DNA from: Rhizophagus irregularis
Taxonomy: Eukaryota > Glomeromycota > Glomeromycetes > Glomerales > Glomeraceae
Direction: 5' to 3'
DNA length: 64,000 bases
Assembly: GCF_026210795.1 (NCBI RefSeq)
Contig: NC_089431.1
Location: 4,960,001 to 5,024,000 of the forward strand
Shown: positions 1-64,000 of the stretch, piece by piece
Layout: each line of letters begins with the position of its first letter
Position numbering within the stretch: position 1 is the stretch's first letter
The notes under the pieces: generated by a model
Database searches by the model: none
Seen by the model: only the letters and a program-made list of their open reading frames with translations
Told to the model about the DNA's origin: nothing
Position numbers and translations under genes: made by a program

Positions 1-279
1 TAAAAATAATACCTTGAACGTACACTGCGTTCAAATGCACCCTATCACATGATTTATTGTATTTTAAATTTGATTGGCTGATCAGTGTTATCGTTTATTT
101 ATTCATCAAATAATCTTATTCATTATTTAATTTTTTGAAATGAAAAGGGTTTTTAAAGTTTTTTTTTTGAAACAGTTAATAAACTGATATAACTATATAA
201 GTCTTATTGTTTTCTATTACCTTTTTCTGTTGTTAAAATTTATTAATTGTTTCCAGGAGTCCATTTCATCTCCAGGTGG

Positions 280-1560
280 TGTTCCTATAAAACCATCAAA
301 AGAATGTTAGGAAACATTCTTGAACAAAATTAGTAAAAGAAAACAAAAAATCTTTTGTCTCCAAGAGTCTCTGGGAGGTATTCCTATAAAAAAAATTATT
401 CAAAAAACGTTAGGAAACGTCCTTAAACAAAATTAGCAAAAGAAAATGAAAAACCTTTTGTCTCCAAGAGTCTCTGGGAGGTATTCCTATAAAAAAATTA
501 TTAAAAGAACATTAGAACATTCTTGAATGAAATTAACAAAAGAAATGAAAAGAAATTTACTTTTCGTCTCCAAAAGTCTCCAGGAGACATTTCTATAAAA
601 AAAAATCATTGAAAGAATATTGGAAACATTCTTAAACGGAATTAACAAAAGAGACGAAAAAATAAAACTTATCTTTCATCTAGGGGATGTTCCTACAAAA
701 AAAATTATTGAAAGAATGTTAGGAACGTCCTTGAATGAAATTAACAAAAGAAACTTACTTTTCGTCTCCAAGAGTTACCAGGGCGTTCCTATAAAAAAAA
801 TTGTTGAAAGAACATTAGAAACATTCTTAAATGGAATTAACAAAAGAGACGAAAAAAGGAAACTTATCTTTCATCTAGGAGATGTTCCTACAAAAAAAAT
901 TATTGAAAGAATGTTAGGAACGTCCTTGAATGAAATTAACAAAAGAAATAAAAAGAAACTTACTTTTTGTCTCCAAGAGCATTTCTATAAAAAAAAATTG
1001 TTGAAAGAACATTAGAAACATTCTTAAATGGAATTAACAAAAGAGACGAAAAAAGAAAACTTATTTTTCATCTAGGGGACGTTCCTACAAAAAAAATTAT
1101 TGAAAGAATGTTAGGAACGTCCTTGAATGAAATTAACAAAAGAAACAAAAAGAAACTTACTTTTCGCCTCCAATAGTCACCAGGGGCGTTCCTATAAAAA
1201 AAAATTATTCAAAGAATGTTAGGAAATGTTCTTAAATGAAATTAATAAAAGAAACAAAAAAGAAAATTTACCTTTCATCTCCAAGAGTCACCAGGAGGTG
1301 TTCCTATAAAAAAAAATTATTGAAGAATGTTAGGAATGTTCTTAAACGAAATTAACAAATATAAATGAAAAAGAATTTTACCTTTTGTCTTTAAGAGTCT
1401 CCAGGGAGTGTTCCTATAAAAAAAAAATTACGAAAGAATGTTAGGAACGTTGTTCTTGAACGAAATGAATGGGAAAAAAAATCGAAAAAAACACACCTTT
1501 TATTTTTAGGGGTCCATTTTGTCTTCAGGGTATTCCTACAAAAAAAGAGTAATTAAAAAA
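280..1560. repeat. Tandem array, about 13 units of 95-125 bp
   Basis: A unit containing GTTCCTATAAAAAAA, then ATTATTGAAAGAATGTTAGG, then a stretch ending in AACAAAAGAAA, recurs at a spacing of about 95-125 bp. The TTCCTATAAA-type core is seen near 282, 380, 484, 590, 690, 788, 884, 983, 1081, 1189, 1301, 1405 and 1528. Copies differ by point changes and small indels. A 131-codon open frame at 620-1015 is only the repeat read through and has no recognisable domain. Imperfect inverted sequence flanks the array (29-52 against about 1620-1654, sharing GGGTGCA and CA-x-GTGA), so the whole could be the inside of a decayed transposon. Confidence 0.85.
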
Positions 1561-1680
1561 CGTTCCTAAACAAAGTAAAAATAAAAAATAGATTGATTAT
1601 CACCAATAAAATTTTAAAATCATGTCACGTGAGTGGGTGCAGGTGCATTCAAATTTTAAACCCTTTTATCTATTATTTAA

Positions 1681-2573
1681 AAAAAAATGGGTCATATTTA
1701 GATTAGTCATTAAAAATTGTTTATTTATCCATATTATTGATTTATTATCTGTTTAAATTTTTGGATCGGTAAATCAATATCATGAATACCGATCATTACC
1801 ATTTATTTATATCATCATTTTATCATTAGTACTATGAATGCCGATCATTTTATTATATAATAAATCATTAAATCGTACTATGATTTGAAATTATCGTAGC
1901 TTTATTATCAAATTACCAAAAAAAAATATTTTAAAAAAGCTATTATAAAATTAAAATTATCTATAATATTATAATTTCGTATGATTTTACAATTTTATTT
2001 GTAATCTGTAATAAAATTAGTAGACACACATAATAATATAAAATATATTTTTGATCTCTGTTTCATATGATATATCATATATTATATATTAATTTTTTCA
2101 TTATATAGCATATATTAAAGTAAGTTAAATTAATATCATAAATACATAAATACTGTTCATCTATATAATTAAAAAAATTCTGTAACATTTAGATTATCTT
2201 GTATAAATAATTTGAATTGTGTAATGGGTGGTCCGTCTGCTCCTGAAATATTTGATCTATATTATTATAGTTAAAATTCATTAATCAGTAAATTATAGCA
2301 TTAATACAAATTGCTAATCATTGCTATTTTATTACTGAAATTAAAAAAAAATTAAATTAGCCCATTTATTGATTACAAATACTTATTATAACTATGTACT
2401 CTTTTCATAAGCAGATATTTACTAATTACTCTAATGCACTATAATTATATAATTCTAAATATAATTTATATCATTCTACTAATCAAAAAACTGTAACCAT
2501 TTTTAATTTACTTAGTATTACATTATAATACCAAATTGTTCTCGGCCTATTTAAACAAACTCATTAGTCCCAG
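1681..2573. other. A/T-rich noncoding stretch
   Basis: No open frame with recognisable protein similarity and no long repeat was seen. The stretch may be the body of a Helitron-like element ending at 2597, but no 5' terminus could be identified. Confidence 0.6.
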
Positions 2574-2597
2574 TGCGAAGCAACGGGTAACTGCTAG
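2569..2597 (+). mobile_element. Possible Helitron 3' terminus
   Basis: The sequence CCCAGTGCGAAGCAACGGG can form an imperfect hairpin around a GAA loop. It is followed a few bases later by CTAG and then T. Helitrons end with a short GC-rich hairpin a few bases before CTRR and insert between A and T. The stem has two mismatches and no matching 5' end was found, so this is a candidate only. Confidence 0.42.
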
Positions 2598-3032
2598 TAT
2601 ATAATTAGTAGTACTGTTAGGCGCAGATGAATCATGCATTACACAATTTAAAGATGATTTATACAGGCTAATCTAAACGTTAGAAGATCGACATGTATTT
2701 TTTTATTATATTATATAGATTATTATGAAAAATTCTTACATTTTATTTTCATTGTACAGTAAATATTTTACTCTTTTAATAAGCAACATGTAGAAAAAAA
2801 AATTCAAGCTCTTAAAATAACAATATTCGATCATGAATCTGTAATATTATCATAAATATGACCTTAATAATAATGCTAAAAGACTAACTTTGAATTTAAA
2901 CCATATTTATATGATTTTGGAGTAAATTCTTCAAATTATTTTTCGTTTAATTATTTCATTGCTTCAAAGGATCAATTCTTTTCCAAAATATTCGTCCTAG
3001 TTTATTTTATGACAAATCAAAATAAAATTAAT

Positions 3033-3071
<39 letters not shown>

Positions 3072-3308
3072 ACAATAGTAATTACAATGTTTATAATGTT
3101 TATTCAAACTACAAGTTTATTTATTATTGAAAGTTCTTTTAAAAATAAAAAAAATAAATAGTAAATTATTTAAATTACATACTAAGAAATTTGCAAAAGT
3201 TATTTTGCTACTCTAGTCTTAGTGTTTAAATAATTGAATATGTATAAATATTGATTTAAATTTAATTCATAATATAAAAAAAAAGTTTGTAAAAATAATA
3301 ATAAATTT
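2598..3308. other. Noncoding stretch with an (AT)n microsatellite
   Basis: A pure AT dinucleotide run lies at about 3035-3068. The rest is A/T-rich with no gene signal seen. Confidence 0.7.
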
Positions 3309-5831
3309 TTAGGATGTCCTAATTTTTTTAGATACATCACCTGTAATTTCTAATTCATTTTGCTTTTCATCATCATCTATAAAGCAAAATAAAATTATAA
3401 ATTATTATTTTTCGCTATTACTATAAAATACTAAAAAAAAAAATAATATACCATTTACATCCAAACTATGCTTTTTTGTTTGTTGCTCAATTCCTTTTTT
3501 ATGATCATCTTGTATAACTGAAAAAAAGTTTATTTTATTAAAATAACCTTAATTAAATAACATTATAATTAGATTAATATGATTCACTTACTATAATTTG
3601 AATTAATTTCTAATTTGTCAAATATTTTAAAATTTAATTTAATAAAAGTAAGTTAATTTATTTTAAAGTAATATCAAATTTAATAATGAGCATTTACCTT
3701 TATGTTCACTTGATTCAATATTAACATTTTTCTCATTACTTAAATTATTAAAATCATCAACTAAAAATAAAAAAAAATAAATAAATAAACTTAAAATTAA
3801 TTACATATTAATTTAAAGCTAAGAATACCTATCATTATTAGGAATGTTCAAACTATAAGGTTTACTATGGAATGCTATAAAATTATCACATATATATATT
3901 TAGAATAAAATTAAATGTTAAATATTAATAAATTATTGTACTTTACTAAAAATGGCCAATTTTTTGAAATGATTTTGTAATAATTTTAAAATACTACAAA
4001 AATACATTTAATACATCAAAATGTTTTTATTATATTTTTGCTATTATTTTGTGATTGTATTGTATCTAGGTCTATAAAAATAACTCAAAATAATATCACA
4101 ATAATTTTTTAATGTTTTTGTTATTATTTTATTATTATAATATAATTAACTTTGATATTATTTTAATATTTTAATCTCAAAAATACCTTAAATATATCTT
4201 GATATATTTTAAAAATTTTACAAAATAATTGCACAATTGTTTTGAAAGCCATTGTATCTAGGTCTATAAAAATATTTCAAAAAATTGGCCATTTTTAGTA
4301 AAGTATATACCTTCTTGTTCTTCTATTTTGTAATTTTATTTAATTGAAAAATATGAATGTTAATATACTGTATGATTATATATAATATTATAATATATTC
4401 AAATGATACTACTACCTTCTGTTGCATTTTTTGGTTCAGGTAAATTTTCAAATTGATAAATTTTACTATTATAATTTATGTTCGTTGGATGTTGATCGGA
4501 AATTATTTGTTTTTGGCTATCATCTTGATAGTTTTGAAATTTTAATAATAACTTATGTACTTCTTTTCTTAATGTACAAATATTAGGTCTCTTTGTTGAA
4601 TCAGCATCCCAACATTGTTCCATTAATTTTTTATATTCTAAAGGAGTTTCTGGTACTATTTTTGGTCTCATTCCGTTTATTATTTTCATTGCAAGGTCAT
4701 AATTATGCTCATAATTAATAAAGGGTAGTTGTCCAGATGAAATTTCCCACATAAGTATACCAATACTATAAATATCAGATGCATAAGTGGGTTTTTTTCC
4801 AGTAATTACTTCTGGTTCTATATAAGGAAGATTTCCATATACACCATTTAGTGGTTTATCGACAGGTCCACAAAATCCAAGATCACTAATATAGAAACCT
4901 TGGGTAATTTTACCATTATGCAATATATTATTTCCGGAATGCAAATCTCTATGAATTACATTTTCATTATGAATGCTGTAAATCCATCTATTATTTCATA
5001 AGCAATTTGTATCCTATCTTTCAATATAATATTATTATAATATTGCTTTAGATATGTTTTTAAATCCATATCCATTTTATCCATTACAAGCATATAATTT
5101 CTGCTTGATGGATTTTTCGTTAAGCCATGACATTGTGCTACATCCGACCATTTGTTATTTATAGTTAAATGAGCTTTGCTCTAAAAAAATTATATAAAAA
5201 TCGTCAACAAATTTCAAAAATAATGAAACAAAATATTTTAATTACGTACCTCTTCAAACCAACTTTCATTAGTACTTTTGACATTCTCTAACTCTTTAAG
5301 TATTACATATTGGTCTCCATATCTTGTTAATTGATTTTCTTCAGAATCCCATTCATAATATCCTCCATCTATCCATTCTGCTGAGTAAATTTCAGAACAA
5401 CCACCTTTAGTTAAATATTTAACATTTTGTAAATCATCATATGGAATCCATTCAATTATTCTTTGCGGTTGAAATGTTTCCATTTGACATTTTAAATTAT
5501 CAATTTCATTATTTCCAGATGTCCAGTTTGAAAAATTTTCTTTTAAATAATTTCGAACACAATGTTCACAATATAATGTTCCTAAACATTCATCTAGACA
5601 ATTTTCACAAATTCTTTTTTTTCCTTTATTATCTATAATTTTATAAATTCCATATAATTCATTTAACATTTTTATTATTTCTGATTTTTCATCTTTTGTA
5701 AGAGATTTATCAGCAAGAGCAATTTTTTTTCTAGATTCATATTGTTTATCCAAATCATTTATAGTGAGATCTAATAATGTATATGCTTTATTAACAGCAG
5801 CCCAAACAAAATCTTCTCGTATATCATTCAT
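3309..5831 (-). pseudogene. TKL-like protein kinase, seven exons, one-base frameshift
   Basis: Exons read 5250-5831, 4416-5180, 4311-4322, 3698-3760, 3592-3609, 3452-3517 and 3309-3376. The ATG is at 5831; the open frame extends further upstream but this is the first Met that starts the conserved part. The N-terminal region has four cysteines in CxxC pairs, then WTSGNNEID, then the kinase domain: a glycine-loop-like GGCSEIYSAEW, the lysine in VILKELE, catalytic HRDLHSGN, DLG in place of DFG, and EPE in place of APE. The C-terminal lobe continues to KRPNICTLRKEV. The tail is assembled from short exons that all begin and end in phase 1, which supports the model. The reading frame slips by one missing T near 4981, just before the catalytic loop, so the gene is inactive or the base is a sequence error. 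Function (Ser/Thr or Tyr kinase signalling) is inferred from the fold. Confidence 0.8.
3941..4303. mobile_element. Tc1/mariner-type MITE in a kinase intron
   Basis: The ends are perfect or near-perfect inverted repeats of about 30 bp: CTTTACTAAAAATGGCC from the left, and its reverse complement ending at 4303. TA flanks each side (3939-3940, 4304-4305), as expected of a TA target duplication. A shorter internal repeat around TATCTAGGTCTATAAAAAT occurs twice. No protein is encoded. It sits in the intron between the 12-nt exon at 4311 and the exon at 3698. Confidence 0.75.
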
Positions 5832-5881
5832 ATTTTTTAATTTTGTAAAAAAAAAAAGTCTTGAAATTTTGAAAGTGAGAC

Positions 5882-5990
5882 AGTAGTACAGTTTCACAGA
5901 TTTGTTGTGCAAATATATCGATATGTTATGCATAAGTAGTACAGTTTCGCGGATTTGTTATGCAAATGTATGTTTGTATGTTGTGCATAA
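5882..5990. repeat. Two-copy tandem repeat of about 54 bp upstream of the kinase
   Basis: AGTAGTACAGTTTC followed by ATTTGTT-x-TGCAAAT and ending GTGCATAA/ATGCATAA occurs twice in a row, just 5' of the kinase start at 5831. It could be promoter sequence but there is no direct sign of function. Confidence 0.7.
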
Positions 5991-6189
5991 ATTTCACCTG
6001 TGCAACCCGTACAACAGAAATAACACATGATCAACAATAAAATAAGGGCGTGAATTATAAGGCAATATCATTTTTCTCTAGTAAAAAACATGTGTTTGGA
6101 CGATCTACAATCACGTTGCAATTTAGTAATTTTACAGAGAACTAAAATAGCGGAATTTAAAAATTAATTGCAAATTATGTCCAAACTGA

Positions 6190-7450
6190 TAAAGAAGATC
6201 TCTTCTCTTCTGGAGTAAAGCGAAACTGGGTCTCACTCACTCCCACGACCGATGGTCTACTTAACTTGGGTATTTTCTCACCAGTAAGGTCTAATCGCGT
6301 GCCCCACCTTTCTAACAGCTAGTTCATCTGTTTCAGGTCTGGTTAAATCGAAAACAATAAACTCACGTTCTCTTATTAAATATTTTTTTATAATTTTCAT
6401 TGATCCTCCACATACTGTACTGATGTACAATTCTAGAAATATCTCTACCACCATTGAATAAACATAAATCCCTATAAAAAATAAGTGTCCGGAAATTGTC
6501 CAGAAATTGTCCGGAAAATTTGTCTAAATAATTGTCCGGAAAATGTCCAGAAAATGCCAGGTACCATGTCCGGAAATTGTTCCGAAAACACACTCGTTTC
6601 CGGACACTCATTTTGTCCAGAATTCGTCCGGAAATTGACCTGAAATATTTTTTCATAAAATTTGGCACAAAAAGATGATCAACAGGTGACCATCATTATA
6701 ATTGCTTTTAACTTAAAGTTTTATATCATAGATATATAGTATTTTTGCCTGCTCAGCAAATTTAATTAGTATGACAAAGAAGGTTATGAATGTCAGTCTT
6801 GTGCTTTTTGCATTTTTTTACAAAATTAATTTATCCTTTTTTGGAAGTAGCGTCCAGAATTTGTCCAGAATTTTTTCATGTCCGGAATTTGTCCAGCTCA
6901 AATTATCTGAATTTTTACTATGTCCGGAATTTGTCCAGGTTTATCTGTCCGGAATTTGTCCAAAATTTTATACTGGACAAATTCTGGATATATTCTGGAC
7001 AAAGTCCGGATATGTCAAAATTTTAGGTATCAAATTTGTAGCAAAAAATAGACATTTTCCGGACAATTTCTGGACATGCCAGATTTATTCTGGACAATTT
7101 CCGGACATTTTCGTAGACATTTTCTGGACATTTATTTTTTATAGGGAATGTGTTGCATTTTTAAAAATACCTTTGGTACACACTGATATTTTTGCGTAAC
7201 ATAAATTGGTGTAATATTGTTATGACGTCCACTTAAAAAGAACAGGATTATTTGTCTCTGTACAGATGGAGGATCGGAACAAAGATCTTCAAAGATAACC
7301 ACTATTCCTTTTACATCCTCATAGTACGGAGTAAATGTTTTATTAGGAATATAATTATTAAGTTTGTATGAAATATAATTGAATATCTTTTTTTCAAGCA
7401 ATCATTTCGGTTCATTTGGATGGTGACCAACTATTATAACGTTATTTCAT
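6190..7450 (-). pseudogene. A32/FtsK-HerA-like packaging ATPase remnant
   Basis: On the minus strand 7146-7400 encodes a hydrophobic strand ending in ED (VVIFED, Walker-B-like) followed by a segment with GRHNN and IYVTQKYQ. After the inserted MITE (6470-7146) the minus strand continues with LCLFNGGRDISRI and later FIVFDLTRPETDELA. This order fits the A32-type DNA-packaging ATPases of large DNA viruses and Maverick/Polinton elements, copies of which are common in mycorrhizal fungal genomes. The copy is dead: an in-frame TGA near 7405, a one-base loss in the A-run near 7164, the MITE, and further frame changes near 6410 and 6320. No capsid or polymerase gene is nearby. The family call is from motif recognition and is moderately sure. 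Confidence 0.55.
6470..7146. mobile_element. 677-bp MITE, CCCTATAA family, copy A
   Basis: Ends are CCCTATAAAAAATAAGTG and, inverted, CCCTATAAAAAATAAATG. AAT flanks both sides (6467-6469, 7147-7149), a 3-bp target duplication. The body is packed with variants of TGTCCGGAA and its reverse complement TTCCGGACA, dozens of copies, likely transposase-binding or structural repeats. Open frames inside it are by-products of these repeats. Copy B at 25056-25732 has the same length and differs by only scattered bases, which suggests recent movement. Confidence 0.85.
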
Positions 7451-8999
7451 CTCACATATATTCTTTTATTTTAAATATAAACTCGGAATTGTATAATAAT
7501 TTTACGCTATACAATCAATATTCAAAGGAATATTTAATATTATCCGGTATCACGTTATTTTTTTATAATTAAAAATGGTTAAAATTCGTGTATCAGGCAA
7601 TATTCCAATCACGGGATACCGGATAAATCACTTATTCGGCACTTCGTGCCGAATAACTATTAAGTATTGATTTGTTACTATAATTAAAAGTAATTAAATT
7701 GATTTAGTTTAGGAGAAGGCGGATTAGTTTAAACTTAGAAATTTATATAACGTATTATATACTATTGAATCTTGTTTAATTATAAATTTATTCAAAAGTC
7801 TGCCGAAATCTGCCGAAAGGAGTAGTACATATGATATAATATCTCTCAAAACTGGAAATTATCTTTGGGCTTAGATTTATAAACATTATTATGTATTGAT
7901 ATAGTACAATAGTTTATCAACTCTATTGTTTTTCAACCATATGATTAATAATCACAATTCATCAACAACGACAACGAATAATTATGTAATCCTTTTTCAA
8001 TATACTGTATATTAAACTTTTACCCGCAAATGAAGTATAACATATAAAATCTCACAAAATCTAATACTGTAATAATAAAACTAAATCAAAAAATTGAAAT
8101 GTACAGATTGTAAATAATAAACTAATTACAAAATAAGGCTAAGCAAAATGGCACAAGTTCTAATAATAAATAATTTAATAAATTGTATGATTTATTTTGA
8201 ATAATTTTAGGTACAATGGTACAATATATATTTGCAGTTAAAATATTTGAAATTTAAGTATATCTTTAAAATATTATCATAAATTATTATTTAATTTCAT
8301 ATTGCTATTATTCTCTTAATAATATTATATAATTTTAATTATCTTAAAAACTTTTCTCATAATTTTATCAATATTTATTTATTGCTCTGCCATCATACCA
8401 AATAAATATAAAATCCATAGTTATAATTACAGCCCCAAAAAATCTTAGCCATGTTCATAGCCTCAAATCATACTCATAAATTACTATTTACTATATAATC
8501 ATAGCCTCAAAATAATATTCACAAAAATTACAGCCTTAAGACCATAGCCATAATCATAGCCACAACAAAATTACAATCTAAAACTATAGTATATAAAGCA
8601 ACAAACTATTGTACAGAACACAGCCACAAAACTTTTGATAATATAAACAATCTGTTTTTAATTAAAATTATCATATTTTGCTTCATTATTTTTCTAAAAG
8701 TCAAAATTCATTTCACCAAACAACATATATAATGGAAAATGAATTTTAGTCTAAGAATATGAATTTTACTTTTTTAACATTTATTATATTATTATCCACT
8801 CTTTTTTTGAAGCAAAGTAAAAAAAAATCTGTAGTTATCAATTTCTATCTTTCAATTTTAAAGAAAATGTGCTAGACAAATCATTCTAATGCTAGCAGAA
8901 ACTCAAAATTAAAGATCATAAGGTGACCTGAAACTGCCAGTTGTGACAATAATAATTAATAGAATTCATTTTATTGAGTATTTCTAAAAAAAGTATATT
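7451..8999. other. Noncoding stretch with a perfect hairpin and CATAGCC-type repeats
   Basis: A perfect inverted repeat with 11-bp arms and a TTC loop lies at 7632-7656 (TTATTCGGCAC then its complement). From about 8415 to 8640 short variants of CATAGCC / CATAATCATAGCC recur irregularly. No gene was recognised. Confidence 0.6.
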
Positions 9000-11900
9000 A
9001 TATTGATGGTAAAATTGGAGATGTATTTGATAGTGCTTGATACAAAATTCTATCACAAAAGGTTATATTCAGAATGTCCAGGACAAAAAATTCCTATAAT
9101 ATAAACATGTTGCTTCAATTTTAACAAGTCACTTTCAGACTATTTGATGCATTTTTAATTTCCTACATCACAGTTTCTAAAAAATATAAATGGGTAAAAC
9201 TAACCAACTGGCAGAAAAAGTTCTTTTATTATTTGCAGATTTAGAAAAAGAACTAAACATTAAATTTAATGTTGAATTTGTTGAATTAAAGGAGTTATAT
9301 AAATAATGTATAACACAACTTATTACTCTATATATAAACTTTAGTTTACAATTATTCGATAGAAAAATGTTTTTAATCATGCTAAGCATGATGGCCAAAG
9401 CTATCAAACCAAACAATTTGTTGAGAAAGATTTTTAGATGGATTCATGTTTAATTAGAGCATATTCAAATCAAATTATAATAAAGGATCATTTATTCTTA
9501 TTACCTAGACAAAGGTATCATACAAGGTGAAATTATTGTTATTAATTGAATACAGATTAACTCATTTATTCATATATAACTATTGCTCTGTTGAAATAGT
9601 AGTATACTAGTTTCTAAATGAATTGCAGAATAAACAAAAAAAATAAGATGAATAAAATTTTGACGTAAAGAATCACAATAGAAAATAATAAACTGCCATT
9701 AATATTTAACAAATTGAATAATTAATACTCCTTAAGATATCTATTATGTTACAGAAATATTACTTCAACTTAAAAATCAAAATACTCTATATAATAATCC
9801 AATTAAGACATATTTTAACCTTTATGCTTCTCCTCCTTCTACTTCTGAACATTATCAACTTATTGCTGAAAATGAAATTCTGCTAAATGAAGTTCCATCA
9901 TAAAAAAGATGACATAATTCAGCAACTTAAAAATGAGAGAACCAATGAATATCTTGCATTGTGTCAACAATTATTATCTTTAAAAGAAATTGTAATAGAT
10001 TGCGGAATGAAAGGAATTCCGCATCAATGATGAGCTGATGGAATGGTGGCTTTACATCTTAAATTGCTTTTATATTATAAAATTCATGTTAAGTACCACT
10101 TACAGGCCAATCACTCAATAATATTATGACAGATAATGTCACAAAACGATATTAAATTACCAATATGCTTTTTCATTATATATCAGTTTACATATTGCTG
10201 ATAGAATAATGGCAATTTCCAATGAAAAGAATATGTGGAATTCTACTTCTACTCAATTACATACTTATGCAAATCTTTGGAAAGATCTTGCCTTATATGA
10301 ACAAAATATAATTTAAACAACATTAATCAATTAAATCCAGTTAAAAATAATGATTTAGGTTAATAACAAAGGTAGAATTATTAAACCTTCAATTTTGATA
10401 TCTTAAAAGAAATTGCTTGATTTTAAAATGCATATTATAGTAAACGTAATTATTGTCTCATTAATAGTACCTTTTCAAATTAGTGGATATTTGTTTAACC
10501 TTAGCATTTGGAGTTATAATGATAATGATGTTGGAAGAAAGATAAAACCAACTCATTCAGAACGATTTTTGATTGACAATGGAAAAGCAAAAATGTTTAC
10601 TAATTAATTACTTATTAAATACTAAACTCCTTAATATTATGATTCGCAATACAAAAGAAATGATAGACAGTTATGAAGGGAAAAATTAAAATAGTATTAT
10701 TCATATTAGTTGTTAGTAACTTTCTATAATTCTATTAATCAGCTTTAATATGCCAATTCCTGATTCTGATTTGAAATTCTGAATGCACCCCATATTATCA
10801 TATTTATCTTTCTCCTATTCATCTTGGCTGTTTATTAGATAGAACTCCAAATAGTAATGCTCATTCAAATTATTGTCACTTAACTATTATTAATTATTAC
10901 TGAAATTATTATTATTCCTATACCAAAGTTAAAATCTTTAACACCAAACTGATGAATACATGATCCATTATGTTACTTGATAGTACAGTTAGTAAAGCAT
11001 TAACAATTGATGGTTAACATGTAATTTGAAAGAATATAATGTTTATTAACCAATGATTAAATATATTATAGACTTTCATAATGTTTTAGAAGGAATAGAT
11101 CAAGGTGAAATCACCTTTCCAGAGTAAAAATTTTCATCAACAAGATAAAATCAATAAATTGGAAGAGGGTGTTTAGTGCTATATACTTTCCTCATGTCAA
11201 CAATTATCTATTGATATGATTAATTTGATGAAATATTACATATCCAATTAAAAATCAATGTGAAACTTGAAAGTGAGCCAGCTAAAAATAGAGAATTTTT
11301 GATTGGACTGAGCCAAAAATTATGCAGTAGAGGGGTATGTGCAACCAAGGATATCTCTCCAAAAATATCATAAAAATATTCATTTGAATGATGGATAATT
11401 TTAAACTTGATCAACTTGAAAGCATACACTGCTTGTATTTGCTTTCAGATGTTAATTGATCAAATAAAAATTATAAGATCATATAACCCTTTACATATTA
11501 TTTAAAGGCTTCTTCTGTTTCCCAAAGGTAAATATTTATTTTAATACCATTAGAATAATGAAGACAAGATGAATTATCTCAAATCATTCTTAGCTAACCA
11601 AAAAAAAGCAATATAGCAAAGGAGTATTGTCTATTTTTTTTGTATGGATATCTCATAGGATTATATATAGAGAGACTTTCACATATTCAAATTTCTAAAA
11701 TTTTGGAAATATCTGAAGAAATTTTAGAACTTGAAGGCAAAAAGTCAATTATAAAAAAAAGTAAGCACTTTTACATCATCTGACAGAGATTTAAATAATT
11801 ATATATTTTTAAAATGATTTTATCAGCACAAGATAATAATATTAAGATCTGAGAATTACATTTTTATTTTATACTCAACATCATTACATAAACATATCTG

Positions 11901-13000
11901 TTTTACTGAAAAGTAAAAAAAGAATAATAAGCCGAGTAACAAGATTAGAAAATTGATTTTGCACTTATAAGGACTAAAGAAGTGACAAAAAAGAGAGTTT
12001 CAAAACTATCTCAAAGCTGTGCAAGTAGCCTTTAAACTGATATATATACATTTACTTTTAATATTCATTATATAGAACTCATTTCATTGTAATTGTAAGT
12101 CTACCTTCAATCATCAAAAAAATGAGATTGAGTTGCACATGGAAGGGGAGGAGATTATAATTAGCAGAAAACATAAAGAACTCAATTTCGATGGAGATAT
12201 TTTAAAAAAATTAATACCGGTCAGCAATTTTGAGTATATTTATTTAGAATAAGGAGTATGATAATCTTAACTAATTATACAACCTATTTTTTGCATCTCT
12301 TTAATTATAGCTTTATAATTATTTTAGGAAATGTTTCTTAAAGATAATTGATCTTTACTATAGTAGTTATAATTAATAATTGGCTGTCAAGAGTTATTGA
12401 AAATATCTGTCAACCAATCTAAAACAATTAAAAATTCTTCACACACAATTATTGATACTTTAACACTTCCACTTTGAGGTAAACACCATAATTTTTTCTT
12501 TTGGATGCATTGACACTGTATTAGATTACTGATACTGTAGTTAGTAATTAACAAATCAAAGATTGGTTTCAGTTAAAAACTATTGACCTGAAAAACTATT
12601 ATTGGAAATTAATATTTAATAATTATTTAAAGCATATCTATTAATTGCGTTTGAAAATTATAAAGATGGAAAATTGTATTTTTATAACTTCAAATTATAA
12701 TAAATATATACTAGGATAGTTTATATATAAATGCTTACAAATATTAGTAGTTTAATCTGAAACTTGTTAAAAAGTGAGTTTCATTTATTAAGTGACTCTA
12801 TATTTAATCTGGAATCTGGACTACCTTTATTATTTAGTTTAAATGAATTTAAATAGATTCTATTCAAACTTAGAAAATGATTTATAAAAGTTAAGTCAAG
12901 ATGTTGAAGAATTGGGCAATAAATTATCTATGAACTAAAGTTAAAAAAAAGTGAATTTCTAAGAAGTCTATTAGTTTAATGAAAGATTTATTAAATAATA
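9000..13000. other. Gene-free stretch with decayed coding traces
   Basis: Short stop-interrupted runs with protein-like composition occur on the plus strand, for example about 9810-10030 (reads NLYASPPSTSEHYQLIAENE and similar) and about 10780-10880 (reads HLGCLLDRTPNSNAHSNYC). None can be joined into a gene by eye and no family was recognised. It looks like old transposon or gene debris. Confidence 0.45.
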
Positions 13001-13029
13001 TTCTTTTTAATATATCATTAAAAGTTTTT

Positions 13030-13330
13030 AGATTTACCTATTTTATCCCTTCCCATTTCATCCATCTGCCATATATATTAATTTTGAAGTAGAATACTCA
13101 AAAGAATTGGTAGAATTACACCTAACCCAACATGATAATGTTCTCAAAGAACCCAATCTCACTAATCTTCCAGTAAGCTCAATAAATACATCCATTCATG
13201 TGCCAAATAATAGAACTTTGGATATGTCTACAAGACATGGCAAAGCTTTTGATTCAGTGGGAATGACTTCACTCAACAAAGCACTACACACGATATTTCC
13301 ATTCATTTTTTTCATTAATCTCATCCTTAT
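13030..13330 (+). pseudogene. Unrecognised coding remnant
   Basis: An open stretch reads LVELHLTQHDNVLKEPN and then NRTLDMSTRHGKAFDSV before running into low-complexity hydrophobic sequence. It has no initiating context, is cut off on both sides and matches no family I recognise. Confidence 0.3.
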
Positions 13331-13849
13331 CCATTATTTTTTTTCATCCATCCCCAATATTCTTATTATTTTATTCTTCTTATAGAAAAAAATATTATTA
13401 ACTACTAGTCATGTTTATAAATAGCTAAACATTAAATGAAAAAAGTTGAAAATATTAATTTCATTATAGTACTTTAATAGAAATGAAAATTTGAAGCTAA
13501 AAAGACATTTTATTTTAACATGGCATGTCTAGTATGTCTCATGCTTATTTTCAAAAAAAGCATTAATTATTTTATTGAAACATTTTTAAAGTGCTGGGAT
13601 TCTTTAGCATACTATGAATATTGGAAAAACTATAATTTAACAATTTTAATAACCATAAAAATAAAAATTTTATGGAAATATTGTAAATCTAATTATAAGG
13701 CCAATTCAAATTACTAATTTATATATAGCAAATTACAATTTGATCAAATGTTTAAATTTGCTAGTTTATTTAAAAGATTACTAGGTATTTGTAGCCGAAG
13801 AGACAAAATATAAATCATCTCAAAGTAGAGTTAAATCCAAATTTAATAA

Positions 13850-14580
13850 TTTTAGCAAAGTTTTTATTTATGCAGAAATGTATTAATTGGTTCATTCACT
13901 TTATAATTCATTTATAATCAAGCAACCTTATCTAATTTCTTGTATATGAAACAAACTGGACATAAGATTACTATAGTATTATTAGCAGTGGTCTTTGCTA
14001 AGCATATCTATAAAAGCCTTGTTAAATTCCATTGAAAAGGAAATTGTATAATTTTGTCAGTTCACAAACCAAACAATTATGATCAAAAAAATTCTTCAAT
14101 ATTTTTTTTCTGGAGCTTTGTCCTTGATAAAAGACAAACTCTATTTAGAATTACAAAATTTCAGTTTTATTCATATTAATACATCTTCTGAAAAACAAAT
14201 GCCATGGTTGATTTTAGGTACAAGCATATTTTATATGAGTCCTACAAGATTTCAATATTTTAATAAAATTGTTGCTTTAACGACTGACAATGAATCAGCA
14301 GCTATGATGGTTTGTGGCCGAGAAATTTACCTGTTAAAAAGATATTTCTAGTGAAGCTAATCTTATAACAAAATATTAGCACATAATTGATAACTGTGAT
14401 ATTATTAGATAATTTAACAAAACTTTTTGAACAAAATTATCATTGTTCCGTTGTTATATTTTCAGGAACTGAATTATTCAACTTTAAAAGTTGCAACAGA
14501 TGCTTTTATTCAAGAATTACAAGAGTTGAGCAGTACTGGAATGGTTATTAATAATATTCTTTGGAACTTTGAGCTATTTT
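13850..14580 (+). pseudogene. hAT-family transposase remnant
   Basis: The phrase KIVALTTDNESAAMMVCGRE at about 14260-14325 matches the strongly conserved core of hAT transposases around the second catalytic aspartate (LTTDNxSAM). Upstream (14079-14260) and downstream (to about 14560, including SGTELFN) are stop-interrupted pieces that fit the flanking parts of the same domain. The zinc finger and the C-terminal dimerisation region are not recognisable. It is dead. Confidence 0.55.
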
Positions 14581-15526
14581 TTTTTTAACTTAGATTGGAA
14601 GTTCCTTGCTATCTGCTTGAGCTTTAATTCTGCAAATTCAAATTATTTTTGCCTATAGTGTAAGATAACTAAAAATCAATGTGGAAATAAGCAAATTGAA
14701 TGGAAATTAGTAAAGAGATGAGCTTTTTAAATAAAAATTCAAAGTATACCCAGGTCATTACATTGGTCATCACAAATACAATAAGGTTTTTAATATTTTT
14801 ATTAATTCCAATAATATAAAATTGTTTACATATTTAAGCTACTATATTAAAGAAATTCTATTTCTGTGTTCCATCTCATTTCTACAAACTTTTTATTTAT
14901 TTGTGTTTTTTCTAACAATAAATATTAAAATTTTTTTCATTATATTCCTAATAATAAAATATTGGAAAAAAAAATTCATATATCATGTTTATCTCATCTC
15001 CTAACAATAAAAAATCAGTGAATTTATTCATCAAAAATTTTTGTGTCTGCTCATTGTCTCACATTATTTACTCTCATTGTTTCCTAATAATGTCAAATTT
15101 TTTTTTGTATTCCATCCTTCTGTTTTAAACTAACAAAACATTTCTTATCTCTTTATCCTATAACCAATTAAAAAAAAACTATACCCCTGTTGGAATTACT
15201 TTTTTTATTTTAAAAAGAAATTTTGATAAATAATCTGAAGGAAAATTTGAGAAAAAACTATAAAAAAAAAAATTCGCATGAAATTTTTTGGAATAAAGTT
15301 TTTTTAAAATTCAAACTTCAAGAAAGATCAGTGTGTAATAAGTGATGATCATGTGTGTTAATTGCATAATTGGCTAAATGATTTTCCGCTTGCCGAGTAA
15401 AACAATAATATTTTTATATATTGTTCTTTCTTATTTGGATCAACGATATTCCTTTTACTTTTAACCATCTTTTAGCAAAAACAATTTCGCATTCCAAATA
15501 ATCTATTTATTAAATTATCTTAAAAA
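14581..15526. other. A/T-rich noncoding stretch upstream of the lectin gene
   Basis: Runs of A and T and low-complexity sequence only. It includes the presumed promoter of the gene at 15527, but no specific site could be named. Confidence 0.6.
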
Positions 15527-16239
15527 ATGACTAATTATTATTGGATTGTAGCTCAACATTCCGGGAAAGTTATTGAGGTTGAAGGTGGCTCTATGAATAG
15601 TTGTGCTAAAATCATCCAATATAGAAAGAAATCCGCGGATGATCCTTCCGTAAATTTTTGATAAAATTCTAATTAAATAGTATTTTCTTGATAAATTTAT
15701 TTTTATTTTCTTTATGTAGGTTGATACTCAACTCTGGTTTTTTAATGGAGGATTAATTACTAACAAAAAATCTGGTCTCGTGTTCGATGTCTATCAAGGT
15801 AAGCAACAATTTAATTAATAGAAACAAAATCTTACAAATTTACAAATCTAATTTTTCTTTTCTTTTCAAATTAAGAAAAAATCCAAAATGGTTTGTACTT
15901 TGTAGTCATATGTAAAAGACATCACTTTTTGATTTTCTACTCAGCAATTATTTCGCAATAAAGGTACACAAATTATTCAACATGGAAATAATTATGAACC
16001 TACTGCTCATCAGGAATGGGACTACAATCACGAGGATAATACTATCACTTTAAGATCTAATCGAAATTTTGTCCTTGATGTCAAGGTAAAACTTTGTAAG
16101 GCTATTGAAGTTATTAGTACAATAACCATTGATTCTTTCTCTTAAATTTGTGTTTATATAGAAAGCAAAAAAGGATGATATGGTTCCCATCATCTTACAG
16201 AATAGGACATCAGAAATTTACATTGCAAAAATGGAATGA
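15527..16239 (+). CDS. Small ricin-B-type beta-trefoil lectin-like protein, four exons
   Basis: Exons 15527-15649, 15720-15798, 15964-16085 and 16162-16239 join to 133 codons. The protein opens MTNYYWIVAQHSGKVIEVEG and carries repeats typical of ricin-B-type carbohydrate-binding folds: DTQLWFFNGGLITNKKSG with a QxW motif, later HQEWDYNHEDNTITL and NFVLDVK. Only the lectin-type fold is present, with no enzymatic chain. Splice sites are GTAAAT, GTAAGC and GTAAAA donors with AG acceptors, and phases agree. The last exon ends in IYIAKME. The expected closing motif QKFTLQKW is present in the next reading frame (about 16212-16236), so the true C-terminus is probably shifted by an indel. The stop is only 43 bp before the BTB start at 16283, and the shifted frame runs open into that gene. 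Confidence 0.72.
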
Positions 16240-16282
16240 TACTTCAGGTGTTGAAAATGTTGGTAGATTAGTAACGAACATT

Positions 16283-17815
16283 ATGGCTGATAATAAATTT
16301 TTACCAAAATTATTACAAAATTTACTTGAAATTTTGAATGATGACGAATATTATGATGTTACTATTGAAGTTGGTAATGACCCTTATGCAAAGATCTTCC
16401 GCGCTCATATGGTTATATTAAATTATCGCTCTCCTTGCTTGCGAGGAATTCTATCATCTAATAAAAAGAAAAATGATGGTACTTTGACGCATATTAGTTT
16501 GTCCGATATTTTGCCCAACATTTTGCCTGAAACTTTTGAAATAATTTTAAGGTAATGAATTAAAAGTTATTAAAATATTTTATTCAATTTTAGATAATTA
16601 ATTGATTATTTATTTTATTATTACAGATATATTTATGGAGGAAAACTTTCTTTGAAAGAATGTGATACTTCAGATATAATTAAATTACTAATTTCTGCCA
16701 AAGAATTAAACCTTCAGGAATTGGTCACCCATATACAATCATTTTTGGTTGAAAATAGAGTAAACTGGATGGAACAAAATATTGATTTGATATATCAAAC
16801 AAGTTTTGAAAATGAAAATGATTCTTTTTTGTGTCTTCAAAAATATTGTAATGATTTAATATCTCAAGACCCAGTTAAAATATTGAAATCACAAAGTTTT
16901 GAATCAATTTCGGAAAATCTTTTAGTATCGATTATTCAAAAAGATAATCTTCAAATGAGTGAGATTGAAATTTGGGAACATGTGCTTAAATGGGGACTTG
17001 CAAAAAATCCAGAACTTCCGAAATCCGACCCTACAAATTATTCAAAAGAAGATTTTAATAGTTTGAAGAATAATTTAAAAAAATTTATACCTTATATTAG
17101 GTTCCATAATTTAACTTCTAAAGAATTTTTAAGTAGAGTATTTCCATATAAAAAAGTATTACCCAAGGAATTATATGTTGATTTATTAAAAGAATATTTG
17201 GATAATGATAACAAGACAAGTAGTAAATCGAACCCTCGTATAGTTAAGGAGATTAATTCAAAAAACCCTGATTCTAAAATTATTACATTTAAACATTCTG
17301 AAACAATATCAAAATGGATTAAGAGAGTAGAAATTGATGACGAGTTACCCAATTCTTTTGAATTTAAATTATTATTTCGTGGATCTCGTGATGGATTTTA
17401 TCCAGAAAAATTCCATGAAATTTGTGATAATCAATCTTATACTGTAACAGTTGCTAAAGTTGAAGGTAGTAATGAAATACTTGGAGGATTTAATTCGTTT
17501 GCATGGAAATCAAATAATATATATGGTGCTTCTGGAGATAATTTTATTTTCTCTTTTAATAATATTAATAGGAATGAAAATTATATTTTAAGTCGTATAA
17601 TGGATAAAAAACATGCTACAAATAATAAATACTATTGTGGACCATCATTTGGTAATGGAGATCTTATTATATGTGGATTTGATCTTCAAACACTTTGTAA
17701 TTATTCTTATAATAGTAAGAATTCTTATGAAAAATTAATTAGAGAAACTGAAGGTACGTTTTCTGTAGAAGAATATGAAGTATTTCGAGTGATGTTTAAA
17801 TTTAAGGGACAATGA
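16283..17815 (+). CDS. BTB-BACK-TLDc protein, two exons, 485 aa
   Basis: Exons 16283-16551 and 16627-17815; the intron has GTAATG and TTACAG ends and splits an Arg codon. The ATG at 16283 (MADNKFLPKL) matches the start of the paralogues. Residues 1-110 are a BTB/POZ domain (YDVTIEVG, FRAHMVILNYRSPCL), then a BACK-type helical region to about 230, then a linker rich in Asn, Lys and Ser. The C-terminal TLDc domain covers about 280-480 (TISKWIKRV, EICDNQSYTV, ILGGFNSFAW, FIFSFN, PSFGNGDL). BTB proteins usually dimerise and recruit cullin-3 ligases, and TLDc domains are linked to oxidation resistance and V-ATPase binding; which applies here is not known. The gene looks intact and is the most diverged of the four intact members in the window. 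Confidence 0.92.
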
Positions 17816-19336
17816 AATTTTCTATTATTGTACTTTTTTTGTATTACAATTATTACTTTTCAAAATTCCATATTAGAGGACGTTAAAATTTAACTACGTT
17901 TTGAAGTATGATTCTTTAATAAATCACTTTTATATCGATAGTAAAATAATTATCGATTCACTCTTGAGTGGTAGTTTCCCTCGTAATTAAAAATGGTTTT
18001 ATTGCGTCTAATATTCTATCCAATAATATGCAAATATTTTCATACATTAGTAATCGCATTTAATAATTATAGGTATTCCGTTAAATAAAGTAATCAATAA
18101 ATTATAATATATTTTATATTTCAAAGGATGCAGATAACTACAGTAACTCAAATTTTTTACTTTTATTATAAAGAATTATGCAACATAAATAATAATGCGG
18201 TACCTCAATATGTACAATAAATAGATATCGGTTTCTATAGATGATTAAATTGTATGCTTTAAATTTCTATCGTTCTTCCTTTATTTGAAATTTCGTAGCT
18301 AACTTCGGTTAAGAATTTCTTCAAAGTTTATTGGAAAATTAAAATAAATTCTTGGATAATATCAGTATGTGGAAATCAATGAATTTAACCTTAAATAAAG
18401 ACGTACTCGATGTAAATAATTTTTTTATTTTATTATGTTGTATAATGAAAATTTTTAATAAATTATTTGAATACCACCAACTAGAGAAATATGAGCAAAA
18501 AACAAATATTTTACCAATATTACGCAATTTCTTTTGAAAAATCGAATAAATAACCCTGACTTTTGAACTTATTTAATAACTATGTAACCGTGTGACTGTG
18601 GTAATTATCATAATACATACGCTATCATCAGCAAACTAAAGGTTTTAAAAATTCAACGTCTTTTCAAAAAACCAAATGTGAACTTATAATAACATTAGAA
18701 TATTTGAAAGAAGTTAATTGAATTTGATTTCAGGTTTTCTTTGTTATTTTCTATCAACATTTCGTTTATTTCTGTTTTCAATCATTATACGTAATATTGT
18801 TAAACTATGGTGTGCAAATATCCTCTTCTTAAAATAAAGGACATAAATAATTAATGTATAATGAAGGCAAAAAAACTTTTTTTTTGTTACAATTGTTGGC
18901 AATTCTTCTATCAAAAGTTTGATTGTTTCTTGAAACTCGTTTCCATTGTTATTGATTCCTTATAAAATGTCAAACATCAAGTATCGCCCAATCATATTAT
19001 TATTTTCTGCAAAAATCTCAACTTTGCCATTTAAAGCAAAGTGATGATTGCCTTGATAAATTTAATTTAGAAGTCTATTATGCGATTTATGCGTCAAAAT
19101 ATATTAAAACTATTTATACATGCTAGTCTAAACGTTACGATTTTTTTATGATGATCGGTAATGCAGATCAATGAATCAGAAAAAATACGGAAAAAAAAAA
19201 TCAAAAAATCATATGGATTATGCAATGATCGCTTTTTTTTGATCCTTTTTAGTAACATAAATATATTTTTTTTTCGTTCAAAAAAAAAAAAAAAAAAAAA
19301 AATTCTTTTTTGAATACTTATTACGAAAATAACCTA
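17816..19336. other. Intergenic, A/T-rich
   Basis: No gene or long repeat was recognised. A run of about 23 A residues lies just before 19303. The segment includes the upstream region of the kinase remnant at 19337. Confidence 0.65.
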
Positions 19337-19989
19337 ATGGAAAGTAAATCAAATATCTCAGGTGAAAATTTCAATCATAAAAATTGTTCATATTGTAATA
19401 AACCCTTTACTGAAGAATTATGGTGTAAAAAATGTGATCCATTTAGAATAATGGAAGGATGGACCAGTGGAAATTCTGATATTGATGAGTTTATAAAAGA
19501 TACAATGTATAATGCAAGGGATAATGAATATGCTTTTCTTAAATGGGTACCATTTGATAGATTTACAGATATAAAAGAAATTGGTGAAGGTGGATTTGCC
19601 AAAATATATTCTGCAACTTGGATTGATGGTCAATCATATTATTACAAACAAAGTGATGTATGGAAGTTGGAAAAAAGAACTTAAACCTCAAGAAGTCGCT
19701 TTGAAAAAGCTAAAAGGATCACAAAATATGTCAGATAATTATTTAAATCAAGTACGTTTTTATACTATTTTGTCTTATTTAATTTATTTCATTGGGGTAT
19801 TTAATAGTATTAAAATATTTTGTTAAAATATAGCTTGAAATACATTGGGAAATTACTGACGAACTGGGATTAGAATTTACTAAAGACCCAGAAACTAAAG
19901 AATTTACATTTAGCAATTTATTACCAAAACCCGTTAATTCATCCATTATTACTTCATATGTTAATAATGAATGTATTTTTTATTTTTAA
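19337..19989 (+). pseudogene. Kinase remnant: N-terminal module and first part of the N-lobe
   Basis: From ATG 19337 the frame reads a four-cysteine module (CSYCNKPF, WCKKCDP), then GWTSGNSDIDEFI, then a glycine loop IGEGGFAKIYSATW. A one-base shift near 19660 moves the reading frame, after which GSWKKELKPQEVALKKLKGS supplies the ATP-binding lysine. A GTACGT donor at about 19752 and an ATATAG acceptor at about 19831 join to EIHWEITDELG and KDPETKEF. The sequence then diverges and stops, so the hinge, catalytic loop and C-lobe are missing. Same family as the genes at 3.3, 37 and 41.7 kb. Confidence 0.7.
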
Positions 19990-20389
19990 AAATTTTATTT
20001 TACTTAACTTTATTGTCTCAATAGTTTGTGACTCTCAATTAATCGACTTGGAAGTATCTAATTCAATATAATTAAGAGGTACTATAGATATTGACGATGA
20101 ATGTAAGGTTGATGATTTAGTGAATTAAATATTATTATAGTATAACAATATAATTGGTAGCTTAATTTCTTGTAATCCTATGATAGAATTAGGTGACTTA
20201 AAAACTTTTATATACATATATATATATTAATAAACTTATGCATGTTTAAAGTTAATATACTGTATAATTATTATTTGTAAAATTTCGTTTCCAAAAACAA
20301 AAGTTTTCTTGACATCAAAAATTTATCATGTGAATGTTTTTGATATAGCCATAATTCAATTCAATTTTAATTTAAAACAAGTCAGAAAT

Positions 20390-20944
20390 TTGTTCCAAAA
20401 GTATCGATTCAACAATTATTTCAGATCAGCATGTTGAATTGATTTCGAAATGGATAGATAAATTGGATGATGTTAATGGAAACTCTTGCTTCTATGACTT
20501 CAAAATCAAATTCGTTATATGAATTCAAGTGGACCTCGTGATGGACTAACACCTGATGAATTCTATGAAATTTGCGATAATCAGTCTTTTACTGTAACAG
20601 CAGTTACTAAAGTGAAAAATAGTAACGAAATTCTTGGAGGGTATAATCCAATTTCATGGTATAACAAATCCGACATACGGCATCACTAATGATAGTTTTA
20701 TATTCTCTTTTAAGGATAAGAATGATTATATTTTGAGTCGTGTAAAAGATCCAAAGTTTGCTATTGTTAATAGCACTTTTTATGGTCCAACATTTGGTAA
20801 TGGTGATTTTATATTAAGAGGAAACAACTTTTATAATAGTAGTTATTGTAGAAACATTCTTATGAAAGAGCAATTAGAGAAACTGAAGGAACATTTTCGG
20901 TAAAAGAATATGAAGTATTTCAAATCGTAAAAGATTTATTCTAA
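20390..20944 (+). pseudogene. TLDc-domain remnant
   Basis: Starts near ISDQHVELISKWIDKLD and continues through GPRDGLTPDEFYEICDNQSF, NEILGGYNPISW, YGITNDSFIFSFKDKN, YILSRVKDPKFA and PTFGNGDF to EYEVFQIV. Several frame changes (near 20495, 20605, 20655 and 20865) break it. The BTB and BACK parts are absent; upstream is the kinase remnant. It is closest in wording to the TLDc end of the 16283 gene. Confidence 0.75.
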
Positions 20945-21036
20945 AGAATTACTTTATATTTAACTTATTAGAAATTTCTCTTATTCGGGAAATTAGTGAA
21001 TTTTGATTTTTTTTTATTACGCTCTGATAGATTTTA

Positions 21037-21215
21037 TTATCGCCGTTTTCAAAATGATGTACGCAGTTAAATTTGAATAAAAAAAAAAGAAACCCGAAAA
21101 CCGGACGAAAACCGGATGAAATATGGATAAAAACCGAATGAAAACCGGGCGAATATTGGTATTCGAATATACAATTACAAATAAACTGCGTACACTATTT
21201 TGAAAACGGCAATAA
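21037..21215. mobile_element. Short MITE with 32-bp inverted ends and TA flanks
   Basis: Left end TTATCGCCGTTTTCAAAA and right end its inverted match (TTTTGAAAACGGCAATAA) continue inward to GTACGCAGTT on both arms. TA lies on both sides (21035-21036, 21216-21217). The middle holds several copies of a 14-bp unit like GAAAACCGGACGAA. The size and TA duplication suggest a Tc1/mariner-mobilised element. Confidence 0.72.
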
Positions 21216-21403
21216 TACTATTTTTTTTTTAAAAAAAAAATAAAAAAATAATAATAACATGCAGATCTTTGAGTTAAAACACTTTTTTTTAAATTTTTGG
21301 TAGCTAAAGTAATTATTAAAATAAAAAAAAATAAATAAAAAATTAATTTAAAAATTTAATTTAGGCGACACAAAGTGGTAAAAATGGTTTTCATAGTCCG
21401 GCC

Positions 21404-22338
21404 TAGAGCTCCGAATGGGTCAGGTCAGGTCAGGTTAATTGATAAACCTGACCTGAAATTTTTTTTCAGGTCAGGTCAGGTCAGGTTATATCAGGTTGTC
21501 TGTTTGACCTGACCTGACCTGAAACCTGAAAAATTTCAGGACTATTTTTATTAAAGTATTGAAAAAAAGTGGTACAAAACTTTTTTTTTAATATAATATT
21601 ATGAAAAAAAACGTTTTTGCAACGTTTTTTATTAAAATATTGAAAAAAAATATTGCAAAACGTTTTTTTTAATATAATATTATGAAAAAATGTTTTTGCA
21701 ACGTTATTATTGAAATAAATATCAAAAAAAAAATGTTACGAAACATTTTTTTAATATAATATTATGAAAAAACGTTTTCGCAACATTTTTTCTCGAAATA
21801 TTGCGATTCAACATTTTATATTAAAATCATATAAAAAAGTGAATCCCAATACTGCAATTCACTTTTTTATATTGATTTTGTATAAAAAAAGTGAGTTGCG
21901 GTATTGCGATTCACTTTGTTATATAGATTCTATATAAAAAAAGTGAGTTGCAGTATTGCAATTCACTTTTTTTATATAGAATTAATATAAAAAAGTGAAT
22001 CGCAATATCGCAACTCACTTTTATTATATAAAATCAATATAAAAAAGTGAATCGCAATACCGCAACTCACTTTTTTTATATAGAATCTATATAAAAAAGT
22101 GAATCGCAATATTGCAACTCACTTTTATTATATAAAATCAATATAAAAAAGTGAATCGCAATACTGCAACTCACTTTTATTATATAGTAGAATCAATAGT
22201 TTCAGGTCAACAGGTCAATCAGGTCAGGTCAATCTTCATACCTGACCTGAATTTTTTTTAAAAATCTCATACCTGACCTGAATTTCAGGTCAGGTCAGGT
22301 CAGGTTACCTGAATTTGGCTGACCTGTTCGGAGCTCTA
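21404..22338. mobile_element. 935-bp hAT-like nonautonomous element with 8-bp target duplication
   Basis: The ends are TAGAGCTCCGAA and its exact inverse TTCGGAGCTCTA. They are flanked by GTCCGGCC at 21396-21403 and 22339-22346, an 8-bp direct repeat as made by hAT transposases. Both subterminal regions are filled with CAGGTCAGGT / ACCTGACCTG repeats, a typical hAT subterminal pattern. The middle (21820-22190) is a palindromic tandem array. No protein is encoded. Confidence 0.85.
21820..22190. repeat. Palindromic tandem array, about 7 units
   Basis: Each unit is an imperfect palindrome AAAGTGA-(A/G)TTGC-..-GCAA-TCACTTT of about 30 bp, separated by a second A/T palindrome around TATATAGA-TCTATATA. 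The combined period is about 50-60 bp. Units vary at the two central bases. Confidence 0.8.
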
Positions 22339-22388
22339 GTCCGGCCGGGTCAGTTTTGTTAAGTCTCAAAAAAAAATTTTTTATATTA

Positions 22389-22422
22389 GGCCGGGCAAAA
22401 AAAAAATTTAGATTCTCGTGAC
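22389..22422. repeat. Left terminal inverted repeat of the DDE transposon
   Basis: About 34 bp, matching 26885-26918 in inverse orientation with roughly one or two differences and one A-run length change. TTA precedes it. Confidence 0.88.
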
Positions 22423-22544
22423 CCGGCCGGGTCTGTTTTACAAAAATTCAAGATTTTTTTTTTTATAGTAAAATTTTTTATCACGTGACTTTATATAATG
22501 AAATTATTAATTGTTTTATTATATAAAATTTTAATTTCAACATA

Positions 22545-25500
22545 TTATTTTCGTGATCTTTTTGATACTTGAAACTTGGTATTCTTACCACGTTTTTTTT
22601 TACTTGAAACTGTTGTATGACACTCATCACAATAATAATAAAATCCTTCATTTAAATTGGGTCTATCAGATTCGTCGCATTCATCTTCTGGTACTTTTCC
22701 ACACTGAAAACAAATTTCTTCAAATAAACCACTTGAATAATAAGAAATTTCTGTTGGATTATTACATATTAACCCATCATCAACTTTTACTTTTTTAAAA
22801 ATTTCTCCTACATAATCATGTTCACTATTCTCATCACCATTAATATTTGATTCATTTTGTTCCACATTTTCCACTAAAGCTTCAAAAGAATCACCACATG
22901 TATATTGAATGGTATCCAGATATCTTTCCAAAATGGATACTTCAAAGGGAGATAACTTGCTTTTGCTATATAATACACGCCATTTGTTGCATTCACAACA
23001 TTCAATTACTATTCCAACATTCCTTACAAATTGAGCAGTAGGACCAAATTCTATATGAGCTCTCTTCTTTTTTTGTTGTTGATTTAATAAAGATGGTCTA
23101 TATTGCTCTGTTGTAATTGTACCATATACATCCTCAAATTGTTTATAATTAGTTTTGTCAGCTATTGGAACTGGGTCAGGTAATGAATGAACTTGTGAAA
23201 AATCAAGTTCATCACTTCTTATTGGCTTACAAATATTACAATCAATTGCCCCACACTTTTTTATTTGAAAAAAATAATGACGTGACTTGCAACAGTGGTC
23301 ATAAAATTCTTGTAATTTAGCCTATTAAAATAAAAATTAATTATTAATTTTTAGTAATTATTTTAATAAATAAATATTAAATAAAATCTACTTACTTTAT
23401 CCTTAATATCCTTTTTTGTTCTATCATCCATATTTAATGAATCTTCAATTTCTAATAAAGATTCCCATAAATCTTTAATTTCTTCTTCTGTTGCTGATTT
23501 ATAAGTTATAAATGGCTCATCTTTTAGTGATAATCGTTCAAAGATACCTTCCATTAAGTTAATTGGTGCCTGTAAACTATTTATTAATTCATTTTTCAAT
23601 TGTGGTTCATCCTTTGAATATGTGCGAATTTCCTCCATAGAATTGCATTTTTTCATTAAATTTTCTAAATCATTACTCAATTCATCACGCATTAAACCAA
23701 TACTTTGCATACCAAGATTCAATATTGACATTATACGTTCAACTGGATTCTTCCAAGAATGACCTGGTGGAGTTCTAACAGCAATTAACAAATCTAAATC
23801 TAACTTCAAAAATAATGCTATTAATGCTAATTGAACACGAACATAAGTAACTCGATGATCAGGTCCTCCATCAGTATAAAGTAATAAATAAGGCTTATTT
23901 TCATTTGTATTATTTAATATTTTATATAATTCTGTCATATGGCGTAATGAATCTGATGGTTGAAATATAGGATCTTTTAAACTAATATATACTTGTCCAC
24001 GATAAAATGACTCTTCAATTGTAGCAGGAATTTCACATAACATTGTTACACTTGGAATGATACCACACTTTGTAAAATCATGATCTGCGACTTTAAAAGC
24101 CTTATTTTTTGATACTATTACTTGTCGCCCTCTTTCAACAGCTGCAACTGGATATCCTGGTTCACCTACTTTACATCTATGTTTATCATCCATAAAAATT
24201 AACCATGAATTCATACGTAAAAGTATTGCCATTTCCTTTTGATAACGAAACAAAGCACTAGCATAATGTAAATCTTCATGATTACAACGTAATTGCCTTG
24301 CTTGCACCATAAATTTAATTGGGAGTTTACCAGTAAATTGCACACTACTTTTATGTGTTGGATTTTTTGGCCAAAATTGTAGTCTAATCCATTGTACAGA
24401 TGGAATTGGTATATTTGGAGGACAAATTTTAAGTACATGATTTCGGAAATCACGAGTTGAAATTGCAACTGCAAGATGCTGAAATATATCATGTCTTCTA
24501 TCATCAACAGCTAAAACAGATTCTTGAGCTATTCCTTCTAAATATTTGGATGAATATTCCCAAAATACATCATATTTAGGTAATCTACCTTCATTAATTT
24601 CACGAAAATCCGTAATTAAATCAGGATCTCCTAATTCAAACATTACTTCTACACGATCATCTATATCTTGAGTTTCTGAATTAATTGAAGCTGCTGAATC
24701 TTGTAACCAAACAGAATAGATATAGCGCATTCTTGCTTTTTCTACTTTTCCAATATAAAGTTCAACTGTATCTAAAAATTCTTTTCTCATTGCTCTTGTA
24801 TGGTAAACTTGGAGTGTCTGTTTCAAATTATTTCTAATTGTATAATGTTTGTTAATCATATCCTGTTCATTAACATTAATACCAATACGCCAAACATAAA
24901 CTGAATTTTGTATATTTCCATGATGATATGTGTATTTTCCTACTTTGAATGGGAAAGCCACCTTTAATTTTTCAACAAATCTAAATCTTTGCCTAATTAA
25001 AAATAAGAATTCATTTATTATTTATTAGTTTATCAGAAGTTATTTATATAGTAATCCCTATAAAAAATAAGTGTCCAGAAATTGTCCAGAAATTGTCCGG
25101 AAAATTTGTCTAAATAATTGTCCAAAAAATGTCCAGAAAATGCCAGGTACTATGTCCGGAAATTGTTCCGAAAACACACTCATTTCCGGACACTCATTTT
25201 GTCCAGAATTTGTCCGGAAATTGACCTGAAATATTTTTTCATAAAATTTGGCACAAAAAGATGATCAACAGGTGACCATCATTATAATTGTTTTTAACTT
25301 AAAGTTTTATATCATAGATATATAGTATTTTTGCCTGCTCAGCAAATTTAATTAGTATGACAAAGAAGGTTATGAATGCCAGTCTTGTGCTTTTTGCAGT
25401 TTTTTACAAAATTAATTTATCCTTTTTTGGAAGTAGCATCCAGAATTTGTCCAGAATTTTTTCATGTCCGGAATTTGTCCAGTTCAAATTATCTGAATTT

Positions 25501-26718
25501 TTACTATATCCAGAATTTGTCCAGGTTTATCTGTCCGGAATTTGTCCAAAATTTTATACTGGACAAATTCTGGATATATTCTGGACAAAGTCCGGATATG
25601 TCAAAATTTTAGGTATCGAATTTGTAGCAAAAAATAGACATTTTCTGGACAATTTCTGGACATGCCAGATTTATTCTGGACATTTTCCGGACATTTTCGT
25701 AGACATTTTCCGGACATTTATTTTTTATAGGGAATGTATTATTGCTACCAACTTACTTTCGCAACACTGGACAAAATAGGTTAATATTAACAGGTTCCCA
25801 ATATTCCAATTCCTCTAAAGTTTTCGTAAGAATTCGAAACTCTTTAACTACTTCAGGTTTTCGCCATGTATTTTCATCCAAAATTTCTATATATCCGGCC
25901 TTTTCTTCATCAACTACAGGTGTTAAAGAACTTTGGTTTCTTGCAGTTATAACTCTTTGACTAATTAAGTATTCAGCATACTTTAAAAGATTATTTGCAT
26001 AAAGCAGTAAAGGTTCTTTTAGCCAAGCAAATTTGGGTTTTTCCATCCATGGTAATTCAATGTAATTCATCAAAATCTTATAATGACGTTGTAATTCTTC
26101 TGAATCAAATGATCTTCTTGAACTTTTGTATTTTTCAGGATGTGCTCGATCAAAAAAATTGGTAAATAAAGCTGGGATTTTAAATCTCTCATTGAATGTT
26201 TTATAAGAGCAAATATCAACGCACCAAATAGATTTTGCCAAATCAGTAACAAATTTTTTTCCAATATTATTTGCATTATCCTTTCCTATCCAACCCCCTC
26301 CATTACTTCTAATCAATTCATTTAAATCTATGCGTAATTGTTCCCAAGAATTTTTTGCCGGTAATTTAAATTCTGGAAGATAATTATGCATTGATGCAGA
26401 TCTCATTAATTCGAATGCATTGATTGTATTCATAGATGGTATTTCATTAGAATCATTTAGTAATTTAAATGTTACATATTTTCCGCACTGATTTACAGTC
26501 TCCCACGCATTGCATTCCAATCCTATTTTTTCTGTTTCACCTATTTTCGTATGACTAAAATATGCTACACAATTTTTCTCCCATAGTTCCGGATTTAATT
26601 TGTCAACAACTACATCTTTAAAAAATTCTTGTATGTTCATATCTTTATTAACGGGAAGTCCTTCCCACTCAAATACTGTTTTAGAATTAAACACGACATG
26701 TACAATTATTATCGGCAT
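22545..26718 (-). CDS. DDE-type transposase with C-terminal zinc-binding region, three exons, 1111 aa
   Basis: Exons 25757-26718, 23396-24992 and 22545-23321, with GTAAGT donors and TTAG/ATAG acceptors. Phases agree at both joins and there is no internal stop. Residues 1-90 look beta-rich (opens MPIIIVHVVFNSKTVF), possibly ubiquitin-like. About 400-850 is the catalytic core: MDDKHRCKVGEPG (Asp 589/590), LYTDGGPDHR (Asp about 695) and GHSWKNPVERIMS (Glu about 739), with spacings of about 105 and 44. Exon 3 carries CNICK, then ECCECNKWRVL, which resembles the CxxC-x-KWR core of CW zinc fingers, then FQCGKV and YYCDECH, and ends in a basic tail (KKKRGKN, SKRSRK) that may be a nuclear signal. Expected role: nuclear cut-and-paste transposition of the element around it. 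I recognise the DDE arrangement but cannot name the superfamily. Confidence 0.82.
25056..25732. mobile_element. 677-bp MITE, CCCTATAA family, copy B, inside a transposase intron
   Basis: Same length, ends and internal TGTCCGGAA-type repeats as copy A at 6470-7146. AAT flanks it at 25053-25055 and 25733-25735. It lies wholly within intron 1 of the DDE gene (24993-25756) and leaves both splice sites intact, so it may be tolerated. Confidence 0.87.
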
Positions 26719-26884
26719 ATTTTTTTATGAAAAAGAGATCTACAGATCGATAAAGGTCGATTTATCAAGTTTAATTTATTTATATATTACAAAGTTACAC
26801 AAAATATAATAAACATTACATATAAAAAATTTTTACATGTATAAAAAAAAAAACCGGCCGGCCGGGTCAATTTTAAAATTTTAT

Positions 26885-26918
26885 GTCACAAGAATCTAAT
26901 TTTTTTTTTTGCCCGGCC
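26885..26918. repeat. Right terminal inverted repeat of the DDE transposon
   Basis: Inverse partner of 22389-22422; ends ...GCCCGGCC and is followed by TTA. It lies about 165 bp upstream of the transposase start codon, so it probably overlaps the promoter region. Confidence 0.88.
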
Positions 26919-27459
26919 TTATTACTATGCCGCGTGAGAATTTTTTAAAAATTGAAAAAAAATTTCGCATATAAAATTTTTGAAAAAAAAAATTAAAAGC
27001 CGGGTTGCCGGGTTATTGATGAAATTTTTATATTATGAAAACCATAAAATCAAGTTTGTATGGCCTTATATATTATTATTTACGTAATTTAATGACTAAA
27101 CATTGTATGTGATCATACTAAACTCAGTTCAAAAATAATTAAATTCACAAAATTCACATAATAATTTTGGTTAAAATGTTTATGAAAAAAACTATCACTG
27201 AATCTGGATAAATTTACGACTATACTTGTCGGCGATAGAATTTCTTATTAATAGTTTTATAAACTAAAATACGGTTCTAAATTGTTGAGCTTTATTGTAA
27301 TAATATTGTACTGTATATATATATATACCGTAATTTACTTTATTTATAGTTGTGCATCGAACAAACTATCACATGGTGGTGTACGCGATATGATTTAGTA
27401 ATAATGCTTAACAATTTTTTCATGACGTTTTTAAATGGAATAAATGTTGACCACATTCT
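26919..27459. other. Noncoding, with further CCGGGTTGCCGGG sequence and a (TA)n run
   Basis: Just outside the transposon, 26985-27025 holds CCGGGTTGCCGGG. A (TA)n run lies near 27309-27327. No gene was seen. It includes the 3' flank of the Sel1 coding half that ends at 27460. Confidence 0.6.
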
Positions 27460-29079
27460 TTAGGAATCGATTTCTTTTTCTATACCTTCGTCTTGTTCAT
27501 ATTGTGCAAGAATTTTTTTTGCATCGTCATTTCCACCTTCAGCTGATTCTTTAAGTAACATAAAGGCCTTTTCTTTATCAATATCAACTATAATCCCATG
27601 AAGAAAATAATACCCCAGTTTATATTTCCCGTTTACACATCCTTTATCAGCCGCTTGTTTATAATAATCAAATGCTCTAATGAGATTTTTATTAACACCT
27701 TTACCTATTTCATAAATATTTCCTAGTTCATATAATACAAAATTATTATCATTTTCTGCGGATTTTTTATGAAAATAATTAACTAGATTTAAATCACTTA
27801 TTATATTTTCTTCATTATCATAAATTGATTTAAGAAATTCTATATTTTCTTTTTCAGTTATCTTATCATATAATTCAAATCCTTTTTCTTTATCAATTTT
27901 AGTTCCAATTCCTTTTATATAACAATATCCAAGACTAAGTTTCGCGTTTAAATATCCTTTTTCAGCTGATTTTTTATATAATTCAAATGCCTTAGTTTCA
28001 TTTTTATTTACACTTATTCCTAATTCATAACATATACCTAAATTATCATATGCAAATTCAACTCCATTTTCTGTTGCTTTTTGTAACCAATAAACTGCCT
28101 TTTCCAAATCTTTTTCAGCTTCATTACCCCATAAATATAAGATTCCAAGATTATTTTGTACATTAATACTTCCCTTATCAGCTGCAATTTTGTATAACTC
28201 AAAAGCTTTTGCTTTATTAATATCAGTTCCAATTCCTTTAATATAACAATAACCAAGTTGATATTGAGCATTTAAATATCCTTGATCAGCTGATTTATTA
28301 TAATATTCAAAGGCTTTGATTTTATCTTTTACAGTACCTTTACCATTTTCATATAAATTTCCAAGATTACTTTGTGCAATACATGATCCTTTATCTGCAG
28401 CAATTTTATATAATTCAAACGCCTTAAAATTGTCAACTTCAGTACCAATTCCTGTTTCATAACAATAACCAAGTTGACATTGAGCATTTAAAAATCCTTT
28501 ATCAGCTGATTTTTTATATAATGTAAAAGCTTTAACTTCATCTTTTTCAGTTACTTTACCATTTACATATAAATTTGCAAGATTATATTGGCCAACACGA
28601 GAATCTTTTTCAGCAGCAATAGTGTACAATTCAAATGCTTTTGCATGATTAACTTCAGTTCCAATTCCTAAAGAATAACAATATCCAAGTTCAAGTTGTG
28701 CATTTAAATAATCTTTATCAGCAGATTTTTTATAATATTCAAATGCTTTAATTTCATCTTTATCTACACCCACTCCTGATTTATAACAATTTCCTAAACT
28801 ATATTCTGCTACTTCATATCCACTTTCTGCTGCTTTATTATACCAGTAAATAGTTTGTTCTAAATCTTTTTCTATTCCTTTACCATTTTTATATAAAATT
28901 CCAAGATTATATTGTGCAATAGTATGATTTTTTTTAGCCGCAATTTTATAAATTTCAAATGCTTTTGTTTTATTAGTCTCAGTACCAATTCCACTATCAT
29001 AACAATATCCAAGTTCAAATTGAGCATTTAAATAACCTTGATCTGCTGATTTTTTATAATATTCAAATGCTTTAATTTC
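27460..29079 (-). pseudogene. 3' half of a split BTB-BACK-Sel1 gene: Sel1-repeat array
   Basis: An open frame of 538 codons plus stop is made of about 15 Sel1-like repeats of roughly 36 residues. A typical repeat reads KAFELYKIAADKGS, then AQYNLGNLYENGKG. Sel1 repeats fold as paired helices forming a superhelical protein-binding surface. The frame begins at GAA-ATT-AAA (29079 downwards) and has no start codon of its own at a family-like position. Its first codons continue exactly where the 5' half breaks off at 33578. As it stands this half has lost its promoter and BTB part; an internal GTG or ATG start cannot be excluded. Confidence 0.85.
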
Positions 29080-29691
29080 TTTGCAGAAACTATAAAATTT
29101 TTTCCGATGTCAATATGATATTGATAAGGCATCGTTAAAACACCAATATTATAATGGTTCATATTCCTATATTGATGCGCCACGAGACAGTTACCATTAA
29201 GTAACGGTAAAATAACTGCACATCATCAGTTATCGTTACAATGTTATCACTATATTATTATACGAATCTTCAAGACATCAAATTAAAGTCGAAAAGATTT
29301 ATTATAATGTATTTATCAGTATCGTATAAATATTAGAACAATTACGTAACGATATATTAACGACATCATTGCATGTTACAACGCATTATTTAATATATAT
29401 CTGATATATTTTCAATGCACATTTAGATTTTATTATATCAAATTGCTAATTAATTCGGGATGTCCTCATTGCACTATCTCCTCCCCTATTTCCTTGTTCT
29501 CTATTTCTTCGTCTATTCCTGCTTTTTGTTTTTTTCGCATTATATATATATATTAGTATAATTAAATATATCAGGCGGTTCCTAGAATATTCGTAATTGT
29601 CCCTTTGTACTGAAATTATTTCTTTGATTTTATTTCCGAAATATGAACCTATTAATTAAAATTAAAAATTAAAAATCTTTTAATTAAAAAT

Positions 29692-29712
29692 ACTAGATGC
29701 TTCGCAAGAGGT
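29692..29712 (-). mobile_element. Possible Helitron 3' end, minus strand
   Basis: On the minus strand CTTGCGAAGCATCTAG is followed by T, resembling the TGCGAAGCA hairpin and CTAG of Helitron 3' ends. The stem is only three to four pairs. A 5' end was not found. Confidence 0.28.
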
Positions 29713-31949
29713 GACTTCAGGTACCTTAACGATTAAAGCTCTACTTTCAAAGATGTATAACCTGGGAAGAGTTCACGTACAATAATCCCCAGATAAGAGC
29801 TGAAGTTCTAAAAAAGAGAATATGAAAGTCAGTAAAGAAGCGATAGAGAAAAAAAGCAAAAGAACAAGTGAATATAACGTTCATTCCCATTTGGTATTTG
29901 GAAAGTTTAACTGTCATCGTTTGAATTTCTATTTTAATTTACCTTGGCTGTCTCTTTTCTCAGGTTTTCACATTGCTTTTAAATTTTATTATGGGAGTTC
30001 ATACTCAATATAGCGAGAATCTTTGTAATCAATTTTTGCATCCCGTTTAAACCTTACTATCTAAAGTTACTCAAGTAGTTTTAAGTTGGAAGTACTAGTA
30101 ATGCCTAAAAAAAATTAATAAATAGAAAAATATTAATAGACGTTCATAATTAACAAAAATAACAAATAACAAAGTTTTAACTTACCGTTTTTATTTTTCT
30201 CTATAAGTTTGAAACCTATAAAAAGAGAAAAAAAAATAAAAGTTAATAAACTTTTTGTCAAATAATTCAAAACTTCCCTCTCTTACTGATATTAGTAACA
30301 TTAATATCCAAATATCCTGATCCAAATAATCTCCAGATTCTGAGTTGTAAAGGTTTTGGAAGTAATAATATTGTATTAATTTTGTGCGTTCAGCCCTGAT
30401 TTCGTATATGGTTCCAAAGCTTCAGTAACCATCATGAGGCCAAGATCAGAAGAAGCCGTCTAAAAAAAGAAATAAAATGAAATGACAAGATAGTGAAAAT
30501 TTTATTCATTTTGATTAAACAAATAACAAAGAAAAAAATAGCCTACCTAAGTCCAACGCATACAGGCTCAAAGAACAAATCACTAAAAAAAAGGAAAAAA
30601 TGAAACGTCAGAAAATATTTCGTTATGAGAATTGAATTTAAAAAAAAAAAAGATTGATTTCTTACCAAAATCTATGCGTCCAAAGACTGTAAGAACGGAC
30701 GCCTAAAAAAAGAAAAAGAAAACAAAACATTAGTGACCATTTGTTGGTTCATCAAAATAAGTTAAAAAAACTCAAATACCCAAAAACTTAACCATCTACA
30801 AGAAAAAAAGAAAGAAAGCCCGTTAGAAACTGTTTGTCAAATAAAAAAAAAAGAAAAAAAAAATTTACCGAAAATTTACAGTTTAAAGAAATCCAAAAGG
30901 CCCATCTAAAAAAAGAAAGAAAATGAAATGTTAGTAAATCTTCGTTAAAATAAATTAAATGAAGAACGCGTTAACCTAAAGAACAGTTTCATTAATTATT
31001 AATTTTTTTAACCCATTCCTCACCAAAATTCCACGCGTCCCTTAGCAGTCTAAAGTGAAAGCGTTCGAAAACTGAAATGAAGGAAAACCTATAAAAAAAC
31101 CTAGAAAAAAATAAAAAGAAATGTACTCTTCTATTTGTAACTTCAAACTGAAGTCCAAGGTGTTCTTAAAAAAGAAAAAAGAATGTTAATATAAATATTC
31201 TCAATTAAATAAATAATAATAAAATAAGAAAATCACCTTTTTATTGTACTTGCGATTTTAAAGTTTATGAAGTACGTTCAAAGAGAATAAAAAATTCAAA
31301 ATAGATTTTATAAATTTTTTTGCATGGATCTGGGATTTATTGAGTAAAATGTGTAACGAAAGGAACCAATTATGAACTGACTTATCTTTCAAGCGGGTGG
31401 AGTGGTGGACATTTTGTGTTACCCTTGACAAAACATAAATACTAGTCCTTCATTCCGGACTGCACTTACATCTTACCAAAATCTAAGAAATCCAAAGAGC
31501 TGCCCAAAAAAAATGTGGAATATTAATAAAGTTCGTTAAAAGAAGGATAAAAAATAAAAATTTTACACTTACCAAAATCTCGCGTCCAGAGAGATCCGAA
31601 AAATGGTAAAAAAATAAAAAGAGGAAACAATAAAGCCAATATTCTTTCAAAAAATAAAAAAGATAAAAAAATAAAGGGAAGTTTCGATAGTTCAATCAAA
31701 ACTATTCAAAAAACTAAAAAAAAAAGTTTCGAAATCTCAAAAAGTTAAAAAAAAATAAGTATAATAGATAATAAAAAGGAAGTTTAACAACGGTTATTAT
31801 TAAGTGATGCACGTGATCGATTATCTTAACATCAGATTATACGGCGTTAGTATAGACTGTTAGAGTGTTAGACTTATTAATAAATAGATGTGATTTATAT
31901 CACATGCGTCAATTGTCATTGTGATTGGTAAAATCGTCTTTTTAAAAGT

Positions 31950-32350
31950 ATTGATTAAACTGTTGAAACTTTTTATTTTTTTTTTTTAATCTTCTTTTAA
32001 AAGTTTCGATCAAGCTATCGAAACTTCTTTTTCTTAATTCTTTTTTTAAAAGTTTTGATCAAACTGTCCGAAACTATCAAAACTTTTTTTAATTTTTTTT
32101 TTAAAACTTTTTTTTAAATTTTAATTAATTAATCTTTTTTTTTTTAATCATTTTTTTTAAAAGTAACTATCGAAACTTTTTTTTTAAAAGTCTCGATCAA
32201 ACTATTTAATTAATTATTTATTTTTATTTTATTTTCAATCTGCCAAACTTTATCAATTGTTTTTTAAGTTTAATCGAACTGTCAAACTTTTTTAACTTTT
32301 TTTGAAAAGTTTTGAGTTTTTTTTTAGTTTGAAATTTTGAAACTTTCTTT
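31950..32350. repeat. Degenerate repeats of AAAGTTTCGATCAAAC / CGAAACTTTT
   Basis: Short units containing AAAAGTTTCGATCAAACT and its partial inverse CGAAACTTTTTT alternate with poly-T, at a spacing of about 50-60 bp, five or six times. Confidence 0.6.
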
Positions 32351-33022
32351 TTTTTTAGATTTGGACGGATCAGGAATCGAAAAAGACAAGATTCGTCAAG
32401 AAATTTTGTTGATTTTTTTTTAACCTTTTATTGACGTTCCTCTATTTTCTTTTTGCAAGATTCAGGTCCGGAAGTTTCATATGTATCTACAATTTTTTTT
32501 GAACTTCAGAAGTATTCTTACTAACTATTTGGTTCTTTCTTTTTTAGGTAATTAGTTTTTTAGGTCTTTGAGTTTGGATGTGTAGAATTTCACAATATTT
32601 ATTGTCTTATTTTATTAACATTTCTTATTTCTCTCTTTTTCAGATAGATTGCAGGTATTTTGTTGCATGGGAATTTAATACTAAGTGTTCACAAAATATT
32701 TACTAATGTTTCATTTTACTCTTTAGATTATGAATTTAGTTGGATTATTTCTTTTTTGAGCAGCTAACTATTCGGGTCTCCTTGTACGTACTGGTTTTCA
32801 TATTTTGATAAGTATTTTTTTCCTTTATTTATTTATATTAATGAACAATTACTTACACTTCATTCTTTTTTTCTTAGACGGCTTCTTCCAGTTTCTCTAG
32901 TATGCAAGATTTTGGAGAGCTTTTGTTTTCTTTTAAATTGAAAAAAGACGAAAGACTGTAAAGGAGAAATGAATGCTTATGGGGATAAGTAACTGACAAA
33001 GAAAGAAAAAAAATAATATAGG

Positions 33023-33041
33023 ATTAGGGTTAGGGTTAGAG
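33023..33041. repeat. Short TTAGGG-type telomere-like run
   Basis: ATTAGGGTTAGGGTTAG: two full TTAGGG units plus partial ones, inside the 4.5-kb insertion. Too short to be a telomere. Confidence 0.7.
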
Positions 33042-33577
33042 GGGTAAGGCCGTAGGGGTCATTGGTTCCCACTTTGTTATAGTTGTGTCACCAGGGGCGC
33101 TTTGTCAACGGAAATTCAGTACGTTGATCGCTTAAAAATCCGCGGCTATCCAATTATAACAAGAGGAACATTAGATAATCATGCATATATATTTTTACAT
33201 ATTGAAATAATATTATTAATTACAAATGGAAAAGATTTTTAATTAGATTGTAATTTAAATTGTTAATTGTTATATTTGAGTTATTTGTGGTTTTACGAAA
33301 ATTTTATGTTGTTAGCAAAGTAATTTATAATGTTTTTAAAATACTGTGAAAATACCTATAATACGCTTTTCTATGTATATTTTCAATGAATTAACAATAT
33401 TATAAAAAGAATTGTTCCGATGCGGTCAAAATACTGTGCAAATCTCATTGTAATACTGGATTAACATCGGAACAATTCATTAATAAAAAAGGATCGTCAC
33501 ATTACCCTAAATATATCTTGCATATATCTTAGTAATGACGTAATGATACCTCGCAAAAATTCAAGGTTTCTGCAAAG

Positions 33578-34709
33578 TTCATCTTTTTCTACACCTTTTC
33601 CATATTTATAACAACCAGCTAAATTATATACTGCCACTTCATTTCCATCCTCTGCTGCTTTTTTATACCGTTTAAAAGCTTCCTCCAAATTCTTTTCAAC
33701 TTCTTGTGACTCTTTATCACTGTTTGTAACCTTAGTAATATCTAATGTAGATTTTTGTTTTGACATAGATATACGAGGTAATGATTCCTTAATGTCATTT
33801 TCCAAAAAATGATTTAATAATTCTTTATATAATTCCTTTGATAAAATTTTTTTATAAGGCAATACCTTTTTTGAAAATTCTATTGAATTTAAATTATGAA
33901 ATCTAATAAAAGGAATACATTGTTGTAGGGTGTTTTTTAAAGTATTGAAATCATCCTTTGAAAAATTTGTGGGATCAGAAGGAAGTCCTGGATTTTGAGC
34001 GAGTCCCCATTTAATTACATATTCCCATACTTGAATTTCTTTCATTTTAAGATTATCATTTTGGATAAGCGTGATTAGAAGTCTTTCTGGAATTGTAGAA
34101 AAATTTGGAGAATTAAATCTCTTGTCTGGTTCTTTAGAAATTAAATCAGTACAATATTTTTGAAGTTCTAAGAAAGAATCGTTTTCAAAACTTGTCTGAT
34201 ATATTAATTCAAAATTTTGTTCCAACCAGTTTGTTCTGTTTTTAATTAAAAAAGATTCTATATAAGGAATTAACTCTTGAAGGTTAAGTTCGCTAGCAAT
34301 AACCAAGATTTTAATGATATCTGAAATATCATATTCTTCCAAAGAAAGTTTTCCTCCATAAATATATCTGAAAAAGAATTAGTTGTTTGTAATTAAAAAT
34401 ATATATATTACACAAGTTAACGCAAAAAGAATAAAATGTAAAACTCTTGTACCTTAATAATACATGAAAAAATTCAGGTGAAATATTTGGTAATTTAATA
34501 TTTGTCAAAATTCCATCATTTTTCTTTTTATTAGTTGATAAAATTCTACGCAAATAAGGAGAACGATAATTTAGAATAACTATATGGGCACGAAATACTT
34601 TAATATAAGGGTCACTGCCAACTTCAATTGTAATATCATAAAATTCTTCATCATTTAAAATTTCAAGTAAATTTTGTGATAATTTCGGTAAAAATTTATT
34701 ATCAGCCAT
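33578..34709 (-). pseudogene. 5' half of a split BTB-BACK-Sel1 gene
   Basis: Exons 34453-34709 and 33578-34367 (GTACAA donor, TCAG acceptor) give 349 codons in frame up to the break. ATG 34709 starts MADNKFLPKLSQNLLEILND, a BTB domain (YDITIEVG, FRAHIVILNYRSPYL), followed by a BACK region to about residue 245 and a short linker. The first Sel1 repeat then begins (EEAFKRYKKAAEDGNEVAVY, KYGKGVEKDE). The frame then enters the inserted element and stops at 33497-33499, so a truncated 375-aa protein is possible. There is no TLDc domain: this paralogue has Sel1 repeats where the others have TLDc. Confidence 0.85.
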
Positions 34710-36065
34710 TATAATCTTGAAAGGAAAGAAAGGAAAGGGTGAGAAAAAATTCAAACTTCCAAGCTTTTTTTTTGGACAAAGTTGATCGGTTAAATTACTT
34801 CCGTATAGTAACTTAATGTGCTACGTTCCACAAACTAACTTATAAAGCATTAAATCGCAAATTTATTTCCACTTACGCAATTAATTGTTGATTTTCATGT
34901 GATGGGTAAAAATTTTGTGCAACCATTGCGGGGCTATGATTTATAATTAAAATAAATACGTTTTGAATCTCGCGTTCTCAATTTTCAAAATGTCAAAAGG
35001 AAAATTTACCCTGGAAAACTTGTTGCTATTGGTAACCTGGTGGCAGAACCTCATCATGGTCTTTTTTCACAAGATTGGTGGTTATTATTCTGACTCCCAA
35101 ATTCAAGATTCAATACCTACCTGGATACAATTTTTTTTTGAAACGGATAACTCCATAACAGCATTATGGTTATCCGGTTTAAAGCTCTAAAATTTAGGCT
35201 TTATTAAAATCTCATTATACAACGTATCTTCGTTTACCATGGTAGAATTCTTGTAATAAATGCATGATTTGTCACCATTCATTTAATCAAGGGCATAATA
35301 TTGTATTTATTAAATAATATTTTAATTAATTGATGAATATTATTTTTCCATCTTAAAAAATAATTAACAAATAACCATCTAAGTTATTATTTGATAATTC
35401 AATTAATGTTTCAAATTTATAATTTAACTTATTTTTAGAATATATAAAAGAATATGAGCTCAATCTAAATGATATTCGAAGGTTTTATAATTTTATTATT
35501 ATAATTATAATTATAGGCCAAGTAAAAGTCTTATTATTGAAAATTCACAAATTCAAACACTCAGCAAGTAATTTATACTGGGGTCAAAAATCCAAAAATT
35601 AAATGGCGTCATCAATCAATTATGATTATTAATCAAGCAAATTAAAGTTTTATGAATTACTAGTTTACATAGACAAACCTATTATGTTTACTTAGTTTAG
35701 TTTATAAAGAAGATAGAAGTTAAAACCTTTATGAAAGTGTTCACCACTTCGCTCATCATTTTATTTTTACTTCAGGTAAAAAAAATACGTGTATTACTTG
35801 TGAGTAGAATTGTACGATATAATGTACATTATATTGATCTTTGAATTAAAAAGGTTAAGACAATGCAATGTTGCAAAATTTTTACAGTTTATATAAATTC
35901 GATCTTGTCATTAAAGTAATTTCATCTAATTCAAATTGAAAAAAATGGTACATAATTATTTCAAGAATTTTCGACTAAAATGATACAAATCAATAGACAA
36001 CACTCTAGATCAATTGATAAGTTCTATATATTTTCGTGTTTTCTGTTATAAATCGATTTCATTAT
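34710..36065. other. Mostly noncoding, with an unassigned 67-codon open frame
   Basis: An ATG at 34990 opens a 67-codon frame to 35190 (starts MSKGKFTLENLLLLVTWW). No family was recognised, and a nearby frame also looks partly coding (GKLVAIGNLVAEPHHGLFSQ), so it is probably a frameshifted relic. The remaining sequence holds no feature I can support. Confidence 0.4.
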
Positions 36066-36101
36066 CATCACGGCTCCGTCGTGATGATAAATAATATCTA
36101 G
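36066..36101 (+). mobile_element. Possible Helitron 3' terminus
   Basis: TTATCATCACG, a short GGCTCCGT-type loop and CGTGATGATAA form a perfect 11-bp hairpin. Seven bases later comes CTAG (36098-36101) followed by T. This fits the Helitron 3' rule (hairpin, then CTRR before T). The 5' end is not identified. Confidence 0.5.
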
Positions 36102-37035
36102 TACTGCTTACGTATTTTGTTGAATAAAGTATCCAAAATTATAATTTAATATATTAAGTGAAACAAAATGATAAAAAATGATTCATTCTATGCAAATAAT
36201 ATTTTAAATAAGATATCTAAAAGGTGATCAATATTGATATTCAATATTGATATTAATAGTTTATTTGCGTACAATATCGAATATCGATAGTTAATTTGAG
36301 CATGATCTACTTTATTTAAACTTTTCCTATAAAAATTTCATTTACACCATATTTTTACTCCACTTTATTATATCAATCATATATTATTGCCATGCCTAAT
36401 AAAATATCGGTCTATGAAAATCTGCATGATCTTATTGGGCTGAACAATAATGGAATATAAAATAATATAAAATTCTTTAAATAAAGATGCATCGGATATA
36501 AATAATTTCATTAGTTATATTACGACAATTACATTTTATAATTAATAATATTATTAATAAAGCTATGATTTCACAAAAATTTAAATATCAATTATAATTA
36601 TTTAACTTTTTTGCAAAAGATTATTATCAATTCCGAGATTTTATTGTTTGAAAAAAACGTACAAATCATATTTGCTATTGATAAACTGTAACTACTGGAA
36701 CTTCTATAAATTTATACAGTTTCCTTAAATAAGATAAGAAAATATTTGTAATATATACCTTAAACCAAAAAAAAAACCAGAAATATAAATATACCATGAT
36801 GTAAATATTGTACGGTGGTATTTATATTGGTTAATACCACTTCGTGACGTTAGTTAACAAATATAAATACAACATCGTACAATATTCATTACCTACAGTA
36901 CACAACCTGTGATAATAATCTTGCTAAAAGGTTAATATCGAATTCAACTTCCTCTATATTTAAATTAAAGAAATTAGGTTTATAATATGATAAATTAAAA
37001 GTTACAATTTATATATAAAAAGTATATTTACATAC
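36102..37035. other. Noncoding, 3' of a kinase gene
   Basis: A/T-rich. Near 36940-36970 lies AGGAAGTTGAATTCGATATT (minus strand) after an AG, the counterpart of the last exon of the paralogous kinase at 41667-41707. It would be used only if the stop in exon 4 (37041) were bypassed. Confidence 0.5.
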
Positions 37036-37040
37036 CATTA

Positions 37041-38843
37041 TTAAGCTTCGTATCGATATCTAATTTCTCTTTTAATATAGTCTAAAGGATATATACAAGA
37101 TTTATTAAGTCAAATTATGAAATTGATACGCTGTTGAAAGTTAATTACCTCCTTCATCTTCATATAACTTTTTTCTTTTAATACTTTGACCTATATATAA
37201 TTTTCAATTAAAAGCATTAGATTTATTAAATTTATTTGCAATTGACAAATACTATCATACCGTCATCATTATTATCATTATGACTTTCAATTAAACCATC
37301 CTCAAATCTTTTGACTTTTTCTAAATTAGTAGGTTGACTTCTTAAATCCCTTAAAAACATTGCAGTATTAATCATGGCACTTAAAGGTCTGCTTTTATAA
37401 ATAGCACCTGGATAATTTAATGCTATAGGTCCAATATCTGATGATCTTATAATTCTAGTTTGTATTCCATTTTTATGATTATGAATTCGAATACTTCCAA
37501 CTCTTTTATGTATATCATCAGCTGTCGGTCTTTTATTTGGATCAGTATACCAGCATTCTTTCATTAACTCAATATAACCTTCGGGTGCATTTGTGACAAT
37601 TGGTGGTCGTAAACCATCACAAATATCAATGATAAGCTTTGTATCATGATTTCGATCCCAAAAAGGTCTTCTACATGTCATTAACTCCCACATAATCATT
37701 CCGAAACTATATATATCTGAAGATTTATCATATTTTTGTCTTTGAAAAATTTCTGGTGCCATATAAGGAATAATACCATAACTTTCATTATCATTTCCAG
37801 ATTCAAATGCAGATTTATTTATACCAAGATCTCCTATTGTTGTAATATTAACAAATTGCCCATCATTTTCTCTATTGAAAAGGATATTTCCGCTATGAAA
37901 ATCCCTGTGGATAATATTTAACTTATGTATTTGAGCAAGTCCATATGCTATACCACCTAATCTTTCTAACTTTGTTTCCCAGCTAATATTATAAAAATCT
38001 TTAGTGATATAATGTATCAAATCACCTGAATCATAATATGGCATAATAATCATGATATCTTGAGAATTAGGGTCTCGAGTAATTCCAAAATAATTGCCAA
38101 CATAATTATAATGATTGCATCTATATTTTGAGGATGATTCATAAAATATCTTGATCTAAAATGAAGAAAGCATATTAATTTATTATCTTATAAATGGTAA
38201 GATACTAAAAGTGCCGCCCGTTATAATAATACTCTTTGGGTCATTAGTAAATTTTTCTAATTGTCGTTATAATGAGATTTATTATGTTTTTATATAATGG
38301 CATCAAAGGAATTAAAAATAAAATGATGTTATAACGGGTAGCACTGCTTGTATGTAGTATGTACTGTACCTCATTCAACTCCCCAGATGTGATGTTTCTA
38401 GAATCATTAATTTTTTTTAAGACAACTGTATAATTTGGGACACGATAATCTCCTCTTTTACGTTTATAATTAGTAACTGGGCCGTCAATCCAAGTAGCTT
38501 TATAAATTGTACTAAAACCTCCTTCAGCAATAAATTCTATTTTAATGAATTGTTCAAAAGGAACAAATTCCAACTTCCCATTTTTAGTAATAACATTAAT
38601 TTGTGTATAATTGATAAAGTCATCAATAAATTTGTTTCCACTTGGACCATGATTGTATACCATCCTTATTTTGTTACAAACAAGGCACACCTGATGACTA
38701 TCCAAAACTTTTCTCCTTTTATTACATTCGACACAATTCTTTATTACGAAATTTGGTTCAACAGTTTGTGCTGGTTGAACTAAAGACATACTGTTTGATA
38801 ATAAAAATTCAATTTTATGTTTATAATTTGTTGACTGATTCAT
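37041..38843 (-). CDS. TKL-like protein kinase, four exons, about 483 aa
   Basis: Exons 38370-38843, 37261-38155, 37149-37190 and 37041-37081; all joins keep frame. ATG 38843 begins MNQSTNYKHKIEF. Residues about 36-60 hold two CxxC pairs (CVECNKRRK, CLVCNK), a likely small zinc module, then GPSGNKFIDDFI. The kinase domain begins near residue 100: EFIAEGGFSTIYKATW, lysine in VVLKKI, HRDFHSGN, DLGINK, MAPEIFQRQKYD, and FGMIMWEL to KRPTADDI. DLG replaces DFG, as in the sister genes. The tail exons are tiny and lysine-rich (KRKKLYEDE). Exon 4 is 5 nt shorter than its counterpart in the 41.7-kb gene and ends early at a TAA, so the C-terminus is probably truncated. Catalytic residues are intact. 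Role: cytosolic signalling kinase, substrate unknown. Confidence 0.85.
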
Positions 38844-39109
38844 TCTTTCTTTTTTAAAAAAAAAGGATTATGTACTTAAAGTCAAGGAATACTGTTGTAT
38901 AACAATAATATATACGTTTTTATATTAAATTGTTAAAAAGGGAATTTTTTTTTCGAATTATATAAACAATTTCTAAAGACTTTAATAAGCATACAACTTT
39001 CCAAAAATGTTTGTTGGAATTCTATATATAATATGCAAAGAATTCCATAGTCCTACGTGATACTGCATATCTGCATATCATCAGCTGATTATAAGATTGG
39101 ATTAGTCTG

Positions 39110-40086
39110 ATCTATGGACGATCACGGTTCGAACTGAACTGAAACGGTCCGGTTCAGTTCAATCCATAACTGAACTATGGTTCAAGTTAATATAAAAAAA
39201 AAATATAAAAATTGTGAATTTGTGATCTACCGACCCGGCCGGGATATGAAATCCGAATTTATAACTTTGTGTCGTCTTAATAAATATTATAAGTTTAAGT
39301 TTATTATTTTTATATTAATTCAGATAAATTTTCACTGTTTCTTTTCATTTATATTTAACTTTTAAAAAATACTATTAAATTTATGTTAAGTGGTTAAACT
39401 GGAAATAGTTTAGTTCAGTTCTGAACTGAACCTTTGTAAGATAATAAAATAGTTTATATTTTATAATATCATGTGATAACTGCATGTTTTACAGAAATCA
39501 ATATCATAAATTGAGACAGACATTACTTTAAAGAAAATTTCTCATTCTAATAAAATGAAAAAAAAAAAAGATTAGCAATTTTATTTATTTATTTTATTAA
39601 ATATTTTACAATTGATTTTCCACGCCAAAAATTTAATATCATTTCATTTAACCTAAAACTGTTAACATATGAAAATTATTGATCGGATAGATAAATTTTA
39701 TTGATTAAAAATTTTTGAATTTTAAAATAAAAAATCCGGGCGGACGGGTCAAAAAAGGCAAATTGTGATATAAAAACCGAATTTATAACTTTACGTCGCT
39801 TTATTTTGTGTTTTAATTGTGATGATTGTAATGTATTTATCAAGCGAATAATTTATGATTTATATATAATTTAAATTATTTAATTAGATAATTTGAAGCA
39901 ACAAACCAAATAAATTCGTTCAATCAATTAAAATGATTTAATTCAGTTCAGTTTGGTTCAAACCGAGTTGAGTTGATCGAACCTGAACTGTATTTACCTG
40001 GTTCGGTTCAAGGTGTGAACGAACTAAACCATGAACTAAGTGACTCAGTTTGAACCACTGGTTAACTGAACTGGGACCATCCCTAG
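39110..40086. mobile_element. hAT-like nonautonomous element with GGTTCAGTT-type subterminal repeats
   Basis: The left end CTATGGACGATCACGGTTC and the right end, inverted, CTAGGGATGGTCCCAGTTC are similar inverted termini. Next to both ends are repeats of GGTTCAGTTCAG / CTGAACTGAA. Flanks AGTCTGAT and AGTTTGGG are only a weak match, so no target duplication is proven. Internally GACCCGGCCGGG followed by a GAAATCCGAATTTATAACTT segment (39225-39290), and a second similar segment (39735-39800), belong to another repeat that also borders the transposon near 21360-21400. Confidence 0.6.
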
Positions 40087-40406
40087 TTTGGGAATTTCAC
40101 GCTGTGCCTAGTATTTGATGCAGAGATTTGTAGAAGCGAATCAACTATTTGAAAAATACTTTCTAAAAAAAAATAAAGTCAATTTGTATTGTAATTTTTA
40201 AATATTGGATAAACATTAATTAAAATGATCGTCAAAAAAATCTCCAAAAATAAAAACTTATGTAAAGTATCATCAAAATTTATTAATATAGTTGATGGTA
40301 CACCTCATGGTTACATCGTCATATTTTTTAGAAAGATTCTGTAATGTAAAGTTAGTATTAGCCATAATATTTATTTGACAGTTTAATTAAATCATTATTA
40401 ATATAT

Positions 40407-40543
40407 GAATTCGGGTCTGGTACCAAATCCCGAATGTCAAAATTTAGAACCGACCAACATTATGCTTAATGCTGGTCGATTTTTCGGGATTTCGTACCAT
40501 CCGGGATTTTGACATTCGGATTTTGTACGAATCCCATGAATTC
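40407..40543. repeat. 137-bp foldback element
   Basis: Imperfect inverted arms of about 37 bp: GAATTCGGGTCTGGTACC.. against its inverse ending ..CCCATGAATTC. An inner palindrome surrounds GACCAACATTATGCTTAATG. The whole can fold on itself. It encodes nothing. Confidence 0.65.
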
Positions 40544-41666
40544 TTAAATAAATGCGATTAAATAGTCCATTTTATGGAAAAAAAAATAATACTTAACAGA
40601 TCATTTAAAAATAATATAATTATAAAGTCTTTTTTAAACCCACTCTTATTGATGCCTTTATTAAAATATAATTGTTAAAAAATGTTCTTTTACGAATTTC
40701 ACATAAAATTTCTAGAAGTTTTTAATGGAAATTTTAATTTTCTATAAAATCTTGATGCATCAAATATAATAAAAGAACTTTATATATTGTTATGCATGAA
40801 ATGCATGAAATCGAATGATCACTATATTTATTTTGTTCGAAAAAATTATTGGAAAAGGATTCTAGTCCCACCGGACGATGAAGTAATATGGCGCAGTTTT
40901 AATCGTCATTCGTTGGTCATTTGACGCAAAATTCTAAGCCCAATTTTTTCTCACATACGAAACTTTTATAATAAAACGTTTTTAATTTTTTTTTTGTGTG
41001 TTCGGTTTTCAATATTTTGCACATGTTCAACATAAAATCGGTTCGTCGGTTCTAATTCGGTTCCACATCGGCTCCAATTCGGAACGGTTTTATGGCTAAA
41101 AGTAGGTTTAAACCCAGGAGATCCAGAATAAATTTAGGCTCGGTTCTAGAATCGAGTCGATTCATTTTAAACCGATTCTATCCCTATTTATAACGCGTAT
41201 CATACAGTGAGAAACACTGATAGTCAATAGAATTAACTGATTAAATTCGAACGAAAAAGTATAATTTTAAAATTTAATACCTACGTATTCCTGTGATTCA
41301 ATTTAAATGATTCTAAAAGACTTAATAAAGCTTGTCCTAATACTTCAAATTATCTTAGCGTGACTATACGTAATACGTAGTTATGACCATTTAAAAATTT
41401 TAAATATATATAATACTATTAAAGTATAAATTATGTGAAATGTTTAGTTTATTCAATAAACTTAAACCTATTAAAATATAAATAAAAAATTTGTTAACTT
41501 AACATTTGTTTAGCTCTATAATTTAAGTAAAAAGTAAAACTTTTGTTTGAACTGGCAGAAATTCAATAATCGTCAAAAATTTTCATTAATACATTTTTAC
41601 GATACATTTTTATAAGTTTTATTTTCTAGTTAAATAGTTTTTATAAAAATAAAAGATTTTGATAAT
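40544..41666. other. Noncoding, with GGTTC-rich inverted motifs at 41000-41190
   Basis: Around 41036-41180 several CGGTTC / GAACCG-like motifs occur, ending in AAACCGATTCTATCCCTA, whose inverse TAGGGATAGAATCGG resembles the end of the 39-40 kb element. A left partner end could not be fixed. Confidence 0.4.
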
Positions 41667-43491
41667 TTAGATATTAATATCAAATTCAATTTCTTCGGTA
41701 ATATATTCTAAATTTAAGTTAAAGAAATTAGGTTTATTAATATAAACTAAAAGTTAACATTCATATATAAAAAGTATATTTGCATACCATTATTAAAATT
41801 CGTATCAATATCTAATTCGTTTTCTTTTGTAATGTAATCTAAAAAATATAATTATGATATTATTATGAAATCAGAATTATGAAAAATAATATATTGTTGA
41901 AATAAAGTAATTACCTTTATTTTCATATAACTTTTTACGTTTAGTATTTTGACCTAAATGTATTTTTTAAAAAAAAAAATTAATAAATATTGATTTTCAA
42001 TTTAATTTTTTTTTCAATTGTCAAATATCATACCATCATTATTAATATCTTCGACTAAATCATCCTCAAACCTTCTTTTGACTTTTTCTAAATTAATAGA
42101 TTGACTTCTTGAACACCATAAAGACATTGCAGAATTAATCATGCCACTTATAGGCCTACTCTTATAAATAGCACCTGGATTATTTATTATTACAGGTCCA
42201 ATATTTGACGATTTTATTACTTCAGTTGGATTATTATTTCTGCGATTTTCAATTTCCTTTATACTAATTTCATCAATTCTTTCTCTTATAATAGTAGCTG
42301 TTGGTCTTTTATCTGGAACAGAATGCCAACATTCTTTCATTAATTCAATATAACCTTCAGGTGCATTTGTTACAATTGGTGGTCGTAAACCATCCCAAAT
42401 ATCAATAATAAGTTCTGTATCATGATTTCGATCCCAAAAAAGTCTTCTACCTGTCATTAACTCCCACATAATCATTCTAAAACTATACTGTATATATCGG
42501 AAGGTTTATCATATTTTTGTCTTTGAAAAATCTCTGGAGCCATATAAGGAATAATACCATAATTTTCATTATCATCTCCAGATTCAGTTGCAGATTTACT
42601 TATACCAAGATCACCTATTGTTACATTATTAGTAAAACTATCATAATTAGCATACTCATTAAGAAAGATATTTCCACTGTGAAAATCCCTGTGGACAATA
42701 TTTACATTGTGTATTTGAACAATTCCATTTGCTATATTTCTTAATTTCAATAGCTTTGTTTTCCAGCTAATATTATAAAAATCTTTAGTGATGTAACGTA
42801 TCAAATCACCTGAATTATAATATGGCATGATAAACATGATATCTTTAGAATTAGGATCTTGAGTAATTCCAAAATATTTGCTAACATAATAACCATTTTT
42901 GACTTTAAGTTTTGAAGAAAGATCATAATATATCTTGAGCTAAAGTAAAGAAAACCTATTAGTTTGTTTATCTCATAAATTATAAGATTTATTGGTTATT
43001 CAAGAGTATAATTTGTACTGTACCTCGTTAAGCTTCTTGGATGTGATGTTCTTAGAATCATTAATCTTTTTGAGAACAACTTTATAATTAACGATACGAA
43101 CAATATTTTTATTACTATAACTCTCAATCGGACCATCTTTCCAATTAGCTTTATAAATCTTACTAAAACCTCCTTCAGCGATAAATTCTATATTAATGAA
43201 TTGTTCATAAGGAACAAATTCCATTTCTCCCTTTTTATTAACAAGATTAATTTGTGTATATCTGACAAAATCATCAATAACTTTATTTCCACTTGGGCCG
43301 TACTTATACAACTTCTTTATTCGGTAACAAACATGACATATCTGATGATTTTCATCCAAAGTTTTTTTTCTTTTATTACATTCGATACATTTCCTTTTTT
43401 TGTATTTTGAATTAACAGTGATTTGTGTTGGTTGAATCAAAGGTGTATTATTTGATGATATTTTATGTTTGTAATTAATTGGTTGTTCCAT
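41667..43491 (-). pseudogene. TKL-like protein kinase, five exons, broken by a 5-bp insertion
   Basis: Exons 43024-43491, 42034-42939, 41915-41953, 41788-41838 and 41667-41707. ATG 43491 begins MEQPINYKHKISSNN. It has the same build as the 37-kb gene: two CxxC pairs, YGPSGNKVIDDFV, EFIAEGGFSKIYKANW, VVLKKI, HRDFHSGN, DLGISK and MAPEIFQRQKYD. After SDIYS the frame is lost because of an extra CTGTA at 42488-42492, absent at the matching place in the 37-kb gene. Beyond it MIMWELMTGRRLFWD to KRPTATIIRER continues in the other frame. Tail exons begin and end in phase 1. Without the extra 5 bp the gene would read 499 codons. As it stands the kinase lacks the end of its C-lobe. Confidence 0.85.
42486..42492. 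other. TACTGTA: 5-bp insertion at TA, likely transposon excision footprint
   Basis: The paralogue at 37.7 kb reads AACTATATATATC and this gene reads AACTATACTGTATATATC, an exact gain of CTGTA next to TA. It causes the kinase frameshift. Confidence 0.65.
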
Positions 43492-43684
43492 GTTTTTTAT
43501 AAAGGGGAAAATTTAGCTCATTAATTTGAGACGAGGAAAACTGCTGTCTAATATATACTTTTAAATTTAATTTTTTAAAACAAAGGAATTCTTTTTTTGA
43601 ATTCTATACACAATTCCTAGAAGTTTTTGCAAGAATTCTATAAGACGCACTGCATATATTAATGAGCTACGACAGCTACGACAA

Positions 43685-43766
43685 TATACTTGTTGCCGAA
43701 ACTTGCCGAAAACATGGCCGAATCCTGAAATTATTCCGAAATTACCGAGCTTCGGCAACATGTATA
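43685..43766. mobile_element. 82-bp mini inverted-repeat element
   Basis: TATACTTGTTGCCGAA and TTCGGCAACATGTATA are inverted (15 of 16). The direct repeat TACGACAA lies on each side (43677-43684, 43767-43774), and the identity continues into TAT. It fits a tiny 8-bp-duplication element, though GCTACGACA is also repeated locally, so the duplication is not certain. Confidence 0.55.
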
Positions 43767-44059
43767 TACGACAATATCTGATTATGCATATGATGAAAAA
43801 ATGTGACGTTACACAATAATAATAAAAAAAGAGCGGGGTGTGTGTGCCACCTGTGATGAATAAAATTAGTTGTTTCAATGTAATGTTTCAATTGTTTCAT
43901 GGCTATACTAATTTTCCATGGAGGCAGTCCGGATGATTAAAATCATGTTGATCAATCGGACCCGGTTCACCAGCCATAATCACCATAATCAGGGGAGGTG
44001 CGTTGGCCAATAAGCGGCGATCACTGAATAAATTTTTTTTCTTTTATTTACGATTATAA

Positions 44060-44785
44060 TAAATTTACTTGAAATTTTAAGCGAAGAAGAGAATATTATG
44101 ATGCTACAATTGAAGTTGGCAATAACCCTGACGTAAATATTTCATGCTCATATGGTTATTTTAAAATATCGATCTCCTTATTTGAGAAGAATTTTGTCAA
44201 CTTTTAAAAAGAAAAACGATGAACTTTACACATTATTAAATTACCAAACATTTAACCGAAATTTATATAAAATAATTAAAATTTTTACCAACGTTTTTCT
44301 TTTATTTAGGTATATTTATAGTGAAAGACTTCCTTTGATAGAATATGATACCTTTAATATTTAAAAATCTTAGTTGCTGCCAGTGAACTAAGTCTTCAAA
44401 AACTAATTCATCATTTACAATCATATTTAAACAAGATGGATGAAACAAAAATTAATCTGATATATCAAACGAGCTTCGAAAATGATTTTTTTTTTGGATC
44501 TCCAAAATATTTGCACGATATTAATATCTAAACAATCAGAAAAAATTTCAATTCACCTAATTCTACTTGTACTCATGATGGATTTACAGTTGAAAAGTTT
44601 CATTATATTTGTGATAATCCATCTTATAACTTATCAATTGTTTGTAAAAGTTTTGAATTTAAATTTAAATTAAATGGATACTTAATTGATAAAAGAAGTT
44701 CATCAAGTTTATTATCGTATTCTTTTAATTTAAATCGTCTTTCTTTGAAAAAAAGTTCTCAAAATTATTTTTTTTTATATTGAAG
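44060..44785 (+). pseudogene. BTB-BACK-TLDc remnant, plus strand
   Basis: The nucleotide sequence follows the family: a BTB piece (AHMVILKYRSPYLRRIL near 44145-44200), the YIYSERLPLIEYDTFN exon start near 44310, a shortened BACK piece (YQTSFEND near 44460), then a jump to TLDc (THDGFTVEKFHYICDNPSYN near 44570-44640). Stops, frame changes and a missing middle show it is dead. No splice-competent exon pair remains. Confidence 0.75.
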
Positions 44786-45059
44786 TAAATTAAAAAACAA
44801 TTATTATTGTCGGTTGAAATAATATACTCTGTGACTTAATCAAACCCTTAATTTTTTGAGATTAAATTATTTTTGCATAATATGAAGGTTAGTTTCGAAA
44901 ATATACATATTTATCTATTAATAATGCGTTATACATAATAATTTAAAATAAAATGCCTCATACATTTAGCGATCAGAATTTTTACTATTTAATAATTAAA
45001 TATTATATTTTTCATAATTTACTCTAACAAACATTTTGTCGTTCTTAATTTAAAACATT

Positions 45060-45800
45060 GTTTTATGAATCCTACGCAATTTGAACAATTTGAAATACTT
45101 CGAAAACTTTTAAAATTGAGTAATCATTGACTATTCTGATAGGTTTTTCATAAGAACTCTTATTACAACAAATTAATGATCCGTTGATAATTTCAATATT
45201 TCCATGACCAAATGATGGAATACTATCAAGATCATTAAATATAGCTTTCTTTTCATTTTTTAAACGACTTAATACATAATTTCTAATACTATCATCACTA
45301 AAAGAAAATATAAAACTATCATTAGTTATGCCATAATTACCATCAAATTTCCATTCAATCGGATTATACTGTACTCTCCGAGAATTTCAATTTAATAATT
45401 GTTACGTCGGTGTGGAATTAACCTATACAAATTTCACGAAATTTATTGAGTCTATGATACATTCCACCAGACTCATCATGAGAATCACGATATAATATAT
45501 GAAGTTGTCTTCAACAGTATGAAATTCCGATTTTTTGGTTAGTTCACATTCATCATCATTATCCAAAAAATAATTTATAAACTTTTTTATAACTCCTTTG
45601 GCAAAATTTTTTTATAAGGTAATACTTTCTTTAAAAATTTTTTAGTCAAAACTATAAAATTTAATAAAGGAACGCATTTTCGTAAGGTATTCTTTAAAGT
45701 ATTAAAATCATCTTTTGAAAAGTTTACAAGATCAGATGGAAGTTCTGGATTTTGAGCGAGTTCCCATTTAATCACACATTCTCAAAATTTTCAATTTCGC
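45060..45800 (-). pseudogene. BACK-TLDc remnant, minus strand
   Basis: From about 45800 downwards it reads IKWELAQNPELPSDLVNFSK and PYKKILPKEL, then TLDc pieces (PIEWKFDGNYGITNDSFIFSF near 45300-45365) to the end near 45060. The linker is shortened and frames are broken; one break is a CTGTA insertion at 45369-45373. The BTB exon is missing. Confidence 0.75.
45367..45373. other. TACTGTA: second 5-bp insertion relative to paralogues
   Basis: Here GGATTATACTGTACTCTCCGA; the intact gene at 49.45 kb has GGATTATATCCTCCAAGA. The extra CTGTA sits after TA as at 42486. Confidence 0.6.
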
Positions 45801-46469
45801 TTATTTGAAAGACATTTTTTTATTTGGTTAAAATACAATGAGAAACAATAATCTAAAAGCTGCTGAGTATAATGATAACGCACTGTACTTCGTTATTCGT
45901 TACCTAATTTCAATTTTCAGCATTAATATGTCTAAATTTATGAGGGAAAAAAGTTTTTCCAATCAATATAACTAGTATTAATCCACAGAACCGAACCCGA
46001 ATCGGATCCGGACCATATTAGGACAATTCAGATCCATTAATAACTAGTCGTGTATTATTTGTTTTGCTATAAGTTCATATATTTAATATTCATAAATCAA
46101 TTTTATAACTAATATTTTGGATTAATATATGAAGTTATTTTCATGTATTCCGTGTAAATATTTTACAAAGCTAGAATTCAATATATACATATATTTATTT
46201 ATATTTATATATTTAAATATAATAATGTCTTAAATTTAAAGAAAAGTAGTTTATAATGATTTTCGGCAAATTTTATTAAATTCACAATTAAAACAAATTT
46301 ATCTCAGTTTTTATTTAATGTATTTTTAAATGTTTATATATGAATGAGTTATTTCATAACATCAAAAATAAAACTAAAATTTCTTTATGTATCATGAACA
46401 CTTTTTAAAGCTACAAACAAGCTCGTTAAATATTTTTCTTCTTGGACATGCCCTATAAATTTAAAAAAT
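45801..46469. other. Noncoding, left border of the triplicated region
   Basis: 46030-46090 contains GTGTATTATTTGTTTTGCTATAAG-type sequence that recurs near 63920-63960. 46385-46440 (AACACTTTTTAAAGCTACAAAC..) matches 52305-52335 and 60275-60310. No gene was seen. Confidence 0.6.
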
Positions 46470-47165
46470 AAGGTTAGTTACAGAAAATAACTAAGTAAGA
46501 TTCCGTTCAGGCTGTAACCTTGGATGCAATTGGGAAGAAACTAGCCCGATCGTGAACCCTGCAGCGCGCACCATCACTTCATACTTACCATATATAATGG
46601 ATTAGTGGTCTCCCTAATATGTTTAGCAATCGATTATACCCTATATCAAAAAACTAAGGTTAGTTACAAATATAACTAAGTAAGATTCCGTTCAGGCTGT
46701 AACCTTGGATGCAATTGGGAAGAAACTAGCCCGATCGTGAACCCTGCAGCGCGCACCATCACTTCATACTTACCATATATAATGGATTAGTGGTCTCCCT
46801 AAAATGTTTAGCAATCGATTATACCCTATATCAAAAAATTAAGGTTAGTTACAAATATAACTAAGTAAGATTCCGTTCAGGCTGTAACCTTGGATGCAAT
46901 TGGGAAGAAACTAGCCCGATCGTGAACCCTGCAGCGCGCACCATCACTTCATACTTACCATATATAGTGGATTAGTGGTCTCCCTAATATGTTTAGCAAT
47001 CTTTTCTTTTTGATTATACCCTATATCAAAAAACTAAGGTTAGTTACAAATATAACTAAGTAAGATTCCGTTCAGGCTGTAACCTTGGATGCAATTGGGA
47101 AGAAACTAGCCCGATCGTGAACCCTGCAGTGCGCACCATCACTTCATACTCACCATACATAATGG
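46470..47165. repeat. 185-195-bp tandem repeat, 4 copies (array 1)
   Basis: Copies start near 46470, 46656, 46841 and 47036. Each opens AAGGTTAGTTACAAA and contains a GC-richer core of about 100 bp (CCGTTCAGGCTGTAACC .. GGATGCAATTGGGAAGAAAC .. CGATCGTGAACCCTGCAG .. CACCATCACTTCATAC) that is almost invariant between copies, unlike the more variable A/T spacers. Function unknown. Confidence 0.9.
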
Positions 47166-49181
47166 TTTTAATTTCATATCATGCTTGATTTAAAAATGAT
47201 TTCTTCTTATTATTTCTGATCATTTTAAATTTTTCAAACGAGGGAAATTTTTTAGATAGGAATATAAATTAATAAGAAATAAATAACTAATAGGAAATAA
47301 ATCAACTTAATGAGAAATAAATAAATAATTAATAGGAAATAAATTAAAATGAAACTATCAGATTTTGTCCTCTTTTATATCATTTTCTAATCATGTGATA
47401 TGAGTCTAATGATGTGTAACTAAATGTAATTATGACTGTAAGTGTAACTATGACTGTTTTTGATTCAAGATTATTCACATCAATGTGTCATAACTGCTAG
47501 CTTAATGTATAGTAATTGTTTGTAATATTTAGTCAATGTGTTTTATTCCCTATAAAGAAGTACTATGTACTATCTGATTCATTTTATTTATAAGCATATT
47601 TATTTTCATGATAAATTAGTTTGCTACAGACAATAATATGCACTTTACTATAATTTGTCATAATATAGATCAAATAAGAGATAGTAAGGATGACTCATTT
47701 TAATTTAATATTTTTATTAAACTGAAATGTAACTGTTTATTCTGATCAGTAGAATATTAAATTTATGTCATTGTGACAGTTAAATTTAGAGTAATAATTG
47801 TTCAGACTGACAAATGACAACCTCATTGAAAACTGTAATTTATAATTATATAATGTGAACTTGACCGAGTAATTAGAATATTACCTATGTATAAAAATGA
47901 GGTAATTACATGAAAAAAAATGATAAATTTCTTAATTTTGAACAATATACAGTATATACCAGTATCAAAACAATTAATATAATTAGTTAGCCGGTAAGTA
48001 TTATTATCGGTTTAAAATTGAATAGTAAAAAAATCGAATCATGTAATCTATAAATTATTCTTCTTCAAGTCCTTAAATTTTTTCTTTTATCTTATTTTTT
48101 CTTTTATATTTAAAATAATACTAATGCATTGCATTATTTTAATTCAAGTTTTTTTAGTAAATAAGGAGAATGATATCTTAAAATAACTATATAAGCACTA
48201 CATTAGGATTATCACTAATTTCTTAATTTTCTGCAAGATTAGATTTTCTGCAATTCAAAGAATTTAAAAAAAGTTGGATAGATATCCCTTAACAAAAAAT
48301 AACTATTTATACTCTGTTCAGACTATAACCTTGGATGCAATTGGGAAGAAACCAGCCCGATCGTCTTTGTACGATCGACTGCAGCAGATCATATTTTATT
48401 TTTTTTTTCGATTTGTTTTTTTTAAAAAATCGAAAATCGAAAAAAAAATTTGATATTTTCTTTTTTTCATTTTTTTTTAATTTTTTTTTTCAATTTTTTT
48501 TTTTTCAATTTTTTCCGATTTTTTTAAATTCTTTTTTCGGTTTGGTTATTTTCTGAAACCAAAATTTTTTTTTTAAATATTTTTAATTTTTCTTTTTTTT
48601 TTAAAACTGAATTTTTCTTGATTTCTTTTTCCTTTATAATTTTACTATTTTTTTTTATATAATTTTTTTTATTTAATTTATATATAATTTTATACGGAGA
48701 AAAAGGCACTTACTGTGGTATAGCATCGATCCGATCAACTGATCCAACCCCAAAGGGTGAGAGACAATAATTAGGGAAAAAAATATAAGAATCAGTGCTA
48801 CCTAACACCGCAGCGTCAATCTGATCACTGACAATAAATTGAGTAATTGAATAAAAAAAAACACAATATAGAATTTATATAACATATTTTAATTTTATTG
48901 CCATTATTATTTAAGCGTAAAATACTTTTGCTTAATACAGTTTCGAAAAAAATGAACGTTATAATAATGTAAACCATATAAGATTGTACTCAATTCATCT
49001 TGTCAACTGAAATAATAATACAACAAAATGCTTCAATATTGATTTTATAATAAGCTAAAATACAATATTATTTGATAGCTAAAAATTTTTTTCTATTTAT
49101 CAATTAAAATCCAAAAAAAAGTAAATACTTTATTTTTATTCAAATCATAGGCATTTTTAGAGTAAATTATGAAAATCAATC
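47166..49181. other. Noncoding interval of unit 1
   Basis: Contains an A/T minisatellite of AATAGGAAATAAATTAA-type units (47255-47345, two to three units), a partial copy of the array core (about 48316-48365, followed by the hairpin GATCGTCTTTGTACGATC), a poly-T tract (48390-48670), and a segment ending GGAGAAAAAGGCACTTACTG near 48696-48716 that is conserved in all three units. Confidence 0.75.
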
Positions 49182-50662
49182 CTATACAACTTGAAATATT
49201 TCAATTTCTCTTATAGCATCACGCTTATCTGTGTTTCTGATCGGTTTTTCATAAGATTTTTTGTGACATTGAATTATTGATCCATTGATAGCTCGAAGAT
49301 CTCCATTACCAAATGATGGAGCCACAGTGCTTCCGTTACAAATAGCATTATTTTCATTTCTTACACGACTTAAAATAACATCACTATTCTTAAAAGAAAA
49401 TATAAAACTATCATTGGTAATACCATAACTCCCATCAAATTTCCATTCAATTGGATTATATCCTCCAAGAATTTCGTTACTATCACTCATTTTATAAATT
49501 GTTACAGTGCGGAATTGATTCTTACAAGCTTTTTGGCAATTTTGATATCCTGTGAACGACCCATATACACGAAAATCACGATACAATAATTTGAATTCAT
49601 ATGAGGTTGTCGACTTGTCTGTAGTTTCTAATTTATCAATCCATTTTGAGATTAATTCGGCATGTTGATTTGTAATGATATTAGAATCAATATTTTTTGA
49701 TTTAATCTCTCCAACGGTACGAGGTTCTGATTTTTTAATTGGAGTGTCGTCATTATTATTATCCAAAAAATATTCTAGTAAATTATCATATAATTCTTTT
49801 GGTAAAATTTTTTTATAAGGTTTTACTTTTTTCAAAAATTCTTTGGAAGTTAAATTACGGAATCTAATAAAAGGAATGCATTGCTGTAAGGTACTCTTTA
49901 AAGTATTGAAATCATCTTTTGAAAAGCTGGTAGGATCAGAAGGAAGTTCTGGATTTTGTGCAAGTCCCCATTTAATCACATGTTCCCAAACTTGGATTTC
50001 GCTCATTTGATGATTATCGTTCTTAATAATCGTAACTAAAAGTTTTTTTGGAACCGAAGTGAAACGTGGTGAATTAAATATCTTATTTGGTTCTTTTGAA
50101 ATCAAATTAATACAATATTTTTGAAGTTCTAAAAAAGAATCGTTTTCAAAACTTGTTCGATATATCAAATCAAAATTCTGTTCCATCCAATGTTTTTTAT
50201 TTTCAATCAAAAAGGATTCTAAATAAGGGATTAATTCCTGAAGACCTAGTTCATTAGCAGCTATCAAGATTTTAATGATATCTGAAATATCATATTCCTC
50301 CAAAGAAAGTCTACCTCCATAAATATACCTAAATAATAATAAAAAAAATTTGTAAAAAAAAATATTTATAACGCATGATGAGAGATATTCTTTTTTTTTT
50401 ATTACCTTAAGATTATCTGGAAAGTATCAGGTAAAATACTTGGTAGTTTAATATTTGTCAAAGTCCCATCATTTTTCTTTTCATTAGTTGATAAAATTCT
50501 TCGCAAATATGGGGAACGATAATTTAAAATAACCATATGAGCACGAAATATTTTTACGACAGGGTCATTACCAACTTCAACTGTAATATCATAATATTCG
50601 TCATCATTTAAAATTTCAAGTAAATTTTGTGTTAATTTTGACAAAAGTTTATTATCAATCAT
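49182..50662 (-). CDS. BTB-BACK-TLDc protein, unit 1, 467 aa
   Basis: Exons 50406-50662 and 49182-50328 with GTAATA donor and TTTAG acceptor; the intron splits an Arg codon as in all members. ATG 50662 (MIDNKLLSKLTQNLLEILND). BTB about 1-105 (YDITVEVGNDPVVKIFRAHM), BACK about 115-230 (VWEHVIKWGLAQNPELPSDP), TLDc about 290-460 (HAELISKWIDKL, NEILGGYNPIEWK, SFIFSFKNSD, PSFGNGDL). It is nearly identical to the copies at 55.7 and 61.3 kb except for a patch after KLLYRD, here FRVYGSFTGYQNCQKAC. Intact; likely an adaptor or TLDc-type stress protein. Confidence 0.92.
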
Positions 50663-50879
50663 TATAATTTTAAAATAAGATAAATGAGAGTGTGAATTCT
50701 CGAAAAAAAAAAACCTAAACTACAAACCTTATTTATAACAGCTTGAAGATCATTGCAGATCGCTTTCATTGACATCATGTTCAAGATTAACTAATTTTGG
50801 TACGTTCGGCGTTCAATAAGTACACGAAGCAGCAAATAGAAAAAATGCAAATTTGTCCTTGTCACTGAATCCCTTTCAT

Positions 50880-52185
50880 TTGAAAGATTATTATCCTAAA
50901 TGAGCGTGACTAAAAACTTCTTTGTAATCGAAGAGAAATTTGGTGACTCAAAAATCTTAAAATCTTATTCGGTTCTTTGGAAATTAAATAAGTATAATAT
51001 TTTTGAAGTTCTAAAGAATCAGTTATAATGCTTGTTTGATATATCAAACCAAAATTCTGTGTTCCATCCAGTTTTTATCGCTTTAAATCAAAAAGTATTC
51101 CAAATAAGGAATTAATTCTTGAAGATTAAGTAAAATTTAATAATGTCTGAAAGGTCATATTCTTTCAATGAAAGTCTTCCTCTACAGATGTATCTAAATA
51201 AAATAATAATAATAAAATTAGAAACATATTTATTAAAAATGATAACAATAATAATGTCAGGTCATATATATACAGTATACTCGAAAAACTAAAATTTGCG
51301 GTGACGATCACGTGGCGGACAGAGAAATTCACGTGATCGATTTATTATTTCATTATTGTCCTTCGCTTCGCTCCGGACAATAATTTACCTTAAGATTATT
51401 TGAAATATTTCGGGTAAAATATTTAGTAATTCAGTAAGGACCCCGAAATATATATAAAAAGGTAATATCAGATATGACCTTCGAACTTTTTGCTAATAGC
51501 TGTACGCAAGGGTTTTCTATAAGTTCAGTACGCAAAATTACCTCCTTACTTTGGATAACTGATAAACCGATCATCATGTGATTTAACTATTGTTTTCTGA
51601 TCAAACTTAACGTTTGTCGAAGAATAATTTTTTAAAAATTTTAAAAAAATTTAATAACTTTATATGTCACATAATTATTTTCTTTTGGGGCACCATCTTG
51701 CCTTTTATATAAATGTATTTATTAAATGCACGAGCATTACAAATTTTTTTGTACTAAATAAAGTTTTTTTGCACCAATAGTTATTTATACTGTATTTATT
51801 TATATTTATCTCAATGAAATATATATATATATGATCAGCCAAATTACTAAAAATACGCAAAATAAACCCTTAAACAAAAAACCTGTTAAAAATACGTGGC
51901 TAAAAAATCATCAGGTTGTACGCAAATCAATACCCCGTAAATTTCTCTATGCGACGCAAATCAACCTACACTACATATATATTTCGGGGACCTATTTAGT
52001 ATAAAATTCCATTATTATAGTTGATAAAAGTCTTTTTCAAATAAGGAGAACGACCATATGAGCACGAAACACTTATACGTCATAATCATTACCAACTTCA
52101 ATAGTAATATCATAGTATTTCTCACCACTTAGAATTTCGAGAAAATTTTTTTGATAATTTTGGTAAAAGTTTACTGTCAATCATT
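50880..52185 (-). pseudogene. Decayed BTB-BACK copy upstream of the unit 1 gene
   Basis: The minus strand shows BTB pieces near 52010-52185 (AHMV-like around the GAACGACCATATGAGCACGA complement), an exon boundary near 51390, and BACK pieces at 50880-51200 (matching LELQKY and ENKK-like stretches). It is broken by stops and by the inserted element 51437-51993. No TLDc part. The same relic occurs upstream of the other two unit genes. Confidence 0.7.
51437..51993. mobile_element. hAT-like MITE, GGACCCC family, in the unit 1 pseudogene
   Basis: Ends AGGACCCCGAAATATATA and its inverse TATATATTTCGGGGACCT. The 8-bp duplication is ATTCAGTA / ATTTAGTA (51429-51436, 51994-52001). The inside contains CTGTACGCAAGG and several ATACGCAAA motifs. 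The third unit has the empty site ATTTAGTA at 63438-63445. Confidence 0.87.
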
Positions 52186-52334
52186 GAAATCAATGGTTTA
52201 GATTATTGGATTGACGCTTGAGTCTAAAGATTAATATTTTAGAAAAATTTCTCAAATAGAGTAAATAATGTGTATAATATGATAAATATTTTTATTCGTT
52301 TCAATGAACACTTTTTAAAAGCTACAAATAAGCT

Positions 52335-52874
52335 AGGACCCAGAAATATATATATAAGGGTCAGGTGGCGAAAATTTTTTTTACTATGAGCTGTACGCAG
52401 AGACTTTTTATATGAGTAGTACGCATAATTGACACCTGATATTGAAAATCCTGCAAAAATACGCAAATAAAATTTCAGACATTAAGTTATTAATTATTTT
52501 ATCATGACTTCTATATTATTTATAAAACCAAATACTAATGTGAAAAAATAGAATTTATTCTAATTTACCATTTTTTTAATAATATTTTTCTAAAATTTAA
52601 CTTTTTAAACCCTTAGAATTTCTTCAATTAATACTAAATATTACAATGCGGTTAATGTACAGTAAATATATAAGATTAGCCAAATTTAGGCCAAAAATAC
52701 GCAAACTAATTTTTTACATACAAAAATTTCGATAAAAAATACGCAATTTTGATGACCTAACTATGGATGGAAAATTCTTAGATTGTACGTAAATCAAAAC
52801 TTTACTCTTTCTAATTTCACTATGATGGCGACGCATCTGTGTACCCTACCCCTGTATATATATTTCTGGGTCCT
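52335..52874. mobile_element. hAT-like MITE, GGACCC family, second member in unit 1
   Basis: Ends AGGACCCAGAAATATATA and TATATATTTCTGGGTCCT, with the 8-bp duplication AATAAGCT at 52327-52334 and 52875-52882. Unit 2 carries the empty site AATAAGCT at 60298-60305. The body shares TACGCA motifs with 51437-51993 but is otherwise diverged. Confidence 0.87.
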
Positions 52875-53045
52875 AATAAGCTCTTTTAAAATTAATCATA
52901 TTTTAGGTCGAATCAGGACGGTTGTTGGATCAGTCGTTAACATCTTAAGGGCCAGTACTTTTCTTACCGCGGTACCTTGTTTTTTTTTTCAATTGTAGTG
53001 ATTAAATATTTTCTCCTTGAACATTGCCCTATAAAATTAAAAAAT

Positions 53046-53545
53046 AAGGTTAGTTACAAAATAACTAAGTAAGATTCCGTTCAGGCTGTAACCTTGGATG
53101 CAATTGGGAAGAAACTAGCCCGATCGTGAACCCTGCAGCGCGCACCATCACTTCATACTTACCATATATAGTAACCTCTCTAATATATTTTCTTCTTGAT
53201 TATACCCTATATAAAAAAACTAAGGTTAGTTACAAATATAACTAAGTAAGATTCCGTTCAGGCTGTAACCTTGGATGCAATTGGGAAGAAACTAGCCCGA
53301 TCGTGAACCCTGCAGCGCGCACCATCACTTCATACTTACCATATATAGTGGATTAGTGGTCTCCCTAATATGTTTAGCAATCATTTCCTTTTGATTGTGC
53401 CCTATATCAAAAACTAAGGTTAGTTACAAATATAACTAAGTAAGATTCCGTTCAGGCTGTAACCTTGGATGCAATTGGGAAGAAACTAGCCCGATCGTGA
53501 ACCCTGCAGTGCGCACCATCACTTCATACTCACCATACATAATGG
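53046..53545. repeat. 185-195-bp tandem repeat, 3 copies (array 2)
   Basis: Copies start near 53046, 53222 and 53416, with the same core as array 1. The last copy has the same variants as the last copy of array 1 (CTGCAGTGCGCACC, CTCACCATACATAATGG), so the arrays were duplicated as blocks. Confidence 0.9.
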
Positions 53546-55747
53546 CTTTGAATTTCATATCATGCTTGATTTAAAAATGATTTCTTCTTATTATTTCTGA
53601 TCATTTTAAATTTTTCAAACGAGGGAAATTTTTTAGATAGGAATATAAATTAATAAGAAATAAATAACTAATAGGAAATAAATCAACTTAATGAGAAATA
53701 AATAAATAATTAATAGGAAATAAATTAACTTAGAGAATAAATAATTAATAGGAAATAAATTAAAATGAGAAATAAATAATTAATTAATAGGAAATAAATT
53801 AACTTAGAGAATAAATAATTAATAGGAAATAAATTAAAATGAGAAATAAATAATTAATTAATAGGAAATAAATTAACTTAGAGAATAAATAATTAATAGG
53901 AAATAAATTAAAATGAGAAATAAATAATTTATTAATAGGAAATAAATTAACTTAGAGAATAAATAATTAATAGGAAATAAATTAAAATGATTTTGTCCTC
54001 TTTTATATCATTTTCTAATCATGTGATATGAGTCTAATGATGTGTAACTAAATGTAATTATGACTGTAAGTGTAACTATGACTGTTTTTGATTCAAGATT
54101 ATTCACATCAATGTTAATGTATAGTAATTGTTTGTAATATTTAGTCAATGTGTTTTATTCCCTATAAAGAAGTACTATGTACTATCTGATTCAATTTATT
54201 TATAATATTTATTTTCATGATAAATTAGTTTGCTACAGACAATATTATGCACTTTACTATAATTGGTCATAATATAGATCAAATAAGAGATAGTAAGGAT
54301 GACTCATTTTAATTTAATATTTTATTAAACTGAAATGTAACTGTTTATTCTGATTAGTAGAATATTAAATTTATGTCATTGTGACAGTTAAATTTAGAGT
54401 AATAATTGTTCAGACTGACAAATGACAAAAAACTGAATCTTCATTTAAAAGAAAACTGTAATTTATAATTATATCATCTTTCTATTTGTAAATTTGATCG
54501 AATATTACTTACGTATAAAATGAGGCAATTACATTGAAAAAAACTGATAAATTTCTTAATTTTGAATAATATACAGTATATACCAGTATCAAAACAATTA
54601 ATATAATTAGTCAGTAACTATTATTATCGGTTTAAAATTGAATAGTAAATTAATCGAATCATGTAATATATAAATTATTCTTCTTCAAGTCCTTAAATTT
54701 TTCTTTTACTGTATATTATTTTTCTTTTATATTTAAAATAATACTAATGCATTGCATTATTTTAATTCAAGTTTTTTTAATTAATAAGGAGAATGACATC
54801 TTAAAATAACGATATAAGCACTACATTAGAGTTAGCACTAATTTTTTGTAATTTTCTGCAAGATTAGATTTTCTGCAATTCAAAGAATTCAAAAAAAGTT
54901 AGTTACTGATAACTTGGGATAGATATCCCTTATCAAAAAATAACTAGTTCAGACTATAACCTTGGATGCAATTGGGAAGAACCAGCCCGATCATCTTTGT
55001 ACGATCGGCTTGCAGCAGATCGCGTTTTATTTTATTTTTTTTTTCGATTTGTTTTTTTTTTAAATCGAAAATCGAAAAAAAAATTTGATATTTTCTTTTT
55101 TTCATTTTTTTTTAATTTTTTCTTTCTGTTTTTTTCTTTTAAACCAATTTTTTTAAGCAAAAATTTTTTTTCAAATCTTTTTTTTTCCAATTTTTTCCGA
55201 TTTTTTTAAATTCTTTTTTTCGGTTTGGTTATTTTCTGAAACCAAAATTTTTTTTTTAAATATTTTTAATTTTTCTTTTTTTTTTAAAAACTGAATTTTT
55301 CTTAATTTCTTTTTCCTTTATAATTTTACTATTTTTTTTTATATAATTTTTTTTATTTAATTTTTATATATAATTTTATACGGAGAAAAAGGCACTTACT
55401 GTGGCATAACATCGATCCGATCAACTGATCCAACCCAAAGGGTGAGAGAAAATAACTAGGAAAAAAAATATAAGAATCAGTGCTGCCATAACACCGCAGC
55501 GTCAATCTGATCACTGATCTTGAATCAAGCCTAAAAGAACATTTAAGCGTAAAATACTTTTGCTTAATACAGTTTTGAAAAAAAATGAACGTTATAATAA
55601 TGTAAACTATATAAGATTGTACTCGATTCATCATGTCAACTGAAATAATTATATATTAGTAGCTAATTAAAAAATACTTCAACATTGATTTTATTACAAT
55701 ATTTAACAGTTAAAATTTTCTTTCTATTTATCAATTAAAAATCAATC
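53546..55747. other. Noncoding interval of unit 2
   Basis: Parallel to 47166-49181: minisatellite expanded to about 350 bp (53640-53990, AATAGGAAATAAATTAA with TTAGAGAATAAAT alternation), A/T sequence, TACTGTA at 54707-54713 (absent from unit 1), partial core copy at 54958-55010, poly-T tract 55020-55360, and the GGAGAAAAAGGCACTTACTG segment near 55382-55402. Confidence 0.75.
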
Positions 55748-57236
55748 CTATACAACTTGAAATATTTCAATGTTTCCTATAACATCCCACCCATCTGTAT
55801 TTCTGATCGGTTTTTCATAAGATTCTTTGTGACATTGAATTAATCCATTGGTAGCTAGAAGATCTCCATTACCAAATGATGGACCCTCAGTGAATCCGTT
55901 GCAAATGGCATTATTTTCATTTCTTACACGACTCAAAATAATATCACTATTCTTAAAAGAAAATATAAAGCTATCATTGGTAATACCATAATTTCCATCA
56001 AATTTCCATTCAATCGGATTATATCCTCCAAGAATTTCGTTACTATCTCTTATTTTATAAATTATTACGGTGCGGAATTGATTCTTACAAGTGTTTTGGC
56101 ACTTAAAATATCTAAAAAACGAACCAAGGTATCCAAATTCAGTATGAGAATCACGATATAATAATTTGAATCCATATAAGGTTGTCGACTTGTCTGTAGT
56201 TTCTAATTTATCAATCCATCTTGAGATTAATTCGGCATGTTGATTTGTAATGATATTAGAATCAATATTTTTTGATTGAATCTCTTTAACGAGATGAGGT
56301 TTTGATTTTTTGATTTGTTCGTTATCATTATCCAAAAAATATTCTAACAAATCATTATATAATTCCTTTGGTAAGATTTTTTTGTAAGGTTTTACCTTCT
56401 TCAAAAATTCTTTGGAAGTTAAATTACGGAATCTAATAAAAGGAATGCATTGCTGTAAAGTATTCTTTAAAGTATTGAAATCATCTTTTGAAAAGCTTGT
56501 AGGATCAGAAGGAAGTTCTGGATTTTGTGCAAATCCCCATTTAATCACATGTTCCCAAACTTGAATTTCGCTCATTTGATGATTATCGTTCTTAATAATC
56601 GTAACTAAAAGTTTTTTTGGAACCGAGGTGAAACGTGGTGAATTAAATATCTTATTTGGTTCTTTTGAAATCAAATTAATACAATATTTTTGAAGTTCTA
56701 AAAAAGAATCGTTTTCAAAACTTGTTTGATATATCAAATCAAAATTCTGTTCCATCCAATGTTTTTTATTTTCAATCAAAAAGGATTCTAAATAAGGGAT
56801 TAATTCCTGAAGGCCTAGTTCATCAGCAGCTATCAAGACTTTAATGATATCTGAAATATCATATTCCTCCAAAGAAAGTCTACCTCCATAAATATATCTA
56901 AAATATTAATAAAGAAAAATGTTAAAAAAAAATATTTATAACGCATTATGAGAGATATTCTTTTTTTTTCTTTTTTTACCTTAAGATTATCTGGAAAATA
57001 TCAGGTAAAATACTTGGTAGTTTAATATTTGTCAAAGTTCCATCATTTTTCTTTTCATCAGTTGATAAAATTCTTCGCAAATATGGGGAACGATAATTTA
57101 AAATAACCATATGAGCGCGAAATATTTTTACGACAGGGTCATTACCAACTTCAACTGTAATATCATAATATTTGTCATCATTTAAAATTTCAAGTAAATT
57201 TTGTGTTAATTTTGACAAAAGTTTATTATCAACCAT
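55748..57236 (-). CDS. BTB-BACK-TLDc protein, unit 2, 468 aa
   Basis: Exons 56980-57236 and 55748-56897. ATG 57236 (MVDNKLLSKLTQNL). Domain order and motifs as in the unit 1 gene. The linker before TLDc differs (DNDNEQIKKSKPHLVKEI). The variable patch reads SHTEFGYLGSFFRYFKCQNTC. Intact splice sites and stop. Confidence 0.92.
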
Positions 57237-57459
57237 TATAATTTTAAATAAGTTAAATGAGAGTTTGAATTCTCGAAAAAAAAAACCTAAATTAAAAACC
57301 TTATTTACACAGCCTGAAGATCATTGCAGATCGCTTTCAATGTATAGTTTTTGTACATCATATTGAACGCCGAACGTACCAAAATTAGTTTAATCTTGAA
57401 CTAATTTGGTACGTTCGGCGTTCGATTAAGTACACGAAGAAGCAAAGAGAAAGAATGCA

Positions 57460-58590
57460 AATTAGTCCTCGTCATTGAAATCCCTTGCATTTGAAAGATT
57501 ATTATTCTGAATGAGCGTGACTAAAAACTTCTTTGTAATCGAAGAGAAATTTGGTGAATCAAAAATCTTATTCGGTTCTTTGGAAATTAAATAAGTATAA
57601 TATTTTTGAAGTTCTAAAGAATCAGTTATAATGCTTGTTTGATATATCAAACCAAAATTCTGTGTTCCAACTGTTCCATCCAGTTTTTATCGCAAAAGTA
57701 TTCCAAATAAGGAATTAATTCTTGAAAATTAAGTTCATTGGCAGCAAACAAAATTTAATGACGTCAGGGTCATATTCTTCCAATGAAAGTCTTTCTCTAC
57801 AGCAGATGTATCTAAATAAAATAATATTAATAAAATTAGAAACATGTTTATTAAAAATGATAACAATAATAATGTGGTTCATATACAGTATACTAGAAAA
57901 ACTAAAATTTGCGATTTCATTGGGCGTGGCGGACAGAGAAATTCACGTGATCATTTTTTTTCATAGTGCGTAGACATCGCTTCGCTCCGGACAATAATTT
58001 ACCTTAAGATTATTTGAAAAATTCGGGTAAAATATTTGGTAATTTAGTAGGGACCCCGAAATATATATAAAAAGGTAAGGTGACCTTCGAAATTTTTACT
58101 AATAGCTGTACGCAAGGGTTTTCTATAAGTTCAGTACGCAAAATTACCTCCTTACTTTGGATAACTGATAATTGAAAAAATACGCAAATTAATTTCCTAA
58201 CCTCCGATTATCATGTGATTTACCTATTGTTTTCTGATCAAACTTAACGTTTATCGAAGAATAATTTTTTAAAAACTTAATAACTTCATATGTCTCATAG
58301 TTATATAAATGTATTTATTAAATGCACAAGTATTACACATTTTTTTGCACTAAATAAAGCCCCTACATATATATTTCGGGGTCATATTTAGTATGTGTTA
58401 AAATTCAATCATTATAGTTGATAAAAGTCTTTTCAAATAAGGAGAACGACCATATGAGCACGAAACACTTATACGTCAAAGTCATTACCAACTTCAATAG
58501 TAATATCATAGTATTTCTCACCGCTTAGAATTTCGAGAAAATTTTTTTGATAATTTTTGGTAAAAATTTATTGTCAATCATTGAAATCAA
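57460..58590 (-). pseudogene. Decayed BTB-BACK copy upstream of the unit 2 gene
   Basis: Parallel to 50880-52185: BACK pieces at 57480-57800 (reads SLELQKYYTYLISKEPNKIF in one frame), an exon junction near 58003, BTB pieces 58430-58590. Interrupted by 58050-58385 and by a roughly 105-bp insertion at about 57896-57998. Confidence 0.7.
58050..58385. mobile_element. hAT-like MITE, GGACCCC family, unit 2, internally deleted
   Basis: Ends GGGACCCCGAAATATATA and TATATATTTCGGGGTCAT, with the perfect 8-bp duplication ATTTAGTA at 58042-58049 and 58386-58393. Same insertion point as 51437-51993 but 336 bp against 557 bp, so one copy lost internal sequence after duplication of the unit. Confidence 0.87.
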
Positions 58591-58679
58591 TGGTTTAGAT
58601 TATTGGATTGACGTTTGAGTCTAAAGATTAATATTTTAGAAAAATTTCTCAATAGAGTAAAATAATGTGTATATTATAT

Positions 58680-60248
58680 CCCTATAAGAAATATGTATAC
58701 GGAAAGGATACGTTTTGTATACATTTTATGTACGTTTCTATAGATTCCGTATACAAATTCCGTATATTTAATAAGCAATTCATTTTTGAACATTTTTTAA
58801 AAAAACTAATGTATAAGAAATGTATACGGAAAAAATTAATCATGCGGAATGTATACGGAATTTTTAAATTCCGTATCATAACACGAGATCACATGATTGT
58901 TTATTGTTTTGTTATCAGTATAAAATTTATATTGGTATATCATAGTATGTGAAATTTGCCTGCTAATTTTGTGACATGCACATTGACTGTTATGATACGT
59001 TTTTTGTTTTTTATATAAACCTCCGATCTTCCTTTCTGTCTTTCCTTTCCTTTCTCTTTCTCTTGTCTTATTTTTGTTATTTTTTCTAAAATTTTCTTCT
59101 TTCTTCGTCACCCCCTTTTAATAATAATTTTTTTTTTTTCATATCTCACTTTAAAAAAATTTTTTTTTCGTCACTCTCCTTTGAAAAAAAATTTTTTTTT
59201 CGTTACTCCCTTAAAAAAAAATTTTTTCTTTTATTCCCACTCTTCTTTTTTTTAAAAAAATTTCTTCTTTCTATTTCTATTTCCTCTTTATAAAAAAATT
59301 TTTATTTTTCTAACTTTGACGTCCTCCCTTTAAAAAAAAATTTTTTTTTAACTTTCCTAACTTCGTTACCCCTCTTTTTAAAAAAATATTTTTTTTTGGT
59401 TTATTCTTTATTCCCCTTTCTTCTTTATTTATATTTAATTTCATAGGCCAGCAGATTTTTTTTGTGAGAATATTCAGTTTCTTTTTTCTTTTTTGTAGAT
59501 CAGTTTGGGAGTCCTTTTCTTTTTGTAGGATGATTCAGAATTTTTTTCTTTTTTTAGGTCAGTTCAAATTTTCTTGTTTTTTTGTAAGTTGGGTTCAGAT
59601 TCTTTTCTTTTTGTAGGTTGTTTCAGTTTTGTTGCTTCAGAGTCTTCTTTTTTTGTAGGTCAGTTTTGGATTTATTTTGTTGTTTTGGTTTCTTTTTCAT
59701 TAGACGCCTCATAATTCTTTTCTTTTATGTAGGTCAGACATTCTGGAGTTCTCTTTCTTTTTTTGTAGGAATGCTGACCTTTGGTGACTTGGACGATTGC
59801 AGATACTATATGAGGGGGGGGTTTTGTTTCCAATCTTTTTTTTTGTTCTTTTAGGTTGTTTGACTCCAAATGAACCTGAACTTATAGATAATTTTGGTTG
59901 CAATAGGTGGTTTTAATGAGGAGGGAATTTTCATAATGTATTTGTATTTTGTTTATTTTTTATTTTTTATTTAATTTAATAAAGTGAAATTAGATTTATG
60001 TAAATACAATTATAGTAAACTGTAATACAAATAGTAAATTCAGTGACCAAATCGTATAAATTTCGTGATAAAATCAGTGATCAAATCATGTAAATTCCAT
60101 ATAAATCCCGTGCAAATTCCGTATCCAAACCATATTTTTAGTGATACGGAATTGTGCATTTTTCCGTATCCTATTATGATACGTTATTTCTAAGGAAAAA
60201 AAATCGTATAAAAACTTTATAAAAAACGTATCCAATTTTTTTATAGGG
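58680..60248. mobile_element. 1569-bp element with CCCTATAA ends (copy C)
   Basis: Ends CCCTATAAGAAATATG and, inverted, CCCTATAAAAAAATTGG. The 3-bp duplication TAT is at 58677-58679 and 60249-60251. The inside has GTATACGGAA / TTCCGTATAC motifs near the left end, a pyrimidine-rich region with TTTTTGTAGGTCAGTTT repeats of about 25-60 bp (59450-59860), and CCGTATC motifs near the right end. No protein was recognised; the short frames are low complexity. The unit 1 counterpart at 52260-52290 is the empty site. Confidence 0.82.
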
Positions 60249-60471
60249 TATGATAAATATTTTTATTTGTTTCAATGAACACTTTTTAAAAGCTACAAAT
60301 AAGCTCTTTTAAAATTAATCATATTTTAGGTCGAATCAGGTCGGTTGTTGGATCAGTCGTTAACATCTTAAGGTCAGTACTTTTCTTACCGCGATACTCT
60401 GGTTTTTTTTCAATTGTAGTGATTAAATATTTATCTCCTTGAAAAAAACATTGATCTATAAAATTAAAAAA

Positions 60472-60550
60472 TAAGGCTAGTTACAAAAATAACTAAGTAA
60501 GATACCGTTCAGGTAACCTTGGATGCAATTGGGAAGAAACTAGCTGATCG
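60472..60550. repeat. Truncated single copy of the 185-195-bp repeat (unit 3)
   Basis: AAGGCTAGTTACAAAAATAAC and the core up to GGATGCAATTGGGAAGAAAC, lacking GCTGTA before ACCTTGG and then diverging into TACATATATGCGATCGATGG. Confidence 0.8.
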
Positions 60551-61310
60551 TACTTACATATTTACATATATGCGATCGATGGCCTCTCACATACTTCTCT
60601 CTATTGACCTTATATTTTTTTTTCATTTTTTTTTTAATTTTTTCATCTGTTTTTTTTTTCTTTTAAACCAATTTTTTTTTAAAGCGAAAATTTTTTTCAA
60701 ATTTTTTTTTTCAATTTTTCCGATTTTTTTTTCAAACTCTTTCGATTTTGTTTTTTTTTGAAACCAAAAATTTTATTTTTCAAATATTTTTAATTTTTCC
60801 TCTTTTTTATTTTAAACTGAATTTTTTTTTATATAATTTATAATTTATAATTTTTTTTATTTATTTTATATATATATTTTTTGTTATATAAGTATACGGA
60901 GAAAAAGGCACTTACCGTAACACCGTAGCATCGATCCGATCAACTGATCCAAACCCAAAGGATGAAAGAAAATAATTAGGAAAAAAATTATAAGAATCAG
61001 CTCTACCATAACACCGCAGCGTCAATCCGAACACTGATCTTGAATCAAGTCTAAAAACCAATAAATCGAGTAAATGTAACATTTTAATTTTATTGTCCTT
61101 ATTATTTAAGCGTAAAATACTTTTGCTTAATACAGTTTTGAAAAAAAATAAACGTTATAATAATGTAAACTATATAAGATTGTACTCGATTCATCATGTC
61201 AACTGAAATAATTATAACTTAATAGCTAATTAAAAAATACTTCAACATTGATTTTATTACAATATTTAACAGTTAAAATTTTCTTTCTATTTATCAATTA
61301 AAAATCAATC
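60551..61310. other. Noncoding interval of unit 3
   Basis: Poly-T tract 60605-60890, then the GGAGAAAAAGGCACTTACCG segment near 60899-60919 and sequence matching 48740-49180 and 55400-55740. The minisatellite seen in units 1 and 2 is missing. Confidence 0.7.
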
Positions 61311-62801
61311 CTATACAACTTGAAATATTTCAATTTTTCCTATAGCATCCCACCCATCTGTATTTCTGATCGGTTTTTCATAAGATTCTTTGTGACATTG
61401 AATTAATCCATTGGTAGCTAGAAGATCTCCATTACCAAATGATGGACCCTCAGTGAATCCGTTGCAAATGGCATTATTTTCATTTCTTACACGACTCAAA
61501 ATAATATCACTATTCTTAAAAGAAAATATAAAGCTATCATTGGTAATACCATAATTTCCATCAAATTTCCATTCAATCGGATTATATCCTCCAAGAATTT
61601 CGTTACTATCTCTTATTTTATAAATTGTTACGGTGCGGAATTGATTCTTACAAGCTTTTTGGCACTTAACTTCCCTAAGTATCGAACTAAAATATCCAAA
61701 TTCAGTATGAGAATCACGATACAATAATTTGAATTCATTTGAGATTGTCAACTTGTCTGTAGTTTCTAATTTATCAATCCATTTTGAGATTAATCCGGCA
61801 TGTTGATTTGTAATGATATTAGAATCAATATTTTTTGATTTAATCTCTCCAACAGTACGAGGTTCTGATCTTTTAATTGGAGTATCGTCATTATTATTAT
61901 CCAAAAAATATTCTAGCAAATTATTATATAATTCTTTTGGTAAGATTTTTTTATAAGGTTTTACTTTTTTCAAAAATTCTTTGGAAGTTAAATTACGGAA
62001 TCTAATAAAAGGGATACATTGTTGTAAAGTACTCTTTAAAGTATTGAAATCATCTTTTGAAAAGCTGGTAGGATCAGAAGGAAGTTCTGGATTTTGTGCA
62101 AGTCCCCATTTAATCACATGTTCCCAAACTTGAATTTCGCTCATTTGATGATTATCGTTCTTAATAATCGTAACTAAAAGTTTTTTTGGAACCGAAGTGA
62201 AACGTGGTGAATTAAATATCTTATTTGGTTCTTTTGAAATCAAATTAATACAATATTTTTGAAGTTCTAAAAAAGAATCGTTTTCAAAACTTGTTTGATA
62301 TATCAAATCAAAATTCTGTTCCATCCAACGTTTTTTATTTTCAATCAAAAAGGATTCTAAATAAGGGATTAATTCCTGAAGACCTAGTTCATTAGAAGCT
62401 ATCAAGATTTTAATGATATCTGAAATATCATATTCCTCCAAAGAAAGTCTACCTCCATAAATATACCTAAAATAATAATAATAAAAAATATTTATAAAAC
62501 AAATATTTATAACGCATGATGAGAGGTATTTTTTTTTTTATTACCTTAAGATTATCTGGAAAGTATCAGGTAAAATATTTGGTAGTTTAATATTTGGCAA
62601 AGTTCCATCATTTTTCTTTATATTAGTTGATAAAATTCTTCGCAAATATGAGGAACGATAATTTAAAATAACCATATGAGCACGAAATATTTTTACGACA
62701 GGGTCATTACCAACTTCAACTGTAATATCACAATATTCGTCATCATTTAAAATTTCAAGTAAATTTTGTGTTAATTTTAACAAAAGTTTATCATCAATCA
62801 T
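61311..62801 (-). CDS. BTB-BACK-TLDc protein, unit 3, 470 aa
   Basis: Exons 62545-62801 and 61311-62466. ATG 62801 (MIDDKLLLKLTQNL). Domains as in units 1 and 2. The linker resembles unit 1 (NNNDDTPIKRSEPRTVGEI) while the TLDc end resembles unit 2 (FTEGPSFGNGDLLATNG), so the copy looks mosaic. The variable patch reads SHTEFGYFSSILREVKCQKAC. Intact. Confidence 0.92.
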
Positions 62802-62999
62802 TATAATTTTTAAATAAAATAAATTAAAATGTGAATTCTCGAAAAAAAAAAAACAAACCTTATTTATACAGCTTGCAGATCATTGCAGATCGCTTTCAAT
62901 GTACAGATTAACTAATTTTGGTACGTTCGGCGTTCAATAAGTGCACGAAGCAGCAAATAGAAAGAATGCAAATTTGTCCTCGTCACTGAAAGTCCCTTG

Positions 63000-63640
63000 C
63001 ATTTGAAAGATTATTATTCTGAATGGTCGTGACTAAAAACTTCTTTGTGACTCAAAAATCTTATTCGGTTCTTGGAAATTAAATAAGTATAATATTTTTG
63101 AAGTTCCAAAGAATCAGTTATAATGCTTGTTTTGATATATCCAACTATCCAACCAAAATTCTGTGTTCATCCAGTTTTTATCGCTTTAAATCAAAAAGTA
63201 TTCCAAATAAGGAATTAATTCTTGAAGACTAAGTTCATTGGCAGCAAGTAAAATTTAATGATGTCTGAAGCATCATATTATTCTTCCAATGAAAGTCTTC
63301 CTCTACAGATGTATCTAAATAAAATAATAAAATTAGAAACATATTTATTAAAAATGATAACAATAATAATGACGGTTCATATACAGTATATAATTTACCT
63401 TAAGATTATTTGAAAAATTTCGGTAAAATATTTGGTAATTTAGTATGTGTTAAAATTCCATCATTATAGTTGATTCTTTTCAAATAAGGAGAACGACCAT
63501 ATGAGCACGAAACACTGATACGTCAAAGTCATTACCAACTTCAATATAATATCATAATATTTCCCACCGCTTAGAATTTCGAGAAAATTTTTTTGATAAT
63601 TTTGGTAAAAGTTTGTTATCAATCGTTGAATAAAAGACAA
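63000..63640 (-). pseudogene. Decayed BTB-BACK copy upstream of the unit 3 gene
   Basis: The same relic as in units 1 and 2 but without the hAT-like MITE and without the roughly 105-bp insertion. It keeps the uninterrupted target ATTTAGTA (63438-63445) and TACAGTATATAATTTACC at the second site, so it gives the ancestral state of both insertions. Confidence 0.7.
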
Positions 63641-64000
63641 AAAGAACTTTAGCTTTAAAAACTCAAATACAAGGTGCGCCTTAACAGGTAATCAATGTCG
63701 TGATTTTCGGCAACCGTAATGACGTGCTCCTTAAACTTTCTACTTTTTGTACAATATTACTAGTAAAGGTTGTTAAGGTAGTAAAAATACTATATATTTT
63801 TATAATCGAATAAAAATATTTATCATATAATATACAAAATATTTTTTACTCTATTTGAGAAATTTTTCTAAATATTGTCAATCTTTAGACATCAAATGTC
63901 AATCCACCGACTAATCGTGTATTATTTGTTTGGCTATAAGTTCATATATTTATTCATAAATCTATTTATCACTAAAGCATGCTATTTTCATTTATTTCGT
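63641..64000. other. Right edge, noncoding
   Basis: 63836-63903 is an inverted copy of the GTCTAAAGATTAATATTTTAG segment found at 52208-52262 and 58610-58665. 63920-63960 matches 46030-46090. No gene was seen. Confidence 0.6.

Follow-up and report, generated by a model that had tools for sequence, protein, structure and literature searches.

A DNA transposon of Rhizophagus irregularis with a transposase probably from a divergent lineage of the ISAzo13/Zator assemblage

The window analysed here, a stretch of 64,000 nucleotides from the genome of the fungus Rhizophagus irregularis (NC_089431.1, positions 4,960,001 to 5,024,000), carries a 4,530-bp DNA transposon at window positions 22389-26918, whose inverted ends begin 5'-GGCCGGGCAAAA... 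and whose minus-strand gene encodes a DD43E transposase of 1,111 amino acids. The element is in all likelihood (probability of about 0.8) a cut-and-paste transposon whose transposase stems from the ISAzo13 (TP36)/Zator assemblage, where it would form a divergent eukaryotic lineage beside a further family from this genome; on this reading it is an additional branch and not an element of an entirely new type. Its features, with the evidence used to place them, are as follows.

22386..22388, no strand: left copy of the target-site duplication, TTA (empty repeat 3 bases shorter than both flanks summed)
22389..22422, plus strand: left terminal inverted repeat (inverted-arm comparison, end survey)
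22545..23321, minus strand: exon 3, C-terminal part with conserved cysteine clusters (splicing, motifs of relatives)
23322..23395, minus strand: intron 2, GTAAGTAG...TTTAATAG (splicing)
23396..24992, minus strand: exon 2, DDE domain, with the codons of D589, D695 and E739 beginning at 24190, 23872 and 23740 (splicing, alignment)
24993..25756, minus strand: intron 1, GTAAGTTG...TTAATTAG (splicing)
25056..25732, no strand: nested 677-bp foreign insertion in intron 1 (inverted ends, comparison with the sister copy L003)
25757..26718, minus strand: exon 1, N-terminal region of the transposase, with its ATG start codon at 26718 (ORF list, splicing)
26885..26918, minus strand: right terminal inverted repeat (inverted-arm comparison, end survey)
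26919..26921, no strand: right copy of the target-site duplication, TTA (flank reading)

The gene had been described, in a sequence-only reading of this DNA, as a single uninterrupted frame of 1111 codons; its length and freedom from stop codons hold, but it is split into three exons and yields the 1,111 residues after splicing of two GT-AG introns. The insertion nested in the first of these has inverted ends of its own, CCCTATAAAAAATAAGTGTCC, and an AAT duplication, and is missing from L003. Of the ATG-initiated ORFs of at least 100 aa within positions 21000-28500, two correspond to exons of the transposase and the third belongs to the nested insertion. Neither exon 1, which encodes the N-terminal part that had been read as beta-rich, nor the DDE exon has a Pfam match at E<=10.

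The boundaries of the element are defined by its ends, its target duplication and its copies. The ends, proposed earlier to be near-identical and inverted, start with 5'-GGC and are 92% complementary over 38 nt (22385-22422 against 26885-26922), and a 29-base end pattern with up to three mismatches is found genome-wide at 43 forward and 45 reverse places, against none in either orientation for the reversed control, so that the inverted ends are not a product of chance. The TTA duplication that had been claimed lies on each flank; TTA and TAA together account for 8.7% of the 3-mers of the window. A genome search based on the ends, which had been suggested as a check, recovered other full and internally deleted copies with TTA or TAA duplications. 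Empty sites exist as well. The family has at least 81 matches in the genome, and a second copy elsewhere is 99% identical and flanked by TAA. Target duplications were checked in 22 copies, two of them long and 20 short with internal deletions; they are perfect and 3 bp long in 21, as TTA in 13 and TAA in eight, the lone exception being L057 with flanks TTT/TTA. In the three short derivatives that were compared, the first 100-107 and the last 103 bp are retained and are 86-89% identical to those of the element.

The flanks of the window element, joined, match empty copies of a host repeat that are 93-99% identical. The junction is crossed by 40 of the 41 joined-flank matches listed, 39 of which run from query base 69, 71 or 73 to 240 and one from 92 to 240, and an empty repeat read base by base is 3 bases shorter than the two flanks together. 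For L003, the same search returned its own two flanks and 38 right-flank copies (query 123-240), none of which crosses the junction.

The catalytic residues of the transposase are D589, D695 and E739, with 43 residues between the latter two, and they lie in a conserved D-D-E set, DDK ... DHDF ... DGGPD ... S-x-x-NP-x-E. The spliced protein contains the catalytic blocks that had been read from the DNA, and CCECNKWR as well. The proposal of a DNA transposon that is complete and encodes a DDE-type enzyme holds. Since the DDE exon lacks a Pfam match at the threshold given above, no profile for Harbinger, hAT, Tc1/mariner, CACTA or MULE recognises it, in agreement with the sequence-only reading. 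As to the fold, a single-sequence AlphaFold model reached a pLDDT of 32.7. A second, likewise poor model (pLDDT 46), built with 27 ISAzo13 rows and biased towards ISAzo13 by construction, comprises E273-278, E336-338, E343-345, H355-371, E379-384, H389-404, E412-415 and H426-440, and would place exon-2 residues D278, D384 and E428 where an RNase H fold is expected to hold them, namely on beta1, on beta4 and on the helix that follows. Its best PDB rows are mixed, with retroviral integrases (Z 4.4-5.8) and Mos1 (4.6) standing beside Arp9, thiamin pyrophosphokinase and FabG, all at Z <= 7.0. By sequence, the PDB yielded one chance-level match to exon 2 (FIS, E=1.2) and nothing for exon 3 at E<=1.

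A 3-bp TWA duplication might suggest a PIF/Harbinger element, for which the same target duplication is given in a passage of PMC4482050; this assignment is very improbable, for the transposase has no detectable relation to that superfamily. In hhalign comparisons with seven Harbinger proteins of the same genome, P was 0.18 for the window group and 0.63 for the merged profile. None of the 42 PF13359 matches in the genome overlaps any of the 81 family matches listed (lists compared by eye), and PF13359 is absent among the families matched at E<=1 by a set of 11 proteins (A1); by these comparisons the transposase is not of the DDE_Tnp_4 type. Most autonomous Harbingers carry a second gene with a Myb/SANT domain, according to the same passage (PMC4482050); no second gene appears among the ATG ORFs of at least 100 aa, a size at which a small or split gene could escape. 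The TWA duplication and GG ends do not by themselves prove Harbinger, a point that matters for automatic annotation.

Seven divergent relatives within the genome are 37-60% identical to it in the DDE exon, and five of these (L032, L035, L036, L037 and L038) are full elements with GGC ends and TTA or TAA duplications; long N-terminal and C-terminal parts are conserved across the divergent families. End pairs were chosen by the best 40-base terminal match for these five and by the fewest mismatches for L006, and the terminal-pair search, in which many chance pairs were listed, did not find the ends of L033, L034 or L024. The last of these belongs to a second family, with at least 79 matches in the genome, and is 33% identical to window exon 2 (E=5e-21); between the window group and this family hhalign gave 99.3-99.4. 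The target duplication of the second family was taken from L195 and L196 rather than from L024: these are 3,090-bp elements with an open frame of 756 aa, perfect 27-bp ends (GGGAGC...) and a TAA duplication, the end pair being the best-ranked one in L195 and a lower-ranked one with the identical 27 bases in L196. The second family resembles that of the window in its DDE part and, through L195/L196, in its TWA duplication and GG ends; it differs in the sequence of those ends, in element length and in the size of the frame. Searches of bacterial and archaeal genomes and of viral contigs with the family alignment returned 43 and 46 pattern stretches, none of them a relative.

It is through this second family that a link to ISAzo13 emerges. 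L024 matches the NCBIfam ISAzo13 profile NF033519 with E=6.9e-8 over 319 residues (31.9 bits against a cut-off of 200) and PF07592 with E=2e-5 (24.2 bits against 26.9; a fragment gives 3.8e-6 and 26.6 bits), and two further members of its family, L193 and L194, match PF07592 at 9e-4 and 0.0042. L195 matches neither PF07592 at E<=0.5 nor NF033519 at E<=1. The window protein reaches NF033519 at E=0.08 (12 bits against 200) and has no match to PF07592. Hence neither it nor L024 attains the curated ISAzo13 cut-offs. Within set A1, at E<=1, PF07592 is reached by L024 alone and NF033519 by three of the 11 proteins, L024, the window protein and, by elimination, L011. The window group compared alone with ISAzo13 gave P=0.019 (probability 2.5), and without the bridging family the sequence comparisons would link it to ISAzo13 only weakly. 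When the two families were merged into one profile and compared with 33 ISAzo13 proteins, P was 1.2e-4 over 270 columns (probability 55.6%), against 0.073 to 0.68 for five controls (Harbinger, mariner and three reversed alignments). The window family and ISAzo13 have the same succession of motifs, H-x-D, D-x-K, G, HDF, P, D-x-G, P, S-x-x-N, E, R, and the spacing of 43 residues from D695 to E739 counts among their similarities; in an alignment of 29 rows 16 columns are at least 90% conserved, including D, K, HDF, D, G, S, N, E and R. The bacterial and archaeal ISAzo13 proteins differ in being 16-20% identical to window exon 2 (in one alignment) and in length, the 27 chosen rows having 348-439 aa as opposed to 1,111.

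A genome search with PF07592 gave 12 matches, 11 of which were not counted: ten cover profile positions 18-55 or 21-56, and the other one covers 191-223. All eight at 18-55 are within 100 bases of DDE_3 matches, and therefore resemble the DNA-binding region of Tc1/mariner proteins. That the window element might itself be a divergent Tc1/mariner (IS630) element is most unlikely. The idea draws on a passage of PMC7386202 that assigns Zator and TP36 to the IS630-Tc1-mariner group or its vicinity, and on the match between ISAzo13 and mariner profiles (hhalign 91.9). Direct comparison with mariner, however, gave P=0.17 for the window group and 0.073 for the merged profile. The usual target duplication of Tc1/mariner elements is TA, whereas that of the window family is a 3-bp TWA, and the empty-site comparison shows a net gain of 3 bp.

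Zator enters through the literature: passages in PMC10045372 pair ISAzo13 with the eukaryotic Zator and give 3-bp target duplications for both, and one in PMC5718144 relates Zator to ISAzo13. By these published descriptions, the form in which Zator was compared, the window family shares with it a 3-bp duplication (21 of 22 copies, five of seven divergent loci) and a TP36/ISAzo13-related transposase, the latter trait reached only through the bridging family (L024; merged profile P=1.2e-4). The passages mention for Zator no TWA preference, no 5'-GGC ends and no Cys-rich C-terminal part. The description of the transposase as unnamed consequently gives way, given that a paralogous family leads to ISAzo13/PF07592 and the literature pairs ISAzo13 with a named superfamily. 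A place inside Zator, known here by description, rather than beside it may be proposed. A tentative alternative is a separate, unnamed eukaryotic superfamily, sister to Zator, that would have arisen independently from ISAzo13/IS630-like ancestors, with its own architecture and a TWA duplication converged with that of PIF/Harbinger, and would make up part of the unclassified repeats of the fungus. It accords with a catalytic domain barely detectable by ISAzo13 profiles, with the long terminal parts conserved across divergent families, and with an unrooted tree that splits the window family and the second family together from ISAzo13 at 100/100. Against it, the family of L024, a protein that itself matches PF07592 and NF033519, is 33% identical to that of the window and has the DHDF/DGGPD/NPxER motifs and the TWA duplications in common with it, and the boundary to Zator would be drawn from descriptions of Zator rather than from sequences.

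Within the ISAzo13/Zator assemblage, the window family would take an intermediate place between bacterial ISAzo13 and elements of eukaryotes. None of the papers listed is devoted by title to Zator in R. irregularis; Zator and the fungus are both named in PMC11075540, a profile list, and in PMC5237450. Unclassified repeats make up 24-32% of the R. irregularis genome in published analyses, and a subsequent curation increased the classified portion to 36%, as given in parts of PMC8647823 and PMC11075540. The window family (at least 81 matches) and its sister family (at least 79) are candidates for part of these repeats, and their enzyme, ends and target are now defined.

In the mechanism proposed, the transposase would bind the inverted repeats, use D589/D695/E739 to excise the element through two-metal RNase-H chemistry, and join it at TWA with a 3-bp stagger, and the short derivatives would be moved in trans by the same protein. 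A CW-like motif had been suggested for the C-terminal part, but a CW-type zinc finger is not supported here: the zf-CW profile scores 17.6 bits, below its cut-off of 27.5, and the W of KWR is kept, among relatives with the motif displayed, only in the near-identical copy L006 and in L032. The other cysteine motifs fared better. Exon 3 holds the clusters KKCG...CNIC, CCECNKWR...YTCG and CFQCG...CDEC, which may coordinate zinc and contribute to the recognition of DNA or chromatin, and this multi-cysteine part is real and conserved.

The transposon carries inverted-repeat ends, the arms of which are 92% complementary over 38 nt counting flank. A 29-base end pattern, allowing up to 3 mismatches, matches the genome (146.7 Mb, 32 contigs) at 43 + 45 sites, whereas its reversed control matches at 0 + 0. 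Another long copy of the element (L003, contig C26), flanked by a TAA duplication, is 99.0-99.5% identical to the element across their common parts, while a third (L006, C16), whose reading frame is broken, shows 98-99% identity. This near-identity suggests recent movement, the element being no more than a candidate for present-day mobility.

Features of the window
22389-26918: DNA transposon with inverted-repeat ends and TTA on either side
25056-25732, within intron 1: nested foreign insertion of 677 bp, with its own inverted ends CCCTATAAAAAATAAGTGTCC and a 3-bp AAT duplication

The sequence-only reading had described an uninterrupted 1111-codon gene; the count of 1,111 codons is correct, and the frame is uninterrupted only once two GT-AG introns are spliced, three minus-strand exons then joining into a stop-free protein of 1,111 aa. 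This gene model is supported by the relatives L009, L007 and L032, which read straight through the same exon junctions. The empty site of the 677-bp insertion is seen in L003; its interior is packed with TGTCCAGAAATT-type words that recur in forward and reverse orientation.

Genome matches of the end pattern include at least 24 close end pairs, from which 20 short copies were fetched, leaving out one of ~240 bp, one of ~525 bp and two of ~100 bp. A perfect 3-bp duplication flanks 19 of the 20, or 21 of 22 once two long copies are added, the sole miss being L057 (TTT/TTA). The 21 perfect copies (2 long, 19 short) display 13 TTA and 8 TAA duplications, and these two words together make up 8.7% of window 3-mers. 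Three short copies that were compared hold the element's first 100-107 and last 103 bp at 86-89% identity. The insertion site is itself a multi-copy repeat: in a search with the joined flanks (40 places scored among 328 candidates), 40 of the 41 listed matches span the junction, at 93-99% identity. Two copies of this repeat were fetched; L198, read at the junction, is 3 bases shorter than both window flanks combined, and in L197 the exact word sought was absent. The same genome search with the L003 flanks found no empty copy. The left part of the host repeat (22337-22388 and 26922-27041) holds CCGGCCGGGTCAGTTTT, which resembles words just inside both element ends (family D8).

The observed basis of mobility comprises ends, duplication, empty sites, derivatives and the conserved residues D589, D695 and E739. 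Movement would proceed by cut-and-paste through DDE chemistry, with joining at TWA and a 3-bp stagger, and the transposase may act in trans on the short copies. The predicted fold of the DDE part is supported only by the strand and helix order of a low-confidence model and by weak, mixed structure matches.

A genome search with exon 2, the DDE exon, yields at least 81 matches (79 of 260 candidates scored). Ends were sought in seven divergent long loci and in L006, and since any identical 3-mer was accepted as the duplication of an end pair, TWA was not forced. Five loci, 37-60% identical to exon 2, gave the ends listed below; the end-pair search found none in L033 and L034.

Ends and duplications of divergent members
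L032: ends GGCCATGC, duplication TTA
L035: ends GGCGATAT, duplication TTA
L036: ends GGCCGGACC, duplication TAA
L037: ends GGCCGCTCC, duplication TTA
L038: ends GGCCGTTCC, duplication TTA

Most divergent members compared align across the N-terminal, DDE and C-terminal parts, some loci being fragments without one or other. Their C-terminal Cys clusters, which may bind zinc, take the forms KKCG...C-x2-C, C-x2-C...(Y)TCG and C-x2-C...C-x2-C.

Against Pfam, the DDE exon has no match at E<=10; against NCBIfam it has one, the prokaryotic family ISAzo13 (E=0.08), covering the second and third catalytic blocks. At E<=1, of the 11 proteins in set A1, which includes L024, one matches the ISAzo13 profile PF07592, which we take to be TP36, and three match NF033519; the remaining families matched are scattered, none being transposases. 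A PF07592 search of the genome scores highest at L024 (E=0.0012), which represents a second large family with at least 79 genome matches and is 33% identical to exon 2 over ~200 residues (E=5e-21).

Second family
L024 and L190-L196, on C29, C20, C11 and other contigs of the same genome (G000): ISAzo13-type elements

The whole of L024 matches PF07592 at E=2e-5 and NF033519 at E=6.9e-8, both under curated cut-offs. PF07592 also matches L193 (9e-4) and L194 (0.0042), and neither profile matches L195. L195 and L196, 3,090 bp each with a 756-aa open frame, are 99.3% identical to each other and have perfect 27-bp ends GGGAGCTTACATATATTACGTAATTAT, starting GGGAGC, with TAA duplications.

For profile-profile comparison, an ISAzo13 motif was scanned over named prokaryotic contigs, giving at least 80 loci and 81 frames; 42 frames were of 330-800 aa, and the 33 of those of <=450 aa were used. 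With hhalign, the window group alone (10 proteins) aligns to ISAzo13 at P=0.019 (probability 2.5) with catalytic residues in register, and at P=0.061 with the pair order swapped; controls give 0.18 (Harbinger), 0.17 (mariner), and 0.26, 0.53 and 0.36 (reversed ISAzo13, Harbinger and mariner). The second family alone (6 proteins) reaches P=1.3e-4, versus 0.07 to 0.84 for controls. Both families merged give P=1.2e-4 (probability 55.6), with controls at 0.43 (reversed ISAzo13), 0.63 (Harbinger), 0.073 (mariner), 0.66 (reversed Harbinger) and 0.68 (reversed mariner). A core alignment of 29 rows (14 ISAzo13, 10 window-group, 5 second-family) is at least 90% conserved at 16 columns. In the unrooted tree of these rows the two fungal families stand apart from ISAzo13 (split 100/100), and the window group, not resolved as a single clade, is recovered in 31% of bootstrap trees.

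Eukaryotic Zator has been described as related to ISAzo13 (PMC5718144, PMC10045372), both making 3-bp duplications (PMC10045372), and as derived from TP36 (PMC7386202). The repeat library curated for Rhizophagus irregularis in 2024 made use of a Zator profile, the relevant passages naming no Zator families (PMC11075540). TWA duplications are also reported in PIF/Harbinger (PMC4482050), and identity with that superfamily was rejected: the duplication is common to both, but the Harbinger transposase does not match that of the element. We therefore assign the element to an ISAzo13/Zator assemblage, where it may fall either inside Zator or beside it.

Several members of both families bear a C or G run beside the inverted repeat at one end (L037:5201-5240, L038:5960-5999, L195:4984-5023), and a G-rich run lies inside one end of the L195 and L196 elements.
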